Below, piece by piece: positions 1 through 64,000 of a DNA stretch of 64,000 nucleotides (its first letter is position 1; each line of letters starts with the position of its first letter). Below the pieces are notes generated by a model. The model made no database searches and was not told the DNA's origin. It worked only from the letters and a program-made list of their open reading frames with translations. A program made the position numbers and the translations under genes. The stretch is from Methylocella sp. (GTDB lineage: Bacteria > Pseudomonadota > Alphaproteobacteria > Rhizobiales > Beijerinckiaceae), in NCBI GenBank assembly GCA_037200525.1, contig JBBCGG010000001.1, positions 1 to 64,000 on the forward strand, given 5' to 3'.

Positions 1-1380
1 ATGAGCTTTGCAGGCGTTCGCATCGTGACGCTCGCGGAGGGCGAAATCACCGAGCTGCACGTGGGGCTGAAAGGCACGATGAACGCGCTCTTCCTTAAGG
101 ACCTTGCCGACAAGACGCGCCGCGGGCTGCGCGGACGCATCGAAAAGGGGCGTTCGGGCGGCGGGCTTTGCTATGGCTACACAGTCGTCCGCAGCATGGA
201 CGGCGAGCGCGGCGGCCGCGAAATCATCGAAGCCGAGGCCGTGGTGATTCGTCGCATTTTTGCAGACTTCGCCGCGGGGAAAAGACCGCGCCGGATCGCA
301 GCCGAACTCAATCGGGAGTCAACGCCGGGGCCCGGCGGTCGTCCCTGGGGCGATACGACGATCCGCGGCCATGCCCTCCGCGGCACAGGCATCCTCCACA
401 ACGAACTCTACGTCGGTCGGCTCGTATGGAATCGATTGCGCTACAGTAAGGATCCAGCGACGGGACGGCGGGTTTCGCGGCTCAATCCGTCTGAGGAGTG
501 GATTTGTCACGATGCCCCTGACCTGCGCATCGTGGACGATGATCTCTGGAACCGCGTCCAGACGCGGCTCGGCGCCATTAGGACCAGCGGCCCGGTCGTC
601 AAGGCGCGCGCGACCGAGTTCTGGACCCGCCGGCGGCCTCGCCATCTCCTGACTGGAAAAGCGGTTTGCGGCGTTTGCGGCGGGGCAGCCGCGCCAATCG
701 GCAAAGACTATATCGCCTGCTCCGCCGCCCGGAGGCAAGGAACATGCGTCAATCGCGCGAGCGTTCGTCGAAGCGAAATCGACAGCTGGATTATCGACGC
801 TCTGCAGCGCCAGCTGCTGGCGCTCGATCTCGTCGAGGAGTTTGTCCGGGCCTTCAACGAAGAGATCAATCGAGGCCGGCGCGATCGCGATACCCGGCGC
901 GAAGCGCTCGCGCGGGAACAGAAGGATCTCGAGCGCCGGATCGATAACCTGCTCGACGCCGTCGCTTCCGGGGATTTAAGAGGTCCGACTGTTCAGACGA
1001 AGCTGGAAGCCTTTGAAGAGCGCAAGGTCCATGTCGCGGAAGAATTGGCCGGAGTCGTGCACGAGCCGGTGCGGTTCCATCCCAATCTCGCCGCCGCCTA
1101 CCGGCGCAGGGTCGCGGCGTTGCAGACCCTCTTGCAGGCGGAGGCCACGCGCACAGAGGCAATCGAAATCATCCGCTCGTTGATCGATCAGGTGATCTTG
1201 CGGCCGACTGAAAACGGCCACCTCGAAGTGGAACTCGTCGGCGATCTCCCCCGAATGGTCCATCTGGCGCAGCACGCTGGTGGAGGAGCCCCGACTCTCG
1301 GGGCTGTTCACGAAGAGTTCGTTCGTTCGGTAAAAGTGGTTGCGGGGACAGGATTTGAACCTGTGACCTTCAGGTTATGA
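1..1380 (+). CDS. Large serine recombinase, 5' end outside window
   Basis: This is the 3' part of a site-specific serine recombinase (resolvase/invertase family). The window begins inside the gene: only the end of the resolvase catalytic domain is present (residues 1-50, including the DLADKTRRGLRGR helix) and the nucleophilic Ser lies upstream. Then come a recombinase DNA-binding domain (about 55-190), a zinc ribbon (CGVCGG then paired Cys, about 220-250) and a coiled coil (about 290-350). The last 14 codons, including the TGA stop, lie inside a 45-bp piece of tRNA-fMet, so the C-terminus ending GFEPVTFRL is antisense to a tRNA. The first ATG in the window is probably internal. The enzyme likely belongs to a second mobile element left of the island. 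Confidence 0.85.
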   Translation: MSFAGVRIVTLAEGEITELHVGLKGTMNALFLKDLADKTRRGLRGRIEKGRSGGGLCYGYTVVRSMDGERGGREIIEAEAVVIRRIFADFAAGKRPRRIAAELNRESTPGPGGRPWGDTTIRGHALRGTGILHNELYVGRLVWNRLRYSKDPATGRRVSRLNPSEEWICHDAPDLRIVDDDLWNRVQTRLGAIRTSGPVVKARATEFWTRRRPRHLLTGKAVCGVCGGAAAPIGKDYIACSAARRQGTCVNRASVRRSEIDSWIIDALQRQLLALDLVEEFVRAFNEEINRGRRDRDTRREALAREQKDLERRIDNLLDAVASGDLRGPTVQTKLEAFEERKVHVAEELAGVVHEPVRFHPNLAAAYRRRVAALQTLLQAEATRTEAIEIIRSLIDQVILRPTENGHLEVELVGDLPRMVHLAQHAGGGAPTLGAVHEEFVRSVKVVAGTGFEPVTFRL

Positions 1381-1381
1381 G
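1337..1381 (-). repeat. attL: 45-bp fragment of the tRNA-fMet 3' end
   Basis: These 45 bases are identical to 21564-21608, the 3' part of the intact tRNA-fMet gene including the encoded CCA, and the identity stops one base either side. The integrase gene starts 150 bp away. Integrative elements commonly carry a copy of the tRNA 3' end so that integration leaves one intact tRNA. This copy is therefore the distal attachment site of the island. Confidence 0.88.
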
Positions 1382-1531
1382 AATGAAAGTCTTGCTATCC
1401 TGAGCATTCCCTAACGTTCTTTGTCGTACACAATCTCTTGCAAATCAAACGTTTACTTAATACGTGGGTTGACGACGCCGCCTCCAGTTTCTTTTCTGGT
1501 GGCGACTGGGTGGCGACACGAGGCCCATACA

Positions 1532-2839
1532 ATGCCTGTTGCAAAGTTAACCAAACGCATGATCGATGCGATTAGCGCGGACGTCTGCCCCCTCACTCTA
1601 TACGACGCCGACCTCAAGGGTTTCGGGCTCCGGGCGGCAAAAAGCGGTGCGAAAAGCTGGTTTGTCGAGTACCGGCCGGGCGCTGGAGGTCGTGGCGTTG
1701 CAAAACGACGCATGGTGCTCGGCGCCGTCGGAACGCTGACGCCCGACCAGGCCCGCGCCGCGGCAAAGGAGATATTGGCCGAGGCTGCGCTTGGCGCAGA
1801 CCCGGCGGCGTCACGCTCGCGCGCGCGGAAAACGCCAATATTCCGCGACTTCGCCGAACGCTATCTTGCCGAACAGGCTGTTGCTAAGCTTAAGCCGAGG
1901 ACGGTGGTCAACTACCGCATTTACCTCCGCAAGCACGCCGCTCCTGTTATCGGCGCCATTAAGCTCGACGTTGTCAGCGAAAGCGACATCGTAAAATTGC
2001 ACCATCACATCGGGGAGACAAAGCCGATGACGGCAAACCGCGTCATCGAATGCATTGGCTCTGTCTACCGCTACGCGGCTGCTTGCGGGTTGGTGAAACG
2101 CGGGCACAATCCGGCGGCCCATATCGAGGCCTTCCGCGAGCAGCGCCGCGAGCGCTTCCTCACATCAGAAGAGCTTGCGCGTCTCGGCGACGCCGTCCGC
2201 GAGGCGGAAACCACAGGGATCCCATGGCAAATCGACGCTACGAAGCCAACGGCCAAGCACGTTCCGAAGAAGAATCGCGTGACCAACATTGGTCCGCACG
2301 CCGCGGCTGCTCTCCGGCTCCTTATCCTCACCGGCGCCCGTCTACGCGAAATCCTCGAGCTTAAGTGGGATTATGTCGATATCGAGCGGGGTTTGTTACT
2401 GCTGCCGGACAGCAAGACTGGCCGCAAAACCATTGTGCTCAACGCACCAGCTATGAAGGTGCTGGCGGACTTGCCGCGGATGGGCGTCTACGTCATCGCC
2501 GGCCAAAGCAGCGGCGCCGATCGCGAAACTCCACGCGCTGACCTCCATCGTCCTTGGATTCTCGTCGCAAAGCGCGCTGGCCTGATCGGCGTGCGCCTCC
2601 ACGACCTGCGGCACACATACGCCAGCTTTGGCGCCGGCGCTGGGCTTGGGCTGCCGATTATCGGTAAATTGCTTGGCCACGCGCAAGCGACGACAGTCGC
2701 CCGCTACGCTCATCTTGACGCAGACCCACTGCGCCGGGCCTCGGAGCAAATCGGCGGCATGTTGATCACCGCAATGGGAGAGTCGGACAAGGGCGCCGCA
2801 GATGTGGTTGTGCCGCTGAGACGCGTGGACCGAATGTAA
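1532..2839 (+). CDS. Tyrosine-type integrase with DUF4102 arm-binding domain
   Basis: Phage/ICE-type integrase of 435 residues, predicted to recombine the tRNA-fMet attachment site. The N-terminus (MPVAKLTKRMIDA, then DADLKGFGLR) is the DUF4102 arm-DNA-binding domain, followed by a SAM-like core-binding domain (about 100-190) and the catalytic domain. Catalytic residues visible are Arg in TGARLREIL, His-x-x-Arg in LHDLRHTY, and the nucleophile Tyr in VARYAHLD. An upstream in-frame ATG at 1421 is open, but the 1532 start gives the family's usual N-terminus. It lies beside the left att repeat, as expected for an island integrase, and looks intact. Confidence 0.93.
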   Translation: MPVAKLTKRMIDAISADVCPLTLYDADLKGFGLRAAKSGAKSWFVEYRPGAGGRGVAKRRMVLGAVGTLTPDQARAAAKEILAEAALGADPAASRSRARKTPIFRDFAERYLAEQAVAKLKPRTVVNYRIYLRKHAAPVIGAIKLDVVSESDIVKLHHHIGETKPMTANRVIECIGSVYRYAAACGLVKRGHNPAAHIEAFREQRRERFLTSEELARLGDAVREAETTGIPWQIDATKPTAKHVPKKNRVTNIGPHAAAALRLLILTGARLREILELKWDYVDIERGLLLLPDSKTGRKTIVLNAPAMKVLADLPRMGVYVIAGQSSGADRETPRADLHRPWILVAKRAGLIGVRLHDLRHTYASFGAGAGLGLPIIGKLLGHAQATTVARYAHLDADPLRRASEQIGGMLITAMGESDKGAADVVVPLRRVDRM

Positions 2840-2950
2840 AGGGTGAACAGGGCGTTGAAGCGGGAGCTGGTCCCTCGGAGTTCAATCCAAGCGCCACTTG
2901 GCTATATGGGGAGTCTGATCTGCGCCACCGGTGGACATCGGAAAACTCTC

Positions 2951-3472
2951 GGCATAGGGCTGGTCTTGGCTGCATCGAGACGCGGCATACGAAGGCCTTC
3001 CTGAAGGCTCAAGTGAACAAGAGCGATCGCAATGATGCGCGCGGCATCGCGCAGATGATGCGCGTCAACCTTTTCCGGCCCGTGCATGTGAAGACGCTTA
3101 CAAGCCAGAAGCGGCGCGCTTTATTGACCGCCCGCAAGCTGCTGCAGGAGAAAGCCATCGCCGTCGAGAACGATATCCGTGGCCTGCTGCGCAACTTTGG
3201 GCTCAAGGTTGGCGTCGTCGGTTTGATCGAATTCGAGGAACGGATTGTCGAACTTGTCGAAGGCATGCCAGACCTTGCGGAGATCATGGCGTCTTTGCTT
3301 GACGCTCGTCGCACGCTCCGCGAGCAGGTCGCGAAACTGCACCGAAAGCTGTTGTCGATCGTCCGCGAAGATGACGTGTGCCGGCGATTGATGACGATCC
3401 CGGGCGTCGGCCCGATCGTCTCCTTGGCTTTCACCGCGACCATCGACATACCGGCTCGCTTCAAGAGTTCTA
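2951..3472 (+). pseudogene. IS110-family transposase fragment
   Basis: Reading from about 2951 the frame gives CIETRHTKAFLKAQVNKSDRNDARG, then LFRPVHVKT and RLMTIPGVGPIVSLAF, typical of IS110-type DEDD transposases. Family members are about 340-400 residues; here the first about 80 and everything after IPARFKSS are missing. The 3' side ends exactly where IS element A copy 1 begins. The 5' border is degraded and uncertain. Not functional. Confidence 0.8.
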
Positions 3473-4306
3473 GGGTCCAGACTCACAACCAGTAGCAAAC
3501 GGTAGCGGCGATGCAGACTGTGGCGAGGAAGTTTAATGCGTTTCGGTCGTAGCGCGTAGCCACGCGCCTGAAGTCTTTCAGGCGGCAGAACATGCGTTCG
3601 ATGGCGTTGCGGTTTCGATAGAGGAAGGGCGAGAAGCAGTTCTTCCACCTGCGATTGGCCTTGGGCGGGATATTCGGCATAGCTCCGCGCTCCTCGACCT
3701 GCCGACGGATCGCATTTGCGTCGTAGCCCTTGTCGCCATGGAGGATTTCGCAAGGAGGAAGTCGCGCGATAAGCTCCGCGCCCGCCGAGCAATCGGCGAT
3801 TTGGCCGCCGGTGAGCATGAAAGACAGCGGGCGGCAGTCCGCATCGGTCAATGCGTGGATTTTGGTTGTGCGCCCGCCGCGCGAACGGCCGATGGCCTGA
3901 TTCTTCTCCCCCCTTTGCCGCCACTGGCCGAGCGATGCGCCTTGACCGCCGAGGAGTCGATGAGGACCTGCGCCGGCGGCCCGCCTGCTTGCGCAAGCGC
4001 GTGGAACAGATCGATCCAAACGCCCTTAGCAGCCCAGCGAACGTAGCGATTGTAGAGAGTCTTCTTTGGCCCGTACTCCAGCGGCGCGTCAATCCAGCGT
4101 CCGCCAGATTTCAGCACATGAATGATCCCGCTGATCACCCGGCGATCATCGACGCCCGCCTTGCCGCGCGTGTCCGTGGGAAGATGCGGCGCGATCTTCG
4201 CGAACTGCGCGTCCGTCAGCCAGAATTGATCCCGATTCATAGTCGCTTCCTTTCGGAAGCTGTGAATCACAATCCGCCTGTCACGCCAACCATTTTATGG
4301 GTCTGG
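3473..4306 (-). mobile_element. IS element A copy 1 (IS5 family), right tip lost
   Basis: Copy of an 838-bp IS5-type element also present at 11846, 15789 and 23536. The left tip GGGTCCAGACTCA is intact and follows TA in a CTAG site. The other tip ends after GTCTGG, so the final four bases and the second TA are missing. The outer sequence changes abruptly to an IS481 remnant, which suggests a deletion at the IS end. Confidence 0.85.
3483..4240 (-). CDS. IS5-family transposase of element A, two frames (-1 shift)
   Basis: DDE transposase in two overlapping frames. The first, from the ATG at 4240 (AGGAAG ribosome site before it), gives MNRDQFWLTDAQF, VDDRRVISGI and VLIDSSAVKAHRS with the first catalytic Asp. 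The second gives GRSRGGRTTKIHAL, HGDKGYDAN (second Asp) and RNRNAIERMFCRLKDF with the catalytic Glu. A run of six G after AAA is the likely -1 slip site, yielding one protein of about 251 residues. The other three copies in the window are nearly identical, so the coding part is probably intact even though this copy has lost one tip. Confidence 0.85.
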
Positions 4307-5080
4307 TGCGGTTCCTGCGTTCGGCTTCGCCGTTGGTCCATGGATGATAAGGCTTGGTCGGCCGGTGTTCGATGCCATGCTCGATGCAGACTCGGTCGAA
4401 AATATACGGACCGAGAAATCGGCGGCTGGGGCCGTGGCGGTTTTTGGGCAGGTCGGCGAAGGTCATTCCGTTGGCGGTCAACGCCGTGTGGATTTTGTAG
4501 GGGAAGGCCGCCGCGACGTTGCGCGGAAAAGCCGCGCCCTCCATCTTGCCGGCGCGGTCGTGGAACTCGACATAGACGAACTTGGAGACGCGATCGATGG
4601 CCAGGGACATGATCAGTGAACATGATCAGTTTGTCGTCCGCATGGCGCAGTTCGCAGCTGTCGATGTGGACATAGCCGATCGCCGTCTGTACGAACCGGC
4701 CGTGTTTCGTCGGCGTCTCGCTCGTGGGCAGCCGCGAGACGCCATGGCGTTCGAGACAGCGATCAGGCTTCAGGCTTGATCGCGTCAGCTTCGGGTGGCT
4801 GTCGCGCAGGCATCCCATGACATCGTCGAGCGGCAGCAGTGTCCGCTGCCGGAACGCGACAATCATGGCTTCCTCAACCGGCGTCAGGACAGTGCTCCGG
4901 TGTTCGCGCGGCCCCATCGGCGCATCGGCTGTCCCGGAGCGCGAGCGCCATTTCGCCACTGTCGTTCGACTCAGCCCGTAACGTCTGGCGAGGACGCCCG
5001 TCTTCTCTTTCGACGCTTGGAACTCGGCTCGAACTCGCGGCGTTGTCCGGGCGCTGCCATGAAGAATATCCGCTATAACG
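4307..5080 (-). pseudogene. IS481-family transposase, frameshifted and truncated
   Basis: The minus strand reads HGSARTTPRVRAEFQ, then an HTH (LARRYGLSRTTVAKW), then TPVEEAMIVAFRQ, CLERHGVSRLP and GYVHIDSCELRHAD, as in IS481 integrase-like transposases. Around 4605 the frame shifts and continues as AIDRVSKFVYVEFHD to YHPWTNGEAERRNRT, including the IEHR and WTNGEAER core motifs. The 3' end is cut by IS element A at 4306. One frameshift plus truncation make it non-functional. No clear start codon is seen. Confidence 0.82.
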
Positions 5081-5133
5081 CTTCCTCCGCCTCACGGCTC
5101 AGCTTAGCGTCACGGCTCCCCGGGACCAAACAC

Positions 5134-6672
5134 CTAGAACCGCACGTTGGTGCGAATCCCCAACACGAGCGCGTTGCGAAAGGTCGTCGTGGCGCCTGGT
5201 TGCATAATGTATTGAATGTCGGGCATTATGGTGACCCCGGGATAAACGCGGGCCGTGTAGGCGGCCTCCAAGACCTCTTCGTGCGTCTGTATGCCGAAGG
5301 CGGGCCCGAGCCCCCCGTTGCTGAGCGGCAAACCAAGCTCCTGTTCGAGTTCCTGCGCCTGCGTCAGCGCGGCGCTCATTTTTAAATAATCGAACTTTAT
5401 GCCAAAGGAATCTTCCGGGCGACCAAGAAGACCTGCGCTAGTTAGCAAGCCAAGGTAGGCATGGTCTGACAGGGCGGATGTCGCGCTATCGGCGTGGATG
5501 TAGCCGCCCAGTAGAATGAGGCCGTCGGTATCGCTGGGACCGGTCCGCGCCAGCATTTGGTCAAGCAGGACGTAGTACTGCCGCCGTCCGGATGCTTGCG
5601 CCGCGGCATTGCCGCTAATCAAAGCGGGATGGCCGGCCGCGTCATTCAAAAGATTGGGATAGGGCGAGGTGTCCTCGTCAAAGCCGATTTTGTAGTGACC
5701 CACAAGGTTGTCGTCGCTAAATCTCGGCTCCCAGCCCACCTCGATCGGTACGCTGACACCGGTCGCGCCCGGCTCTCCCCATGACCAGCCCGATATGCCG
5801 CCATTATTCGGATTCACCTCGAACAAGCCCGCCATGACATAGGTGCTGAGGGTTGGCAGCGCCCTGATCTGGCCGCCCCAGTTTGCTGCTGGCCATTCCG
5901 TTATTCCCGGATACTCCGCCAATGGCTGCGCATTGCCGCAGGCTATGACGTTCATGAAATAGCAGTTCAGCGGCGAGGCGGCGAAATATGTTAAAATGGG
6001 CAGCCGCCCTGCTGCAATATCGATGCGGCCGTCAGCCAGCTCCTGCTCGCCGTAAGCGTACACCAAGTGAGCGAGAACATTGCCGCCGCCGCCGAAGATC
6101 TCCTGCGCCGTCGCGATGTTATCGCCGATGTCGTCCGCGCTCAGATTTCGGCCGTTGCGCTGCACGATCATCATGTGGTTGGCAAAACCCTGCCAACCAG
6201 TGATTTTCGCAAAGTCGAGATCAATTTCCAGCCCGATCTGTCCGGCCGATTCAATCCCCTGTCGACGGCCGCCCAACGGATTGCCTGCCGATTCCGTTAG
6301 GTAATCAAACTCGACATTGACGCCGTAGCTTAATAGCGATGTCCGCAAGCCGCCCCAATCTCCCAGCAGATGATCCCTGCCAAAAGGCGCCTGAAACAGA
6401 GGGCCGATTCCCGAAGAGGCCGTCGGTTGGCTGGGCCCTGGGCCGTTAACGAACTGCGGTGCCGGTGCCGGCGTCTCCTGCGACCGTTCCTGCGCGCATG
6501 CGGCGAAAGCCGGGAACGCGACCGCGCCAACCATCGCCAATACTGCCAGAAACGATGACCGCACGCGCGCCGCGGCCAGCGCATGGCGCCCCAGAGCTGC
6601 AGCAAAATGTTGCAACCCCATCGGATACAGGGAGCCGCGTCGGCTGGTATCGGTCAGCGGGCGCCCGCGCAT
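5134..6672 (-). CDS. OprB-type carbohydrate/substrate porin
   Basis: Outer-membrane beta-barrel of 512 residues in the OprB carbohydrate-selective porin family. A long basic N-terminus and hydrophobic core (SSFLAVLAMVGAVAFPAFA) form the signal peptide. DHLLGDWGGLRTSLLSYGVN is the hallmark of the mature OprB start, and the chain ends with a C-terminal Phe (GIRTNVRF) as barrel proteins do. The start at 6672 is preceded by GAGG; 6621 is an alternative. It follows fumarase by 13 bp and the AEC carrier upstream, so it is the last gene of a three-gene operon. The substrate is unknown; a dicarboxylate is suggested by context only. Confidence 0.87.
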   Translation of the reverse strand: MRGRPLTDTSRRGSLYPMGLQHFAAALGRHALAAARVRSSFLAVLAMVGAVAFPAFAACAQERSQETPAPAPQFVNGPGPSQPTASSGIGPLFQAPFGRDHLLGDWGGLRTSLLSYGVNVEFDYLTESAGNPLGGRRQGIESAGQIGLEIDLDFAKITGWQGFANHMMIVQRNGRNLSADDIGDNIATAQEIFGGGGNVLAHLVYAYGEQELADGRIDIAAGRLPILTYFAASPLNCYFMNVIACGNAQPLAEYPGITEWPAANWGGQIRALPTLSTYVMAGLFEVNPNNGGISGWSWGEPGATGVSVPIEVGWEPRFSDDNLVGHYKIGFDEDTSPYPNLLNDAAGHPALISGNAAAQASGRRQYYVLLDQMLARTGPSDTDGLILLGGYIHADSATSALSDHAYLGLLTSAGLLGRPEDSFGIKFDYLKMSAALTQAQELEQELGLPLSNGGLGPAFGIQTHEEVLEAAYTARVYPGVTIMPDIQYIMQPGATTTFRNALVLGIRTNVRF

Positions 6673-6685
6673 CTATCGTCTGCCT

Positions 6686-8092
6686 CTACCCATTGGTTGC
6701 GACGTAGGGTTTGACCATCTTCACCGGGTCGACCACGCGGTCGAATTCCTCTTCAGTGACGAATCCGAGTTTTAGAGCCGCAGCTTTTAGCGTGAGGTCA
6801 TTGTCCATCGCGTAATGCGCGATTTTCGAGGCCTTGTCGTAGCCGATCACTGGCGCCAGCGCCGTCACCAGCATCAACGAGCGGTCCACATACTCCTTGA
6901 TCTTCTTGAGATTCGGCTTTGTTCCCTCAACCAGATATTTGCGGAAATTCACGCATCCATCGGTCATGATCGTGATTGAATGAGCGATGTTATAGATCAT
7001 CAGCGGCTTATAGACGTTCATCTCCAGATAGCCGCCGGCCCCGCCGAACCCGACCGCCACGTCATTCGCCATCACCTGCGCCGCGATCATCGTCAGCGCT
7101 TCGGCTTGCGTCGGATTGACTTTGCCCGGCATGATCGAGGAGCCTGGCTCATTCTCCGGAATCAGCAGTTCGGCGAAGCCTGCGCGAGGGCCGCAGGACA
7201 TCAGCCGGATATCGTTGCCGATCTTATAGAGCGATGCCGCCAAGGTGCGGAGCGTGCCTGAGAGCTGCACCAAAGCATCATGGGCGCCCTGCACGGCGAA
7301 CTTATTCGGCGCGGTGACGAAAGGCAGGCTCGTCAGTCTGGCGATTTCGGCGGCGGCCGCTTCGGCAAATCCCGGCGCCGCGTTGATGCCGGTGCCGACG
7401 GCCGTACCGCCTAGCGCCAGGCGGTAGACGCCTTTCAGCGCGTCGTCGATGCGCTCCAGATCGTCCGCGAGCATGGCCGCATAGCCAGACCATTCCTGTC
7501 CGAGCGTGATCGGCGTTGCATCCTGCATATGAGTACGGCCGATCTTGACGATATCGGCCCAATCCGCGGCCTTCGCCGCAATGGCGTCGCGCAGGGCCTT
7601 CACCGCGGGGATCAGGCGCTGCGTGACATTGATCGCGGCGGCCATATACATCGCGGAGGGAAACGTGTCGTTCGACGATTGCGACATGTTGACGTGATCG
7701 TTTGGATGAACCGGAGTCTTGCCGCCAAGCGGCGCGCCGGCGAGCTGGCTGCAGCGATTGGATATCACCTCGTTCACATTCATGTTGAACTGCGTGCCGC
7801 TGCCGGTCATCCACACGTGCAGCGGGAACATGTCCTGATGCTGGCCGGCTAGAATCTCGTCGCAAACCTCGACGATCAGACTATGGGCGCGATCGTCGAG
7901 CCTCTTGCCGGCATGGTTGGCGTTAGCCGCCGCCTTCTTCAAGATCGCGTATGCGCCGATCATTTCCCGAGGCATCAGATCCTTGCCGATGCTGAAATGC
8001 TCCAGCGACCGCTGGGTCTGCGCGCCCCAGAGCTTGTCGGCAGGCACGCGAACCTCACCGAGGCTATCGGTTTCGGTGCGAAAGTCAGTCAT
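6686..8092 (-). CDS. fumC: Class II fumarate hydratase
   Basis: Iron-independent fumarase interconverting fumarate and L-malate in the TCA cycle. About 468 residues, the normal length. Family motifs are all present: [14 protein letters not shown], the substrate-binding [30 protein letters not shown], and the signature [13 protein letters not shown] carrying the flexible-loop catalytic Ser. An ATG also occurs at 8098, but the AGGAG at 8101-8106 is spaced properly only for 8092. It sits between a carrier and a porin gene on an integrated island, so it is probably an extra or specialised fumarase rather than the only housekeeping copy. Confidence 0.95.
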
Positions 8093-8148
8093 GGTCATTC
8101 TCCTGATTCATAGGATCATCTTGCAAATGGAAAAGCGTCCCGTGTGCC

Positions 8149-9096
8149 TCACAGGAGATGCTCCGCGAGGATGATTGCGACAGTTATGGTCACAACCGAT
8201 CCGACTGTGCTCACGAGTGTGGAGGCGGCGGCCTCGTCCGCGTAAGACCGGTAGCGCAGCGCGAGCATGGATGCCGCCGTCGCGGTTGGGATCGCGCCGG
8301 TTAGAAACAGCTCGCGGGCCGGCGCGCCATGGATTCCAAGCAGCAACGTTAATCCGAACATGGCTGCCGGCTGCCCGATATTCTTCAGCAGAGCGTTGAA
8401 CGCGATGTCGCGATCCAGACGCAGCCGCTGGCCGTAGAGGATAAGTCCCAAGGTGAACAGGGCGACGCCAGCGGCGGCCTTGCCGATGAGGTCGAACGAA
8501 AGCTCCAGCACCTGTGGAAGATGGACTCCGCCGAGCGCCAGGACGGCGCCTGAAATCGGCAGCCAGACGACGGGTTGCTTCACCGCATCAATTAGGCTCC
8601 TGGCGATGAGAGGCCCTACGTTCTGTTCCGCCTTCCCTGCGCCGAGCCCGATTTGAACGAGGACCAGAGTCAGCGGGATCATGATTACGCTGGTGACCAA
8701 ATTACCCACCACGACCGCCAGCAGTCCCGGAGGACCTACCACGGCCTCCAGCACCGGCAGCCCTGAATACGCCATGCTGGGGAAGGCGCAGACCAGCGCC
8801 TGCAGAGCGCTTTCGCTCAAACTGCGGCGGAAGATCGCCTTGCCGATGCCGAACGCGACGGCGTAAGGCGCCATTAAGCCGACGACCATCGAAATAAGAT
8901 AGGGGCCGTTCTCGATTGTGACGGGAGAGATCTTTAGGACACCTCCGAGAAGCGCGAGCGGTAGAGCGAAGCGTACCACGAAGTCGGCGAAGACAGGCGC
9001 CGACTTCTTGTCGATGATGCCGAGATGAGCCGCCAATAGTCCGAGAGCGACTACGAAAATGACGGGAAGCAACGCCGCCAGGATGGTCTGCGTCAT
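8149..9096 (-). CDS. AEC-family transporter (malate/malonate carrier type)
   Basis: Inner-membrane carrier of the auxin-efflux-carrier family, 315 residues with about ten hydrophobic segments in the 5+5 pattern. Visible features are the start TILAALLPVIFVVALGLLAA, the conserved PSMAYSGLPVLEAVVG and the end TVAIILAEHLL. Bacterial members include MdcF-like malonate and malate carriers. First gene of the operon, with GGGGAG nine bases before the ATG, followed 56 bp later by fumC. Pairing with fumarase and an outer-membrane porin suggests uptake of a C3 or C4 dicarboxylate, an inference from context. Confidence 0.88.
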   Translation of the reverse strand: MTQTILAALLPVIFVVALGLLAAHLGIIDKKSAPVFADFVVRFALPLALLGGVLKISPVTIENGPYLISMVVGLMAPYAVAFGIGKAIFRRSLSESALQALVCAFPSMAYSGLPVLEAVVGPPGLLAVVVGNLVTSVIMIPLTLVLVQIGLGAGKAEQNVGPLIARSLIDAVKQPVVWLPISGAVLALGGVHLPQVLELSFDLIGKAAAGVALFTLGLILYGQRLRLDRDIAFNALLKNIGQPAAMFGLTLLLGIHGAPARELFLTGAIPTATAASMLALRYRSYADEAAASTLVSTVGSVVTITVAIILAEHLL

Positions 9097-9580
9097 GACA
9101 AGAAACTCCCCTCGCGACGGCGCAGAGTGGCGGCCGCCGTGTTAAAGCGATATCAATTGAGGTCATCTGAAGCCAGTATCTCGTCAGCCGCCGTCGACGA
9201 CGAAACGCTCGGCGGCAGCGCCGACGAGCATCAGCTTGCGGACCGGCGGTACGCGCTCGGCCGCGATCCGCTGGGCGAAGACAACAAAGAGCCATGGTGC
9301 ATCTCCGATGGGCGGCCTCGGTTAGCCTGTGCCCGTGCGGGGACTACTCGCATGGTGAGTCTGCGTCTATAATGCAAAACTCTTATGCCTTTTGCGAGGC
9401 GGTTGGCGGACTCTGCGAGAGTCCGTCGGCTCCGTGGGCGCTCTACACGCCTGCCGGCTGCTCGCTCATCCGAGCGGCCTTGGTAACAGGGCTTTGCACC
9501 GCCTTATGCCTTGTAATCTCGATCCGATCGCCGTCATGTCATCGTCCGCGGTGTTTTCTTAAGAGCGCCTGGAGGATGAC
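9097..9580. other. Gene-poor stretch upstream of the AEC/fumC operon
   Basis: No convincing gene is seen in these 484 bases. It must hold the promoter of the minus-strand operon starting at 9096, but no clear -35/-10 pair stands out. It contains the first arm (9320-9370) of a 51-bp inverted repeat. Short open frames here match nothing I recognise. Confidence 0.5.
9320..9370 (+). repeat. 51-bp inverted repeat, arm 1 (partner 14467-14517)
   Basis: The reverse complement matches 14467-14517 at 48 of 51 positions. Both arms carry the core AGTCCCCGCACGGG and lie about 200-250 bp before the start of a minus-strand gene. Its role is unknown: it could be a duplicated control site, the ends of a lost composite element, or the product of an inversion. 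Confidence 0.75.
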
Positions 9581-9590
9581 ATGACCGAAC
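9581..9590 (+). pseudogene. Start of alpha/beta hydrolase gene cut by IS256
   Basis: ATGACCGAAC is preceded by GGAGG with good spacing. The IS256 element inserted right after it and duplicated nine of these bases. Joining to the sequence after 10896 gives MTEPSPANRYGATRE, the N-terminus of an alpha/beta hydrolase. The remainder of the gene is at 10888-11215. Confidence 0.75.
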
Positions 9591-10887
9591 AGGACTGTCA
9601 GGAATCCTGGTGCGGGGCCATAATGACGCCGATGGAGGGCGATTATGGCGATCAAGAAAGACACCCTGGATCAACTTCTGCCAGGCCGCGATCCGAAGGA
9701 AGTTTTCCATAAGGACGGCTTGTTCGATGAGCTGAAGAAGGCTCTGGCCGAATGTGTGTTGAACGCGGAGATCGACGATCATCTCGATGTCGAGGCGGCC
9801 GAGGGCAGGAAAAACCATCGGAACGGCTATTCGAAGAAGAGCGTGCTGACGGAGACCTCGAAGCTCGATATCCGCATCCCGCGCGACCGCGAAGGAACGT
9901 TCGATCCGAAGCTGATCGCCCGATACCAGCGCCGGTTTCCGGGTTTCGACGAGAAGATCATATCGATGTATGCGCGCGGCCTGACGGTTCGCGAGATTCA
10001 AGGGCATCTGCTTGAGATCTATGGGCTCGACGTCTCCCCTGATTTGATTTCGACGGTGACGGACGCGGTCCTGGAGACGGTCGGCGAATGGCAGAATCGG
10101 CCGCTGGAAGCGAGCTATCCGCTGGTGTTCTTCGACGCCTTAAGGGTCAAAATCCGCGACGAAGGCCTGGTGCGTAACAAGGCCGTCTACATTGCGCTCG
10201 GCGTCCAGGCGGACGGGACGAAAGATATTCTGGGCCTTTGGATCGAAAACACCGAAGGCGCCAAATTCTGGTTGCGGGCGATGAACGAGCTGAAGAACCG
10301 GGGCGTCAATGATGTGTTGATCGCCGTCGTCGACGGATTGAAAGGCTTTCCGGAGGCGATCAACGCCGTTTTTCCGCAAACGATCGTTCAAACCTGCATC
10401 GTCCATCTCATTCGCCATTCGATGGATTTCGCCTCCTGGAAGGACCGCAAAGCCCTGGCCGGCGCGTTGAAGATAATTTACCGGGCCAAGGACGCCGATG
10501 CGGCCAATGCGGCGCTCGATGCCTTCGACGCCAGCCATTGGGGGCAAAAATATCCGGCGATCGCACAAAGTTGGCGGCGCAATTGGGAGCGTGTGATCCC
10601 GTTCTTCGCCTTCCCGGAAGCCGTCCGGCACATCATTTACACGACCAACGCCATCGAGTCGCTCAACGCAAAACTACGCCGCGCGGTGCGAACAAGGAGC
10701 TATTTTCCGACCGATGATGCCGCGACGAAACTCCTATTTCTCGTCTCGCGCGACACCGCCCGAGAGTGGAAAATGCCGCCGCGCGAGTGGTTCGAGGCAA
10801 AAACCCAATTCGCCATCATGTTCGACGAAAGGTTCGTTCAAGCGTGATGGCTCAACTCGCCCCGCACACAAGATTCCTGACAGTCCT
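9591..10887 (+). mobile_element. Complete IS256-family insertion sequence with 9-bp duplication
   Basis: The element of 1297 bp has terminal inverted repeats of about 27 bp (AGGACTGTCAGGAATC at the left, its complement at the right, with one gap). It is flanked by a 9-bp direct duplication TGACCGAAC (9582-9590 and 10888-10896), as is usual for IS256. It carries one intact transposase gene. It is inserted in the fourth codon of an alpha/beta hydrolase gene. Confidence 0.93.
9645..10847 (+). CDS. IS256-family transposase, intact
   Basis: Mutator-type DDE transposase of 400 residues, full length. Catalytic residues visible are Asp in VFFDALRVKIRD, Asp in AVVDGLKGFPEAI, and Glu in TTNAIESLNAKLRR. 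The family motifs KNHRNGYSKKSV, MYARGLTVREIQGHL and TCIVHLIRHS are also present. A degraded relative lies at 20785-21240. Nothing suggests loss of function. Confidence 0.95.
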   Translation: MAIKKDTLDQLLPGRDPKEVFHKDGLFDELKKALAECVLNAEIDDHLDVEAAEGRKNHRNGYSKKSVLTETSKLDIRIPRDREGTFDPKLIARYQRRFPGFDEKIISMYARGLTVREIQGHLLEIYGLDVSPDLISTVTDAVLETVGEWQNRPLEASYPLVFFDALRVKIRDEGLVRNKAVYIALGVQADGTKDILGLWIENTEGAKFWLRAMNELKNRGVNDVLIAVVDGLKGFPEAINAVFPQTIVQTCIVHLIRHSMDFASWKDRKALAGALKIIYRAKDADAANAALDAFDASHWGQKYPAIAQSWRRNWERVIPFFAFPEAVRHIIYTTNAIESLNAKLRRAVRTRSYFPTDDAATKLLFLVSRDTAREWKMPPREWFEAKTQFAIMFDERFVQA

Positions 10888-11215
10888 TGACCGAACCTTC
10901 GCCCGCGAACCGTTACGGCGCCACGCGGGAAACCGCGCCCATCCGTTACGTCGAAGGCGGCGGGATCCGCTTCACCTATCGCCAGCCTAAGCCATCGACT
11001 GGAACGCCGTTGGTTCTGTCGCCGCGCTTCTCGGGCAATATCGATGCGCGGGACCCCGCCGCCGTGAACGCCCTCGCCGCCGATCGCCGGGTGATCGCTT
11101 TCGACAACGCCGGCGGTCGGCCGCTCGACCGGCCAAACTTCCGACAACGTCGCGGCTATGGGCCGCGACGGTGTCACTTTCATCAAGCTGCTCGGCTACT
11201 CCAAGGCCGACCTGC
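10888..11215 (+). pseudogene. Alpha/beta hydrolase fragment, frameshifted
   Basis: Continuation of the gene starting at 9581: RYGATRETAPIRYVEGGGIRF, then RFSGNIDARDPAAVNALAADRRVIAFDNAG, characteristic of alpha/beta hydrolases just before the first catalytic region. A frameshift follows, and another frame gives SDNVAAMGRDGVTFIKLLGYSKADL, the segment leading to the nucleophile elbow. The gene stops there and is fused to a glycosyltransferase fragment, so the catalytic Ser, Asp and His are absent. Confidence 0.75.
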
Positions 11216-11367
11216 CGAGCAATGCGCGGCAATGCGCACCTGGCGAGCTATTTGCCGTTTAAGTGGGTGCTCTTCAAAGCCGATGCATTTGTCACCGACG
11301 CCACAAGCGCCACGCGAGGCGATCCGGGCTGTGCTGCTGGACCAACCCAATTATCATGCGCGCGCAA
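11216..11367 (+). pseudogene. MGT-type glycosyltransferase fragment with internal deletion
   Basis: In shifting frames the sequence reads LPSNAR, then ASYLPFKWVLFKADAFVTD, then REAIRAVLLDQPNYHARA. These match two separate parts of the intact glycosyltransferase at 41973 (ANARVASYLPFEWALAKADVFVT and REAVRAVLDKPNYRSRA), with about 50 residues between them missing. It joins a hydrolase fragment on the left and IS element B on the right. Confidence 0.75.
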
Positions 11368-11718
11368 CTCCTTCTCGGACCTGGACAGCGCCACGACATC
11401 ACAAAAGCGCACGCCCTGATCGAAAGCTTTGCGGCCGATGCGATCATCGCCGATAAAGGTTATGACGCCAATCACTTGCGCAAGGCTGTTCTTATGCGTG
11501 AGGCTGAGCCGGTGATCCCATCAAAATCCAATCGCCGCGCGCCGCTCCCCTACGACAAGGCGCTCTACAAGGAGCGCAATCTCGTCGAGCGTTTCTTCAA
11601 TAAACTGAAGCAGTTCCGGCGCGTCGCAACCCGATACGACAAGCTCCTCGCAAACTACCGAGGCTTCGTATTGCTCGCCGCTATCGCTATCATGCTCAGG
11701 TAATTCGTCACTACCGCC
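11368..11718 (+). mobile_element. IS element B, 3' half only (IS5 family)
   Basis: The second half of the element seen complete at 19171, 27062 and 54591. It begins within the second transposase frame (LLGPGQRHDITKAHALIE) and runs to the right tip GGTAATTCGTCACTACCGCC followed by TA. Several base differences from the three complete copies indicate an older insertion. The N-terminal half of the transposase is missing, so it cannot move by itself. Confidence 0.85.
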
Positions 11719-11845
11719 TAAACCACAACGAGCTATCTCGAGTTCGTCCAAATCGCCGCCATTCGGATTTGCATGCGCATGTCTCTCACAGGACGTAATC
11801 TTCATGACCGATAGTCATTCTATCATCTCTCATCGACATTAACTA

Positions 11846-12683
11846 GGGTCCAGACTCACAACCAGTAGCAAACGGTAGCGGCGATGCAGACTGTGGCGAG
11901 GAAGTTTAATGCGTTTCGGTCGTAGCGCGTAGCCACGCGCCTGAAGTCTTTCAGGCGGCAGAACATGCGTTCGATGGCGTTGCGGTTTCGATAGAGGAAG
12001 GGCGAGAAGCAGTTCTTCCACCTGCGATTGGCCTTGGGCGGGATATTCGGCATAGCTCCGCGCTCCTCGACCTGCCGACGGATCGCATTTGCGTCGTAGC
12101 CCTTGTCGCCATGGAGGATTTCGCAAGGAGGAAGTCGCGCGATAAGCTCCGCGCCCGCCGAGCAATCGGCGATTTGGCCGCCGGTGAGCATGAAAGACAG
12201 CGGGCGGCAGTCCGCATCGGTCAATGCGTGGATTTTGGTTGTGCGCCCGCCGCGCGAACGGCCGATGGCCTGATTCTTCTCCCCCCTTTGCCGCCACTGG
12301 CCGAGCGATGCGCCTTGACCGCCGAGGAGTCGATGAGGACCTGCGCCGGCGGCCCGCCTGCTTGCGCAAGCGCGTGGAACAGATCGATCCAAACGCCCTT
12401 AGCAGCCCAGCGAACGTAGCGATTGTAGAGAGTCTTCTTTGGCCCGTACTCCAGCGGCGCGTCAATCCAGCGTCCGCCAGATTTCAGCACATGAATGATC
12501 CCGCTGACCACCCGGCGATCATCGACGCCCGCCTTGCCGCGCGTGTCCGTGGGAAGATGCGGCGCGATCTTCGCGAACTGCGCGTCCGTCAGCCAGAATT
12601 GATCCCGATTCATAGTCGCTTCCTTTCGGAAGCTGTGAATCACAATCCGCCTGTCACGCCAACCATTTTATGGGTCTGGGCCC
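11846..12683 (-). mobile_element. IS element A copy 2 (IS5 family), complete
   Basis: Length 838 bp, ends GGGTCCAGACTCA and the imperfect complement TGGGTCTGGGCCC. TA is present on both sides within a CTAG target. Nearly identical to the copies at 15789 and 23536. Confidence 0.93.
11856..12613 (-). CDS. IS5-family transposase of element A, copy 2 (-1 shift)
   Basis: Two-frame transposase as described for 3483-4240: the first frame starts at the ATG at 12613 and ends near 12221, and the second runs from about 12300 to 11856. It differs from copy 1 at a codon giving VVSGI instead of VISGI. All DDE residues are present, so it is probably active if the -1 shift occurs. Confidence 0.88.
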
Positions 12684-12735
12684 TAGAAGATAAACGCGAC
12701 TTATTGCTTCTCGGAGGATACACCCCGAACGAGCA

Positions 12736-13167
12736 TCAAAAAGTGATTTGGTCATTTCCGCTGCGTGGGAGGCGTTCAGGCGCCGCCTTCCCGTTCCTAA
12801 AGATAAGCAGCTCATTTCGCCGCGCGAAAGCGATTCCAGCCAGAACCAGTAGCAGCACGACCGGTTGCGCCACAGCACTTAAAGGAGCCCCAACACGAAC
12901 AAGAGTCCACGCGGCGCCGACCATTACCGCTGACAGCAAAAGTGCGCCAAAGGCCGCACATCCGGGGATGAGCAGGAGTATCGATCCGGTAAGCTCCAGG
13001 GACCCTATAAGATACATAAACCACATCGCGTACCCGAAGAAGGTGAACCCCGATACTTCGTATTGGACTGAGGCAAACTTCATTCCCGCTGCCACGAGAA
13101 ACAACAAGGCGAGTAGAGTTCTTAAGGCCGCGTCAGCTAATCGCAAACCTTTTTGCTTTGTAATCAT
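12736..13167 (-). CDS. DoxX-family membrane protein
   Basis: About 143 residues with four hydrophobic helices (TLLALLFLVAAGMKF, FGYAMWFMYLIGSLELTGSILLLIPG, FGALLLSAVMVGAAWTLV, VAQPVVLLLVLAGIAFA). This is the DoxX-like fold. The start at 13167 is preceded by AGCAGGA; a longer frame to 13251 adds a non-hydrophobic stretch and is less likely. DoxX-like proteins act in membrane redox or thiol metabolism in some bacteria; nothing here fixes the role. An IS lies 52 bp downstream, and the NmrA-type gene is upstream on the same strand. Confidence 0.78.
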   Translation of the reverse strand: MITKQKGLRLADAALRTLLALLFLVAAGMKFASVQYEVSGFTFFGYAMWFMYLIGSLELTGSILLLIPGCAAFGALLLSAVMVGAAWTLVRVGAPLSAVAQPVVLLLVLAGIAFARRNELLIFRNGKAAPERLPRSGNDQITF

Positions 13168-13469
13168 TCCTGCTTCTCTTCGTGTTCGTTCTGAGCCAGA
13201 GGCGGTGGTCGAATGCCCCTCCAGCGCGACGTAGGTAACAACGCCATTCATCCATCAGCCGACCGGACTATTTGCTAAGAAGTCCGGACCGGGAATCAAA
13301 TACTTCGGTCTGGCACGCTCGCACTCCTATTGGCGCAACCTCCGGCAAACCTACACACGATTTGCCAAGCCCTCAACGATCATAGTGGGCAGCGGAGTCG
13401 CGAAGTCAAGCCGTCGCTCGGAGTTCGACAGGCCGCCGCCGACCACCGTTATTCTGAGCTGGATTGCCG

Positions 13470-14339
13470 TCATTTTGCTGCGAGCCACTTCCTGGCGGTC
13501 TCTTCGGCAAAGGCTTCGAGCGAGCGCGGCCCGCGGCCAAGCAACTTGGTTGTGTCGAAGATGTCCGCTTCTGCCGCTAAGAGGCCATTTTCCTGATAAA
13601 ATTCGAGGAGGCGGCTGTACGTAAAGACCAGGGCTGGTCCCAGGAAGTTATGCATACGCGCGTATAGCTCCATATCGTTTCCCGCATATTTAACGGGTCG
13701 ATTCAGCGCGGCCGCCCACACGGCGGCGCAACTGAGCCCCGTCTGCACCGCTGGGCCGGTGATGTTGTAGGTTTTTCCTTCATGCCCATCCCCGAGTAGG
13801 ACGGACACAGCGGCTTTCGCAATGTCGCGAGCATCGACGCGCGACATGCCCTTAAAGCCGATCGGCTGAGGGTAGATCCCGTCCCCGAGAATTGAAGCCT
13901 CATACCAAAGGTCGTTTTGAAAAAAATTATTCGGCCGAAGCACTGTGTAGGGAATGTCGGACACGACTATCGCGTTCTCCACTGAAAGTTTCGTGGCGCC
14001 GCCGATTGGCAGGAATGGGGTTAAATCCGCGCGGTGCGTGCTCGAATAGACGAAGCGCTTTACTCCGGCATCTTTGGCGAGCAGTACGGCCGTGACGCCT
14101 TCAAACGCTTCTGACGTACTCGCCGCGTTTACCATGAATACGCGATCGACATCCTTGAAGGCGTCGCGGGCCGCATACGGGTCAAGCAAATCTCCTGCTA
14201 CCAAAATCGCGCCTTCGGGAAGTTTTGCCGCCTTGGCTGGACTCCGACTCAAAACCAGGGGGCTGAAACCTTTTGCAACAAGCCCCTGGACGACGAGGGA
14301 ACCGACGGTTCCGGTTCCCCCAATAACTAGTATCTTCAT
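13470..14339 (-). CDS. NmrA-like NAD(P)-binding oxidoreductase (atypical SDR)
   Basis: 289 residues. The N-terminal Rossmann motif GGTGTVGSLVVQGL binds NAD(P). AGDLLDPYAARDAFKDVDRVFMVNAA and RFVYSSTHRAD, then TVLRPNNFFQN, are typical of NmrA/ISOM-type atypical short-chain dehydrogenases, many of which are quinone reductases or redox sensors. Start supported by GGAGGACAGA before the ATG. It lies 302 bp upstream of the DoxX gene on the same strand and may be co-expressed with it. Substrate unknown. Confidence 0.87.
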   Translation of the reverse strand: MKILVIGGTGTVGSLVVQGLVAKGFSPLVLSRSPAKAAKLPEGAILVAGDLLDPYAARDAFKDVDRVFMVNAASTSEAFEGVTAVLLAKDAGVKRFVYSSTHRADLTPFLPIGGATKLSVENAIVVSDIPYTVLRPNNFFQNDLWYEASILGDGIYPQPIGFKGMSRVDARDIAKAAVSVLLGDGHEGKTYNITGPAVQTGLSCAAVWAAALNRPVKYAGNDMELYARMHNFLGPALVFTYSRLLEFYQENGLLAAEADIFDTTKLLGRGPRSLEAFAEETARKWLAAK

Positions 14340-14466
14340 GATGTTCTGTCCTCCTGTCGGCCAAACAACGAGCCCTGCTGCACTCGAGTCGACTAGGCTC
14401 CTTGGTTACCGATATTCAAGATCTCGGAAGCTGAATGTTATCTGTTGTTAGGCAATGTTAGGAAGA

Positions 14467-14517
14467 ATAGACGCAGACTCACGATTCGAGTAGTCCCCGC
14501 ACGGGTACAGGCTAACC
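14467..14517 (-). repeat. 51-bp inverted repeat, arm 2 (partner 9320-9370)
   Basis: 48 of 51 bases match the reverse complement of 9320-9370; mismatches are at two positions near the centre-left and one near the right end. It lies just upstream of the NmrA-like gene, in the opposite orientation to arm 1 relative to the gene downstream. Confidence 0.75.
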
Positions 14518-14562
14518 GTCGCCTGACTGCGTCTGTGGCCGTTGGAGCGGGAGCTTCGGCTG

Positions 14563-14815
14563 ATCTATCCGTGAAAATAAACGCCTTGGTGGATGCGCTG
14601 AAGAGCAGTCAACTCGCCGGCTATGCGGGTGATGTCTGGTATCCGCAGCCTGCGTCCGCAAGTCATCCTTGGCGCACCATGCCGCACAACGGCATGACGC
14701 CACACACGTCCGGCGCAAGTCTCTCCGCACAGACGCGCTATGCCGCCGGTACCGCGAGATTGTCGAAAGCTTCTTCGCCGGCGATCCAATTCGCGATGAA
14801 TACTTGATGGTCGAT
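14563..14815 (+). pseudogene. NAD-dependent formate dehydrogenase C-terminal fragment
   Basis: The frame reads [39 protein letters not shown] and TPHTSG, then after a frameshift [20 protein letters not shown]. This is the C-terminal catalytic part of D-2-hydroxyacid-type formate dehydrogenase, with the active-site His region MPHNGMTPH. The N-terminal two thirds, including the NAD-binding fold, are missing. The fragment runs directly into an unrelated flavoprotein fragment. Confidence 0.75.
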
Positions 14816-15127
14816 GCGTTGCGCACAACGGCGCCGGGCATCTGGGCGCTGGGCGACTGCAACGGTCGCGGGGCGTTCACCCACACCGCCTATAACGATT
14901 TCGAGATCGTGGCCGCAAACCTTCTCGATGGCGAAGCGCGTCGCGTGAGCGGCCGGATCACCGGCTACGCGCTCTACATCGATCCGCCGCTCGGGCGGGT
15001 GGGTCTCACCGAATGGGCGGCGCGCCGGTCGGGGCGGCCGATTCGCGTCGGCATGCGCCCGATGACGCGGGTCGGCCGCCCGGTCGAGAAAAGCGAGAAG
15101 CAAGGGTTCATGGCAGCCTTCGCATGA
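14816..15127 (+). pseudogene. Pyridine-nucleotide disulfide oxidoreductase C-terminal fragment
   Basis: Directly in frame after the formate dehydrogenase piece, the chain continues LRTTAPGIWALGDCNGRGAF, with the FAD-binding GDxNG-type motif, then THTAYNDFEIVAANLLDGE and DPPLGRVGLTE. These are C-terminal features of mercuric-reductase or lipoamide-dehydrogenase-like flavoproteins. The FAD and NAD folds upstream are absent and the dimerisation domain is cut short at a stop. Non-functional. Confidence 0.75.
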
Positions 15128-15326
15128 CGTTTGGCGATTGTGCGCTTGGCGCCCCGATATTCGGCGCGAGCCCGTCAGTCTTTCAGTCAGGGCCAGCAAC
15201 TCGTAAGCAATCAAACTTGCGGGGTTAGGTCCCTCGCCGATTTTTGTTTTGCGGCAACAAACCGAAATTTTGCGGCAAGCCTTGTGAGATCCTTCGTCCA
15301 TGGCAGACAGACGAAAGAAAGGCCTC

Positions 15327-15542
15327 ATGGAACCGTTAATAAAGGCGAGCAGCGCCGATTCCCTTTTGCACCCGAAAGACGCGGCGAAAGCCCTCAACCT
15401 TTCATCATCATGGCTGGCGAAGGCGAGACTGTCTGGAACGGGTCCGAGGTTCGTGAAAATCGGACGCTCGGTTCGATATCCGGATTCGAGCCTGCGCGAG
15501 TTCATCAAGGCGCGGATGTGCGGATCGACCAGCGAATATTGA
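15327..15542 (+). CDS. Small HTH DNA-binding protein, excisionase/AlpA-like
   Basis: About 71 residues from the ATG at 15327, which has GAAAGG seven bases before it; an upstream ATG at 15300 is possible. The chain reads LHPKDAAKALNLSSSWLAKARL, then GPRFVKIGRSVRYPDSSLREFI, the winged-helix layout of HTH_17/excisionase proteins. These act as recombination directionality factors or small regulators. Location inside the tRNA-integrated island suggests it serves the integrase at 1532, although it is far from it. Confidence 0.75.
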   Translation: MEPLIKASSADSLLHPKDAAKALNLSSSWLAKARLSGTGPRFVKIGRSVRYPDSSLREFIKARMCGSTSEY

Positions 15543-15788
15543 TCGAAAATTATGCGCCATCCGAGGGCGCGAGGGGACCAGTTCGGGCTCTCGCGCCCTT
15601 TGCAATTGAGCGGGGATGAATTTCCATCCTTATACATCCAAATACTACAAGATGACACAAGAAGAACTAAGATTAGGATCGTATATAGCCTTACATAAAC
15701 CCAGTAAATGCTTGACATAATCCTAATTTACTTCCATATGATGCCCAATCCACCCAAATGAACTCTGGCGATCGACGAGGCTCCCCTA
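15543..15788. other. AT-richer gap with no gene
   Basis: About 245 bases between the HTH gene and IS element A copy 3. Around 15620-15740 it is clearly richer in A and T than its neighbours. No RNA gene, promoter or repeat could be supported. Confidence 0.4.
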
Positions 15789-16626
15789 GGGCCCAGACCC
15801 ATAAAATGGTTGGCGTGACAGGCGGATTGTGATTCACAGCTTCCGAAAGGAAGCGACTATGAATCGGGATCAATTCTGGCTGACGGACGCGCAGTTCGCG
15901 AAGATCGCGCCGCATCTTCCCACGGACACGCGCGGCAAGGCGGGCGTCGATGATCGCCGGGTGGTCAGCGGGATCATTCATGTGCTGAAATCTGGCGGAC
16001 GCTGGATTGACGCGCCGCTGGAGTACGGGCCAAAGAAGACTCTCTACAATCGCTACGTTCGCTGGGCTGCTAAGGGCGTTTGGATCGATCTGTTCCACGC
16101 GCTTGCGCAAGCAGGCGGGCCGCCGGCGCAGGTCCTCATCGACTCCTCGGCGGTCAAGGCGCATCGCTCGGCCAGTGGCGGCAAAGGGGGGAGAAGAATC
16201 AGGCCATCGGCCGTTCGCGCGGCGGGCGCACAACCAAAATCCACGCATTGACCGATGCGGACTGCCGCCCGCTGTCTTTCATGCTCACCGGCGGCCAAAT
16301 CGCCGATTGCTCGGCGGGCGCGGAGCTTATCGCGCGACTTCCTCCTTGCGAAATCCTCCATGGCGACAAGGGCTACGACGCAAATGCGATCCGTCGGCAG
16401 GTCGAGGAGCGCGGAGCTATGCCGAATATCCCGCCCAAGGCCAATCGCAGGTGGAAGAACTGCTTCTCGCCCTTCCTCTATCGAAACCGCAACGCCATCG
16501 AACGCATGTTCTGCCGCCTGAAAGACTTCAGGCGCGTGGCTACGCGCTACGACCGAAACGCATTAAACTTCCTCGCCACAGTCTGCATCGCCGCTACCGT
16601 TTGCTACTGGTTGTGAGTCTGGACCC
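15789..16626 (+). mobile_element. IS element A copy 3 (IS5 family), complete
   Basis: 838 bp in the plus orientation, ends GGGCCCAGACCC and GAGTCTGGACCC, with TA on both sides inside CTAG. Opposite in orientation to copies 1, 2 and 4, so recombination with them would invert the DNA between. Confidence 0.93.
15859..16616 (+). CDS. IS5-family transposase of element A, copy 3 (-1 shift)
   Basis: Two frames, ATG at 15859 and stop at 16616, with the shift near 16190 on AAAGGGGGG. Same protein as copy 2, with the VVSGI variant. All catalytic residues visible. Confidence 0.88.
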
Positions 16627-16695
16627 TAGATCGAGGCGCCCCGCCTGAGCAAGGTTCAACTCAAAGAACCAAAGAGCACGCAAAAACAGGCTTCC

Positions 16696-17136
16696 GTGCA
16701 CCTTTCCCCGCAAGCGTTTCAATATGGCGTTTTGCTTTACAGGGTTACTTCGACGGGCGACATCGAAATTCTCCTTATCACGACTCGGCAGAGTCAGCGC
16801 TGGATCATTCCAAAGGGTCGCCCAATTAAAGGCCTCGGACCAGCGGAGTCGGCTGCGCGGGAGGCGATGGAAGAGGCTGGCGTGCGTGGCGTGGTACGGG
16901 AAAAACCCATCGGCTCCTTTCGCTTTCAGAAAACCCTTGAGAGCGAGCCAGATATCCTGTGTGAGGTCGAGGTCTATGCCTTGAACGTCAAGCGACAAAT
17001 GAAGTGCTGGCCAGAGAGCCAGCAGCGGACGCTGCGCTGGTTCCAGCCCTCAGAGGCCGAAGCCGCTGTCAAGGACGTCGGGCTGCGATCGCTGATCAGC
17101 CTCTTCGTTGAACGGGCGTCGGCGAAGGCGCGATAA
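16696..17136 (+). CDS. NUDIX hydrolase
   Basis: 146 residues from a GTG start. The Nudix box is present as GLGPAESAAREAMEEAGVRG (Gx5Ex7REUxEExGU pattern), with the Glu residues that bind the metal. The chain WIIPKGRPIKG before it and WFQPSEAEAAV after it resemble small diphosphoinositol-polyphosphate or dinucleoside-polyphosphate hydrolases. The open frame continues upstream to the edge of IS element A at 16626, so the true N-terminus may have been cut by the insertion; the GTG has only a weak ribosome site. Confidence 0.85.
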   Translation: MHLSPQAFQYGVLLYRVTSTGDIEILLITTRQSQRWIIPKGRPIKGLGPAESAAREAMEEAGVRGVVREKPIGSFRFQKTLESEPDILCEVEVYALNVKRQMKCWPESQQRTLRWFQPSEAEAAVKDVGLRSLISLFVERASAKAR

Positions 17137-17404
17137 AATAATCTGCCTTACTTACCGGTGTCATGCGGCTGAATCGGGCGTGACAAATAAGTTACATAAT
17201 TCCGAAATCGCTTTCTTTACAGCTCTGTTAAATGCCGCGCCGAAGCTCAAATCGGCGAAAGTTTAGTATGTTCAATTGCTTATATATCTTTATAGACTAA
17301 GTAGACAATTGGCGCGTTAGACGCATTATTGGGCAGGGCCAATCGACATCTTCTGAACGAGCGCAAAGTCGCGTTTGGGACTTTCGGCGGCTGGAGGGCA
17401 AATT

Positions 17405-19153
17405 ATGAAACGACGAGACCGCAATCGGGCCGTGGCGGCCTTGACCTTGGGTGCGCTTGTGGCCTTCCAGGGCGCTGCGCGCGCAGATGACGCCGCCGAA
17501 GAAATTCGCTTGATCAAGGCTCAGCTGAAGAAGCTTGAAGAGAAGGTCAACGACCAGGCTCGCAAGCAGAAGGAAACCCAGGTTCAGATCCACAATGTAG
17601 CGGTGCGGCCGCAAGGATTTCCGGCGGAGCAAGCATCGATACAAGGGCGTCCGACGCCGGGCTCTCCATACGGGGGTCTCCAGGGAGTGGGAATTGCCCC
17701 GCTCGGCGGAACTCCGCTGCCGCCCGGCGGCTATTCGGCGGAGGGGGCGTCAATCCAAGGCCGCCCGATGCCGGGCGCCCCGAGCATCTACATCAATGGC
17801 GTCACCATTACGCCCGGCGGCTTCCTCGCAGCGGAAAGCGTTTTCCGCAGCCGCAACATTGGCGCGGACATCACGACGCCGTTCGCAAACATTCCTTACA
17901 ACAATGTGCGCACCGGCAACGCCAATGAGTACCGCATGAGCGCGCGCGCGAGCCGCGTCTCGCTTCTCGTGCAGGGCGATGTCAATCCGACGACGCATCT
18001 CTCCGGCTGGATGGATCTTGATTTCCTCGGAGCGGCGCAAACCGCCAATAGCAACGAGAGCAATTCATTTACGCCGCGCATTCGCAACATCTATTTGACG
18101 ATGGATCAGGATGATTTCGGCTTTCACGTCCTCGCCGGTCAGAACTGGTCGTTGCTGACGGCGAATACGAGAGGCATCATGCCGCGCACGGAGAACACGC
18201 CTCTGACGATCGACACGCAGTTCGTGCCTGGCTTCAATTGGGCGCGTCAGCCGCAGATCCGCGTCGTCAAGGACTTCGACAAAACCTTGTGGTTCGCTGT
18301 GTCGGCGGAAAACCCGCAAACAAACACCTTCGTCGGACCCGGCGCGCAAGCCGGCCCATTTGTCGGCGGCGTGCCGACGGTCGGATCGACAGCCGCTCTC
18401 CCCGGCACCCTCGTCAACACCTTCGTGCCCCCCGGCTCGTCCTTGTTCAATTCGGGAAATTCGATATCGCTCAATCATATGCCGGATATCATCGGCAAGG
18501 TCGCCTGGGATCCGACTTTCGGCGATCGTCACATCCATGTGGAGGCCTACGGCCTGTTCCGCGATTTTTATAACCAGGTCAACGGCAGCAATCAGGATGT
18601 CGCGGCCGGCAGCTACGGCGGCACCATACTTGTGCCCATCATTCCGCAAAACCTCGAGTTCCAATTCACCGGCATGAACGGGCGCGGCATCGGCCGCTAC
18701 GCCACCGGATCGCTTCCCGACGTCAGCGTCAATGCGAACGGCTCGCTTTCGCCTATTCAGGAAACGACCTTGCTCGCCGGGTTGATCTGGCGTCCTCAGC
18801 CCGGTTTGGACATTTATACCTACGCGGGCGAAGAAATTCAGCAGGCGAGCTTCTCCAACAGCATCAGCGCGTCCGGCGCCGTCAGCGCTTTCGGCGATGG
18901 CAATCCTCTGTACACCAACGCGGGATGCTCGAATGTGCTCAGCACCGCTTGCGTCGGCAACACCCATCTGATTCGGAGCATCACAGCCGGTTTCTGGGAC
19001 ACCATCTATTCAGGTCCCTTTGGTCAATTCCGGGCCGGTCTGCAATATGCCTATGTCCAGAAATTTTCCTTCCAGGGCTTCGGCGGCGGAGCCAAGGCCG
19101 AGGAAAATTCAGTTTTCACCAGCCTTCGCTATTATCCGTTCCAATCAAATTGA
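17405..19153 (+). CDS. Outer-membrane beta-barrel porin with N-terminal coiled coil
   Basis: 582 residues. The start at 17405 has GGAGGG eight bases upstream; 17375 is an in-frame alternative without such a site. A signal peptide (VAALTLGALVAFQGAARA) is followed by a short coiled coil (EEIRLIKAQLKKLEEKVNDQ), then two imperfect repeats of about 40 residues sharing ASIQGRP and PGG. The rest is barrel-like with alternating hydrophobic strands (MDLDFLGA, RNIYLTMD, HVLAGQNWSLL). The coiled coil plus barrel recalls DcaP-type trimeric porins, but I am not certain of the family. Preceded by a 268-bp AT-rich leader that probably holds its promoter. Confidence 0.75.
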   Translation: MKRRDRNRAVAALTLGALVAFQGAARADDAAEEIRLIKAQLKKLEEKVNDQARKQKETQVQIHNVAVRPQGFPAEQASIQGRPTPGSPYGGLQGVGIAPLGGTPLPPGGYSAEGASIQGRPMPGAPSIYINGVTITPGGFLAAESVFRSRNIGADITTPFANIPYNNVRTGNANEYRMSARASRVSLLVQGDVNPTTHLSGWMDLDFLGAAQTANSNESNSFTPRIRNIYLTMDQDDFGFHVLAGQNWSLLTANTRGIMPRTENTPLTIDTQFVPGFNWARQPQIRVVKDFDKTLWFAVSAENPQTNTFVGPGAQAGPFVGGVPTVGSTAALPGTLVNTFVPPGSSLFNSGNSISLNHMPDIIGKVAWDPTFGDRHIHVEAYGLFRDFYNQVNGSNQDVAAGSYGGTILVPIIPQNLEFQFTGMNGRGIGRYATGSLPDVSVNANGSLSPIQETTLLAGLIWRPQPGLDIYTYAGEEIQQASFSNSISASGAVSAFGDGNPLYTNAGCSNVLSTACVGNTHLIRSITAGFWDTIYSGPFGQFRAGLQYAYVQKFSFQGFGGGAKAEENSVFTSLRYYPFQSN

Positions 19154-19170
19154 GCTATGAGCGCTCGCTA

Positions 19171-20036
19171 GGCCGTGGTGACGAATTCGGCGTTTGGGGG
19201 ATTCTCGCGAGGATCTTTCCATGATTCAAGGCTGATTTTTGGAGATCAGCCTTGATGATTCGGGATGTCGATGCGCTGCGAGACGATCAATGGGAGCGGC
19301 TTTGTGATCTTGTGCCAGGCGGAAGAGCCGGCCAGCGCGGGCCGCGCTGCGACAATCGACGCTTCGTCGACGCGCTGTTATGGATGGCCCGCTCGGGCGG
19401 CCGCTGGCGCGATCTGCCCGAACGCTTCGGCGACCATCAGGCGGTGAAACGCCGCTACTATCGCTGGATCGAGCGCGGCGCCTTGGACGGATTTCTTGAG
19501 GCATTCACCGCCGAGGCCGATCTCGAATGGCTGATGATCGACTCAACAATCGTGCGCGCCCATCAGCACGCGGCCGGCGCAAGGATCGCCAAAGGGGGGC
19601 GGATGCCCAAGGCCTGGGCCGCTCTCGCGGTGGTTTGAGCACCAAAATCCACGCCGCGACAGACGCGCTCGGCAACCCCGTTCGGCTCCTTCTCGGACCT
19701 GGGCAACGCAACGACATCACAAAAGCGCACGCCCTGATCGAAGGCTTTGCGGCCGATGCGATCATCGCCGATAAAGGTTATGACGCCAATCACTTGCGCA
19801 AGGCTGTTCTTATGCGTGAGGCTGAGCCGGTGATCCCATCAAAATCCAATCGCCGCGCGCCGCTCCCCTACGACAAGGCGCTCTACAAGGAGCGCAATCT
19901 CGTCGAGCGTTTCTTCAATAAACTGAAGCAGTTCCGGCGCGTCGCAACCCGATACGACAAGCTCCTCGCAAACTACCGAGGCTTCGTATTGCTCGCCGCT
20001 ATTGCTATCATGCTCAGGTAATTCGTCACTACTGCC
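19171..20036 (+). mobile_element. IS element B copy 1 (IS5 family), complete
   Basis: 866 bp, left end GGCCGTGGTGACGAATT and right end GGTAATTCGTCACTACTGCC, which are imperfect inverted repeats. TA on both sides inside a CTAG target. Two further complete copies lie at 27062 and 54591 and a 3' fragment at 11368. Confidence 0.93.
19255..20021 (+). CDS. IS5-family transposase of element B (-1 shift)
   Basis: Transposase in two frames. The first, from the ATG at 19255 with GGAG upstream, gives VDALRDDQWERL, LLWMARSGGRWRDLPERFG and MIDSTIVRAHQHAAGA, holding the first Asp. The second gives GRSRGGLSTKIHAATDA, ADKGYDANHLRKA (second Asp) and ERNLVERFFNKLKQFRRVATRYD (Glu). The sequence AAAGGGGGGCG at 19591 is the likely -1 slip site; the fused protein would read KGGADAQGLGRSRGG. 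Length about 255 residues, normal for this group. Confidence 0.88.
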
Positions 20037-20224
20037 TAGCAGGGCCAACTAACGGAACGGCCTCGATCGAAAGCGGCGCGAGCGATATGTCCCTCGTCGT
20101 CGGAGGCCGGTCCAAATAGCGGGCAGGAAAGCGATGCGCGCGCCGCCTATGGCGCGCGATGCGACCGTTCGCCCGAGGAGGCGTCCATCTCGCCACAGCC
20201 GAGGGTGAAAGCTTGATCGGCTAA

Positions 20225-20281
20225 TGGTCGAGCGCAACAAGCCGATGCAGAATGCCTTTATCGAGTCTTTCAACTGCCGCT
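20225..20281 (+). pseudogene. IS3-family orfB transposase scrap
   Basis: A short stretch reads VERNKPMQNAFIESFN, matching the conserved GKPxQNAFIESFNGR motif around the catalytic Glu of IS3-family integrase cores. Nothing recognisable remains on either side within 20037-20385. A remnant only. Confidence 0.6.
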
Positions 20282-20385
20282 TCTCTACTCGGCCAGCAGT
20301 GGCTCTCCACCTCGACGGTTCTAAAAACCTGGCGAATTCCGAGCCCTTCTGATTCCATCGTCTCCGTTGGGTCGGGGATGATTCG

Positions 20386-20784
20386 ATGAGAAAGCAGCCG
20401 GGATTTTTCGATGTCGATGATCGTTTGCGGCGGCTGAGCGATCTTGGGGACCAGCTCGAGGCGTTCCGTGCGGCGGTGGATTTCGAGATGTTCCGCCCTG
20501 ACCTGGTCGCGGCGCTTTCTTATTCCGATGGTGCGCAAGGTGGGCGTCCGCCATTCGATCCGGTCATGATGTTCAAGATCCTCGTCATTCAGGTGACGAA
20601 CAATCTCTCGGACGAACGCGCCGAGTTCCTGATCAATGATGCCTGTCGTTCATGCGTTTTCTCGGAGTTGGATTATCAGATCGCATCCCCGACGCGCGGA
20701 CGATTTAGCTGGTCCGGGAGAAACCGACGAAAGCCGGCGCCATTGGGTGTTTGTTCGAGCGTTTCGATGCGACCCTTCGGCGAC
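20386..20784 (+). pseudogene. IS5-family transposase N-terminal fragment (element D)
   Basis: MRKQPGFFDVDDRLRRLSDLG, then AQGGRPPFDPVMMFKILVIQ and NLSDERAEFLINDA, are typical of the longer IS5-type transposases (single frame, about 330-360 residues). A stop or frameshift near 20705 is followed by LVREKPTKAGAIGCLFERFDATLR in another frame. At about 20785 it is broken by an IS256 fragment; its own C-terminus reappears at 21245. Confidence 0.78.
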
Positions 20785-21240
20785 GGACGCGGTTCTGGAG
20801 ACGGTCGGCGAATGGCAAAATCGGCCGTGGAAGGCGAGCTATCCGCTCGTTTTTTTTTCGACGCCTTGCGGGTCAAAATCCGAGACGAAGGGCTTGTCCG
20901 GAACAAGGCGGTGTACATTGCGCTCGGCGTTCAGGCGGATGGGACGAAGGATATCCTGGGCCTTTGGATCGAAAATACCGAAGGCGCCAAATTCTGGCTG
21001 CGGGTGATGAACGAACCGAAGAACCGCGGCGTCAATGACGTTCTGGTCGCAATCGTCGACGGATCGAAGGGCTTTCCTGAGGCGATCAACGCCGTCTTTC
21101 CGCAGACGACCGTCCAAACGTGCATCGTCCATCTGATCCGCTTCGACGGATTTCGCCTGCTGGAAGGACCGCAAAGCCCTCGCCGGCGCGCTGAAGGCGA
21201 TTTATCGGGCGAAGGATGCTGATGCGGCCAAGGCGGCGCT
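20785..21240 (+). pseudogene. IS256-family transposase internal fragment
   Basis: Matches the middle of the intact transposase at 9645 from AVLETVGEWQNRP to RAKDADAAKAAL, with frameshifts near 20865 and 21145. It includes the catalytic Asp regions FFDALRVKIRDEG and AIVDGSKGFPEAI but lacks the Glu region and both element ends. It lies between two parts of an IS5 transposase. Confidence 0.85.
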
Positions 21241-21244
21241 CAGA

Positions 21245-21319
21245 GTGAAGATCGGAATGGCGAACCTCGTCTACAACATCAAAAGATTGCTGTTCCTGCG
21301 GCGCATCGCCCTGGCCTAG
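21245..21319 (+). pseudogene. IS5-family transposase C-terminal tail (element D)
   Basis: VKIGMANLVYNIKRLLFLRR is the conserved C-terminal end of long IS5-type transposases. It follows the IS256 fragment and would complete the protein begun at 20386. Confidence 0.7.
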
Positions 21320-21508
21320 CGCCTTCAATGCCGCCGCTGACGGCACAAAACTCGCCCAGGCGCCTTTCTTCAGACAAAGCCCACGTCGAACCCGATCAAT
21401 CCCGTCCAATTAGGACAACAGAGGCTGTTGATAGAAGCGTCCACCTTTGTCTCGACTTCCGATTTTTTCGGCGGTGGCGAGATGGTGGCGACTCGAGCCG
21501 AAAATACG

Positions 21509-21531
21509 AAAGCCGCCCCTAAGGGCGGTTT
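21509..21531 (-). terminator. Stem-loop downstream of tRNA-fMet
   Basis: A perfect 9-bp stem AAAGCCGCC(C) with loop CTAA and its complement, 33 bp beyond the tRNA 3' end on the tRNA's downstream side. The minus strand after it is T-rich (TTTCGTATTTT), fitting a factor-independent terminator. It lies on the island side of the attachment site, so the element would supply it. Confidence 0.55.
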
Positions 21532-21563
21532 CATGAAAGTACTGCGTATTCATATAGCTGGTT

Positions 21564-21640
<77 letters not shown>

Positions 21641-21869
21641 CCGATGGTGTATCAGCGACGGCCGCAGATTGAAAGCTTTATATCGCTTTGATGACGCGCT
21701 CGCGCTGGCGTCACCCGTCGCTATGCTTCAACGCGCGGTTCATATGAAAAATCCACGTTTTGCTGGCTGGCGGCTTTCGAGCTCTTCACGCCAATCTGAA
21801 CCCTTCATGCAGAAGCGTCTGCGTCTTCAAATGCATTTCAGGATGAATGCGTCAATTCCGGCGCGCACT

Positions 21870-22676
21870 CTACCAGGCGCGTGGATTGAGACGCCGCTTC
21901 CAATGTTGACCGGGCGGAAGAGAGGCGATCTTCCCACGACCGCCGCGGCGCATTCCTCTGCGGACCAGCAACCCGCGAGAACTGACGTCGGGCAGGGCGG
22001 CAACAGGTTCAAAGGGCGCCGCATCAGAAGCGATAACGGCCGACGCCGGATTTTTTGGCGCGGCATCCGGGCGTGCTGCGGCCTTGGGTTTGCGGTTGAT
22101 CTGATCGTCTTGCGCCGCAACGGCGGCTGCCACGGGCTTCGTCGTCGCCCCGTTTTTGACCCGGCCTGTTCTTGACTGAGTCTGCGCGACGCTCGTCGCC
22201 GTATTGTTTCGCTTGCGGGTCTGTCGCGGGGCGTTGGTTAGCGCTTGGCGCTCGGCGTCTTCCACGCGAATCGAATCTGCATCCAAACTCAGACTCTCCG
22301 GGGAAATCAGACTGGGCAAAATCCGCGGCGCGCGATCCTTCGAAGCGGGGTTATCGCCGGGAGGCTGGGCCGACTGGGCCGGTTTGGGCGCGAACACCTG
22401 CTCGGCTTCTTTCGACAGCGATTCGGCTGCCGCTCGGCGCCCGGGCTTATCGCTCCGCAAAAAAGCGGGAATGGCGAATTCGCTATCCGGCGATGGTTTG
22501 GCGACGAATTCAGGTTTGGAAAAAGCAACGTCCTTGGAGAAAAGGGCGGGCGATAGGCCCTCGTCAGGCTCGGCCCTGCCTCTTCCGAGAAAATCTGAAT
22601 GAGACGGAGGCGAAGGCATCGGAGAACGGCGCGAGCGCTTAATCTCGACCGCGAAAGGCTTTGTCGGATGTTTCAT
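21870..22676 (-). CDS. Hypothetical disordered protein
   Basis: 268 residues starting MKHPTKPFAVEIKRSRRSP and ending KRRLNPRAW. Rich in Ala, Pro, Ser, Arg and Lys, with no hydrophobic segment, no signal peptide and no motif I recognise; it looks intrinsically disordered with basic ends (GMRRGGRGK). The plus strand also has long open frames here, which lowers certainty, but the minus frame is the longest and starts with ATG. First gene outside the island. Confidence 0.55.
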   Translation of the reverse strand: MKHPTKPFAVEIKRSRRSPMPSPPSHSDFLGRGRAEPDEGLSPALFSKDVAFSKPEFVAKPSPDSEFAIPAFLRSDKPGRRAAAESLSKEAEQVFAPKPAQSAQPPGDNPASKDRAPRILPSLISPESLSLDADSIRVEDAERQALTNAPRQTRKRNNTATSVAQTQSRTGRVKNGATTKPVAAAVAAQDDQINRKPKAAARPDAAPKNPASAVIASDAAPFEPVAALPDVSSRGLLVRRGMRRGGRGKIASLPPGQHWKRRLNPRAW

Positions 22677-23432
22677 ACAGGGTCCATGAATATTGGGAGG
22701 CGCACACTATTTGAGCGGAAAAACAGGGCGATTTTCTACGCATGGCCTCAAGCTTCCAGGCGCAGGGATAAATCTCCGCGCAAAGCTGCAAGGGAGCGAG
22801 GTATCGAATAGTATCAAGATTCGAATTGTTCAAATGTCCTGTGGCGAATCACTATATCTTCCAAACATACCATTGCAAGCCAAGACTTGCAGTTCTTCCC
22901 GCCGGGGAAGAGTTGCTGTGGATTGCGGATAGCGTCAATGCCTGACGTTAAGACAGGATCCTTGCGTGAGGCTCGCTTCCGCAGATCCTGCGCCGCTACG
23001 GGCGCCCGTGCGGGCCGGGGCCGCTAACGATCCCAAAAACCCGACGCTCACGCGCAATAAGGCGGCGAAACACGCGATCGATTCAGCTTAGAAAAACTTG
23101 CTCTGCCGACAGCTTAAATCGATGTAAGTAAAGTAATAATGCCAAATAATTAGATATATATCCAACATTTTACGAAAAAATAACCCGTTATTCCGCCAAA
23201 AGGCATAAATATCTAGATAAATATGCATGGCGTTGAGGATTTATTCAATATTTTAGCTCATCAATGACGTCTGTAGCGGGAAAGCTCGAAACTATAGTGT
23301 TGAGTCAAAATCCTTATCGATGAAACGCCGGATTTAAAGCCGAGCGCTTGATGTCCGGCGCGCTGGAGCCGCCCTCTAAAAGAACGGGTCTTTCCTCGCA
23401 AGATTTCCGTCGTCAACCATTTCGAGGACCTT
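22677..23432. other. Gene-free stretch, AT-rich at 23080-23270
   Basis: No gene is seen in these 756 bases. CTTCCCGCCGGGGAAG near 22895 is a perfect short hairpin, but it has no T run. From about 23080 to 23270 base composition drops sharply to AT-rich, with runs such as TTAGATATATATCC; this is probably a promoter/regulatory zone for the chemotaxis gene start at 23433 or a scar of transfer. Confidence 0.45.
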
Positions 23433-23535
23433 ATGACCCTTGCAAACCTGAGTATCGCGCGGAAGCTGAGCGTTGGCTTTGCTTGCGTTCTCGCCATCGT
23501 CGCCTTCATGAGCGTCGCGCTTTTCAGCTCCCTTA
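23433..23535 (+). pseudogene. Methyl-accepting chemotaxis protein, N-terminal fragment
   Basis: ATG with GAGGACC upstream opens MTLANLSIARKLSVGFA, then CVLAIVAFMSVALFSSL, which is the cytoplasmic tip plus first transmembrane helix of a chemotaxis receptor. IS element A copy 4 begins immediately after. No ligand-binding, HAMP or signalling domain follows on the far side of the IS, so this is a stub. Confidence 0.65.
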
Positions 23536-24373
23536 GGGTCCAGACTCACAACCAGTAGCTGACGGTAGCGGCGATGCAGACTGTCGCGAGGAAGTTTATG
23601 GCGTTTCGATCGTAGCGGGTAGCCACGCGCCTGAAGTCTTTCAGGCGGCAGAACATGCGTTCGATGGCGTTGCGGTTTCGATAGAGGAAGGGCGAGAAGC
23701 AGTTCTTCCACCTGCGATTGGCCTTGGGCGGGATATTCGGCATAGCTCCGCGCTCCTCGACCTGCCGACGGATCGCATTTGCGTCGTAGCCCTTGTCGCC
23801 ATGGAGGATTTCGCAAGGAGGAAGTCGCGCGATAAGCTCCGCGCCCGCCGAGCAATCGGCGATTTGGCCGCCGGTGAGCATGAAAGACAGCGGGCGGCAG
23901 TCCGCATCGGTCAATGCGTGGATTTTGGTTGTGCGCCCGCCGCGCGAACGGCCGATGGCCTGATTCTTCTCCCCCCTTTGCCGCCACTGGCCGAGCGATG
24001 CGCCTTGACCGCCGAGGAGTCGATGAGGACCTGCGCCGGCGGCCCGCCTGCTTGCGCAAGCGCGTGGAACAGATCGATCCAAACGCCCTTAGCAGCCCAG
24101 CGAACGTAGCGATTGTAGAGAGTCTTCTTTGGCCCGTACTCCAGCGGCGCGTCAATCCAGCGTCCGCCAGATTTCAGCACATGAATGATCCCGCTGATCA
24201 CCCGGCGATCATCGACGCCCGCCTTGCCGCGCGTGTCCGTGGGAAGATGCGGCGCGATCTTCGCGAACTGCGCGTCCGTCAGCCAGAATTGATCCCGATT
24301 CATAGTCGCTTCCTTTCGGAAGCTGTGAATCACAACCCGCCTCTCACGCCAACCATTTTATGGGTCTGGGCCC
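23536..24373 (-). mobile_element. IS element A copy 4 (IS5 family), complete
   Basis: 838 bp with both tips, flanked by TA on both sides. The reconstructed target is TTAA, not CTAG as for all other complete copies. It carries more base differences at its ends than copies 2 and 3. Confidence 0.92.
23546..24303 (-). CDS. IS5-family transposase of element A, copy 4 (-1 shift)
   Basis: Two-frame transposase, ATG at 24303 and stop at 23546, with small changes near the C-terminus (NAINFLATVCIAATVSYWL). The VISGI variant is shared with copy 1. DDE residues are intact. Confidence 0.87.
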
Positions 24374-24796
24374 TAATGCAAGTTCCATTTCGCAATCACC
24401 AAGCAGACCCTGAGCGGAAAGCTTCCGGTTATGGACTCCGGCTTGGTGCTTCCCGGCTTTTTTTTGTACGAGGTTGCTGGCCTGGATTCTGAATTGATCA
24501 ACGATGTATGCGAGCACGGAGAAGCAGACCTTCGTAAATGCACCCGACGCCAACGTATAAAAGGCCAGCCCTTTCTGAAGGTCATAACCGTCCAGGTCAG
24601 TGGTAAGCGCCTCAAGAGTGCGGGCAACGTCGATGTCAAGATGCGCTCCAATTTCGTCGCAGATATCGCAGACCGTTTGAAGCTCTGAATTGAAGTGTGA
24701 CGCAACGACGAAATCGGTTATGGATGCTGGCGACTGACCATTCGCCGCGATAAGCCTATCCAGCCCCTCCATCTCCTGTGGTGCTCCCGGTGCCAC
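24374..24796 (-). CDS. Unknown protein, 3' end interrupted by IS A
   Basis: About 141 residues before the IS, from a GTG at 24796 or the ATG at 24772. The chain EGLDRLIAANGQSPASITDFV, VCDICDEIGAHLDIDVARTLEAL and FSVLAYIVDQFRIQASNLVQKK looks like a folded, mostly helical soluble protein; I do not recognise it. If the IS and one TA are removed the frame stays open to 23261, running antisense to the chemotaxis fragment. It overlaps the end of the gene upstream, suggesting translational coupling. Confidence 0.5.
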
Positions 24797-25100
24797 CGCA
24801 CGCGTTACGAGACAATCGCAAGCTGACGATGTCAGTGACGACGCGAGCTTTCAGGATTCGAACGATGCGAGGATATGCAGCCAGCCTCTCCAATAGTGAG
24901 TCCTGTATCGTTATCCGGCGTCGGATAAGAGCGAGCTGTCCCGCCCGCGAATGGACCGGCGACATATTGAGGATAGCGGATGCGTTCCCGCGCGTCATGG
25001 CGAGTGGATCGGTCCCCAGCTCAGTCCAGGTCACATCACCCTTTGATCGCTGAAACACACGCAGCGCCGCGATCAGTTCCAGATCCGAGAAGTCTGCCAT
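24756..25100 (-). CDS. Unknown protein
   Basis: About 114 residues starting MADFSDLELIAALRVFQRSKG; an in-frame start at 25193 would add 31 residues. It reads DPLAMTRGNASAILNMSP, then LIRRRITIQDSLLERLAAYPR, plausibly helical and DNA-binding-like, but I cannot assign a family. Its 3' end overlaps the next gene by 16-41 bases, so the two probably form an operon. Confidence 0.45.
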   Translation of the reverse strand: MADFSDLELIAALRVFQRSKGDVTWTELGTDPLAMTRGNASAILNMSPVHSRAGQLALIRRRITIQDSLLERLAAYPRIVRILKARVVTDIVSLRLSRNACGGTGSTTGDGGAG

Positions 25101-25376
25101 GTTTGACCAAGGCACATATCCCGGCCGATTCAACCCGAAGGGCCAAGGGCACAGTACTCCGTCTCCCCTCCATTTTGGACCAAGACCTTCCATGAGCGAC
25201 TCTTGTTCTGGCCGAAGCGCTCTGGAAAGCCGTTCGCCGACGAGACTACAGCGCCGGTGCTCGATCCAGGACGTGTGCGAACGAAAACCAGCGGGGCCGG
25301 CGTCGAGTTGCCTGTCGCAGAGGCAACTAACGTAAGAACCGGCTCTCAGACCGCTCCAGCGATATCACGCCCGCAA

Positions 25377-27061
25377 TTACCAATATATTACCGCTGTTTC
25401 CTCCGCCGGTCCCGGGTAGACGACACGCAGTCGCAGTATGTAACTACGCTCAGCGAAGAGCTTGGACGTAATAGTTGCCGAACGCGGTTCTCCGCTATCG
25501 TCGTCGCCCGAAATGTAGCGCGGTACGCCGTTGACCTCTTCGAACAATACGAGCAGGGCGTCTGTCGCTCCCTTCGTTTCAAATGTGTATTGCCGCGACT
25601 CGGGCGGCTTGATTGCAAAATCCGCCTGTTCGCCGGCGGCGAGCTTTACGACTATAGAACGCAATGGCTCTAAAGGCGGGGGCATCACAGCTTCCATCGG
25701 CGGATACCACTTGAGCACCCATTCCCCATCGGCGGCCGACAAGGTTCCCGGCGGTGTCAGTCCGTTGGCGTATTGCTTCGGTTCCACGATCAATCCGGGC
25801 GCAAATTCATATTCCATGATCGAATCCGGATCCCACCGCGACCCCTGAACGGAGCCCGCGTCTAATTTCTTTAGTATATTTATGTACGTCTTTTGGCGAT
25901 CCCAGTTGTTCGGCGGCCCCCCTAGTGATGTATATACCGCCTCATCATTCCATGTTATGCCAGCAAAAGGACTTTGATGTTCGTGTTCCATCCCAAGGAC
26001 GTGGCCAAGCTCGTGTAACGCGGTGCCGCTTCCATAACGGGTGTTTAGATCCCAACCATAATACGTGGTCGGTTCACTCAACGGTACGTTCAACACATCC
26101 CGTCCGACTGCCGACTGTGAAATTCCTTCCGTGTAACCTATCCTTATCTCGGCTTCACTGAGTTGCGTAACTTCCCTAAAGTTCAGGCCGATTCCGACCG
26201 ACTTCCATTTGGCGAAAGCCTGACGAGCCGCGTTCGCCTGATCGGCAGCGATGGCGTATTGTCCATCCGTGAAAAAACAGTAATGCAGAACCGTACCGTT
26301 CACCCATTTGGATTGGGTTTCAAGGATCTCAGAGGCTCGAGTTGGATTAGCCGTCACGGCCGGACTAAGAAGGCGTACTTTTTGCGGTCCGCTGCTGCAC
26401 AAATGTCTTTGAGTTTTGATCCCCTGTATAACCGGCAAGGCGACAGGCACGGGCTGGGGCGCTGTTTGCGGGCCTGCCACAGACTGAGGAACGACTGCGG
26501 GCGCGGTGGCAAGCTCGACGACGTCGCGGATGTGGGAGTCGATCGACGCCGTCCTGTCGACGCCATCCCACGTTCCTTCCGCATGCCGGGGGGAGCCGCT
26601 CCCGGTTATGACGACGTCGACGAAGCCCACCTGCTTGAACCGATCCGCGACCTGATCGTTGCTCGCGAATCGCTCCAGGCCGCTCAGAACGATGGTGGCC
26701 GCGTATCGATGGCCGTGTTGGACCGTGAAGCTCGGCGCGGCCGCAAGCGCCGCCGCGATGCCAGCGGCCCGCGCGGGGAGGGCGACTTGGCCGGCTTGGG
26801 CGAAAACGTAAACCGACATCTTCGCTTGCCAGCTTGCGCCGTCCCATACCCTAGAATCCGGGCCGACGCCGCCGTGCGACTCGAGCGTCTTTCCGCCGCT
26901 GATGAGGACGACGTGTCCGATGCCCTGCGGCGAATCCTGCGGCCGAAGGAAGGCGATCCGTATGATCCCGTCGTCGTTTTTTGCGTCGGCGACCGTCGAC
27001 CCTTCGAACCCGTGTCCACTGACCCAATCGTGTTGCACGACGGAACCGTCAGGGAAAACTA
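25377..27061 (-). pseudogene. Multidomain secreted-type enzyme, C-terminal part (NlpC/P60 end, astacin-like protease, PPC)
   Basis: Last segment of a gene that reads as one 979-residue protein when the IS copies at 27062 and 28800 are removed. It begins VFPDGSVVQHDWVSGHGFEG and continues with GIGHVVLISGG, the His region of an NlpC/P60-like cysteine peptidase. Then come a linker domain and a zinc peptidase with HELGHVLGMEHEH (HExxHxxGxxH, about residue 768) and a Met-turn DSIMEYEF, as in astacins. The end (about 885-979: ADFAIKPPESRQYTFETKG, then ISGDDDSGEP) is a pre-peptidase C-terminal (PPC) domain. No signal peptide is seen in this part. By itself this segment has no ribosome site; its apparent start codons lie in IS DNA. 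Confidence 0.72.
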
Positions 27062-27927
27062 GGCCGTGGTGACGAATTCGGCGTTTGGGGGATTCTCGCG
27101 AGGATCTTTCCATGATTCAAGGCTGATTTTTGGAGATCAGCCTTGATGATTCGGGATGTCGATGCGCTGCGAGACGATCAATGGGAGCGGCTTTGTGATC
27201 TTGTGCCAGGCGGAAGAGCCGGCCAGCGCGGGCCGCGCTGCGACAATCGACGCTTCGTCGACGCGCTGTTATGGATGGCCCGCTCGGGCGGCCGCTGGCG
27301 CGATCTGCCCGAACGCTTCGGCGACCATCAGGCGGTGAAACGCCGCTACTATCGCTGGATCGAGCGCGGCGCCTTGGACGGATTTCTTGAGGCATTCACC
27401 GCCGAGGCCGATCTCGAATGGCTGATGATCGACTCAACAATCGTGCGCGCCCATCAGCACGCGGCCGGCGCAAGGATCGCCAAAGGGGGGCGGATGCCCA
27501 AGGCCTGGGCCGCTCTCGCGGTGGTTTGAGCACCAAAATCCACGCCGCGACAGACGCACTCGGCAACCCCGTTCGGCTCCTTCTCGGACCTGGGCAGCGC
27601 AACGACATCACAAAAGCGCACGCCCTGATCGAAGGCTTTGCGGCCGATGCGATCATCGCCGATAAAGGTTATGACGCCAATCACTTGCGCAAGGCTGTTC
27701 TTATGCGTGAGGCTGAGCCGGTGATCCCATCAAAATCCAATCGCCGCGCGCCGCTCCCCTACGACAAGGCGCTCTACAAGGAGCGCAATCTCGTCGAGCG
27801 TTTCTTCAATAAACTGAAGCAGTTCCGGCGCGTCGCAACCCGATACGACAAGCTCCTCGCAAACTACCGAGGCTTCGTATTGCTCGCCGCTATTGCTATC
27901 ATGCTCAGGTAATTCGTCACTACTGCC
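27062..27927 (+). mobile_element. IS element B copy 2 (IS5 family), complete
   Basis: 866 bp, TA on both sides in a CTAG site. It is inserted in codon 419-420 of the multidomain enzyme gene, opposite to its direction of transcription. Almost identical to the copies at 19171 and 54591. Confidence 0.93.
27146..27912 (+). CDS. IS5-family transposase of element B, copy 2 (-1 shift)
   Basis: Two frames, ATG at 27146 and stop at 27912, with the slip near 27482. Same protein as 19255-20021; a few silent differences in the second half. Confidence 0.88.
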
Positions 27928-28799
27928 TAGCGTCGGCGCAGTGGCCAGACGAACAGCCTCGCGCACGAACCCGCTGCAGTCGACTTGCGTGAAGTCCCGT
28001 CCGGGAACGGCGTCCAGGCGAGGCACCTTCTTGCCGAGCCCGTAGCCCACGCGCGGGATCGAGGTCTCGCACGCCTGCAGGAATGCGTGGACTCGCACCA
28101 GATTGAACGATGCGCTCGTGCTCGCCGCCTGCGGCGCAGCGGAGGCAAGCGTCGGATCGCTCTCCGCAGGAGCCCCGAGATTGGCGAGCACGCGCCCCCA
28201 TTCGAAGCCCGCCGTGTCGCTGACCTCGGACGGGGCAGCAGGCGCGGCAGGGTCGTCATCGACCGACGGGCCTGCGGACGTGGCCACTGCGGGCGCGGCA
28301 TGGCGCGCGCTATCGGGCGCACCGTCGACCGGCGTCCCGTTCGCCATGATCGGCACGAAGGACAGATCCCAGTTATTGCGATTGATCTCGCGCATCAGGT
28401 CCTTCGTCCGGTAGACCGTCGCGTGGAGAGACTCCCTAGGATTTGTCGCCAGCCAGTTCTGGCGGGCTGCGACATACTGAGCGATCCATCTCCTCTCGTC
28501 ACCGCCGGCGGCGGGCGTTCTTTCCAGAATTTCGTCCCGGATCGTAGACAGGATCCCCCCGCTATGATTGAAAGAATCGTATATAACGAGCGCGGATAAA
28601 GCCTTGACGAATCCGTTCGCGCCCGCCCATTTAAGCGCAGGCTGAAAGTACACTCGGTCGAAAAATGCATCCTGCGTTTGTCTCATCACCGGATCGTCGC
28701 CAGCGTTTCGGAGCAGGGTCAAGAAGGCCTGGTCATCGACGAGCGGACTGCGCGGAGGATTTCCGACCTTTCTGCCAATTGTCCCCACGTAGTACGCTA
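27928..28799 (-). pseudogene. Multidomain secreted-type enzyme, middle part (GH46-like C-half and NlpC/P60 start)
   Basis: Middle segment of the split gene. The first part, AGDDPVMRQTQDAFFDRVYFQPA, then VIYDSFNHSG, YVAARQNWLA and TVYRTKDLMREINRNNWDL, matches the second half of GH46 chitosanase-like domains. An Ala/Pro-rich linker of about 70 residues follows. Then FLQACETSIPRVGYGLGKK and VDCSGFVREAVRLA give the start of an NlpC/P60-like domain, with the nucleophile Cys in DCSGF near residue 400. Removing the flanking IS copies, each with one TA, joins this part in frame with both neighbours. Confidence 0.72.
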
Positions 28800-29632
28800 G
28801 GCTCAGGACCTATTAAATTTGCCTGAGATGTGATTCCTGGTCTCCGCATGGGGAGGCTGGGATGAGTGATTTGTTTTTGTTGGGCGAGCGGCAGATGGCG
28901 CGGCTTGCGCCGCATTTTCCTCTGTCGCATGGCGTTCCGCGGGTTGACGACCGTCGGGTGGTCAGCGGAATCGTCTATGTGATCCGCAACGGCCTGCAAT
29001 GGAAAGATGCGCCCAAGGATTACGGGCCGCACAAGACGCTTTACAATCGCTTCATCCGCTGGAGCCGGCTCGGCGTCTTCGACCGCATATTCGCCGCGCT
29101 CGCTGGCGAAGGTCCAAAGCCCGAGCGCATCATGATCGACGCCACGCATCTGAAGGCGCATCGCACAGCGGCGAGCCTGCTCAAAAAGGGGCTCTTCCCC
29201 GCCGTATCGGGCGCACGAAAGGCGGACTGAACTCGAAGCTCCACGTCGTTTGCGACGGCGCCGGCAAGCCCCTCGTCATGTTGCTCTCGGAGGGCCAGAT
29301 GAGCGACCACAAGGGCGCGCGGCTGATGCTCAAGGCTTTACCGCCCGCTTCAATGTTGATCGCCGACAGGGGCTACGACAGCAACTGGTTCCGCGCCGCG
29401 CTGAAGGCCAGGGGCGTCGAGCCCTGCATCCCGCCAACCAGAAGCCGCAAGCTTCCCATTGCCTATGACAAGACGCTCTACCGCCAGCGTCACAAAATCG
29501 AGAACATGTTCGCCAAGCTCAAGGACTGGCGGCGCATCGCAACCCGCTATGATCGATGCGCCCACACCTTCTTCTCCGCCATCTGCATCGCAGCCGCCGT
29601 CCTCTTCTATCTCAATCAATGAGTCCTGAGCC
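28800..29632 (+). mobile_element. IS element C copy 1 (IS5 family), complete
   Basis: 833 bp with inverted ends GGCTCAGGACCTATT and GATTGAGTCCTGAGCC-type tips (left GGCTCAGGACC, right GGACTCAGG reading in complement). TA on both sides in CTAG. It splits the GH46-like region of the multidomain enzyme gene. Other copies at 34173 and 39381 are virtually identical. Confidence 0.92.
28862..29622 (+). CDS. IS5-family transposase of element C (-1 shift)
   Basis: Two-frame DDE transposase. The first frame, from the ATG at 28862 with GGGGAGG upstream, gives MSDLFLLGERQMARLAPHF, VDDRRVVSGIVYV and IMIDATHLKAHRTA (first Asp). The second gives GRTKGGLNSKLHVVCDG, ADRGYDSNWFR (second Asp) and RQRHKIENMFAKLKDWRRIATRYD (Glu). 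The run CTCAAAAAGGGG near 29180 is the likely -1 slip site, giving a protein of about 253 residues. Confidence 0.88.
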
Positions 29633-30019
29633 TAGCTGAGCTGAAAAGCGACCATTCGCGGCGACGTAGTCGCTGATCAGCTGAAGGAGGTTCCCATACT
29701 CGGTCGTTTGCGCGCGGCCGTAAGTCACTTGTCGGATGTCATCCGGTCCGTCACGGAAGATGCTGATCGCGCCATAGTTGCCTCCCACGGTTCCGGTCTC
29801 GTATACGTTAATGACGCGAATGCAGATGCGACTCTGTGCGTCTGTTAGGGCAAGCCCACCAGCGGGAGCCGCCGCGAAGGCGAAACCGGCGGCCTGCGGC
29901 GCGCGCGCCGAGGAAACCGGCCACGACAATTCCTTCGCCGAGGTCTCGCACTCGGCGAGCGCCTCCAACAAGGCCAGTATCTCCCGCCGAACGATTGCAG
30001 GACTGATGCGAGCGAACAT
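29633..30019 (-). pseudogene. Multidomain secreted-type enzyme, N-terminal part (GH46-like start)
   Basis: Start of the split 979-residue gene. The ATG at 30019 has GGAGGAAGAT just before it. Residues 1-55 form a helical and Ala-rich leader without a classical signal peptide. Then LTDAQSRICIRVINVYETG, NYGAISIFRDGPDD and TYGRAQTTEYGNLLQLI match the N-half of GH46 chitosanase-like domains, with the candidate catalytic Glu in YETG. IS element C interrupts after FSAQL at residue 129. The gene follows the subtilisin-like gene by 23 bp. Confidence 0.72.
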
Positions 30020-30042
30020 ATCTTCCTCCTGACCATATGCGT

Positions 30043-31206
30043 TTATACGGAAGGGGTGATGGCGGGGATCGGGGCGGCGAGGTCCGGCCGGTTGCCAATG
30101 CGCTGCCCAATCCCGCCGGCAAGGCTAGTTGTTTGCGGGCTGCCGCTCGCGCGGAGAAGATTCCGCACCTTGACGGGGGCGGCGCCCTTGAACGAATTCG
30201 CCCATGTCTCCGGGAAGGAAGGGTCGGGCGTGTCGTGGAGAAAATCGTCGAGATCCTGCGCGCCGTTCCCCGCAGCTTCGACGACGATCACGCCGCGAAG
30301 CACCGCGCGTCGGACGGCCAGAAAGTCATCGGGCCACCATTCGACCGCGATGTAACCCTGCTGGTCATCGCGTGACTGGAGGCCGAAACGCGGCCCTGGC
30401 CGATGCATTTCGAGCAGCGTGATGTCGCCGGCCTGAAGCGAACAGGACGCGAGATCGATCGCGCCGGCCGATCCGAGGCCCTGATGCGAGATGGCGTTGA
30501 ACGAAGCTTCTGGCGCGATTCCCATTACGCCGAAGCTATTATCTGCGGCACGAAGGACGCCTAGCGCCGCCGTCCCGTGATTTGTCCAGTCTGCATCGGT
30601 AAACGGCTGTCCGCCGATCAGGCAGCCGGTGCCGCGCAGTTCGACGTGGTCCACGGTCCATCCCCCTTCGATGTCGATAAATCGAACATTGTCTCCCTTG
30701 CCGTCAGGGAGAGTCCAGGCGAAATTTCGCGCGCCGATGCCTGCGGGGGCCGCGTCGAGGTAGCCCTGCTGCACCGAGTAGTCTGGAACGACTGCGGGCG
30801 CAGTCGGCTTGGCGCATGGCGGCGCCAGCGGGCATCCGACCGCCGGCTTCACATATACGTTGCTTACGCCGGGCGCTGACGTGAGCTGTTCGACAATCTG
30901 CTGCGCCTGAGCGTCTGTCTCGACGTGAGCCACGTAGTATCGACGCTGTTCACGCTCAATGGCGGCCAACTCGGGGTTCTGCGCCGCCGGAGCGGTTGCG
31001 GCGGCGATCATCGGCGCGTGAACCGATGCGTCAGGAAAAAGCGGTTTGACAGCGAATCCCAACGCCTGCACGGCGCTAATCACGTCGTAAGCAGCAACGG
31101 ATGGAGGCGACGGAGCGGCGGCTTGAACGGCGGCGTCCGCTGCGGGCGGCGTTGTGACGATGACGACATCACGACGGGCGGGCTTTTTTCTGGGAGCGAG
31201 TGACAT
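30043..31206 (-). CDS. Subtilisin-like (S8) protein lacking the catalytic Ser segment
   Basis: 387 residues, ATG with GAGGCG upstream. After a Pro/Ala-rich and helical N-terminal region (1-145) the S8 core shows the catalytic Asp in RFIDIEGGW, the His in WTNHGTAALG and the oxyanion Asn in VVEAAGNGAQD. The chain TLLEMHRPGPRFG and GYIAVEWWPDDF fits a bacterial S8 subfamily. The usual GTSxA block with the nucleophilic Ser is absent: after PETWANSFKGAAP the sequence jumps to NLLRASGSPQ and QRIGNRPDL, which in relatives lie after the Ser. So it looks like an in-frame deletion of roughly 90 residues. No classical signal peptide. Part of the 35350-to-25377 operon. Confidence 0.75.
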   Translation of the reverse strand: MSLAPRKKPARRDVVIVTTPPAADAAVQAAAPSPPSVAAYDVISAVQALGFAVKPLFPDASVHAPMIAAATAPAAQNPELAAIEREQRRYYVAHVETDAQAQQIVEQLTSAPGVSNVYVKPAVGCPLAPPCAKPTAPAVVPDYSVQQGYLDAAPAGIGARNFAWTLPDGKGDNVRFIDIEGGWTVDHVELRGTGCLIGGQPFTDADWTNHGTAALGVLRAADNSFGVMGIAPEASFNAISHQGLGSAGAIDLASCSLQAGDITLLEMHRPGPRFGLQSRDDQQGYIAVEWWPDDFLAVRRAVLRGVIVVEAAGNGAQDLDDFLHDTPDPSFPETWANSFKGAAPVKVRNLLRASGSPQTTSLAGGIGQRIGNRPDLAAPIPAITPSV

Positions 31207-31393
31207 AGCGACGCCTCACTTATCTGTTTAAATGCCGAGGTTGGCGACTGCGAAATCATGCCTGAAACATCCGCAAGAAAAAGCCGAGGGAGGGAGAGAG
31301 ACGCCGCCTCGCCCCGGGGCCAGAGGCACTGACCTTCGCGACGTTTAAGAGCGCGCAGCCCCCAAACAGCGCGCTGGCGCCGTTTATCGCCGC

Positions 31394-31516
31394 TCAATCT
31401 TCAACGTCCTCCCTTTGGCCGAACTTCGAAACGAGCTGGCCCAGAAGCTTGCCTGCGGCGTCTTTGGTGTTCTCGAACGAACCCGCTCCGTTTCCTCCTT
31501 CCGATCCGACAACCAT
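31394..31516 (-). CDS. Possible 40-residue peptide
   Basis: ATG at 31516, with GAGGAAG about 11 bases upstream inside the end of the previous gene, five bases after its stop. The product MVVGSEGGNGAGSFENTKDA then GKLLGQLVSKFGQREDVED is a Gly-rich head plus an amphipathic helix. It resembles no family I know. The position inside the operon and the ribosome site support it; its length does not allow certainty. Confidence 0.4.
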   Translation of the reverse strand: MVVGSEGGNGAGSFENTKDAAGKLLGQLVSKFGQREDVED

Positions 31517-31521
31517 CGGGT

Positions 31522-31989
31522 CTACTTCCTCGTGGTGGGAACCGTGACGCCCAAGGCAGACGCAGCCGTCGAGATTGTTGTCGACTGCGTGAGCTGCTGC
31601 GCGCCGATCGGCAGGCCGACACCCCAAAAAAAGCAGAGCAGAAAATCGGCGGCCAGCCCGAACCCCGTATTCGCCAGAACGACAACGTAAGCGCCGAGGG
31701 CGGTGGCCGGCACGGCGAATAAGGCCCAGGCCAGAAGGCTCGTATTCGCGATCTCGACTGTCAGCCGCTGGTACGCAAGAGCGGGCGCGGCGTGACCCGC
31801 CTGGGGAGCCCCCGGCGCCGCCATTTGCGCGCTGAGGGCGGGCGGCGGAAAACCGCCGACTATGTGCATGATGTCGGCCAGCGGGTCGGGCTGGGGCGGC
31901 GCGTCTCGAGTAGAGAACGCGTCGAGGGCGTCCGAGCTTTGTCGTGCGGCGGCAAGAAGCGGATCGGCCGGCGCGGGCGGAATTTTCAC
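31522..31989 (-). CDS. Unknown membrane protein with two transmembrane helices
   Basis: 155 residues beginning with GTG directly after the TAG stop of the preceding gene (no gap), which implies translational coupling. A Pro/Ala-rich soluble N-terminal half is followed by two hydrophobic helices (LLAWALFAVPATALGAYVVVLA and FGLAADFLLCFFWGVGLPIGA) and a Thr-rich tail. Family unknown. It probably partners the larger membrane-anchored protein encoded just before it. Confidence 0.65.
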   Translation of the reverse strand: MKIPPAPADPLLAAARQSSDALDAFSTRDAPPQPDPLADIMHIVGGFPPPALSAQMAAPGAPQAGHAAPALAYQRLTVEIANTSLLAWALFAVPATALGAYVVVLANTGFGLAADFLLCFFWGVGLPIGAQQLTQSTTISTAASALGVTVPTTRK

Positions 31990-33180
31990 CTATAGCTTCT
32001 CAAAGCCCTGCGTGACTAGGAGGTCGAGCCAAGCCAGCTTCTGGGTCTGCCGCGCAAGATAGGCTTTGTAGGCCTCCGGATCGGGCGTCCAGGCAAGGAA
32101 GGGATTGGGAATCCTTCCTGGCAGCAAATTGGCCGTCTGCAACGCGATGTCCGAAAGGTTTGTCGCCAGAGTGTTTAGCGCGGCGGTTGTTTGCGATGTC
32201 TGCTGGGCCAGCATCGCAGGGCAGGATCTTAATCGATTCTGCGTCTCGTCGACCTGCTCCATCAATGCGGCTGCCGGACGTAGCAGCTGAGCGCGGTTGA
32301 GCCGGGTCTGAAGGTAGCCGTTGACGGTCCACGCGAAAAGGACGCCAAGCAGAATCGCCCCGGCACCGAGCCACTGGCACCACGCGGAGGTTCCCGAGAC
32401 GGACATAGTCGCCGTTTCCCCATCCCGCTTCTGTGCGGCACCGATGACGACCGTTCCTGAGTACTTGCCGATCACCTCCGCTCCGCCCTTCGGTCGCAGC
32501 CAAAGCCGCTTCTGCGAGTTCGCGGGGATCGGGAACGCGTGGTCTTTGCAGTCGGGTAAAGAGTCGCAAAGCTCCCAGCCTCCGCCGACAAGGGTCTTTG
32601 TCGTCTGTTCGATGAAAATCGCCTGGCTCAGCCCAACGTCTGTCGCCGGGACAGGGCCCACCGAGACGCCGATTTCAATTGCTTGACCGGGCCGAAGGCT
32701 TATTTCCGCTGTCGGTGCCTTGACGGACCACGCGAACTCCTGCGTCGGCCGGTTCGTCAGGGTATAAGGCAGGGTCACGGGTTGATGCCCCAACATGAAT
32801 GAAACAAAGCGCTTCTGCGTCACCACATCTGTCAGACCTTTGGCCGTGGCGGCCAGGAGCCAGTGCCGCGTGTCGCCGTCCGAAGGAAGTTCGGTCGCGG
32901 AAAACGTCACGCTAAGAGGCGGCGGGTTCGGTATGCCGAGATCCTTGGGTTCCGCGAGCGTCGCGTCGCCTGCTCCCGAAACATCGAGCACCATAAACGC
33001 TTGACCCTCTAACGCTCCGGGATCGAGCGCAATTCGAAGATCCGACGCGCCGACCCTCGGGTCGGCGGCGCGGCAGGCGGCAACGGATAAAGACAGCGAA
33101 ACGAACGCGACGGCCACAACGACAAACGACCGTCCACAGCTGACGGAAAATCGGCGAATAAACTGGTGAGTTCCAGTCAC
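31990..33180 (-). CDS. Unknown exported, membrane-anchored protein
   Basis: 396 residues. A signal peptide (SFVVVAVAFVSLSLSVAACRA) is followed by about 230 residues of beta-rich sequence (FMVLDVSGAGDATLAEP, TLPYTLTNRPTQEFAW, ISLRPGQAIEIGVSVG) resembling Ig-like folds. A transmembrane helix (LGAGAILLGVLFAWTVNGYL, about 272-291) precedes a helical tail with many Gln and Asn that could form a coiled coil. Two Cys pairs (CDSLPDC) may form a disulfide. No known family recognised. It starts 6 bp after the upstream gene's stop. Confidence 0.68.
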   Translation of the reverse strand: MTGTHQFIRRFSVSCGRSFVVVAVAFVSLSLSVAACRAADPRVGASDLRIALDPGALEGQAFMVLDVSGAGDATLAEPKDLGIPNPPPLSVTFSATELPSDGDTRHWLLAATAKGLTDVVTQKRFVSFMLGHQPVTLPYTLTNRPTQEFAWSVKAPTAEISLRPGQAIEIGVSVGPVPATDVGLSQAIFIEQTTKTLVGGGWELCDSLPDCKDHAFPIPANSQKRLWLRPKGGAEVIGKYSGTVVIGAAQKRDGETATMSVSGTSAWCQWLGAGAILLGVLFAWTVNGYLQTRLNRAQLLRPAAALMEQVDETQNRLRSCPAMLAQQTSQTTAALNTLATNLSDIALQTANLLPGRIPNPFLAWTPDPEAYKAYLARQTQKLAWLDLLVTQGFEKL

Positions 33181-33186
33181 ATCATC

Positions 33187-34172
33187 CTACTTCAGCGCGT
33201 CGATCGCCTTTTTTATCGCTGTGAGATTGCTGCCAGATGTCGCGTTCGCAATGGCCCCCGCGAAAGTAATCAATTGGGTGACCGACGCCCAAATATCCTC
33301 AGCGCTGCTGCTCCACTGAACTACCTCGTCGTAATGATTGAATATCTTCATATAGTTGGCGAGCGCCGTGTTCGTATCGCCGGCGTCAGCTAACTGATCG
33401 TAAGCGCTCGCCGTCTTGAGGGCGTCTTCAACCAACTTACTGTACTGAGACCATACTGTACTGTAGCAGATGATGAAGGCGTCATTCGGCGCGCCGCTAT
33501 CGGACCTTTTGGCCAAAATCGCCGTATCAACTTGACATGCATCGATCTTTGCGAGGTCAACATGCATTGCTTTGACGCTGGCAATTTGCTCGGCGAACTG
33601 GCCGGCCAGGGAAAGACGCTGCGAAAAAAGATAGTCAGACGTCATGCGTCCTAACGCTTCCCCCTTAGCTCGCAGCGCCTCCTTATTTTGATCGAGAAAT
33701 TCCTTTACCGCCTGCTTTTGCTTGGCCTGAGCCGCGATGTTGGAAAAATCAATGAACACTGGTCCGATAATGCCGACAATGGCGTCGAACGCAGTTCCAT
33801 ACGGTCCCAGAAACGACAATGACGGCAACCCCAGTCCAGCTGCCGCCGGGGCTGCCTCTGCGACCCCCGCGTGCTGGAAGTTTATAGCTTCGCCGTAGTA
33901 CGCCCTGTCGGATTCCGATAGGTCTGCTTCGCAGACTTTTCTTACGTTATCTCGAGTCTTGCTGTCGTCTTTGGACGACAAGCTGTCGCCGACTTTAACC
34001 TGGTATACATCGAATAGTTGCTTGAATGCCTGCGGAATGTCAGTAGATTTCGGGGGTGTCAGCGATTTCAACTCAGAAAGGACCGAAGTCAGGTAATTTT
34101 GAGCAGTTAAGGTGGCAAGATGGTCAACAACAACCGCCGCCTTTGCGTCCGTGTCCGAGAGGCTGGACACTA
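33187..34172 (-). pseudogene. Unknown exported helical protein, C-terminal part
   Basis: Second part of a gene that gives 442 residues when IS element C copy 2 is removed. It reads SSLSDTDAKAAVVVDHLATL, then mostly long helices, with a hydrophobic stretch (GLPSLSFLGPYGTAFDAIVG then IIGPVFIDFSNIAA) followed by charged helices (QAVKEFLDQNKEALRAKGEA). The arrangement of long helices around one hydrophobic hairpin recalls helical pore-forming proteins, but this is only a resemblance in layout. Four Cys occur. The GTG at 34170 would be a poor start; the natural start is at 35350. Confidence 0.6.
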
Positions 34173-35005
34173 GGCTCAGGACCTATTAAATTTGCCTGAG
34201 ATGTGATTCCTGGTCTCCGCATGGGGAGGCTGGGATGAGTGATTTGTTTTTGTTGGGCGAGCGGCAGATGGCGCGGCTTGCGCCGCATTTTCCTCTGTCG
34301 CATGGCGTTCCGCGGGTTGACGACCGTCGGGTGGTCAGCGGAATCGTCTATGTGATCCGCAACGGCCTGCAATGGAAAGATGCGCCCAAGGATTACGGGC
34401 CGCACAAGACGCTTTACAATCGCTTCATCCGCTGGAGCCGGCTCGGCGTCTTCGACCGCATATTCGCCGCGCTCGCTGGCGAAGGTCCAAAGCCCGAGCG
34501 CATCATGATCGACGCCACGCATCTGAAGGCGCATCGCACAGCGGCGAGCCTGCTCAAAAAGGGGCTCTTCCCCGCCGTATCGGGCGCACGAAAGGCGGAC
34601 TGAACTCGAAGCTCCACGTCGTTTGCGACGGCGCCGGCAAGCCCCTCGTCATGTTGCTCTCGGAGGGCCAGATGAGCGACCACAAGGGCGCGCGGCTGAT
34701 GCTCAAGGCTTTACCGCCCGCTTCAATGTTGATCGCCGACAGGGGCTACGACAGCAACTGGTTCCGCGCCGCGCTGAAGGCCAGGGGCGTCGAGCCCTGC
34801 ATCCCGCCAACCAGAAGCCGCAAGCTTCCCATTGCCTATGACAAGACGCTCTACCGCCAGCGTCACAAAATCGAGAACATGTTCGCCAAGCTCAAGGACT
34901 GGCGGCGCATCGCAACCCGCTATGATCGATGCGCCCACACCTTCTTCTCCGCCATCTGCATCGCAGCCGCCGTCCTCTTCTATCTCAATCAATGAGTCCT
35001 GAGCC
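34173..35005 (+). mobile_element. IS element C copy 2 (IS5 family), complete
   Basis: 833 bp, TA duplicated within CTAG. Inserted in the unknown exported protein gene in the opposite direction to it. Same sequence as the copy at 28800. Confidence 0.92.
34235..34995 (+). CDS. IS5-family transposase of element C, copy 2 (-1 shift)
   Basis: Same two-frame transposase as 28862-29622, with the slip near 34556. Both frames intact. Confidence 0.88.
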
Positions 35006-35350
35006 TAGCGTTGTCTTTTCCCATCGGAAATTACAAAGCAGGTATTTGCCATTGATTTTGCTCGCCGAGGTCAAATAACCATTCACTGGGTCTGTCGTAG
35101 CGGCGGGGGCGGCCGCCGATGGCGGACCAACATCCTTCACAAGCTTGCTCGTCAGTGCTTGTCTAATCGTAAGGAGCCGACCCGCGTTCCTCTCATTTTG
35201 AATAACAGTGTTAGAGGATGCTGTCATCGTGGCAAGAACAGCAAGAAACGCTTGATACGCATTGTCGCTTCCATCAGCTTGTGCGCCGTGAAGCATGCCA
35301 AGTAGAGAAACAGCAGAAATCGCGATAACCCCAGGGAGACGACTAATCAT
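35006..35350 (-). pseudogene. Unknown exported helical protein, N-terminal part
   Basis: First 114 residues of the gene completed at 33187. ATG at 35350. A signal peptide (MISRLPGVIAISAVSLLGML then HGAQA) precedes helical sequence AYQAFLAVLATMTASSNT and LTSKLVKDVGPPSAAAPAAT. It ends at KYLLCNFRWEKTTL where IS element C enters; joining gives TTLVSSLSDTDAKA in frame. First gene of the operon, so its promoter should lie in 35351-35620. Confidence 0.62.
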
Positions 35351-35625
35351 CTTGCACGTTTCCCGTCTTGAATTATTTTATGTCAAATTTAGCGGCATAG
35401 CTCGGTCGAGCCTGCAAAATTATCGGGACCCATTTCTTGGATAATCCACGGAAACAACAAAGAAGCTGTATTCGCCCTGATTGCAAGCGCAATTTCGCAG
35501 CCTTTGCGAATGCCTGCTATTTACGCCTTACTTTAGCCGCTTTGTCAACCGCCCCGAATGATCTTGCCCCTGACAAGCGGTCTTCCCTGAAGTATGGCTT
35601 TTGAGGCCTTGAGGAGGATTTCGGG
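35351..35625. other. Probable promoter region of the secreted-enzyme operon
   Basis: The 275 bases before the first operon gene are AT-richer than the genes and contain no credible ORF. No consensus promoter can be named with confidence. Confidence 0.35.
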
Positions 35626-35755
35626 ATGGGCAAGAAACGGCATAAGCCCGAGGAGATCGTGGCGAAGCTGCACCAAGTGGAGGTTCCGACGGCGTAGGGA
35701 AAATCGATCGCTGAAGCTGTTGACCTGCCCCTACGGGATGGTTCGGGTTGAATGT
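35626..35755 (+). pseudogene. IS3-family orfA transposase remnant
   Basis: ATG with GAGGAGG upstream opens MGKKRHKPEEIVAKLHQVEV, the N-terminus of IS3-type OrfA proteins (HTH_8). A TAG stop follows after 23 residues, with GKSIAEAVDLPL continuing behind it in the same frame. The remainder of the element is not recognisable. Confidence 0.65.
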
Positions 35756-36011
35756 TAGTTGATTGTTGGTCGCGAGGCCCGCGATTAAGCGCCAGGCGCA
35801 GCTGGTCGGGTTGGCGCAGCCGGGCGCTGGGGGAACAGCACGGCGGCCGAGGCTGGTGGCCGATAGCCAAGCGATGAATGAGGCCGCGCCCGTCGCGATG
35901 CTGGCAGCCCAGCTGATCGTTGAGTTCGCGAATCACGAAAAACGCACTATCGAAACAAACGCACTACCGACAAGGGAAGGCGCCGATGCGTGCTCCCCCT
36001 GGCCGCACAGA

Positions 36012-37020
36012 TCAGATATCGTAACGGATCACTATCGTTTTTTGCTTGGTATGATCGGGCCAGCGCGGCGTCGAGACCGCCCACTCGTAGCCAGTCCCCC
36101 TCCTCAACGCATTAACGGTGTTTGGCTTGATGAGCGCGCCGGCGCTGTCCACCGCTTTCAAAGCGTTAAGAAGGACTCTCCAGTTAGCGAACCACTTGGC
36201 AAAAACGGTTGCCCGCATGAAGATCTGTTTCTGGCCCCCACGTTCGACGATAGAGAACTCCTTCGTTGACGGTGATTTGACCCTCACGTTTTTGATTATT
36301 TCAACGTTTTTCTTCACATTTTGCTTGGCGAGATCTTCTCCGCCCTGCCGACTCAGGAGAAGTGAGTAACCGTCATTAAAGCATGTCGCGACAGCGTCGA
36401 GTATATTCGCTTTCCTCCAGGGAAGAAACCCGGCTTGAAAGGCAAGCATGCCGCCTGCGTAAACGAGCGCAAAATTCCTAGCCGCATGAAGCGCTGCACC
36501 GTCTTCCTCGGGGACTGATACTTTACTCATGAATGTCGACATATGCGTTTCGACGTGCGACTTCAGCTTATCCAGAGAAATTAAATACTCGATGTAAGCG
36601 TCGATCACCGTGCCGTGATTCTCTGCGATGGCCGAACGAATCCGGCCCAATCGTGCCCGCGCTCGTCTCGTGACCGACTCGCTTTTACATCGTTCGGCGG
36701 GCGGTCAAAAACGGTCCGAAAGCCGACGGCGACGGTGGGCACATCCCAACACCTCGCGTATTCACCATGGTCGCGACTGATTCCGCTTCCTCCGCCAAAT
36801 CAGCGATCGATCTCTCCGAATTCGGCAGGTAAATTGTCCGAAACGATGTGACGGCTGGATCGACGGCGTATTGGGATTTGCTGTTGCGTCTTCTGTCTTC
36901 GCCTTCGCTTAAAGCGTAAATGGCCGAGCGAAAAACCGCGTACTTGCTTAACCGGGTTCCACGTTCCATTGTCTGGCGCAGCTTGGCGATGAGCACCGCT
37001 CGGAGTCAAAGCGTCGGCCC
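36012..37020 (-). pseudogene. DUF927-type helicase/primase remnant, frameshifted
   Basis: The upstream frame (36996 to 36685) reads AVFRSAIYALSEGEDRRRNSK and SFRTIYLPNSERSIADLAEEAE. This resembles the segment of DUF927 proteins in which the ATPase core is followed by a stress on Ser-Thr-Glu in LSTGE. The second frame (36650 to 36012) reads ARNFALVYAGGMLAFQAGFLPW and ILDAVATCFNDGYSL, typical of their C-terminal region. A frameshift near 36660 separates them, and the Walker A part is missing. Such proteins belong to phage or plasmid-like elements. Confidence 0.5.
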
Positions 37021-37105
37021 GCCAATGGTCGATTGATAAGATCATGGCCGAAGCTGCGCCGATCATGATGATCGTTCCGAAACCAAAACACCTAAGCATG
37101 GGCAT

Positions 37106-37873
37106 CTCCCATCTTGTGAGCTCTTCTCGACGCGCGGCTTGCCGATCGTCGCCGTCCGAAGATGCTCACTGTCACCTGAAGATGCTCACGCCCAAAACCT
37201 TGAGTATCTTCGCATTTCTTGAGCATCTTCGGTCTTGAGTTGGGCTTCTCATAGCACCCATGAAAACGCCGATATCCACAGAAACCTGACCAACGTTGTT
37301 TCCGAAGGGCGCTGGGCTACTGACATGGTCGGGCGATCCGGACATCCGCTCATTTTTCAAATCGCATCGCCGTCAGCCGCCAGGCATGTCGCCCAGGCAG
37401 ATTTTAGATCGATCTCCGCGCAGCGAATGCGCTCCCCTTCGGTCCGAAAACGGCTGAGCGAATCGAAGACGCGTTGCTCCATGGCATAGGCATCCTGGGA
37501 GCAACTCCACTTCTGACGCATGAACGGGCTCCAACGCTCCCCGATCTCCGCAAATGGAATGTGGAGGTTCACCTCCCTGTCGCATCGCCGCGCCAAGAAA
37601 TTGGCGCCCGTGACCTGACCAAGTCGTGAGCTGATCGAGTATCAACCCCATGACGGCGAGCCGGGCGATGCCACAATGGACGCGGCGTTGAGCGCGAACC
37701 GGCGCTTAAGCAATATGGAGCGCCAATCGGATTGCCCGGGGGACCGTGAGTCGAAACTCGTCGGCGCATCGGGCGGCAAGCCGCATTGCAAGGAGATCCT
37801 GAAATCTCAGCGCAGACCCTATTTCCGCGTTCCGTTTAGCGCTCCGCAAATCGTCGGGGTCGATTTTCTCGTC
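37106..37873. other. Gene-poor region carrying the repeat array
   Basis: Apart from the short repeat array at 37159-37231 no gene can be supported. A minus-strand frame at 37357-37596 (HIPFAEIGERWSPFMRQKW, then RFRTEGERIRCAEIDLKSAW) looks protein-like and may be the end of a lost gene, but I cannot name it. Confidence 0.4.
37159..37231. repeat. Array of four 10-12 bp repeats, two direct and two inverted
   Basis: GAAGATGCTCAC at 37159-37170 and 37179-37190 is followed by the inverted form GAGTATCTTC at 37203-37212 and GAGCATCTTC at 37222-37231. Repeat starts are spaced 20 and 19 bp, about two helical turns, so all four face the same side of the DNA and the array as a whole is a palindrome. 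This is the layout of an operator or iteron site for a dimeric protein. It is beside phage/plasmid-type remnants. Confidence 0.65.
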
Positions 37874-39361
37874 CTATTTTGAGATCTTCTCTAATGCGAG
37901 ATTGCGGGTGCGCGGTCCCATCAATCCAATGGCGAGCGCCGCTGCCAGCATTGCCGCCGCGATGAAGACGAACACGCCCATGACGCCGGAGCGCTCCAAC
38001 ACGAAGGCAATGGCGAAGCCTGTAAAAATCGCGGAAAACCGACTCCACGAATAGACAAAGCCGACCGCCCGCGCTCGAATTCCGGTGGGAAAGAGCTCCT
38101 GTTGATAGGCGTGAAAGGTGTAGGACATGATGTTGTTCGCGAGCGTTAAGCAGGCGCCGAGCAATATGATGGACGTGGCGTTGCTCGCCTCGCTGAACGC
38201 CAGGCCGCAGACAATAATGGCTAACGAGGCAGTGACGAGCACATATTTGCGTTCGAACCGGTCCGCGATGGCTAGGCCGAGCAGCGGCCCGACCGGCGCG
38301 GCGAGCGCGATGATCGCGGCGTAGAACAGACTGTTCGTGATCGTGATGCCTTGCTTGATCAAAAGCGTCGGCGCCCAGTTGGCGAAGCCGTAGAAGCTGA
38401 CCGTTTGGAAGACATTGAAGATGATCATCATTATCGTTCGCTTGAGGTAGGGCCCGGACCACATCTCGCGCATCTGGTGGCGAGCAACAAACCGCTCCGG
38501 GGCTGCGGGCGCTGGCAAAGGGCGGCCATATTCAGCCGCGACCCGAGTCTCCAACGCCGTCATGATGCTATCGGCCTCCGCCAGTCTGCCCTGCTGTGCA
38601 AGCCAGCGCGGGCTCTCCGGCAAGCCGCGGCGGATCCACCAAATGAAGATTGCTCCATGCGTTCCGATCAAGACTACCCAGCGCCAACCGTCCATACCGA
38701 ACGGCGCTTGCGGCGCCAAAAAATAGGAAAGAAAAGCGGCGATCGGCACTGACAAAAAGCCAATGGCTTGGCAGCAAGCGAAGGCCCTGCCGCGAATATG
38801 CTTTGGAACCAGCTCGGAGAGGTAGGCCCCAATGACGATCAACTCAACGCCGATGCCGATGCCAGAAATAAAGCGCCAGAAGTTGAGGTCGAAAGCTGTG
38901 CTCTGGAAAGCCATGATGACATTTGCAGCCGTGTACCAGAGTAGCGAGTAGGTGAAGATCGGACGCCGTCCATATTTATCGGCCAGAAATCCGCAGGCGA
39001 GAGTGCCGACAAATAGACCGGCAAACAGCGCCGCGACGAAAGCCGCCACGCCGGTGGAGCCGAATAGACCAGGCGTCGTCGCCGTCAGGATGCCGCCCTT
39101 AACTAGGCCGGGCGCGATGCTGCCTGTGTAAAGAAGATCGTAGAGCTCAAAGAAGAAGCCAAGGCTCAACAGGATTACCAACTTCCAGACCGCGAACGTC
39201 TGCGGCAGCCGATCCAGCCGCGCAGAGATGGCGGCTGCATTTAGGATGCTGGCAGATGAAACATCCAAGGCCTCCCCCGTCTTGTCCCGAACGACGCTCT
39301 TAGGGGCCGACAATCGATTAGCAAGCATCCAAGACCAAGAGGACGATTGTCTGGGCTTCAT
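37874..39361 (-). CDS. MFS transporter, metabolite:proton symporter type
   Basis: Inner-membrane carrier of 495 residues with twelve hydrophobic segments. Family signatures are FFFELYDLLYTGSIAPG in helix 1, GFLADKYGRRPIF between helices 2 and 3, ELVPKHIRGRAFA between 4 and 5, and PESPRWLAQQGRLAEA at the central loop, as in sugar and aromatic-acid symporters. The start MKPRQSSSW at 39361 has GGTGAG upstream; the longer frame to 39457 begins in IS DNA. IS element C copy 3 begins 19 bp before this start, so the native promoter is displaced. Confidence 0.88.
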   Translation of the reverse strand: MKPRQSSSWSWMLANRLSAPKSVVRDKTGEALDVSSASILNAAAISARLDRLPQTFAVWKLVILLSLGFFFELYDLLYTGSIAPGLVKGGILTATTPGLFGSTGVAAFVAALFAGLFVGTLACGFLADKYGRRPIFTYSLLWYTAANVIMAFQSTAFDLNFWRFISGIGIGVELIVIGAYLSELVPKHIRGRAFACCQAIGFLSVPIAAFLSYFLAPQAPFGMDGWRWVVLIGTHGAIFIWWIRRGLPESPRWLAQQGRLAEADSIMTALETRVAAEYGRPLPAPAAPERFVARHQMREMWSGPYLKRTIMMIIFNVFQTVSFYGFANWAPTLLIKQGITITNSLFYAAIIALAAPVGPLLGLAIADRFERKYVLVTASLAIIVCGLAFSEASNATSIILLGACLTLANNIMSYTFHAYQQELFPTGIRARAVGFVYSWSRFSAIFTGFAIAFVLERSGVMGVFVFIAAAMLAAALAIGLMGPRTRNLALEKISK

Positions 39362-39380
39362 CGATAGCTCACCAAGGCTA

Positions 39381-40213
39381 GGCTCAGGACTCATTGATTG
39401 AGATAGAAGAGGACGGCGGCTGCGATGCAGATGGCGGAGAAGAAGGTGTGGGCGCATCGATCATAGCGGGTTGCGATGCGCCGCCAGTCCTTGAGCTTGG
39501 CGAACATGTTCTCGATTTTGTGACGCTGGCGGTAGAGCGTCTTGTCATAGGCAATGGGAAGCTTGCGGCTTCTGGTTGGCGGGATGCAGGGCTCGACGCC
39601 CCTGGCCTTCAGCGCGGCGCGGAACCAGTTGCTGTCGTAGCCCCTGTCGGCGATCAACATTGAAGCGGGCGGTAAAGCCTTGAGCATCAGCCGCGCGCCC
39701 TTGTGGTCGCTCATCTGGCCCTCCGAGAGCAACATGACGAGGGGCTTGCCGGCGCCGTCGCAAACGACGTGGAGCTTCGAGTTCAGTCCGCCTTTCGTGC
39801 GCCCGATACGGCGGGGAAGAGCCCCTTTTTGAGCAGGCTCGCCGCTGTGCGATGCGCCTTCAGATGCGTGGCGTCGATCATGATGCGCTCGGGCTTTGGA
39901 CCTTCGCCAGCGAGCGCGGCGAATATGCGGTCGAAGACGCCGAGCCGGCTCCAGCGGATGAAGCGATTGTAAAGCGTCTTGTGCGGCCCGTAATCCTTGG
40001 GCGCATCTTTCCATTGCAGGCCGTTGCGGATCACATAGACGATTCCGCTGACCACCCGACGGTCGTCAACCCGCGGAACGCCATGCGACAGAGGAAAATG
40101 CGGCGCAAGCCGCGCCATCTGCCGCTCGCCCAACAAAAACAAATCACTCATCCCAGCCTCCCCATGCGGAGACCAGGAATCACATCTCAGGCAAATTTAA
40201 TAGGTCCTGAGCC
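39381..40213 (-). mobile_element. IS element C copy 3 (IS5 family), complete
   Basis: 833 bp in the minus orientation, TA on both sides in CTAG. Situated in the leader of the MFS gene and transcribed in the same direction as that gene, so read-through from the transposase promoter could reach it. Confidence 0.92.
39391..40151 (-). CDS. IS5-family transposase of element C, copy 3 (-1 shift)
   Basis: Identical in both frames to the transposases at 28862 and 34235, starting from the ATG at 40151. The two frames overlap near 39820. Confidence 0.88.
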
Positions 40214-40501
40214 TAGAGGGATGCGCCGCGAGTCGGATGCTGCGCTCAGTTTGCTGCGCTGACTCATCATCTGAATGCGGCGGAGATCGCCGCGGCGAAA
40301 AGTTGGAAGAGCATCGGCATTTAGGGCGCATCTGAACTTCGTTCGGAAGGCGAAATTCTTGCACCCGTCCTGATCATCGCGGAGACGCCAGCTCATTGCG
40401 TCGAACCATTGAGCGCTTCAATGCTCCTTGATCCGCGCCGATCTTCAATGGCCGCTGGAATGGCCAGGAGCAGCTTGCCTGCGAAATCGACGATGGACTA
40501 G

Positions 40502-41257
40502 TCAGAACCGCTCGACCGCGATGGCGAACACATAGCCGACGTTGCGCTCGGTCTGGATGATGCGCGGCGCGCTTGGGTCAATCTCCAGTTTGCGGCGGAG
40601 CCGCAGGATTTGCACGTCGATGCTGCGGTCGAATATGTCCTCGTGCATGCGCGTGGCCTGAAGGAGGTGTTCGCGCGTCAGCGGTCGCTGCGGCGCGTCC
40701 AGAAAGGCGATCAGCAGCGCATATTCGCCTTTGGTCAGCCCGACGGCCTCCCCATTCGGGCTGGTGAGACGCCGGATGCGGCGATCAAGCTGCCAACCGC
40801 CGAACGTGCAGCGGCTCCACTCAGGATCCCGATGAAGGATCGCGCGCCCGGTTTCCCATCGCCGAAGCACGGCCCGGATCCGCGCCAGCAATTCCCGCAG
40901 GCTGAACGGCTTGGTGAGGTAATCATCGGCGCCGAGCTCGAGCCCGACAACCCGGTCGATTTCATCGCGGCGATGGCCGGTGGCGATGATCACAGGAACG
41001 TCGGAGCGCGCGCGGATCTCGCGCAGCAGCTCGAGCCCATCCTCTCGCCCGAGCCGGAGATCCAGCACCACAAGGTCGGGTTCGCCCATGGCGAAATGAC
41101 GAATCATGTCCTGCCGTCCCGAGGCCGAGATGACGCGCAGGTTATGCTGCTCGAGATAATTGACGATCAACTGCCGTATGGCGGGGTCATCGTCGACGAC
41201 GAGAACGCGCATCGACGCGGCGCATTGATTTGGCTCGGCTTGATCTTGGGGCGTCAT
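40502..41257 (-). CDS. OmpR-family response regulator (orphan)
   Basis: 251 residues; a shorter start at 41212 (MRVLVVDDDPAIR) is possible. Receiver domain (16-130) has the acidic pair in VDDD, the phospho-acceptor Asp in LVVLDLRLGR, the Thr/Ser region VIIATG and the Lys in YLTKPFS. The winged-helix effector (about 150-245) shows LTKGEYALLIAFLDAPQRPLTRE-type sequence and RSIDVQILRLRRKLE. No histidine kinase gene is adjacent, so its partner is elsewhere. Target genes unknown. Confidence 0.92.
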   Translation of the reverse strand: MTPQDQAEPNQCAASMRVLVVDDDPAIRQLIVNYLEQHNLRVISASGRQDMIRHFAMGEPDLVVLDLRLGREDGLELLREIRARSDVPVIIATGHRRDEIDRVVGLELGADDYLTKPFSLRELLARIRAVLRRWETGRAILHRDPEWSRCTFGGWQLDRRIRRLTSPNGEAVGLTKGEYALLIAFLDAPQRPLTREHLLQATRMHEDIFDRSIDVQILRLRRKLEIDPSAPRIIQTERNVGYVFAIAVERF

Positions 41258-41603
41258 GCTCTTAGCGCGTCTCTGGCCTCATCCAAGGCGCAGCCTCGGG
41301 CAAGTCGTGAAAGGCCGACATTTCCGACACGCGGATATGCATGGCGGCGCCTAGCTCGAGGCCACAGCCCAGGGATTAGGCCATGCGGCGACGCAGGTCC
41401 GCCCGATTGAATGGTGTGCATCATCATATATTCCGTCGCATTCAGCACATTCGCAGGCATAACGATATGTGGCCTCCAGTCTTGGAGAAGACACAGATCG
41501 CACATTAAGATCAGCGCGCGTCTGTAGACATGACCGGTGCGAGGCGCTGGAACGGCCAAGCAAGCTACCTTTAGCAAAGAGAAACGTGGGCCAGCGGTAA
41601 CCC
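41258..41603. other. Intergenic stretch with a doubtful small ORF
   Basis: A minus-strand frame (41254-41577, chain MCDLCLLQDWRPHIVMPANV then LNATEYMMMHTIQSG) overlaps the regulator start by four bases (ATGA), which would suggest coupling. Its sequence is not recognisable and its second half is Arg-rich, so it is left as a possibility only. Nothing else is seen. Confidence 0.3.
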
Positions 41604-41885
41604 TTAGGCGGCGGCTCCGCCGTCGATAGCGATGCTGGCGCCTGTCACAAACGCCGCCTCCGGCTTGCCAGATAGGATACTAGGCCGGCGACGTCGCTGC
41701 CCTGCCCGTATCGCTTCAAGGCGGTCCATTCCCGCATGAGATTGCCGAGAGGCCCGTTGGCCGGATTCATATTGGTGTCGACTGGGCCGGGCTGTACATT
41801 GTTGACCATGATCCCGCGACTGCCGCGCCGATGCCTCGCGAGCCGCCCGTGACGAGCGCAACTCTATCCTTTAAGCCATGACCCA
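41604..41885 (-). pseudogene. Short-chain dehydrogenase with internal deletion
   Basis: The minus strand starts GLKDRVALVTGGSRGIGAAV, the NAD(P)-binding Rossmann start of an SDR, then jumps within a few codons and into another frame to IMVNNVQPGPVDTNMNPANG and SYLSGKPEAAFVTGASIAIDGGAAA, the C-terminal part. The central about 120-130 residues with the catalytic Ser, Tyr and Lys are missing. Family length is about 245 residues. Non-functional. Confidence 0.8.
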
Positions 41886-41972
41886 TCTTAAATCCTGCGT
41901 TGTTTATGAGACGCGGACGCGAGCCTCCGCCGCTTTTGATTGAGAAAGCGACGGGGGCAGCGGCCGATCAAA

Positions 41973-43301
41973 TCATCTGCCCGCGACCCGACGGCCGCGC
42001 TCCTTCGCTGAAACACCGGAAACCTCATCGAGAATGCGGAGTATTTCGGACCGCGTGTCGATCTCGCCGAACTCCTTGGCCATGGCCGATGCGCGCGACC
42101 GATAATTTGGCTTGTCCAATACGGCCCGGACCGCCTCGCGCAGCGCCTCCGGCGTCGGCTCATTGGTCGCAAGATTAATGCCGACGCCAGACCAGCCGAC
42201 GCGGGCGTTCACGTCGGCTTTGTCTTCAGTCAGCCCCGCCGTGACAAGGGGAATTCCGAAGCTCAGAGATTGATTGACGCTGCCATAGCCGCCATTGGTG
42301 ACGAATACGTCGGCCTTTGCGAGCGCCCATTCGAAGGGCAGATAGCTGGCTACCCGCGCGTTGGCGGGAATTGGGCCGGGTATGGCGTCGACGGGACGCC
42401 CGCCCGCGGTGACGACGACGAGCACATCAGGCTCATTGGCGAGCGCCGCAAGCGCCGGGGCGACCAACTGGCCGAAATCGAAATTGTTCACAGTCCCCTG
42501 GGTTACCAGCACGACTTTGCGCGAGCCGTCCAACTCGTGCGCCCAGGTCGGGAGCGGGGCCTGATTTGGAATGATTGGAAGAGAGCCGACAAAATGCACC
42601 GAGTCCGGCAAATCCTGTCGCGGAAATTCGAAACTTGGCGCAGTCAATTGCAGATAAGCATCTGGGAGAACGACTAGGGCGTGGAACAGGTTCATAGAAA
42701 GGGGACGAACGCCTAAGCCGGCTAGGCGAGCGTTCAAGCTGTCGAGCACGGGACCATAGAGGACGCTGTCATGCTCTTTGGAGATGGCGGCATATTCCTC
42801 GCGCTCGACTTCGCTGCTGGCAGGCGGCAAACCAGCGAAGTTTGGCGCGCCATCGTCGCGGCGGGAGTGCAGGAACATCGTGCCGCATAGAACAATCGGC
42901 GGACGCTCCGAACGCGCTTGCCCGAGCAACATCGGCATGATGCCGCAAAGAAAATTGTCCGCAATGATCACATCCGCGGGGAAGTCGCGCAAGACCTGCT
43001 GTAGGCCCTCGTACTGCGCCGCCATTGGACCGACTAGCGCATTCTCACAATAGAATCGGGACATTTCAATCCCTGGGGGTATGTTCGCGAGTTCTGGAAA
43101 CACAGCAAGGATGTTTCGCAGATCAAGATCCGCCTCTGCCGGAAAAGCGCGAAACGCGGCGCCGACTGCTTCGATGCGATCGCGCATGGCGGTGGCCGAT
43201 AAGCCGACGACCTCGTGACCTGCCGCAACAAGCATTTTCCCGATCGAAAACATTGGATTGATATGCCCTGTCGCGGGCGTCGAGGCGATGAGAACTTTCA
43301 T
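41973..43301 (-). CDS. MGT-family (GT1) glycosyltransferase
   Basis: 442 residues starting MKVLIASTPATGHINPMFSIG, the acceptor-side Rossmann domain of UDP/NDP-glycosyltransferases with the conserved catalytic His (TGHINP). The C-terminal donor domain has VVLVTQGTVNNFDF, ARVASYLPFEWALAKADVFVTNGGYGSV-type sequence with NGGYGSVNQSL where the usual HCGxxS motif binds the nucleotide, and FGIPLV. The longer frame to 43361 adds 20 residues without support. It resembles macrolide- or flavonoid-type glycosyltransferases; acceptor unknown. A fragment of a close relative is at 11216. Confidence 0.88.
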   Translation of the reverse strand: MKVLIASTPATGHINPMFSIGKMLVAAGHEVVGLSATAMRDRIEAVGAAFRAFPAEADLDLRNILAVFPELANIPPGIEMSRFYCENALVGPMAAQYEGLQQVLRDFPADVIIADNFLCGIMPMLLGQARSERPPIVLCGTMFLHSRRDDGAPNFAGLPPASSEVEREEYAAISKEHDSVLYGPVLDSLNARLAGLGVRPLSMNLFHALVVLPDAYLQLTAPSFEFPRQDLPDSVHFVGSLPIIPNQAPLPTWAHELDGSRKVVLVTQGTVNNFDFGQLVAPALAALANEPDVLVVVTAGGRPVDAIPGPIPANARVASYLPFEWALAKADVFVTNGGYGSVNQSLSFGIPLVTAGLTEDKADVNARVGWSGVGINLATNEPTPEALREAVRAVLDKPNYRSRASAMAKEFGEIDTRSEILRILDEVSGVSAKERGRRVAGR

Positions 43302-44299
43302 GCGATTCTGCCACTCTGATTCGTAGAAAACGGGGTCGTTCTGAGTGAGCAATAACCGCATCTCTGTTTCGCTAATATTTCATTTCGGAGAAATCAGATG
43401 ACGATCGTAATGTCAAACGGGGTCGCCGCTTGTCTAGTATTGGCCCAGCTTGCGTTAGTTGATCGTTCTTTAGGTTGCCAGAACTGGCATCGAAAAAATG
43501 GCGATCCTAGAGCGGAACCAATGAGCGCTTTCACCTCTCTCCCGCTCTAGGCGCAGCACATCGCAATTTGCGAAAGCTTCTCTCCAGGCGTTTTCTTCTT
43601 CAAGATCCTCAATTGCGTGGCCGATGTTAAATGAAACATACGCTTTGCTGCAGATGCCGCATTGGCTCGCAGGCGAAGGCGTATTGTGAGCGGCTTAAGC
43701 GCTCGCCTTCCTAATCAGATGTAACAAGCGGTCGTCGGGACTCTGAGCGACGTTGTCGATATCGGCATTGTGAAACTGACCAAACTGCGTTGAGGGCTTA
43801 TCGTATTCGAAAGTCGTCCGCCATGCGTGTTTTCGCACACGTCGATGCGCAGAGGAGCGTGGAGCGCGGCGCTGAAATTCAACTTCATCATTTGAGCGGC
43901 GGCGGCGATGTTGCCGAGATAGTTGACGTTCTCCTGTTAGAGTCTTCACTATAGCGCCAGCAAATCAACTTGCTCCGCTACGAAGTGGATCATAAAGCCA
44001 TCGGTTTGCGTCGGTCCCGCGGCCAACGTCCGTTCAATCAGATCGAGCGGCCAAGCAGCGGCCAATTATCGCTGCAAGGAGTCAGATTAGATCGCGTCGC
44101 AAAAGCCGCCTGTCAATGCAGGCGAGCCGCCCCGCTTTCGTCCGTTCCTTGGCAGGCGCAATTGCCGGCGCATCCGATCAACCATTTGCGTCGCCTAGGT
44201 AGATACTATAATCTATAGAACAAATAGATAACATACTTCGTCGGAGATCACGCGCCGCCGTTTGGAGAGCGTGGTGAAGTCCTGAGCCAAGGGAATGTC
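43302..44299. other. About 1 kb without a recognisable gene
   Basis: No gene can be supported. On the minus strand around 43700-43945 a frame reads NYLGNIAAAAQMMKLNFSAA and VCENTHGGRLSNTISPQ, which looks protein-like and may be a decayed gene, but I cannot name it. The last 100 bases must contain the promoter of the operon starting at 44300. Confidence 0.4.
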
Positions 44300-45382
44300 A
44301 TGACAGCCTCCGCTCTTCGTTTCGGGATCTGGGCCCCGGTGCACGGGCCTCGCGCCGCGCTGCAGGACCCTGCCGAACCCTTCGACGCTTCGTGGGAACA
44401 TAACCGCGCCGTTGTGCTGGAAGCCGAAGCGCTGGGCTTTGACTCCACCTTGATCGCCCAGCACACCGTCAATCCGCACTTGCCGGATCAAGATCAGCTC
44501 GAAACCTGGACGGCGACGGCGGCTCTCGCGGCGCTGACCAGCCGCATCGAGCTGATCGCGGCGATCAAGCCCTATATTTGCCACCCCGTCTTTCTGGCGA
44601 AAATGGCACTGCAGATCGAGAACATCAGCCGCGGCCGCTTCGGCATCAATCTCGTCAACGCCTGGAACCGCATCGAATTCGAGAAGGCGGGAATTCCCTT
44701 CGGCGAGCACGACGACCGTTACGCCTATGGACAGGAATGGATTTCCATCGTCTCGCGGCTCACCTCCGGCGAGCGCGTCGATCATCGCGGCCCGAGCTTT
44801 ACCGTCACGGACTATAAGCTCACCCCAAAAGACCATTATCGCGGTCGACCCGCTATTTATGTCGGCGGAGAATCCGAGCCAGCCCGCGCCCTTGTCGCCG
44901 AACATGGCGACGTCTGGTTCATCAACGGCCAGCCGCTTGACGATGTTGCGGGCCTCATTGGCGATCTGCGCCGCCGTCCGCGCCGCGCGGCGCCGCTGCG
45001 CTTCGGCCTCTCCGCCTTCGTCATCGCTCGCGAGACCGAGGATGAGGCGAGGGCCAATTACGAGCACCTGCTAAAGCTCGCGGAAAAAGATGCCGATGCG
45101 CGCGCGGTCCAGCGCAGCCATTCCGACGCCAAGGTTGTGATGTTCCAGACTATGACGAAGTCGGTGCGGATCGGCAGCAACGGCGGCACCGCCGCCGGTC
45201 TCGTCGGCAGCTACGACCAGGTGGCGGAGCGGATCCTCGCCTTCCATGCCGCGGGCATCGAGTTGTTCATGCTGCAATTCCAGCCGCTGCGCGCGGAGAT
45301 GCGTCGCTTCGCCGTGGAAATCTTTCCGCGCGTCGGCCGCACGGCGCCCGCGGTGGCGCGCGAACTCCCCGCCGCCGGCTGA
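44300..45382 (+). CDS. LLM-class flavin-dependent monooxygenase (SsuD/SfnG-like)
   Basis: FMNH2-dependent monooxygenase of 360 residues in the bacterial luciferase-like fold. ALRFGIWAPVHGP, IELIAAIKPYICHPVFLAKM, SRGRFGINLVNAWNRIEFE and HDDRYAYGQEWISI match the SsuD/SfnG group, which split C-S bonds of alkanesulfonates or oxidise dialkyl sulfones. AAGGGA lies before the ATG. It leads an operon with an SsuCBA-type ABC importer and an SfnB-like enzyme, so organosulfur use as a sulfur source is the likely job. The exact substrate cannot be read from sequence. Confidence 0.88.
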   Translation: MTASALRFGIWAPVHGPRAALQDPAEPFDASWEHNRAVVLEAEALGFDSTLIAQHTVNPHLPDQDQLETWTATAALAALTSRIELIAAIKPYICHPVFLAKMALQIENISRGRFGINLVNAWNRIEFEKAGIPFGEHDDRYAYGQEWISIVSRLTSGERVDHRGPSFTVTDYKLTPKDHYRGRPAIYVGGESEPARALVAEHGDVWFINGQPLDDVAGLIGDLRRRPRRAAPLRFGLSAFVIARETEDEARANYEHLLKLAEKDADARAVQRSHSDAKVVMFQTMTKSVRIGSNGGTAAGLVGSYDQVAERILAFHAAGIELFMLQFQPLRAEMRRFAVEIFPRVGRTAPAVARELPAAG

Positions 45383-45416
45383 TTCCCCTTTCCCGAAACC
45401 CCGGAGCCCTACGCCC

Positions 45417-46310
45417 GTGAGCACTATCGAGCCCGCATCAAGTCTGTCCGCGCCCGCGGTGAGCGCGGGCCCGCGGGCGCAGGCCGAAGCTCCTTCCCTC
45501 TCCGCCGCCCGCCCTGTTCGCGCAACGACGCGTTCGGAGCTCGGACCGCACAGCCTCGCGGTCATCTCCTGGCTTGCGCCGGTTGCGCTCGTCGTCGTCT
45601 GGGAAACGCTAGCCCGTTGCGGCTGGCTTTCGCCACAAGTGCTGCCGGCGCCAAGCAAGGTGATGAATACCGCGTGGCGGCTGACGCTGAACGGGTCGCT
45701 GCCGCGCGATCTCGGGACCAGCCTGGCGCGCGCGGCCATTGGCTTCTTGATCGGCGGCGGCATAGGCTTCGTCCTGGGCACATTGGTCGGCTTCTCCCGC
45801 TTCGCCGAGGCCGCCATCGACCGCAGCGTGCAGATGCTCCGCGCCATTCCCTTCCTCGCCCTGCTGCCGCTGGTCATCGTCTGGTTTGGCGTCGGCGAGG
45901 GCCAGAAGATATTCCTGGTAGCGCTCGGCGTCGCTTTCCCGATCTACATCAACACCGTGCTCGGCATCCGACAGGTCGACCCAAAGCTGATCGAACTCGG
46001 CCGCGTGCGCGGCCTCGGCGCGCTTCAGCTCATTCGCCGCATCATCCTGCCCGGCGCTCTGCCGTCGATCCTCACCGGCGTGCGCTATGCGTTGGCGACC
46101 GCATGGCTCGCCCTCGTCGTGGCCGAGACCATCGGCGCCCAGTCCGGCCTCGGCTTTCTCGCCATGGACGCCCGCGAATTCCTGCGCACCGACGTCATCG
46201 TGCTGGCCATCGCGCTGTATGCGCTGATCGGCATCGTCGCGGATTCGATCGCCCGGGCGCTGGAGCGCTCGCTCCTCGCCTGGCACCCGAACTACGGAGC
46301 CGGCCGATGA
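45417..46310 (+). CDS. ABC transporter permease (SsuC/TauC type)
   Basis: 297 residues from a GTG at 45417 with GGAG upstream. A disordered N-terminal region of about 45 residues precedes six hydrophobic helices (VISWLAPVALVVVWETLA, AAIGFLIGGGIGFVLGTLVGF and others). The EAA loop is visible as ELGRVRGLGALQLIRRIILPGALPSIL. Matches permeases importing sulfonates, taurine or nitrate. Starts 34 bp after the monooxygenase and overlaps the ATPase gene by ATGA. Confidence 0.9.
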   Translation: MSTIEPASSLSAPAVSAGPRAQAEAPSLSAARPVRATTRSELGPHSLAVISWLAPVALVVVWETLARCGWLSPQVLPAPSKVMNTAWRLTLNGSLPRDLGTSLARAAIGFLIGGGIGFVLGTLVGFSRFAEAAIDRSVQMLRAIPFLALLPLVIVWFGVGEGQKIFLVALGVAFPIYINTVLGIRQVDPKLIELGRVRGLGALQLIRRIILPGALPSILTGVRYALATAWLALVVAETIGAQSGLGFLAMDAREFLRTDVIVLAIALYALIGIVADSIARALERSLLAWHPNYGAGR

Positions 46311-47023
46311 GCCTCGCCCTCGCCGAGACCGCCGCCGCTCCGCGCGCGGCCGTTGTCGTCGTCGATCTTCGCCGCGCCTACGGCTCCCGCGTGGTTATCG
46401 ACGGGCTGAACCTCACCATCGCGCGCGGCGAGTTCGTCGCGCTGCTCGGCGAGAGCGGTTGCGGCAAGACAACGTTGCTGCGGGCGCTGGCCGGGCTTGA
46501 CCCGATCGACCGCGGCCGCATCGAGGCGCCGGGCCGGCCCGCGGTCGTCTTCCAGGAACATCGGCTGCTGCCGTGGGATTCGCTTTGGCGCAACGTCGCG
46601 CTTGGCCTGCCGGAAAGGGGCGCCCGCGAGCGCGCCGGCGATGCGCTCGCCGAGGTGGGGCTCGGCAACCGCCTGGACGATTGGCCGCGCAACCTCTCTG
46701 GCGGGCAGGCCCAGCGCGTGGCGCTGGCCCGCGCCCTCGTGCAAGAGCCGGAACTGCTGCTGCTCGACGAACCTTTCGCAGCGCTCGACGCCTTGACGCG
46801 CATCCGCATGCACCGGCTCGTCAAGGAACTGGTGGCCCGCCACCAGCCGGGCGTTCTTCTCGTCACCCACGACGTCGACGAAGCCACCGCGCTCGCCGAC
46901 CGCGTGCTCGTGATGCGCGCAGGCGCCATCGCCGCCGAGCACCGGCTCGAAGGCCTCGACAACTCGGCGGCCTTACGCATCCGGCTCCTAGCGGAACTCG
47001 GGGTCGCCTACGCCGCGCACTGA
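46307..47023 (+). CDS. ABC transporter ATP-binding protein (SsuB type)
   Basis: 238 residues. Walker A is LLGESGCGKTTLLRALAG, the Q-loop is VVFQEHRLLPW, the signature is NLSGGQAQRVALARAL, Walker B is LLLLDEPFAALD and the switch His is in VTHDVDEA. These and the LPWDSLWRNV after the Q-loop fit the nitrate/sulfonate/taurine ATPase group. Start overlaps the permease stop (ATGA), so the two are translated together. Confidence 0.93.
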   Translation: MSLALAETAAAPRAAVVVVDLRRAYGSRVVIDGLNLTIARGEFVALLGESGCGKTTLLRALAGLDPIDRGRIEAPGRPAVVFQEHRLLPWDSLWRNVALGLPERGARERAGDALAEVGLGNRLDDWPRNLSGGQAQRVALARALVQEPELLLLDEPFAALDALTRIRMHRLVKELVARHQPGVLLVTHDVDEATALADRVLVMRAGAIAAEHRLEGLDNSAALRIRLLAELGVAYAAH

Positions 47024-47061
47024 ACCCTCCTCATCAACTTCGGATCTCCCCGGAGGCCACC

Positions 47062-48102
47062 ATGACCCATTCGTCGGACTCATATTTCCCCAGTTTCTCC
47101 CGCCGCAGCTTCCTGGCGTCGTCCCTGCTCGGGGCAGGCTCGCTCGCCGGCGTCGGCGGTCTTGTAAGCGTCTCGACCCTTCCCGCCGCCTCCGCTACCG
47201 GGCGCACCACCAACACATTGCGCCTCACCTGGGGCTATACCGGCCTCACCTTCATCGTAAAGGAGCGCGGCGAGCTGGAAAAAGCCCTCGCCAAGGACGG
47301 CATTAAGGTGGAATGGGTCGGCCCGTTCCCCAACCATGCGCCGACCCTGCAGGCGGTGACCGGCGGCACGGCCGACTTCAGCTTCGGCGGCAGCACGACT
47401 CCGGCGCTCGCCGCCATAATCGCCGGCTCGCCGCTGGTCTTCACTCAATTCCTCATCTACAGCCCCCGCACCACGGCGATCGTCGCCAAGGACGGTTCGG
47501 GCATCGACAAGGTCGAGGATCTGGTCGGCAAGTCGGTGGCCGTGAACCGGTCCGGGCTAGGCGAGTTCCTGCTGGTCGCCGCACTGGAGAAGCACGGAAT
47601 TGATCGCTCCAAGGTCAATTTCGTCTATCTCAACCCGCCGGATGCGGCCCCGGCCCTCGCGTCTGGCAAAGTCGACGCTTGGTCGATGTGGAGCCCCGGC
47701 GTCGATATCGCCCGCTTCGAATACAAGGCGCACGACGTGTTCCTTGAGGAGCGCGACCTCGATTTCCAAATCGACTTCACCTCCTACCTCACGCGCCGCG
47801 AGTTCGCGCAAAACAACCCCGACCTCGTCCGCGCCTTCAACGCGGCGCTGAAGATCGAGGCCGATTGGGCCTCCACCCACACGGAAGAAGCCGAACGTCT
47901 CGCCCAGGCCAAGGCCGGCTACAGCGATCAGGTGCGCGACCATTTCATCGGCCTCAAGAAGCAGTACAAGCTCTATTCGGCGAACGACGAAGCTTTTTTG
48001 GCCGAATTGCAGAAGGCGTCCGAGTGGCTGGTTGCGCGCAAGGTTCTGCCCGAACCGGTGAAGATCGCCGATCACCTAGCCCAGATTGAGGACAGGCGAT
48101 GA
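47062..48102 (+). CDS. ABC transporter substrate-binding protein (SsuA-like), Tat-exported
   Basis: 346 residues with CGGAGG before the ATG. A twin-arginine signal is visible as SRRSFLASSLLGAGSLAGVGG, ending near PAASA, so the folded protein is exported by Tat. The mature part has RLTWGYTGLTFIVKERG, VTGGTADFSFGGSTTPALAA, VGKSVAVNRSGLGEFLLVAAL and DAWSMWSPGV, as in SsuA/TauA-type periplasmic binding proteins. It delivers the substrate to the permease and ATPase encoded immediately upstream. Confidence 0.9.
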   Translation: MTHSSDSYFPSFSRRSFLASSLLGAGSLAGVGGLVSVSTLPAASATGRTTNTLRLTWGYTGLTFIVKERGELEKALAKDGIKVEWVGPFPNHAPTLQAVTGGTADFSFGGSTTPALAAIIAGSPLVFTQFLIYSPRTTAIVAKDGSGIDKVEDLVGKSVAVNRSGLGEFLLVAALEKHGIDRSKVNFVYLNPPDAAPALASGKVDAWSMWSPGVDIARFEYKAHDVFLEERDLDFQIDFTSYLTRREFAQNNPDLVRAFNAALKIEADWASTHTEEAERLAQAKAGYSDQVRDHFIGLKKQYKLYSANDEAFLAELQKASEWLVARKVLPEPVKIADHLAQIEDRR

Positions 48103-49319
48103 ACCGGCCGGCTTCCGTCGATGAGATCGACCACTCGGCTCCCATTCGGGAGGTCGACTACGAGGCACTATTCGCCCGCATCGCGGAAGGAGCCGCCGAG
48201 CGGGAGCGGGAGCGCATTCTCTTGTTCGAGCAGATCGAATGGCTCCGGCAGGCCCGGTTCGGCGCCCTGCGCCTGCGCCGCGAGGATGGCGGAAGGGACG
48301 CGAGTTTCCGCGAGCTGTTCGGCCTCGTCATCCGCCTTGGGGCGGCGGACGCCAATGTGGCGCACATCCTGCGCAATCACTTCACGGTGGCGGAACAATA
48401 CGCCCGCCGGCCGCGCACGGAGCAAGAGCGGCGCTGGCAGAGGGCCGTGCTGGACGGGGCAATCGTCGGGCTTGGCAACACCGAGCTCGGCACTCCGCGC
48501 GCCGGCGCGACGCCGCCGGACACCACCCTGACGCCGGAGCCAGGCGGCTACCGGCTGAACGGGGTCAAGTACTATACGACCGGAACATTATATTCTGATC
48601 TCGTTCTGGTGCGGGCGGCGGATCCGTCGGGAGCCGTCGCAGCCGTCATCGTGCCGACCACGCGACAGGGAGTCGAGATCATCGACGACTGGGATGGCGC
48701 GGGACAGCGCCTCACCGCCTCAGGCACCACCCATTTCCGCAACGTCCGGGTCGAGCAGGAGGAGGCGGTCTTCGACCGCGAGGGCATCGGCTATGCGCTC
48801 GCCTATGCCAATACCCAGCCGCAGCTCTTCCTGACCGCTATCGTCGCCGGCATCGTTCGCGCCATCCGCGACGACGCGGCGACGCTGGTCAACAGTCGGG
48901 GCCGCAACTTCTACCACGCTCCGGCCGAGCGGCCCGCCGATGACCCAATCCTGCGGCAAGCGGTCGGGCAGATCGCGGCCTATGCCTTTGCGGCGGAGGC
49001 GGCCGTGCTCGCTGCCGCCGACGCCTTCGACGTCATCAGCCGGACGCGCGACGCCGGACGCGACGACAGCGAACTGGCGCACGCCGCCTCGCTGGCGGCC
49101 GCCCAGGCCAAGGTCGTGGTGGACGAGCTGGCTATCCGCAGCGGCAGCCTCATTTTCGATGTCGGCGGCGCTTCGGCGACCAAGCGCACGCTCAATCTCG
49201 ACCGTCACTGGCGCAATGCCCGCACGCTCGCCTCGCATAATCCGGATTCATACAAGGCGATGGCGATCGGCGCTCATGTGATCTCCGGCGCGCCGCTGCC
49301 GGATAAAGGTTTCTTCTGA
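48099..49319 (+). CDS. Acyl-CoA-dehydrogenase-fold flavoprotein (SfnB/DszC-like)
   Basis: 406 residues in the acyl-CoA dehydrogenase fold. DANVAHILRNHFTVAEQ, IVGLGNTELGTPRAG, YRLNGVKYYTTGTLYSDLVLV and DDWDGAGQRLTASGTTHF place it with the monooxygenase-like branch (SfnB, DszC, and similar), which uses reduced flavin on sulfur compounds instead of CoA esters. The usual catalytic Glu of true dehydrogenases is not evident. Its ATG overlaps the stop of the binding-protein gene, closing the operon. Confidence 0.85.
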   Translation: MNRPASVDEIDHSAPIREVDYEALFARIAEGAAERERERILLFEQIEWLRQARFGALRLRREDGGRDASFRELFGLVIRLGAADANVAHILRNHFTVAEQYARRPRTEQERRWQRAVLDGAIVGLGNTELGTPRAGATPPDTTLTPEPGGYRLNGVKYYTTGTLYSDLVLVRAADPSGAVAAVIVPTTRQGVEIIDDWDGAGQRLTASGTTHFRNVRVEQEEAVFDREGIGYALAYANTQPQLFLTAIVAGIVRAIRDDAATLVNSRGRNFYHAPAERPADDPILRQAVGQIAAYAFAAEAAVLAAADAFDVISRTRDAGRDDSELAHAASLAAAQAKVVVDELAIRSGSLIFDVGGASATKRTLNLDRHWRNARTLASHNPDSYKAMAIGAHVISGAPLPDKGFF

Positions 49320-49344
49320 GTGTGCAGACGCCGTGCGTTCGAAG

Positions 49345-50250
49345 TCAGAGCGACTTCAGCTTCGCCTTGATGCGGGGCGCCGCAAAATCGAGGAAAACCC
49401 TCGTCTTCGTGGGAAGCGCCCCACGCGCAGCATGAATCAGGTGAATCGGTAGCGGCTCCGCTTCGAAGTCCGCCAGAATAATCTGGAGCGATCCGTCGCG
49501 CAGGGCGTCAGCGCATTGATAGTGCAGCACCCTGGTCGCGCCTACGCCCTGGATCGCAGCCCAAACAGCCGCCTCGGTAGTGGACACCGAGAGTCGCGGC
49601 CGGATCAACACGTCGGTTACTCCTTTCGCGTCCTTCAACCGGAACGACCAGGCCGAGGCCGGCGATAGGAATTCGAAATTTACGGTCGGCAGCGAGGCCA
49701 AATCCTCTGGAGATTTGGGAACGCCATGCGCCGCGAGCAGCTTTGGACTGGCGCACACTACCGTGCGCATCGAGCCGATGCGCGTCGCAACCATGCCGCT
49801 GTCCGGCAGCTGGCCGATCCGCGCCGCCATATCGACATGATCGTCGAGCAGGTGAAGATTCCGATCCAATAGCAGCAGCCGGATGTTGATCTCAGGATAG
49901 GCGGCAAGGAAGTCGGCGACGACGGGGAGGATATACAAACGGCCAAACAGGACCGGGGCCGTCAAGACCAGTTCGCCGCGGGGCGCATGGAACTCGCCGG
50001 CGGCGATTCGCTCGGTTTCGTCGATATCCTCAAGAATGCGTCTAGCCGAGGTTACATATGCCGCGCCTGCATCGGTGAGCCCGACCTTTCGGGTCGTTCT
50101 GACCAAAAGCTTGATCCCGAGATGGGTCTCAAGCTCGTTCACCTTCCGGCTGACGGTCGCGAGCGGGATGCCTAGCTCCCGGCTGGCGGCGGAGAAGCTC
50201 CCCTTTTCCACCACCCGCAGCACAATCGTCATCGCTTCGAGCCGATCCAC
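49345..50250 (-). CDS. LysR-family transcriptional regulator
   Basis: 301 residues. The N-terminal HTH reads MTIVLRVVEKGSFSAASREL, then GIPLATVSRKVNELETHLG and VRTTRKVGLTDAG, typical of the CrgA-like LysR branch. The effector domain follows (ELVLTAPVLFGRLYILPVVA). It is divergent from the AhpD-like gene at 50372, with 121 bp between them, so it likely controls that gene and the next, and itself. It is convergent with the sulfur operon, so regulation of that operon is less likely. Confidence 0.92.
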   Translation of the reverse strand: MDRLEAMTIVLRVVEKGSFSAASRELGIPLATVSRKVNELETHLGIKLLVRTTRKVGLTDAGAAYVTSARRILEDIDETERIAAGEFHAPRGELVLTAPVLFGRLYILPVVADFLAAYPEINIRLLLLDRNLHLLDDHVDMAARIGQLPDSGMVATRIGSMRTVVCASPKLLAAHGVPKSPEDLASLPTVNFEFLSPASAWSFRLKDAKGVTDVLIRPRLSVSTTEAAVWAAIQGVGATRVLHYQCADALRDGSLQIILADFEAEPLPIHLIHAARGALPTKTRVFLDFAAPRIKAKLKSL

Positions 50251-50281
50251 GATTATTCCATCCTATGAGATGTTTATTCTC

Positions 50282-50298
50282 GATAATAGCTGATTATC
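50282..50298. promoter_or_regulatory. Palindrome in the LysR-divergent promoter region
   Basis: GATAATAGCTGATTATC is a near-perfect dyad lying 32 bp before the LysR start, in the short region shared with the divergent AhpD-like gene. LysR proteins bind such T-N11-A dyads. Assignment as the operator is inferred from position and symmetry only. Confidence 0.5.
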
Positions 50299-50371
50299 CT
50301 TTCAGATGGAACAGATTTCTTCTTCTTTTGTGAGGACCGATCCCCCGGTTCCCGTTCAGAAGGAGAAAGCC

Positions 50372-50917
50372 ATGTCCCGCCTTACCATTCCCGCCCGCGA
50401 CGATGTTCCTGAAGCCTCGAAGCCGATCCTCGATGCCGTGCATAAGCAACTCGGCGTCGTGCCGAACATGTTCCGTCTCATCGCTAGTAGCCCCGCCGCG
50501 CTTCAGGGCCTCGCCGCCAACAACGCGGCGCTCACGAAGACGCTCGACGTCAAGATGCGGGAGCGGATTGCGCTGGCCGTGGCCCAAGTGAACGGTTGCG
50601 ACTACTGCCTGTCGGCGCACAGCTACCTCGGCCTGAACCTGGCGAAGATCAGCCCGGAAGAAATCGCTCTCAACCGCAAGGGCGAATCGGGTGACGCGAA
50701 AGCGGACGCGGTAGTGCGTTTCGCAGCCAAGGCGGCGCGTGAGCGCGGCCATGTCGGCGACGCCGATATCAAGGCCGTTCGCGACGCCGGCCTCAGCGAC
50801 AGCCAGATTGTGGAGATTATTGCCGTCATCGCGGAGAATACCTTCACCAACTTGCTCAACGTGGTCGCGGAGACCGACATCGATTTCCCGGTCATTCGCG
50901 CCGCCGAAGCGGCCTGA
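50372..50917 (+). CDS. AhpD-like carboxymuconolactone-decarboxylase-family peroxidase
   Basis: 181 residues from the ATG at 50372, with AGGAGAAAG before it; the frame opens earlier at 50306 without support. The AhpD core is seen as QLGVVPNMFRLIASSPAALQG, ERIALAVAQVNGCDYCLSAH with the redox-active CxxC and the following His, and IVEIIAVIAENTFTN. Such proteins reduce peroxides or act as alkylhydroperoxidase partners. It is followed 68 bp later by a PNPOx-like gene and divergent from the LysR gene: an LysR-controlled stress-response pair is a reasonable reading. Confidence 0.9.
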   Translation: MSRLTIPARDDVPEASKPILDAVHKQLGVVPNMFRLIASSPAALQGLAANNAALTKTLDVKMRERIALAVAQVNGCDYCLSAHSYLGLNLAKISPEEIALNRKGESGDAKADAVVRFAAKAARERGHVGDADIKAVRDAGLSDSQIVEIIAVIAENTFTNLLNVVAETDIDFPVIRAAEAA

Positions 50918-50985
50918 CGCGCGGAGTGGGCTGGCGAATCCCCGCGCCGATCGCCGGCCCGCCCCCTTGCTGAAGGAGCTCAATC

Positions 50986-51615
50986 ATGTCCTACGGATTT
51001 CTAGACATCGCCGCGACTCCAAGCGTCCGCGCCGCACAGGCTGCGATGGGCAGCGACAGGGTTTGGCAAAATTTTCCGGGCCATCGCGAGTTCGACAAAT
51101 TCACGCCGAATGAGGCCGCCTTCATCGCCGGACGCGACAGTTTCTACATGGCGACCGTCTCGGAAACGGGCTGGCCCTATGTCCAGCATCGCGGCGGCCC
51201 GATCGGCTTTTTGAAGGTCGTGGACGAGAAGACTTTGGCCTTCGCCGACTATCGCGGCAACCGCCAATATATTAGCGTCGGCAACCTTGGCGCCGATGAC
51301 CGCGCCGCGCTGTTTCTGATGGATTACGCTGGCAGAACCCGTCTCAAGATCTATGCCCATGTCGAAGCCATGCCGCTCGACGCCGACCCTGCGCTCGCCG
51401 AGCTCGTCGCAAAGCCCGGCTACAAGGCCAAAGCAGAACGAATCCTGCGGTTGCATCTTGTGACGTTCGACTGGAACTGCCCGCAGCACATCACCCCACG
51501 GTTCACGGAGAAGGAGGTGGCGGAGGCGGTGCAGCCGCTGCGCGATCGCCTAAGCGCGTTGCAGACCGAAAATGCGGAGCTGCGAGCGAAGCTCGCCAGC
51601 TGGAAAGCAGAGTGA
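50986..51615 (+). CDS. Pyridoxamine 5'-phosphate oxidase-like flavoprotein
   Basis: 209 residues with AAGGAG before the ATG. The split-barrel FMN-binding fold is indicated by FIAGRDSFYMATVSETGWPYVQHRGG, TLAFADYRGNRQYISVGNLG and RAALFLMDYAGRTRLKIYAHVEA. Closest to general PNPOx-like flavoproteins, not the biosynthetic PdxH. A short C-terminal coiled coil (LRDRLSALQTENAELRAKLA) is added. Probably co-transcribed with the AhpD-like gene. Confidence 0.88.
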   Translation: MSYGFLDIAATPSVRAAQAAMGSDRVWQNFPGHREFDKFTPNEAAFIAGRDSFYMATVSETGWPYVQHRGGPIGFLKVVDEKTLAFADYRGNRQYISVGNLGADDRAALFLMDYAGRTRLKIYAHVEAMPLDADPALAELVAKPGYKAKAERILRLHLVTFDWNCPQHITPRFTEKEVAEAVQPLRDRLSALQTENAELRAKLASWKAE

Positions 51616-51708
51616 CGGGAGGGGAGCACCAACTCCCGAACTTTGGCGTGATTCAGATCGACCATCGGCGACAGCGCTGGTCCTGCGATTCTTCGCGCCG
51701 CCGAATGA

Positions 51709-52731
51709 TCACTTGGCGGCTTCCAACGCATTGGGCAACGCCGTCCGGTCCTGTTCTTTTTCCCCGCGTCTCGCATAGCGTTGCGCCAATGTCGCGCAAG
51801 CGAAGAGCTGCGCCTGATGGAATAGCATCAACGGCAAGACAATGAGGCCGATTGCCTGCCCGGGAAACAGGATGTTGGCCATTGGGATGCCGGTGGCCAT
51901 GCTCTTCTTGGAGCCGCAGAAAACGATCGCGATTTCGTCCTCTTTCGAAAAGCCGAGTCGGCGGCTGGCGAAGGTCGTGATGGCCAAAACGGCGGCAAGC
52001 ATCGCCACGTCCAGAACAAGAACGAGGGCAAGGCTCTCCCAGCCGACTTGCGACCAGATGCCCGCGACGACGCCTGCGCTGAAGGCGGCGTAGACGACGA
52101 GGAGGATCGAGCCGCGATCGACCACCGAGGTGATCCGCTTGTGGCCGGCTAGCCATTTGCCGATCCAGGGACGCAGGATTTGCCCCATGCCGAATGGCAG
52201 CAGCAGTTGCAACCCAATGTCCTCCAGCGCTTTAAAGCTAAAGCCCGCGCCATGCGAACTGAGCAGCAGCGCAACCAGAGCCGGAGTGACGACCATGCCG
52301 AACAGATTGGAAACCGACGCGCAGCAAAGCGCGGCCGGCACGTTGCCGCGCGCAATGGATGTGAAGGCGATCGACGATTGGACCGTCGATGGCAGAACGC
52401 AGACGAACATCAAACCGAGCGCGAGATCGGGAGGCAACCAGCGCCGCAGGAGCACGGTCACCAACAGCCCAATCATCGGGAACAGGATGAAGGTGCTGCT
52501 GAAGACCAGCGATTGCAGCCGCCAATGCATCAGGCCTTCGACGACGGCGCGAAACGACAGCTTGGCGCCATAAAGAAAGAAGAGCAGCCCCACCGCGACG
52601 AACACGGCGTAACTCATCGCCTCTGCGCCGACGCCGCGAGCAGGTAGGACCGCCGCCAAAGCAACAGTGCCCATAAGCAGGACGAGATAAGGATCAATGG
52701 CGAGGCGAGACGACAACGGGCGGCTTTTCAT
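51709..52731 (-). CDS. Bile acid:sodium symporter (SBF-like) family transporter
   Basis: 340 residues with about nine or ten hydrophobic helices. GLLFFLYGAKLSFRAVVEGL, ALGLMFVCVLPSTVQSSIAFTSIARGN and EIAIVFCGSKKSMATGIPMA with ILFPGQAIGLIVLPLMLFHQ match the SBF-like (PF13593) branch. Substrate in bacteria is mostly unknown; organic anions are likely. The start is ATG at 52731. Convergent with the PNPOx gene, with 93 bp between the stops. Confidence 0.9.
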   Translation of the reverse strand: MKSRPLSSRLAIDPYLVLLMGTVALAAVLPARGVGAEAMSYAVFVAVGLLFFLYGAKLSFRAVVEGLMHWRLQSLVFSSTFILFPMIGLLVTVLLRRWLPPDLALGLMFVCVLPSTVQSSIAFTSIARGNVPAALCCASVSNLFGMVVTPALVALLLSSHGAGFSFKALEDIGLQLLLPFGMGQILRPWIGKWLAGHKRITSVVDRGSILLVVYAAFSAGVVAGIWSQVGWESLALVLVLDVAMLAAVLAITTFASRRLGFSKEDEIAIVFCGSKKSMATGIPMANILFPGQAIGLIVLPLMLFHQAQLFACATLAQRYARRGEKEQDRTALPNALEAAK

Positions 52732-52900
52732 GGCTCCCCCCCATTCAGAGGAATGTTATTCTCTTTTTATAGTGCGGCAAGAATTATGCGGAAACCCGGC
52801 GGATAAGATAACAGTCTTTTCATTTCATAATAATTACCGAGAGTCGCGTGGCCAGAGACGCGATCCCGCAGGGCGAGGCTTGGTCGCTTCCCAGCGACGA

Positions 52901-53926
52901 TCAACGGCGCTGCGGAATGGACGAAGTCAGATCCCAATCGGAAGGGGCTCCTTCCGGCGCATAGGCGCTGGGCGGCGGCGTTGGCCGAGCGGCAGGCGGC
53001 ATTTGAGGATAAGCGCCGACGCTTGCCGATCGCGCCGCCGGTATCGATGCCGGCGGCCTCATCGCATCGTTAAAATATTTGTCCGGTATGCTCGCCATAG
53101 GCCCGGGGCCAGGGCCGGCGTGCAAAGCGAGCGCGTCATCCCTTAACACCTTGGCTTGCGCCATATCGATGTCATCCTCAATATCCGGCGCATCCGGCAA
53201 GCCGTCGCGCGGGAGATCGGGCGTCGGATTTGGCCGCAGCATCGGCTTGCAGATCCGCCGCAGACCCCTCGACGAATTGCCGTGCATGGCGAGATCGACG
53301 TGAATGTGATTGTAGTGAAATACATTGGCGCCGGGGCCGAGCACGGTGGTGAAATGGCTGCAGGCCCCCATATGGACGCTCTGCAAAAAGGCGCGGGTCT
53401 GGTCATCGCCGCGGGTCCAATCGCGCACGATGGAGATTTCGCGCCCATCCGCCAGCCGGAAACCGCCAACGTCAATGGCGTTGCCGAAAGCATGTTCGGA
53501 AATCTGCGCGCCCGGCTGATTGTTCATGCCGCGGCAACTGTAAGAGCCCATGCTGATGACTTCGACCACCGGCTGACCGAAGCGCGCCTGCGCGGTCGGC
53601 TGAACGACATCGCGCAACCATTCGTTGAGCGCGGCGATCATCGGACAATCGAGGATGAACGGGGCATTGAAACTGACCGCGCCGTCCTGCAGCGCCGCGA
53701 CCCGCAATGGCTGCGTCAGGCCACAAATGCCGGGCCCGTTGATCTCGCGCGCCGGTTGAATATAGGCTGAAAGCTGGAAAGGTCTTTGCGCCATACAGGC
53801 GTTCTCGGCTTGGGTGCGCCAAGGCGGCCGGCGCGGCTGCTCGTAGTTAGAGCAACCAGCCAACATTGCGATGAGGGCCGCGATCACGGCAAATGGCAGA
53901 ATGCGACGCGCCATTCGCATTGACAT
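52901..53926 (-). CDS. Extensin-like C-terminal domain lipoprotein
   Basis: 341 residues. The N-terminus carries a lipoprotein signal (FAVIAALIAMLAGCSN), so it is membrane-anchored in the envelope. The extensin-like domain spans about 65-235: PGICGLTQPLRVAAL, APFILDCPMIAALNEWL, GSYSCRGMNNQPGAQISEHAFGNAIDVGGF and HFTTVLGPGANVFHYNHIHVDLA. It includes conserved Cys and the His/Asp set (SEHAxGNAID, HxD) found in D-Ala-D-Ala-peptidase-like folds, suggesting murein or polysaccharide processing. The C-terminal 100 residues are Pro-rich and disordered. Confidence 0.88.
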   Translation of the reverse strand: MSMRMARRILPFAVIAALIAMLAGCSNYEQPRRPPWRTQAENACMAQRPFQLSAYIQPAREINGPGICGLTQPLRVAALQDGAVSFNAPFILDCPMIAALNEWLRDVVQPTAQARFGQPVVEVISMGSYSCRGMNNQPGAQISEHAFGNAIDVGGFRLADGREISIVRDWTRGDDQTRAFLQSVHMGACSHFTTVLGPGANVFHYNHIHVDLAMHGNSSRGLRRICKPMLRPNPTPDLPRDGLPDAPDIEDDIDMAQAKVLRDDALALHAGPGPGPMASIPDKYFNDAMRPPASIPAARSASVGAYPQMPPAARPTPPPSAYAPEGAPSDWDLTSSIPQRR

Positions 53927-54079
53927 GCCCGTAAATCTTTAAGCGGCGCTGAAGCATTGCGGTTAAGGATTTGTAAATGCGCGCGCGGCGGGGCTGCGAC
54001 TCGCGAATTCGCGACGCGATCTCATGAAGGTTGCGCATTTTTTCCGATAGAAGATGCGCTAGAATCGGCGGATCGAGAC

Positions 54080-54517
54080 ATGACGAGGCCGAGGATGGCG
54101 AGGATTGAGGTGACGCCGGAGGTCTCGATCGATGAGGCTGAACTCAGCCTGTCATTCGTGCGCGCCAGCGGTCCCGGCGGCCAGAATGTCAATAAGGTCG
54201 AGACCGCGGCGCAATTGCGGTTCGATATAGAGAACTCACCCTCGCTCGAGCCTCCCGTGAAGCGAAGGCTGGCGCGGCTCGCCGGCGCGCGTTTGACCAA
54301 GGATGGCGTGATCGTCATTTTTGCGCAGAATTTCCGCTCACAGGAGATGAACCGGAAAGACGCCGTGGCGCGGCTTATGACATTGATCGCGACGGCGGCG
54401 GAAAAGCCAAAGCCGCGCATCAAAACCCGCCCAAGCCTTGCCTCCCGCAAGCGCAGAGTGGAAACCAAGGTCCGGCGCGGCGAAACCAAAAAACTCAGAA
54501 GCGGGCCGTCTGAATAG
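54080..54517 (+). CDS. arfB: Alternative ribosome-rescue factor ArfB
   Basis: 145 residues; an inner ATG at 54095 is an alternative start. The catalytic GGQ motif is in FVRASGPGGQNVNKVETAA, followed by the class I release-factor-like core (VKRRLARLAGARLTKDG, QNFRSQEMNRKDAVARL) and a basic tail (SRKRRVETKVRRGETKKLRS) that enters the empty mRNA channel. ArfB hydrolyses peptidyl-tRNA on stalled ribosomes. Length and tail are normal. Confidence 0.93.
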   Translation: MTRPRMARIEVTPEVSIDEAELSLSFVRASGPGGQNVNKVETAAQLRFDIENSPSLEPPVKRRLARLAGARLTKDGVIVIFAQNFRSQEMNRKDAVARLMTLIATAAEKPKPRIKTRPSLASRKRRVETKVRRGETKKLRSGPSE

Positions 54518-54532
54518 ATCGGTGAAACAAAT

Positions 54533-54567
54533 AAGCGCGGTCGATTCAGTTCGAACCGACCGCGCTT
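54533..54567. terminator. Stem-loop after arfB
   Basis: An 11-bp perfect stem, AAGCGCGGTCG with its complement CGACCGCGCTT, around a 13-base loop, 15 bp after the arfB stop. There is no T run on the plus strand, but the minus side continues TTATTTGTTTC. It may act as a terminator in either direction; moderate support only. Confidence 0.45.
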
Positions 54568-54590
54568 CAGCCTTCCGAGATCATGCTCTA

Positions 54591-55456
54591 GGCAGTAGTG
54601 ACGAATTACCTGAGCATGATAGCAATAGCGGCGAGCAATACGAAGCCTCGGTAGTTTGCGAGGAGCTTGTCGTATCGGGTTGCGACGCGCCGGAACTGCT
54701 TCAGTTTATTGAAGAAACGCTCGACGAGATTGCGCTCCTTGTAGAGCGCCTTGTCGTAGGGGAGCGGCGCGCGGCGATTGGATTTTGATGGGATCACCGG
54801 CTCAGCCTCACGCATAAGAACAGCCTTGCGCAAGTGATTGGCGTCATAACCTTTATCGGCGATGATCGCATCGGCCGCAAAGCCTTCGATCAGGGCGTGC
54901 GCTTTTGTGATGTCGTTGCGCTGCCCAGGTCCGAGAAGGAGCCGAACGGGGTTGCCGAGCGCGTCTGTCGCGGCGTGGATTTTGGTGCTCAAACCACCGC
55001 GAGAGCGGCCCAGGCCTTGGGCATCCGCCCCCCTTTGGCGATCCTTGCGCCGGCCGCGTGCTGATGGGCGCGCACGATTGTTGAGTCGATCATCAGCCAT
55101 TCGAGATCGGCCTCGGCGGTGAATGCCTCAAGAAATCCGTCCAAGGCGCCGCGCTCGATCCAGCGATAGTAGCGGCGTTTCACCGCCTGATGGTCGCCGA
55201 AGCGTTCGGGCAGATCGCGCCAGCGGCCGCCCGAGCGGGCCATCCATAACAGCGCGTCGACGAAGCGTCGATTGTCGCAGCGCGGCACGCGCTGGCCGGC
55301 TCTTCCGCCTGGCACAAGATCACAAAGCCGCTCCCATTGATCGTCTCGCAGCGCATCGACATCCCGAATCATCAAGGCTGATCTCCAAAAATCAGCCTTG
55401 AATCATGGAAAGATCCTCGCGAGAATCCCCCAAACGCCGAATTCGTCACCACGGCC
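54591..55456 (-). mobile_element. IS element B copy 3 (IS5 family), complete
   Basis: 866 bp in the minus orientation, TA on both sides in CTAG, between arfB and the DUF2852 gene. It is the only IS found in the core block on the right of the window and disrupts no gene. Confidence 0.93.
54606..55372 (-). CDS. IS5-family transposase of element B, copy 3 (-1 shift)
   Basis: Two-frame transposase, ATG at 55372 and stop at 54606, slip near 55035. One base change gives GQRVPRCDNRR in place of GQRGPRCDNRR; otherwise as 19255-20021. Confidence 0.88.
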
Positions 55457-55471
55457 TAGCGGCCGTGGATT

Positions 55472-55993
55472 TTAGACCGATGTCGAACCGCCAGAACCTT
55501 GCCGGTTGCGGCGGTCGTTCATAAAGCGATCGAATTCCTCGCGATCCCTGGCGCGGCGCAGATTTTCCATGAATTCAGCGAATTCGCGCTCGGCGCTAAT
55601 CAGCTTCTGGCGTTCCTCTTCAAGACGCGAGAGTTCCGCGGCGCGCCAATCGTCGAAGGCGCGGTTGCCGCTGGAGCCGAATCCGGCTGCCCCCCAACTC
55701 CGCGCGGCGAAATTTCGGCTGCTAGAGCCGCAGGACGCCCAACTCCAATTGGCGCAGCTCTCCCATTTTTCTCGTCCGAAGGCGAGAACATCGCCCTCAT
55801 AGCCGGATTTCTTTTGCCAAAACTTCCATAAAATGACGGCGAGGCCAAGCGGCCAGTAAACCGCAAAGCCTAAAACCATCACGACGATATCCACGGGTTT
55901 CCAGGCTCCCGCGCGGCGGCCTCTATGTCGGCTCGCGCCGCCATTTTGTCCGTTCGAACCTAGGTCAAAAGGCTTTCCCATATCTGGGCTCAT
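55472..55993 (-). CDS. DUF2852 membrane protein
   Basis: 173 residues. One hydrophobic helix (PVDIVVMVLGFAVYWPLGLAVILW, about 33-56) is followed by a Ser/Gly-rich stretch and a charged coiled coil (AAELSRLEEERQKLISAER then EFAEFMENLRRARDREEFDRFM). This is the DUF2852 pattern common in Hyphomicrobiales. Function unknown. The C-terminal SGGSTSV lies 16 bp from the IS but the gene appears complete. Confidence 0.85.
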   Translation of the reverse strand: MSPDMGKPFDLGSNGQNGGASRHRGRRAGAWKPVDIVVMVLGFAVYWPLGLAVILWKFWQKKSGYEGDVLAFGREKWESCANWSWASCGSSSRNFAARSWGAAGFGSSGNRAFDDWRAAELSRLEEERQKLISAEREFAEFMENLRRARDREEFDRFMNDRRNRQGSGGSTSV

Positions 55994-56145
55994 CTTTTAG
56001 CTCCCTGCCCGCCGACCGTTCAAAACCAAGCGGAATTCGGCGGCGGTAATTAATGTATGAAGCATTTTGCGTTCGTCGAGCTGAGCCGCAACAAATCGTT
56101 GCGGCTCGCTATAGGCTCCGGGGGAACCCGAAACATAATTTCTGG

Positions 56146-57243
56146 TCAGGCTACCTCATCAAGCGCCGGATAGTCCGTATAGCCTTCCTCGCCGCCGCCA
56201 TAGATTGTTTCCTGGCGCAGCGCGTTGAACGGCGCATTGTCGCGCAGACGCTCGACCAAGTCGGGGTTGGAGATGTAGGGCTTGCCGAACGCGATAAGAT
56301 CGGCCTGGTTTGAGCGCAAGGCCTCAACGGCAAGTTCGCGCGTATAACCATTGTTGGCTATATAGGCGCCCGCGAAAGCCTTGCGCAACGCGTTGAAATC
56401 AAAAGGAATATTGTCGCGAGGACCGCCCGTGGCTCCTTCGATGACGTGAATATAGGCAAGCCCGCGCTTGCTCAGCGCCTGAACGAGCGGAAGGTAGATT
56501 TTTTCCGGAGCGCTGTCGATTGCGTCATTGAACGGGCTGACGGGCGAGAGGCGGATGCCGACCCGCGACTTATCCCAGACGGTGAGAATCGCGTCCGTGA
56601 CTTCAAGCGCGAACCGCATGCGATTTTCGACGGATCCGCCATAGGCGTCGGTGCGCTGATTTGCTCCGTCTTTCAGGAACTGCTCGATCAAATATCCGTT
56701 GGCGGCGTGGATTTCGATTCCATCGAATCCCGCGCGCTTGGCGTTTTCCGCCGCTACTTTATAGTCGTTGACGACGCGCGGGATCTCGTCCAAGCGCAGT
56801 GCGCGGGGAGCCGATGCGTCCACGAAGCCGCTTTCGATGAAAGTCTGAGTTTTCGCGGTTATGGCGGAGGGGGCGACCGGCTGGCTTCCGCCGGGCTGGA
56901 ACGAGACATGCGAAACGCGCCCGACGTGCCAAAGTTGAATGAAAATCAAACCGCCCTCGGAATGAACCGCCTCTGTTACTTTCTTCCAGCCTTCGACCTG
57001 GGCCTCGCTGTAGATGCCGGGGGTTAATATGTAGCCTTGGCCTTCCGGGGTGATTTGCGACGCTTCGGAAATGATGAGACCGGCCGACGCGCGCTGGTGG
57101 TAATATTCCGCGTTGAGCTTATTCGGCGAGTCCGTGCCTTTCGTCGCGCGATTGCGCGTCAATGGCGCCATCACGACCCGATTCTTCAAATCGAGATCCC
57201 CGAGCCGAAATGATGAAAAAAGAATGCTGGCGTCCGATGTCAT
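56146..57243 (-). CDS. Old Yellow Enzyme-type alkene reductase (NemA-like)
   Basis: 365 residues from the ATG at 57243; the open frame reaches 57336. FMN-dependent NAD(P)H oxidoreductase with a TIM-barrel fold. Seen are KNRVVMAPLTRNRA, the FMN-binding FIQLWHVGRVSH, the substrate-binding pair in GFDGIEIHAANGYLIEQFLKDGAN (H and N), RTDAYGGSVENRMRF and LIAFGKPYISNPDL. It reduces activated C=C bonds or nitro groups, often as a detoxifying enzyme. Not in an evident operon. Confidence 0.93.
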   Translation of the reverse strand: MTSDASILFSSFRLGDLDLKNRVVMAPLTRNRATKGTDSPNKLNAEYYHQRASAGLIISEASQITPEGQGYILTPGIYSEAQVEGWKKVTEAVHSEGGLIFIQLWHVGRVSHVSFQPGGSQPVAPSAITAKTQTFIESGFVDASAPRALRLDEIPRVVNDYKVAAENAKRAGFDGIEIHAANGYLIEQFLKDGANQRTDAYGGSVENRMRFALEVTDAILTVWDKSRVGIRLSPVSPFNDAIDSAPEKIYLPLVQALSKRGLAYIHVIEGATGGPRDNIPFDFNALRKAFAGAYIANNGYTRELAVEALRSNQADLIAFGKPYISNPDLVERLRDNAPFNALRQETIYGGGEEGYTDYPALDEVA

Positions 57244-57394
57244 GAGATCCCTGCTTTCCAAACCTACGCTCAAGCGTTTAGCTTGCGCTGCAGGCGTAAC
57301 ATAGCGCATCGGGACCCTTTTCGCAGATGCGAACAAAATCTTGTGAACGGGGGTTTTGGCTGCGATGCGCCCGGGAGGGCGCTTTCCGCCGGGG

Positions 57395-57649
57395 TTATTT
57401 CATATTCAAAGCAGCCATATAAAGCTCGAGAATGGCCTCCATCTCCATCCGCTCGGAATGATCCTGCTTCCTGATCTTGACGATTTGACGCACCACTTTG
57501 ACATCGAAGCCGCGGCCTTTCATTTCGGCGTAGACGTCGCGAATATCGTCCGAGATGCCTTTTTTCTCTTCTTCGAGCCGCTCCACCCTTTCAACGAATT
57601 GCGCCAGTTCAGCCCCGGCGACCCCGGTTTCGGCGATATCTGCCGTCAT
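57395..57649 (-). CDS. gapR: Nucleoid-associated protein GapR (DUF2312)
   Basis: 84 residues with AGGA eight bases upstream. [35 protein letters not shown] then [10 protein letters not shown] is the DUF2312/GapR family: a small helical protein that forms a ring around overtwisted DNA ahead of replication and transcription forks. It is strongly conserved in alphaproteobacteria, so it supports the taxonomic placement. Confidence 0.95.
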
Positions 57650-57840
57650 TCACGAATTCCTTTATTCGATGCGGTCCGCCGCCGCCCGGAAGGGCGGCGA
57701 TTTACGAAACTTTCCAGCATTTGGCGTCGATGCTAGTCGACATCATGCGGAGGGTCCGCAATGCGGGTTTGATGCGCGCGCGTCAAGGCGCGCGAGCGAT
57801 AATCCCCGCTATCCCGCCGCGAAATCCAGACGAAGGCCGC

Positions 57841-58659
57841 TCAACCGCGCCGTCCTGTCCGGCTCTTGTAAAACGCCGGTTGGCGCAATTCAGGACGCTT
57901 TAAAACGCTGCGAACAATTGGCTCAAGCCTCTCCCCCCAGGCGAAGGCCTGCTCTTTCGAGCTGATCAGATCCTGACGAATCTCGAGGAGCAGGCCAGCG
58001 AGCCCCCGCCGGGTCACTTCTTCATCCAGCGTGTCGCCGGCAAGCGCGCCGTCATAGGGCTCATTGTCGCCGACAACCAGTCCGGCCTCGCGCAGCGCCG
58101 CGATCAAAGGGGCCGCGAAACGCGGATCGCTGTCCCAGAGGATGCCAATTTCCCAAGGCCGCGCCCGCGTCTTCCACGTCGGCGTGAATGAATGGATGGA
58201 AAGGATCGCCGGCGTCGGGCCGCAGTTCAGCATGGACTCGATTTTTTCGGAGATGGCGGCGCGATAGGGACGCCAATAAAGTTCAAGGCGGTCGGCGATC
58301 TCCGCTGGATTGATCCCGGCATTGCCCGGAATAATGGCGCCGTCCGAAAGCTGCATCACCAGGGTCGGATCATCCGCGCCGCGATTTGGATCAATGAGGA
58401 GACGCGAAAAACGGGTCAGGAGGGCGGGCGCGTTGAACAGCTCGGCGAGCCGCCGCGTGACATGCCCTGCGCCAATGTCGTAGCCGATATGGCGGTCAAG
58501 CTCGCTCTGCGGCAGGCCGAGCGTGCGGTAAAACTCCGGCAGCGCATTGCTTGCGTGATCGCACAGCAATAGGAGACCCGCATCGAGGCGCCCGGCAATC
58601 GATTCGACGGGATCGAACGCCGCCTTGGGCGGCGATGAAAACCCGATTGCGTCATCCAT
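57841..58659 (-). CDS. N-formylglutamate amidohydrolase family protein
   Basis: 272 residues starting at the ATG at 58659 with GGAG upstream. LLLLCDHASNALPEFY, HIGYDIGAGHVTRRLAEL, SRLLIDPNRGADDPTLV and ILSIHSFTPTW are the family's metal-binding and substrate regions (DHAS, DxG, DPNR, HSFTP). It would split N-formylglutamate or a related N-acylated amino acid. The neighbourhood gapR / this gene / DUF1036 / pyk is frequent in Hyphomicrobiales. Confidence 0.92.
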   Translation of the reverse strand: MDDAIGFSSPPKAAFDPVESIAGRLDAGLLLLCDHASNALPEFYRTLGLPQSELDRHIGYDIGAGHVTRRLAELFNAPALLTRFSRLLIDPNRGADDPTLVMQLSDGAIIPGNAGINPAEIADRLELYWRPYRAAISEKIESMLNCGPTPAILSIHSFTPTWKTRARPWEIGILWDSDPRFAAPLIAALREAGLVVGDNEPYDGALAGDTLDEEVTRRGLAGLLLEIRQDLISSKEQAFAWGERLEPIVRSVLKRPELRQPAFYKSRTGRRG

Positions 58660-59069
58660 GGTCGCGGCTCCTTGACGCATGACGGATGCGACTCAAAATC
58701 GCTCCATATCTTCCTGATTTAACGCAATCTTATCCGAAAAACCGGCCCGTTTTCCACGATCATGACCTGAATGCGACGAAATGCGGTGGACAAATCGATT
58801 GCGGCCCCCCACAGCTCATAGGCGCTGAAACGCTGGCGGCCGAATGAAGAAATTCCAGATATAAACCTATCGCGTCCAATTATGAGGCTTGCGCCAAAAC
58901 TGCCTGCGCATCGCCGCGGGACTCGCCAATCCGACAAGCTCGGGTTAGACAAATCGCCCGGCATCCGGATTGGAGTTGCATTCTTAACTTTGGTCCGGCG
59001 GATCCGCGCTCCAGCGGAGGCCGAAGCTTGCGCCCTTCGATAGTGACCATAACCATAACCTTGACGGCG

Positions 59070-59513
59070 ATGAAACAAGCGACTATCTCGGCCATCGTGG
59101 CGCTTGTCGTTATGTTGACTGCGGCTTTGGCCCCGGTGACGCCTGCTTGGGCTGATTTTCGTCTTTGCAACACAACAACGGGGCGCGTCAGCGTTTCTCT
59201 GGCCTATACGGACGGCGAGACGTGGGTTAGCGAGGGCTGGTGGAATTTGAAACCCAGCATTTGCGAAACTCTTGTGCGCGGGCCTCTGGCGGCGGAATTT
59301 TATTATGTTTATGCGATGGACGAGCGCGGCGGCGAATGGAAGGGCAAGGCTTTCATGTGTACGCGCGACCGTGAATTCCGTATCCTCGGACGTGAGGATT
59401 GCTATGTTCGCGGGTTCGACCGGACCGGATTTTTCGAAGTAGATACGGGCAAAGACGCGAAGAACTGGACGGTTCAGTTGACCGATCCGCCGCAAGTCCG
59501 ACCAAATCCCTGA
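59070..59513 (+). CDS. DUF1036 exported protein
   Basis: 147 residues from 59070; an earlier in-frame start at 59028 is less likely because the signal peptide (ISAIVALVVMLTAALAPVTPAWA) follows the later Met. The mature part FRLCNTTTGRVSVSLAYTDGE, GWWNLKPSICETLVRGPL and DREFRILGREDCYVRGFDRTGF is DUF1036, with conserved Cys likely in disulfides. Periplasmic, function unknown. It ends 22 bp before the pyruvate kinase gene and is probably co-transcribed. Confidence 0.92.
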   Translation: MKQATISAIVALVVMLTAALAPVTPAWADFRLCNTTTGRVSVSLAYTDGETWVSEGWWNLKPSICETLVRGPLAAEFYYVYAMDERGGEWKGKAFMCTRDREFRILGREDCYVRGFDRTGFFEVDTGKDAKNWTVQLTDPPQVRPNP

Positions 59514-59535
59514 AACCAGTTTTGACGAGGCTTCA

Positions 59536-60963
59536 ATGCGGCGGCTGCGACGGTGCAAGATCATTGCGACGATAGGACCGGCTTCGGCGAACAAGGCGAC
59601 GCTCTCAGCATTGTTCAATGCGGGCGCCGACGTGTTTCGCATCAATATGAGCCATGCCTCGCATGATGCGATGCGCGATCAGGTGCGGATGATCCGGGAG
59701 GTACAAAGCGAATTTGGCCGCCCCATCGGCATTCTGCTCGATTTGCAGGGGCCAAAGCTGCGCATCGGCGCATTCAAGGATCGCGCGATCAAACTGGCCA
59801 AGGGCGCTGCGTTCACGTTCGACTCCAATCCGGCGCTGGGCGACCAGAACCGGGTGTGTCTCCCCCACCCCGAAATTTTGCGGGCTTTGCGGCCCGGCCA
59901 TACGCTGCTCATCGATGACGGCAAAGTGCGCCTTCATGTCACTGTCGCCGACGAGACTCATGCCGTCGCCATTGTCGATGTCGCCGGCGAAATTTCCAAT
60001 CGCAAAGGCGTCAGCCTGCCGGATACCGAAATTCCCGTCTCGCCGATGACGGAGAAGGATCGCGCCGATCTTGAGGCTGGCCTTGAGGCCGGCGTCGATT
60101 GGGTCGCAGTCTCTTTCGTGCAACGGCCGGAAGATGTCGTTGAAGTCAAAAAGCTGACTCGCGGCCGCGCCTGGGTGATGTCGAAGATCGAGAAACCGCA
60201 GGCGATCACGAAGCTGGACGAGATCGTCGAGATCTCGGACGGCTTGATGGTCGCGCGCGGCGATCTTGGCGTTGAAATGCCGCTCGAAAAAGTGCCTGGA
60301 TTGCAAAAGCGCATCAGCCGCACCGCGCGCCGTCTCGGCAAGCCGGTCGTCGTCGCGACGCAAATGCTTGAATCGATGATAAGCGCGCCGGTCCCGACGC
60401 GCGCCGAAGTGTCGGATGTCGCCACCGCAGTCTTTGAAGGCGCCGACGCCGTGATGCTGTCGGCGGAAAGCGCCGCCGGGCAATATCCAGTCGAGGCCGT
60501 TGCGACGATGAACAAGATCGCCGAGGAGGTCGAGAGCGACGCTTATTATCGCGGCATCATCAATGCGCAGCGGGCGACGCCCGAAGCCACCGGAGCCGAC
60601 GCCGTCGCCGTCGCCGCGCGCAATGTCGCCGAAACGCTTGATCTGAAGGCGATAGTCGCCTGGACGTCTTCCGGTTCGACCGCTCTTCGCATCTCCCGCG
60701 AGCGGCCGACGGCCCCCATTCTCGCTTTGACGCCAAACCCTGAAACGGCGGGGCGCCTCGCTCTCGCCTGGGGCGTCCACGCCGTCGTGACCAAGGACGC
60801 GCACGACATCGACGACATGGCGGTGCGCGCGGGCAAATTCGCAGCGCGCGAAGGCTTCGCTAAAGTCGGCGAACGCATCATCATCGTCGCGGGCGTCCCT
60901 TTCGGCACACCGGGCGCGACGAACATGGTCCGCATCGCATTTATCGAAAGCCCGCAGACTTAA
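59536..60963 (+). CDS. pyk: Pyruvate kinase
   Basis: 475 residues, normal length. It transfers phosphate from phosphoenolpyruvate to ADP in the last step of glycolysis. RCKIIATIGPAS, FRINMSHASHDA, the active-site Lys region WVMSKIEKPQAI with the metal ligands in DGLMVARGDLGVE, and VVVATQMLESMI are all intact. The C-terminal domain (VAWTSSGSTALRISRERP) is present. A conserved partner of the DUF1036 gene just upstream. Confidence 0.96.
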   Translation: MRRLRRCKIIATIGPASANKATLSALFNAGADVFRINMSHASHDAMRDQVRMIREVQSEFGRPIGILLDLQGPKLRIGAFKDRAIKLAKGAAFTFDSNPALGDQNRVCLPHPEILRALRPGHTLLIDDGKVRLHVTVADETHAVAIVDVAGEISNRKGVSLPDTEIPVSPMTEKDRADLEAGLEAGVDWVAVSFVQRPEDVVEVKKLTRGRAWVMSKIEKPQAITKLDEIVEISDGLMVARGDLGVEMPLEKVPGLQKRISRTARRLGKPVVVATQMLESMISAPVPTRAEVSDVATAVFEGADAVMLSAESAAGQYPVEAVATMNKIAEEVESDAYYRGIINAQRATPEATGADAVAVAARNVAETLDLKAIVAWTSSGSTALRISRERPTAPILALTPNPETAGRLALAWGVHAVVTKDAHDIDDMAVRAGKFAAREGFAKVGERIIIVAGVPFGTPGATNMVRIAFIESPQT

Positions 60964-60968
60964 GGCAG

Positions 60969-60992
60969 GCGCCGCGTCTCTGTGCGCGGCGT
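60969..60992. terminator. GC-rich stem-loop between convergent pyk and PBP1A genes
   Basis: CGCCGCG and CGCGGCG pair around the loop TCTCTGTG, six bases after the pyk stop and about 27 before the stop of the convergent gene. No T run follows. Position between two converging genes makes a terminator plausible. Confidence 0.4.
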
Positions 60993-61018
60993 CAACGCCT
61001 TACAGAGTTCCGGCAAAC

Positions 61019-63211
61019 CTATCCGCCAAAGAGCGAGTCAAAGAAATTGCGCTCGCGTTGCGGCTGCGGCGGCCGTTGCGCCTGATCTCCCGCGCTGGGA
61101 ATGAGGCCTGGGGGCGTCAGCCCGCCGCCGCGATTGTTCGCTTGCGCGGGATAGGGCGCCTGACTCCCCTGTGACGCAAATGCCGGATCGGACTGCGCCA
61201 CGGGGTGGGATGTCACAGTGGCCTCCGCCATTGGCGCCTGCGCTTGTCCTTGCGCTTGCCCGGGCCAGCTCGGCCAACCGGAGGCGATGGCGGGCGCCGC
61301 CTGCCACAGGCCGCCGGGGAGCGGTTGCGGCGGGATGCCTTGATGCGCGCCGCGCATGAATCGCGACCAGATTTCAACGGGGAGCGTGCCGCCGGAGGCC
61401 TTTTTCGTCGGCGAACTATCGTCGTTGCCGAGCCATACGCCGGTCACGAGATGGCTCGTATAGCCGACAAACCAGGCGTCGCGCCAATCCTGACTGGTGC
61501 CGGTCTTGCCGGCCGCCTGCCAGCCGGGCAGTTCGCCCTTGCGCGCGGTGCCGGTCAGCAAGGTCTCCTGCATCATCGTGTTCATCATCGCGAGATAAGT
61601 CGGATCGATGACCCGTCCATTGCTGCCGCCCTTGCGCTGATACAGCAGTTTGCCGGTCGCGGTCTTGACCCTCGCAATGATCTGCGGCGGAACGCCGATG
61701 CCGCCATTGGCGAAGGGCGCATAGGCGGTCACGAGTTCAAGGGGAGAAACCTCCGAGGTGCCAAGCGCGATGGAAGCGTTCGGCGTCAGCTCCGAGACGA
61801 TGCCCAGCCGATGCGCGACCTTGATCACGGTTTTGGGTCCGACTTCGACGCCGAGCCGCACCGCTACGGTGTTGAGCGACAGCGAGAGCGCCTTGGTCAA
61901 GGTCACCGGCCCAAAATAATCGTGCGAATAGTTTTCCGGTTGCCAGCCCCTCACATTGATTGGGGCGTCATCGCGCACCGTCGCGGGCGTCAGCCCCTTT
62001 TCGATCGCGGCAAGATAGACGAAAGGCTTAAAAGCCGAGCCCGGCTGGCGCTTGGCGGACACCGCGCGATCGAATTGGCTATCGGCGTAATTGCGTCCGC
62101 CAACCAGCGCCTTGATCGCGCCATCGGGATCAATCGACACCAGCGCGCCCTGGGCGACGCCATATTTGGCCCCCTTCTGATCGAGCTCTTCGGTCAGGGA
62201 TTTTTCCGCGTCCGCCTGCAGCGCCGCGCTGATGGTTGTCGAAACAACAATATCCTGGTCGATGGCGCCGATCGTATCGTCGAGCACGTCCATCACGTAA
62301 TCTGCGGCGTAGTTGGCCGAGCCCGCCCCTTGATCATGCACGGCTTGCGCTGGATGGGCGAGAGCCAGCTTGGCCATCGCGTCGGTGATGAAACCCTCCT
62401 GCTCCGTTGCGTCGATGACCTGCGCCGCGCGCTCCGCAGCGCCGGTCGGATTGCGGTTCGGCGCGAGTTTCGTTGGCGCTTTCATCAAGCCAGCGAGGAC
62501 TGCGGCCTCGGGCAAGGTGACGCTGCGCGCGCCATGGCCGAAGTATTTTTGCGCCGCCGCTTCAACGCCATAGGCGCCGGAGCCGAAATAAACGCGATTG
62601 AGATAGAGCTCCAAAATCTGATTTTTTGAATAGGTGTGCTCGAGCCAGAGCGCCAAAATGGCTTCCTGGATCTTGCGTGAAACCGTCCGCTCCTGCGTCA
62701 GAAAGAGATTTTTGGCGAGCTGTTGCGTCAAAGTCGAGCCGCCTTGCACGGCGCCGCCTGCCGCGTTGCGCGTTACGGCCCGCAAAATGCCGAGCGGATC
62801 AATGCCCCAATGCGAATAGAATCGGCGATCTTCGATCGCGACGAACGCTTTGGGCAGATAGGGCGGCAGATCGGCGATGCGGACGGCCGCGCCCCCCGTA
62901 TCGCCGCGATTGGCGAGCAACGCCCCGTTGTCGGCCAGAATGGCGATATTCGGCGGCCGTTTCGGCACGGCGAGTTGATCGATCGGCGGTAATTTCGTCG
63001 CATAGAAAGCGATAAGCCCCGCCCCCGCGACCGTCGCCCAGACAAGAATCGTGAAAAACCACGACAGCGACGTCACCAGCAGGGAGCGGCGGCGTTTGCC
63101 CGGTCGGCGCAGGCTGGCGGCTTTGCGCTGCGGGCTTGCTTTCACGTTGGCCCTTTCCCGAGCGGACTCAAAATGCGGTTCGCGGCGTTCGGCCGTCGTG
63201 CGCTTCGCCAT
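61019..63211 (-). CDS. Class A penicillin-binding protein, PBP1A family
   Basis: Bifunctional murein polymerase of 730 residues. A short cytoplasmic basic tail is followed by a membrane helix (LVTSLSWFFTILVWATVAGA, about 45-70). The glycosyltransferase 51 domain shows EDRRFYSHWGIDPLG with the catalytic Glu, GGSTLTQQLAKNLFL and EAILALWLEHTYSKNQILELYLN. The transpeptidase domain has SAFKPF (SxxK), SLN (SxN) and KTGTSQDWRDAWFVG (KTG). The C-terminal 80 residues are Pro/Gln/Ala-rich and disordered. Complete. Confidence 0.94.
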   Translation of the reverse strand: MAKRTTAERREPHFESARERANVKASPQRKAASLRRPGKRRRSLLVTSLSWFFTILVWATVAGAGLIAFYATKLPPIDQLAVPKRPPNIAILADNGALLANRGDTGGAAVRIADLPPYLPKAFVAIEDRRFYSHWGIDPLGILRAVTRNAAGGAVQGGSTLTQQLAKNLFLTQERTVSRKIQEAILALWLEHTYSKNQILELYLNRVYFGSGAYGVEAAAQKYFGHGARSVTLPEAAVLAGLMKAPTKLAPNRNPTGAAERAAQVIDATEQEGFITDAMAKLALAHPAQAVHDQGAGSANYAADYVMDVLDDTIGAIDQDIVVSTTISAALQADAEKSLTEELDQKGAKYGVAQGALVSIDPDGAIKALVGGRNYADSQFDRAVSAKRQPGSAFKPFVYLAAIEKGLTPATVRDDAPINVRGWQPENYSHDYFGPVTLTKALSLSLNTVAVRLGVEVGPKTVIKVAHRLGIVSELTPNASIALGTSEVSPLELVTAYAPFANGGIGVPPQIIARVKTATGKLLYQRKGGSNGRVIDPTYLAMMNTMMQETLLTGTARKGELPGWQAAGKTGTSQDWRDAWFVGYTSHLVTGVWLGNDDSSPTKKASGGTLPVEIWSRFMRGAHQGIPPQPLPGGLWQAAPAIASGWPSWPGQAQGQAQAPMAEATVTSHPVAQSDPAFASQGSQAPYPAQANNRGGGLTPPGLIPSAGDQAQRPPQPQRERNFFDSLFGG

Positions 63212-63481
63212 GCCTGTCGCGCCATCGCCCCATCGACTGGATTAATCCTCGCCGACGCGGTGCGTTCGACGCTAGCGCAGCCGGCTTAAAGGCCGGTAAA
63301 GGCCCCAATGTCGAAGCGCCGGCGGCGCGCAGCGCAACTATCTTCAGCTTTCTGTTCATTCCGTGGCGCCAAATGCGTCCGGCGTCTTGCGATTTCGCTG
63401 CAGCCGCGCCAAAGTCTCCGGCCCTGGCGCGCGGCGGATGAGCCGGCGCGCGAGGAGCGAACGAACCCGATTGGACGCCCC

Positions 63482-64000
63482 ATGAAAGTCACTCTCGAAC
63501 GAGCGGCACTGTTGAAGTCGCTCGGCCACGTGCATCGCGTCGTGGAGCGTCGCAATACAATTCCGATCCTGTCGAATATTTTGCTGCAGGCCAGCGGCCA
63601 GGCGCTGATCCTCAAGGCGACCGATCTTGATCTCGAAGTAACCGAGCGTCTTGTGGCCGACGTCGGCTCGGGCGGGGGAACGACGCTGCCCGCGCATACG
63701 CTCTATGACATTATCCGCAAGCTTCCCGACGGGGCGCAGGTTTCCCTTGAGACCAGCGGCGAAAGCGGTCAACTGCAGCTGCGTTCCGGCCGCTCGAGGT
63801 TCAACCTTCAGACTTTGCCGGAGAGCGATTTCCCCGATCTCGCGACGGGCGAGTTCAGCCATGATTTCACATTGGCGGCGGGCGATCTCAAGCGGCTGAT
63901 CGACAAGACGCAATTTGCGATCTCCAATGAGGAGACGCGCTACTATCTGAACGGCATTTTTCTGCACGCGACCGAGGTTGACGGCGCCCCCGTGCTCCGC
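63482..64000 (+). CDS. dnaN: DNA polymerase III beta subunit (sliding clamp), 3' end outside window
   Basis: First 173 residues of the beta clamp, which encircles DNA and tethers the replicative polymerase. The ATG at 63482 opens MKVTLERAALLKSLGHVHRV, then VERRNTIPILSNILLQASG and LKATDLDLEVTE, LPAHTLYDIIRKLPDGAQV, QTLPESDFPDL and TQFAISNEETRYYLNGIFLH, all typical. The gene runs past the end of the window (family length about 370). No dnaA gene lies to its left; a PBP1A gene does. Confidence 0.95.
   Translation, partial: MKVTLERAALLKSLGHVHRVVERRNTIPILSNILLQASGQALILKATDLDLEVTERLVADVGSGGGTTLPAHTLYDIIRKLPDGAQVSLETSGESGQLQLRSGRSRFNLQTLPESDFPDLATGEFSHDFTLAAGDLKRLIDKTQFAISNEETRYYLNGIFLHATEVDGAPVLR

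Follow-up and report, generated by a model that had tools for sequence, protein, structure and literature searches.

A proposed remnant of a rare accessory gene module combining wall- and protein-directed hydrolase domains in Methylocella sp.

Closest described systems

In phage holin-endolysin cassettes, a leaderless wall hydrolase and small membrane proteins would act in a way similar to that considered here for a locus of Methylocella sp. at positions 25377–35350 of the analysed stretch of 64,000 nucleotides (referred to as the window). Unlike such cassettes, the window locus comprises a protease and a membrane protein with a large exported region. A second point of reference is provided by GH46 chitosanases, since the GH46 domain in the window matches the Pfam family (8.6e-15; 55.4 bits vs a cut-off of 27) and a related protein from Microvirga matches PDB entry 6lwu (5.6e-14). 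In contrast to these enzymes, the GH46 domain of the window has no discernible N-terminal signal and is fused to an NlpC/P60-like domain and a zinc peptidase. The latter, forming the C-terminal module, resembles AbsR1/SCO6992 (NF050131; 1.8e-122) as well as the M12 peptidase myroilysin (2.1e-22), but is located behind GH46 and NlpC/P60-like domains and remains below the NCBIfam equivalog cut-off for AbsR1 (408.8 bits vs 650). AbsR1/SCO6992 has been reported to be a beta-glucuronidase devoid of protease activity (PMC9705864).

System 3 is described as multiple peptidases coupled to a NucA-like nuclease, with lysozyme- and papain-like proteins named as peptidoglycan effectors (Kaur 2020; PMC7159879). 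The likeness concerns the mostly alphaproteobacterial distribution, the S8 peptidase, and the papain-like peptidoglycan peptidase and lysozyme-like effectors, which correspond in kind to the peptidoglycan-attacking GH46 and NlpC/P60-like domains of the window; moreover, a relative of the window NlpC/P60-like domain in genome G117 adjoins System 3-like genes. The window locus differs in having a membrane protein without a family match above cut-off along with an exported helical protein, and in the lack of Pfam matches to trypsin, NucA nuclease or STAND domains in its nine operon pieces. More broadly, Pfam revealed no NTPase, trypsin or nuclease domain in these nine pieces, and a general Pfam search (no dedicated EAD1 profile) yielded no match to the EAD1 adaptor. 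Passages of two further articles (PMC8195603 and PMC12419801) contain nothing comparable.

Organization and present state of the locus

The preliminary description had proposed six tightly spaced genes on the minus strand. Strand and coordinates proved correct, but ORF calls in the window show nine pieces in the present form, all on the minus strand. The intergenic gaps along the operon amount to 6, 0, 9, 177 and 23 nt, and with 177 nt upstream of the S8 gene the supposed tiny gaps do not apply there. The assumption of a working operon finds no support in view of three insertion sequences (ISs), one in-frame TAG and a deletion of about 100 residues in the S8 protein. One of the ISs interrupts the helical gene, and the other two are situated in the multidomain gene. 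The element in the helical gene (840 bp; 34170–35009) is identical to the copy inside the multidomain gene (28797–29636) and to a third copy (39377–40216), which shares about 80% identity with plasmid genes annotated as IS5 family transposase. The multidomain gene is further interrupted by a second, by eye IS5-like type at about 27118–27914, further copies of which are present at 19227–20023 and 54604–55400.

The exported helical protein is represented by an N-terminal piece of 113 amino acids with a hydrophobic N-terminus (35012–35350, minus strand), truncated by the IS, and a C-terminal piece of 327 amino acids with one hydrophobic stretch (33187–34170, minus strand). The former could not be assigned to any family in Pfam (E 0.1) or NCBIfam, and the latter has no match in PDB, Pfam, NCBIfam, PADLOC or PHROG. 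Among 260 genomes of the class, the C-terminal piece matched two, i.e., its own genome and, weakly, G716 (5.6e-4); the latter match was dismissed as noise, since the neighbouring genes appeared ordinary by eye.

The adjoining membrane protein consists of a main part (31990–33180, minus strand) with a signal, a beta-rich region, a transmembrane segment and a helical region (beta-rich and helical regions judged by eye), ending at an in-frame TAG, and of a C-terminal hydrophobic-hairpin part downstream of this stop (31522–31989, minus strand). Originally, these parts had been taken as two membrane genes separated by a zero gap. This two-gene reading is rejected on account of the single ORF in all three relatives (G100, G653 and a Candidatus Eremiobacterota bacterium), and profile alignments run through the stop ("1 TAG"); the window thus contains one gene with an in-frame TAG. 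None of the libraries searched provided a family above cut-off for the membrane protein, and the PDB search gave no useful match. It is followed by a 42-codon ORF (31384–31512, minus strand) of doubtful coding character and without a family in Pfam or NCBIfam.

The S8-like (subtilase) protein (30043–31206, minus strand) was correctly recognized as to family, but its catalytic Ser motif is lost: HGT at residue 210 is retained, GTSxAxP is absent, and the internal deletion leaves about 100 residues fewer than in the S8 protein of Mycetohabitans.

The multidomain hydrolase is split into three pieces, all on the minus strand. Piece 1 (29630–30019) contains the start of the GH46 domain and alone yields no GH46 match in Pfam. 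Piece 2 (27940–28788) comprises the rest of GH46 and the N-terminal half of the NlpC/P60-like domain (VDCSGF), and piece 3 (25377–27053) the C-terminal half of the latter (GHV, ESHGG), the zinc-peptidase module and the C-terminal region. The ORF of piece 3 runs from 27113 to 25377, its first 20 codons (27054–27113) being situated at the IS edge. The proposal of a single multidomain chain is supported by relatives spanning both IS cut points, as found with the pieces kept separate. The NlpC/P60-like domain is divergent, with Cys/His/His retained; its motifs VDCSGF, GHV and ESHGG, the Cys and His residues of which are presumably those of the NlpC/P60 active site, are shared by the window pieces and three relatives. 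In the zinc-peptidase module, both HELGHVLGMEH (HExxHxxGxxH) and the Met-turn SIMEY are conserved; Pfam assigns M10 above its cut-off (36.4 bits) and Astacin just under it (21.9 vs 22.5 bits). The assignments of GH46, NlpC/P60-like, zinc-peptidase and S8 domains stand, while that of a PPC module could not be confirmed, lacking a Pfam match at E 0.1 even though the AbsR1 model extends to the C-terminus.

The enzymes had also been regarded as secreted-type, which is unsupported because both the S8 protein and the first piece of the multidomain protein are without an N-terminal signal according to hydropathy. The Microvirga GH46 protein has an Ala-rich hydrophobic stretch at about residues 42–60, and weaker ones are present in the window S8 protein and GH46 piece 1; we read them, by hydropathy only, as non-signals. 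The window locus is best explained as what is left of a rare accessory module, now in decay and probably acquired by horizontal transfer.

Relatives of the hydrolases and of the membrane protein

Co-occurrence of the six genes, earlier suggested as a check, is not supported, as their order was not encountered at any other locus. Neither the membrane protein nor the GH46-NlpC piece was detected in any of the 14 congeners searched.

Relatives of the GH46 protein are encoded on rhizobial and Microvirga plasmids, where a DUF3616 gene is adjacent in all five records opened and a caspase gene is annotated in two of them. The Microvirga GH46 protein matched no phage record. Plasmid searches with the helical and membrane proteins were fruitless, and the latter is absent from all plasmid loci fetched. 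A GH46 search of the class sample yielded matches in 13 of 385 genomes, including the own genome. From each of the 12 others one neighbourhood was fetched (a second match in G862 was left out), and the gene lists of seven were read; as far as these show, the class-sample matches were rejected as members of the system. By eye, the GH46 protein in five of the seven probably ends in a peptidoglycan-binding part, and in four of these five it is adjoined by cytochrome c biogenesis genes. G770 harbours a similar GH46 protein with in-frame stops, and the GH46 protein of G328 has a C-terminal transmembrane segment.

For each of the three relatives of the NlpC/P60-like domain, PF00877 was the sole match (E up to 10), in the first of them below the cut-off (15.9 bits vs 23, E 0.013); a PDB search with the NlpC query was of no use. 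The relative in Rhizobium TH2 is a leaderless polyenzyme, a single chain of 1651 amino acids in which Pfam recognizes GDSL, Amidase_3, M74 and S8 domains around the NlpC-like stretch. The earlier notion of chains that combine several hydrolases against wall and protein is supported. In G117, the relative weakly matches a PHROG endolysin model (E 0.0013) and is divergently oriented to genes for trypsin+Endonuclease_NS, a protein with weak likeness to lysozyme, another trypsin and a STAND-like ATPase.

The membrane protein recurs near proteases or a wall enzyme. Such neighbours are found at all four loci known to us, a count that includes the window, which itself prompted the question. At three of the four (window counted), an S8 gene of the same orientation is at most a few genes away, and at the fourth the contig ends just upstream. 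In G653, an exported helical protein without detectable similarity to that of the window is encoded directly upstream of the membrane protein and a caspase (Pfam, 1.7e-23; the sole PADLOC match) directly downstream, and in the Eremiobacterota contig the membrane protein is directly followed by an Amidase_2 gene (2.9e-8). The S8 protein of G100 shares 29% identity with that of the window over 207 residues, and that of G653 gives no alignment at 1e-3 with any other S8 protein compared. Since the S8 types diverge across loci, the pairing of S8 and membrane protein is not simply inherited. A tRNA-Ser gene adjoins the modules of both G653 and G100, the latter being also flanked by an integrase-like gene (by eye).

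Possible function of the module

We tentatively regard the window locus as what remains of a module for conflict or self-lysis that sensed the envelope, albeit with somewhat less than even confidence. What has been observed comprises the gene pieces with their domains, the enzymes' lack of N-terminal signals by hydropathy, the recurring proximity of membrane protein and protease, the surroundings of the G117 NlpC relative, which are like those of a conflict system, and the decay of the window copy; that the module senses and gates, that it turns on its own cell and the sequence of steps are what we infer. The exported helical protein and the membrane protein, the latter with its beta-rich region outside, its helices inside and its C-terminal hairpin in the membrane, would function as sensors of envelope damage or attack. 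They would set free or switch on the leaderless polyenzyme as well as cytosolic proteases, which are of the S8 type here and comprise S8 and a caspase in a relative. The polyenzyme would cleave glycan by GH46 and peptides by NlpC/P60 and, together with its zinc peptidase, may destroy the wall and proteins of the own cell in an endolysin-like manner. Several points speak against this reading, namely the dissimilarity of the helical proteins of the window and G653, the lack of NTPase, trypsin and nuclease domains in the operon pieces, the absence of the membrane protein from the plasmid loci fetched, the missing protease activity reported for AbsR1/SCO6992, the total of only four membrane-protein loci, and the Ala-rich stretches mentioned above. 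More doubtful is the specific version of an undescribed system in which a new membrane receptor family and its helical partner license S8/caspase and polyenzymes for suicide-lysis upon envelope attack, with the C-terminal hairpin possibly acting as holin and one signal leading to joint cleavage of wall glycan, wall peptides and proteins.

An offensive module, with the leaderless polyenzyme injected into rivals and the membrane and helical proteins assisting in loading or immunity, appears unlikely. Many injected cargoes carry no N-terminal signal, as is the case for the present enzymes judging from hydropathy, and wall- and protein-cutting domains would fit the killing of rivals. Likewise, mobile antagonism islands often reside beside tRNA or integrase genes, as do the modules of G653 and G100 (tRNA-Ser, for G100 also the integrase-like gene assigned by eye). 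However, no gene for an injection machine or immunity was noticed on reading through the genes at the window, G100, G653 and G117 loci, and the caspase and STAND-like neighbours point to self-directed killing. Distinctly improbable is a role of housekeeping or nutrient-scavenging hydrolases and a membrane regulator in remodelling envelope or matrix: digestive functions are common among GH46 and M12 enzymes, and another GH46 type is found beside cytochrome c biogenesis genes in four of the seven other alphaproteobacterial neighbourhoods read, but the lack of N-terminal signals by hydropathy, the rarity of the genes, their caspase and S8 neighbours and the failure to detect them in 14 congeners argue against it. 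That no system exists at all, and unrelated accessory genes accumulated in an IS-rich region from which they are now being lost, would agree with the heavy IS load, the stop, the deletion and the lack of a second six-gene locus; this explanation is nevertheless considered unlikely, given the protease or wall-enzyme neighbours at four of four membrane-protein loci with divergent S8 types.

If this main reading is true, bacterial caspase and subtilase death proteases would be tied to wall lysis via a membrane protein family that lacks matches above cut-off in the libraries searched, and the route by which non-phage leaderless wall hydrolases reach the wall would become testable in unbroken relatives.

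Decay of the operon and of its multidomain gene

The operon at 25377-35350 (minus strand; source genome a single contig of 5.24 Mb) now consists of nine coding pieces, accompanied by three IS elements. Two of the latter, each of 840 bp, share one sequence (28797-29636 and 34170-35009), which recurs at 39377-40216; this third copy matches plasmid genes that carry the annotation IS5 family transposase. The remaining element (27118-27914) is of a second type, with two near-identical copies, at 19227-20023 and at 54604-55400. Genes for a serine recombinase and for a tyrosine integrase lie at the left end (1-2839) of the window, which is rich in IS elements. In GC3, the second helical piece (0.62) and the last multidomain piece (0.64) fall below three window genes from outside the operon (0.75-0.77), to which the remaining operon pieces (0.70-0.76) are near; low GC3 in two pieces provides a weak hint at foreign origin. 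The S8 protein lacks ~100 residues (including GTSSASP) compared with a Mycetohabitans S8 (48 % identical over 332 residues), and the membrane protein gene (33180-31990 plus 31989-31522) is interrupted by an in-frame TAG, over which alignments continue in profile searches. In the 14 congeners searched, neither the membrane protein nor the GH46-NlpC piece turned up; matches to the latter among 60 relatives were found in its own genome and in genome G117 (NlpC part only). A second copy of the six-gene set, for which the preliminary description proposed to look in other genomes, was not seen. The operon does exist, but this copy of it is dead or dying.

The multidomain gene, previously described as encoding one protein, is present as three pieces (30019-29630, 28788-27940 and 27113-25377). 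Since relatives run over both cut points, the one-protein reading is sound for the ancestor, but not for this copy: a Microvirga GH46 protein spans the first cut (residues 40-172 matching piece 1, 182-346 piece 2; stop-to-stop frame), and the NlpC domain spans the second in Rhizobium sp. TH2, G117 and Methylobacterium indicum. Domain searches (Pfam, NCBIfam), run piece by piece without joining, largely agreed with the domains initially listed, giving GH46 (28788-27940, 8.6e-15) and Matrixin (27113-25377, 6.2e-9), with S8 (31206-30043) remaining sub-threshold in Pfam. The NlpC/P60 assignment was weakly corroborated by three relatives of this module (sole match PF00877, best E 0.013) and by preserved Cys and both His in the window pieces. 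Residues 237-578 of the last piece match AbsR1 (NCBIfam, 1.8e-122, under the model's cut-off), and this stretch also matches myroilysin in a PDB sequence search (2.1e-22). AbsR1 is apparently SCO6992, for which PMC9705864 reports beta-glucuronidase activity without protease activity. Zinc motif and Met-turn are preserved in the last piece.

Membrane protein family and its neighbours

The membrane protein gene forms a single ORF in genomes G100 (574 aa) and G653 (560 aa) as well as in a Candidatus Eremiobacterota bacterium (451 aa). By hydropathy, the members have a hydrophobic stretch towards the N-terminus and a central transmembrane segment; those of the window, G653 and Eremiobacterota are also hydrophobic in stretches at the C-terminus, where the G100 protein stays below threshold. 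In overlapping samples that include the own genome, the membrane protein was found in 2/199 (single-protein query) and 2/249 order genomes, 2/289 class genomes, 1/398 phylum genomes (short C-terminal profile), 1/18 genomes of the order of G653 and 1/119 relatives; one pattern-limited scan of genome contigs yielded one locus among 55 candidate stretches. Plasmid searches gave no match, and the protein is absent from all plasmid loci fetched. The family profile has no match in PDB, and no member has one in NCBIfam; across all members, Pfam gave nothing beyond sub-threshold FlgK_D1 (window part, 0.0035) and Cas5fv_helical (Eremiobacterota, 0.0082). The window part had no PHROG match and, like the G653 protein, none in PADLOC, where the sole named match was the G653 caspase.

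The G100 locus (L053) consists of tRNA-Ser(GGA) (4779-4868), an integrase-like gene (by eye), an S8 gene (1.2e-52), the membrane protein gene beginning where S8 ends, and a gene whose exported product weakly matches OmpA (0.0017). An ORF of >2200 codons follows (12035 onward), with only a weak mucin-like match in Pfam. The order in G653 (L054) is a divergent TPR-bearing regulator (BTAD-like by eye), PAP2, S8 (2.2e-13), a 128-aa ORF, an exported helical protein, the membrane protein, a caspase (1.7e-23) and tRNA-Ser(GGA) (11586-11676). The tRNA gene thus adjoins both chromosomal relatives and likely marks an island site. In the Eremiobacterota bacterium, Amidase_2 follows the membrane protein; the upstream side is invisible, because the contig starts 38 bases ahead of the gene.

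Allowing up to 10 S8 genes per 5000 and five genes on either side, S8 would roughly be expected near a given locus ~2 % of the time, and its presence at all three informative loci is therefore unlikely by chance; this estimate is an aid rather than a test, since the window is among the three and prompted the question. The S8 types are divergent (G100 versus window, 29 % over 207 residues), that of G653 aligning to no other S8 compared at 1e-3.

Relatives of the enzymes

Plasmid searches retrieved relatives of single modules, one search yielding nine records (GH46 in six, NlpC in three), of which five and all three, respectively, were opened. The GH46 records carry annotated DUF3616 downstream (5/5), L,D-transpeptidase (4/5) and caspase (2/5); both caspase proteins also contain a GDSL-like stretch under Pfam's cut-off. 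This GH46-DUF3616 cassette recurs on rhizobial and Microvirga plasmids (L015, L019, L064, L065, L066; C25 peptidase in 2/5), and no description of it was found in the literature searched. In R. ruizarguesonis TA1 (L065, 1-3375), SIR2-family and AAA ATPase genes precede the caspase-GH46 cluster by ~2 kb. GH46 proteins of other alphaproteobacteria (L040, L042, L043, L045) have no obvious signal, a C-terminal part that probably binds peptidoglycan (by eye) and adjoining cytochrome c biogenesis genes.

Of the three NlpC records, that of Rhizobium sp. TH2 encodes a single GDSL-Amidase_3-NlpC-M74-S8 chain (1651 aa; plasmid pTH2a, L017), preceded by BTAD regulator, YcaO and TfuA genes and followed by a CHAT gene. 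In M. indicum, NlpC is followed by a part resembling (by eye) the lysozyme-like protein of G117. Methylobacterium nodulans pMNOD01 (L016, 8959-10650) bears NlpC-like halves on opposite strands, as after an inversion, with the C-terminal half joined to an S8 gene. On another plasmid, Paenibacillus sp. 37 pART37 (L022), two S8 peptidases share a cluster with a trypsin-like protease and an M12-like protein; nearby genes are annotated as immunity proteins.

G117 is the sole genome of the family with an NlpC relative found. Divergent from this gene are genes for a trypsin-Endonuclease_NS protein, the lysozyme-like protein (weak match, 0.0015), a second trypsin, one further protein and a STAND-like ATPase. 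This neighbourhood is similar to System 3 (multiple peptidases coupled to a NucA-like nuclease) as described by Kaur et al. 2020 (PMC7159879).

Localisation and possible function

The label 'secreted' was not upheld by hydropathy, as nothing resembling a signal was apparent at the N-termini of the S8, caspase, NlpC, amidase and TH2 proteins. The Microvirga GH46 protein has Ala-rich stretches around residues 42-60, and the window S8 and GH46 piece 1 have less pronounced ones; these count against the signal-less reading. Based on the hydropathy pattern, with a hydrophobic N-terminal stretch on the membrane protein and no signal-like one on the enzymes, the latter are probably cytosolic, while the receptor-like part of the former probably faces outside.

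Most likely, albeit with confidence somewhat short of even, the operon represents a module for self-directed, envelope-triggered killing or lysis: an envelope trigger would be sensed and set off the attack, with sensing, gating and target all conjectural. Rival explanations are delivery of the enzymes into rivals, remodelling and a chance assembly of genes. Two aspects look new: the membrane protein family, which is rare and repeatedly has proteases or wall enzymes as neighbours, and the leaderless chains of several hydrolases, which extend the peptidoglycan-attack theme of the published conflict-system class.
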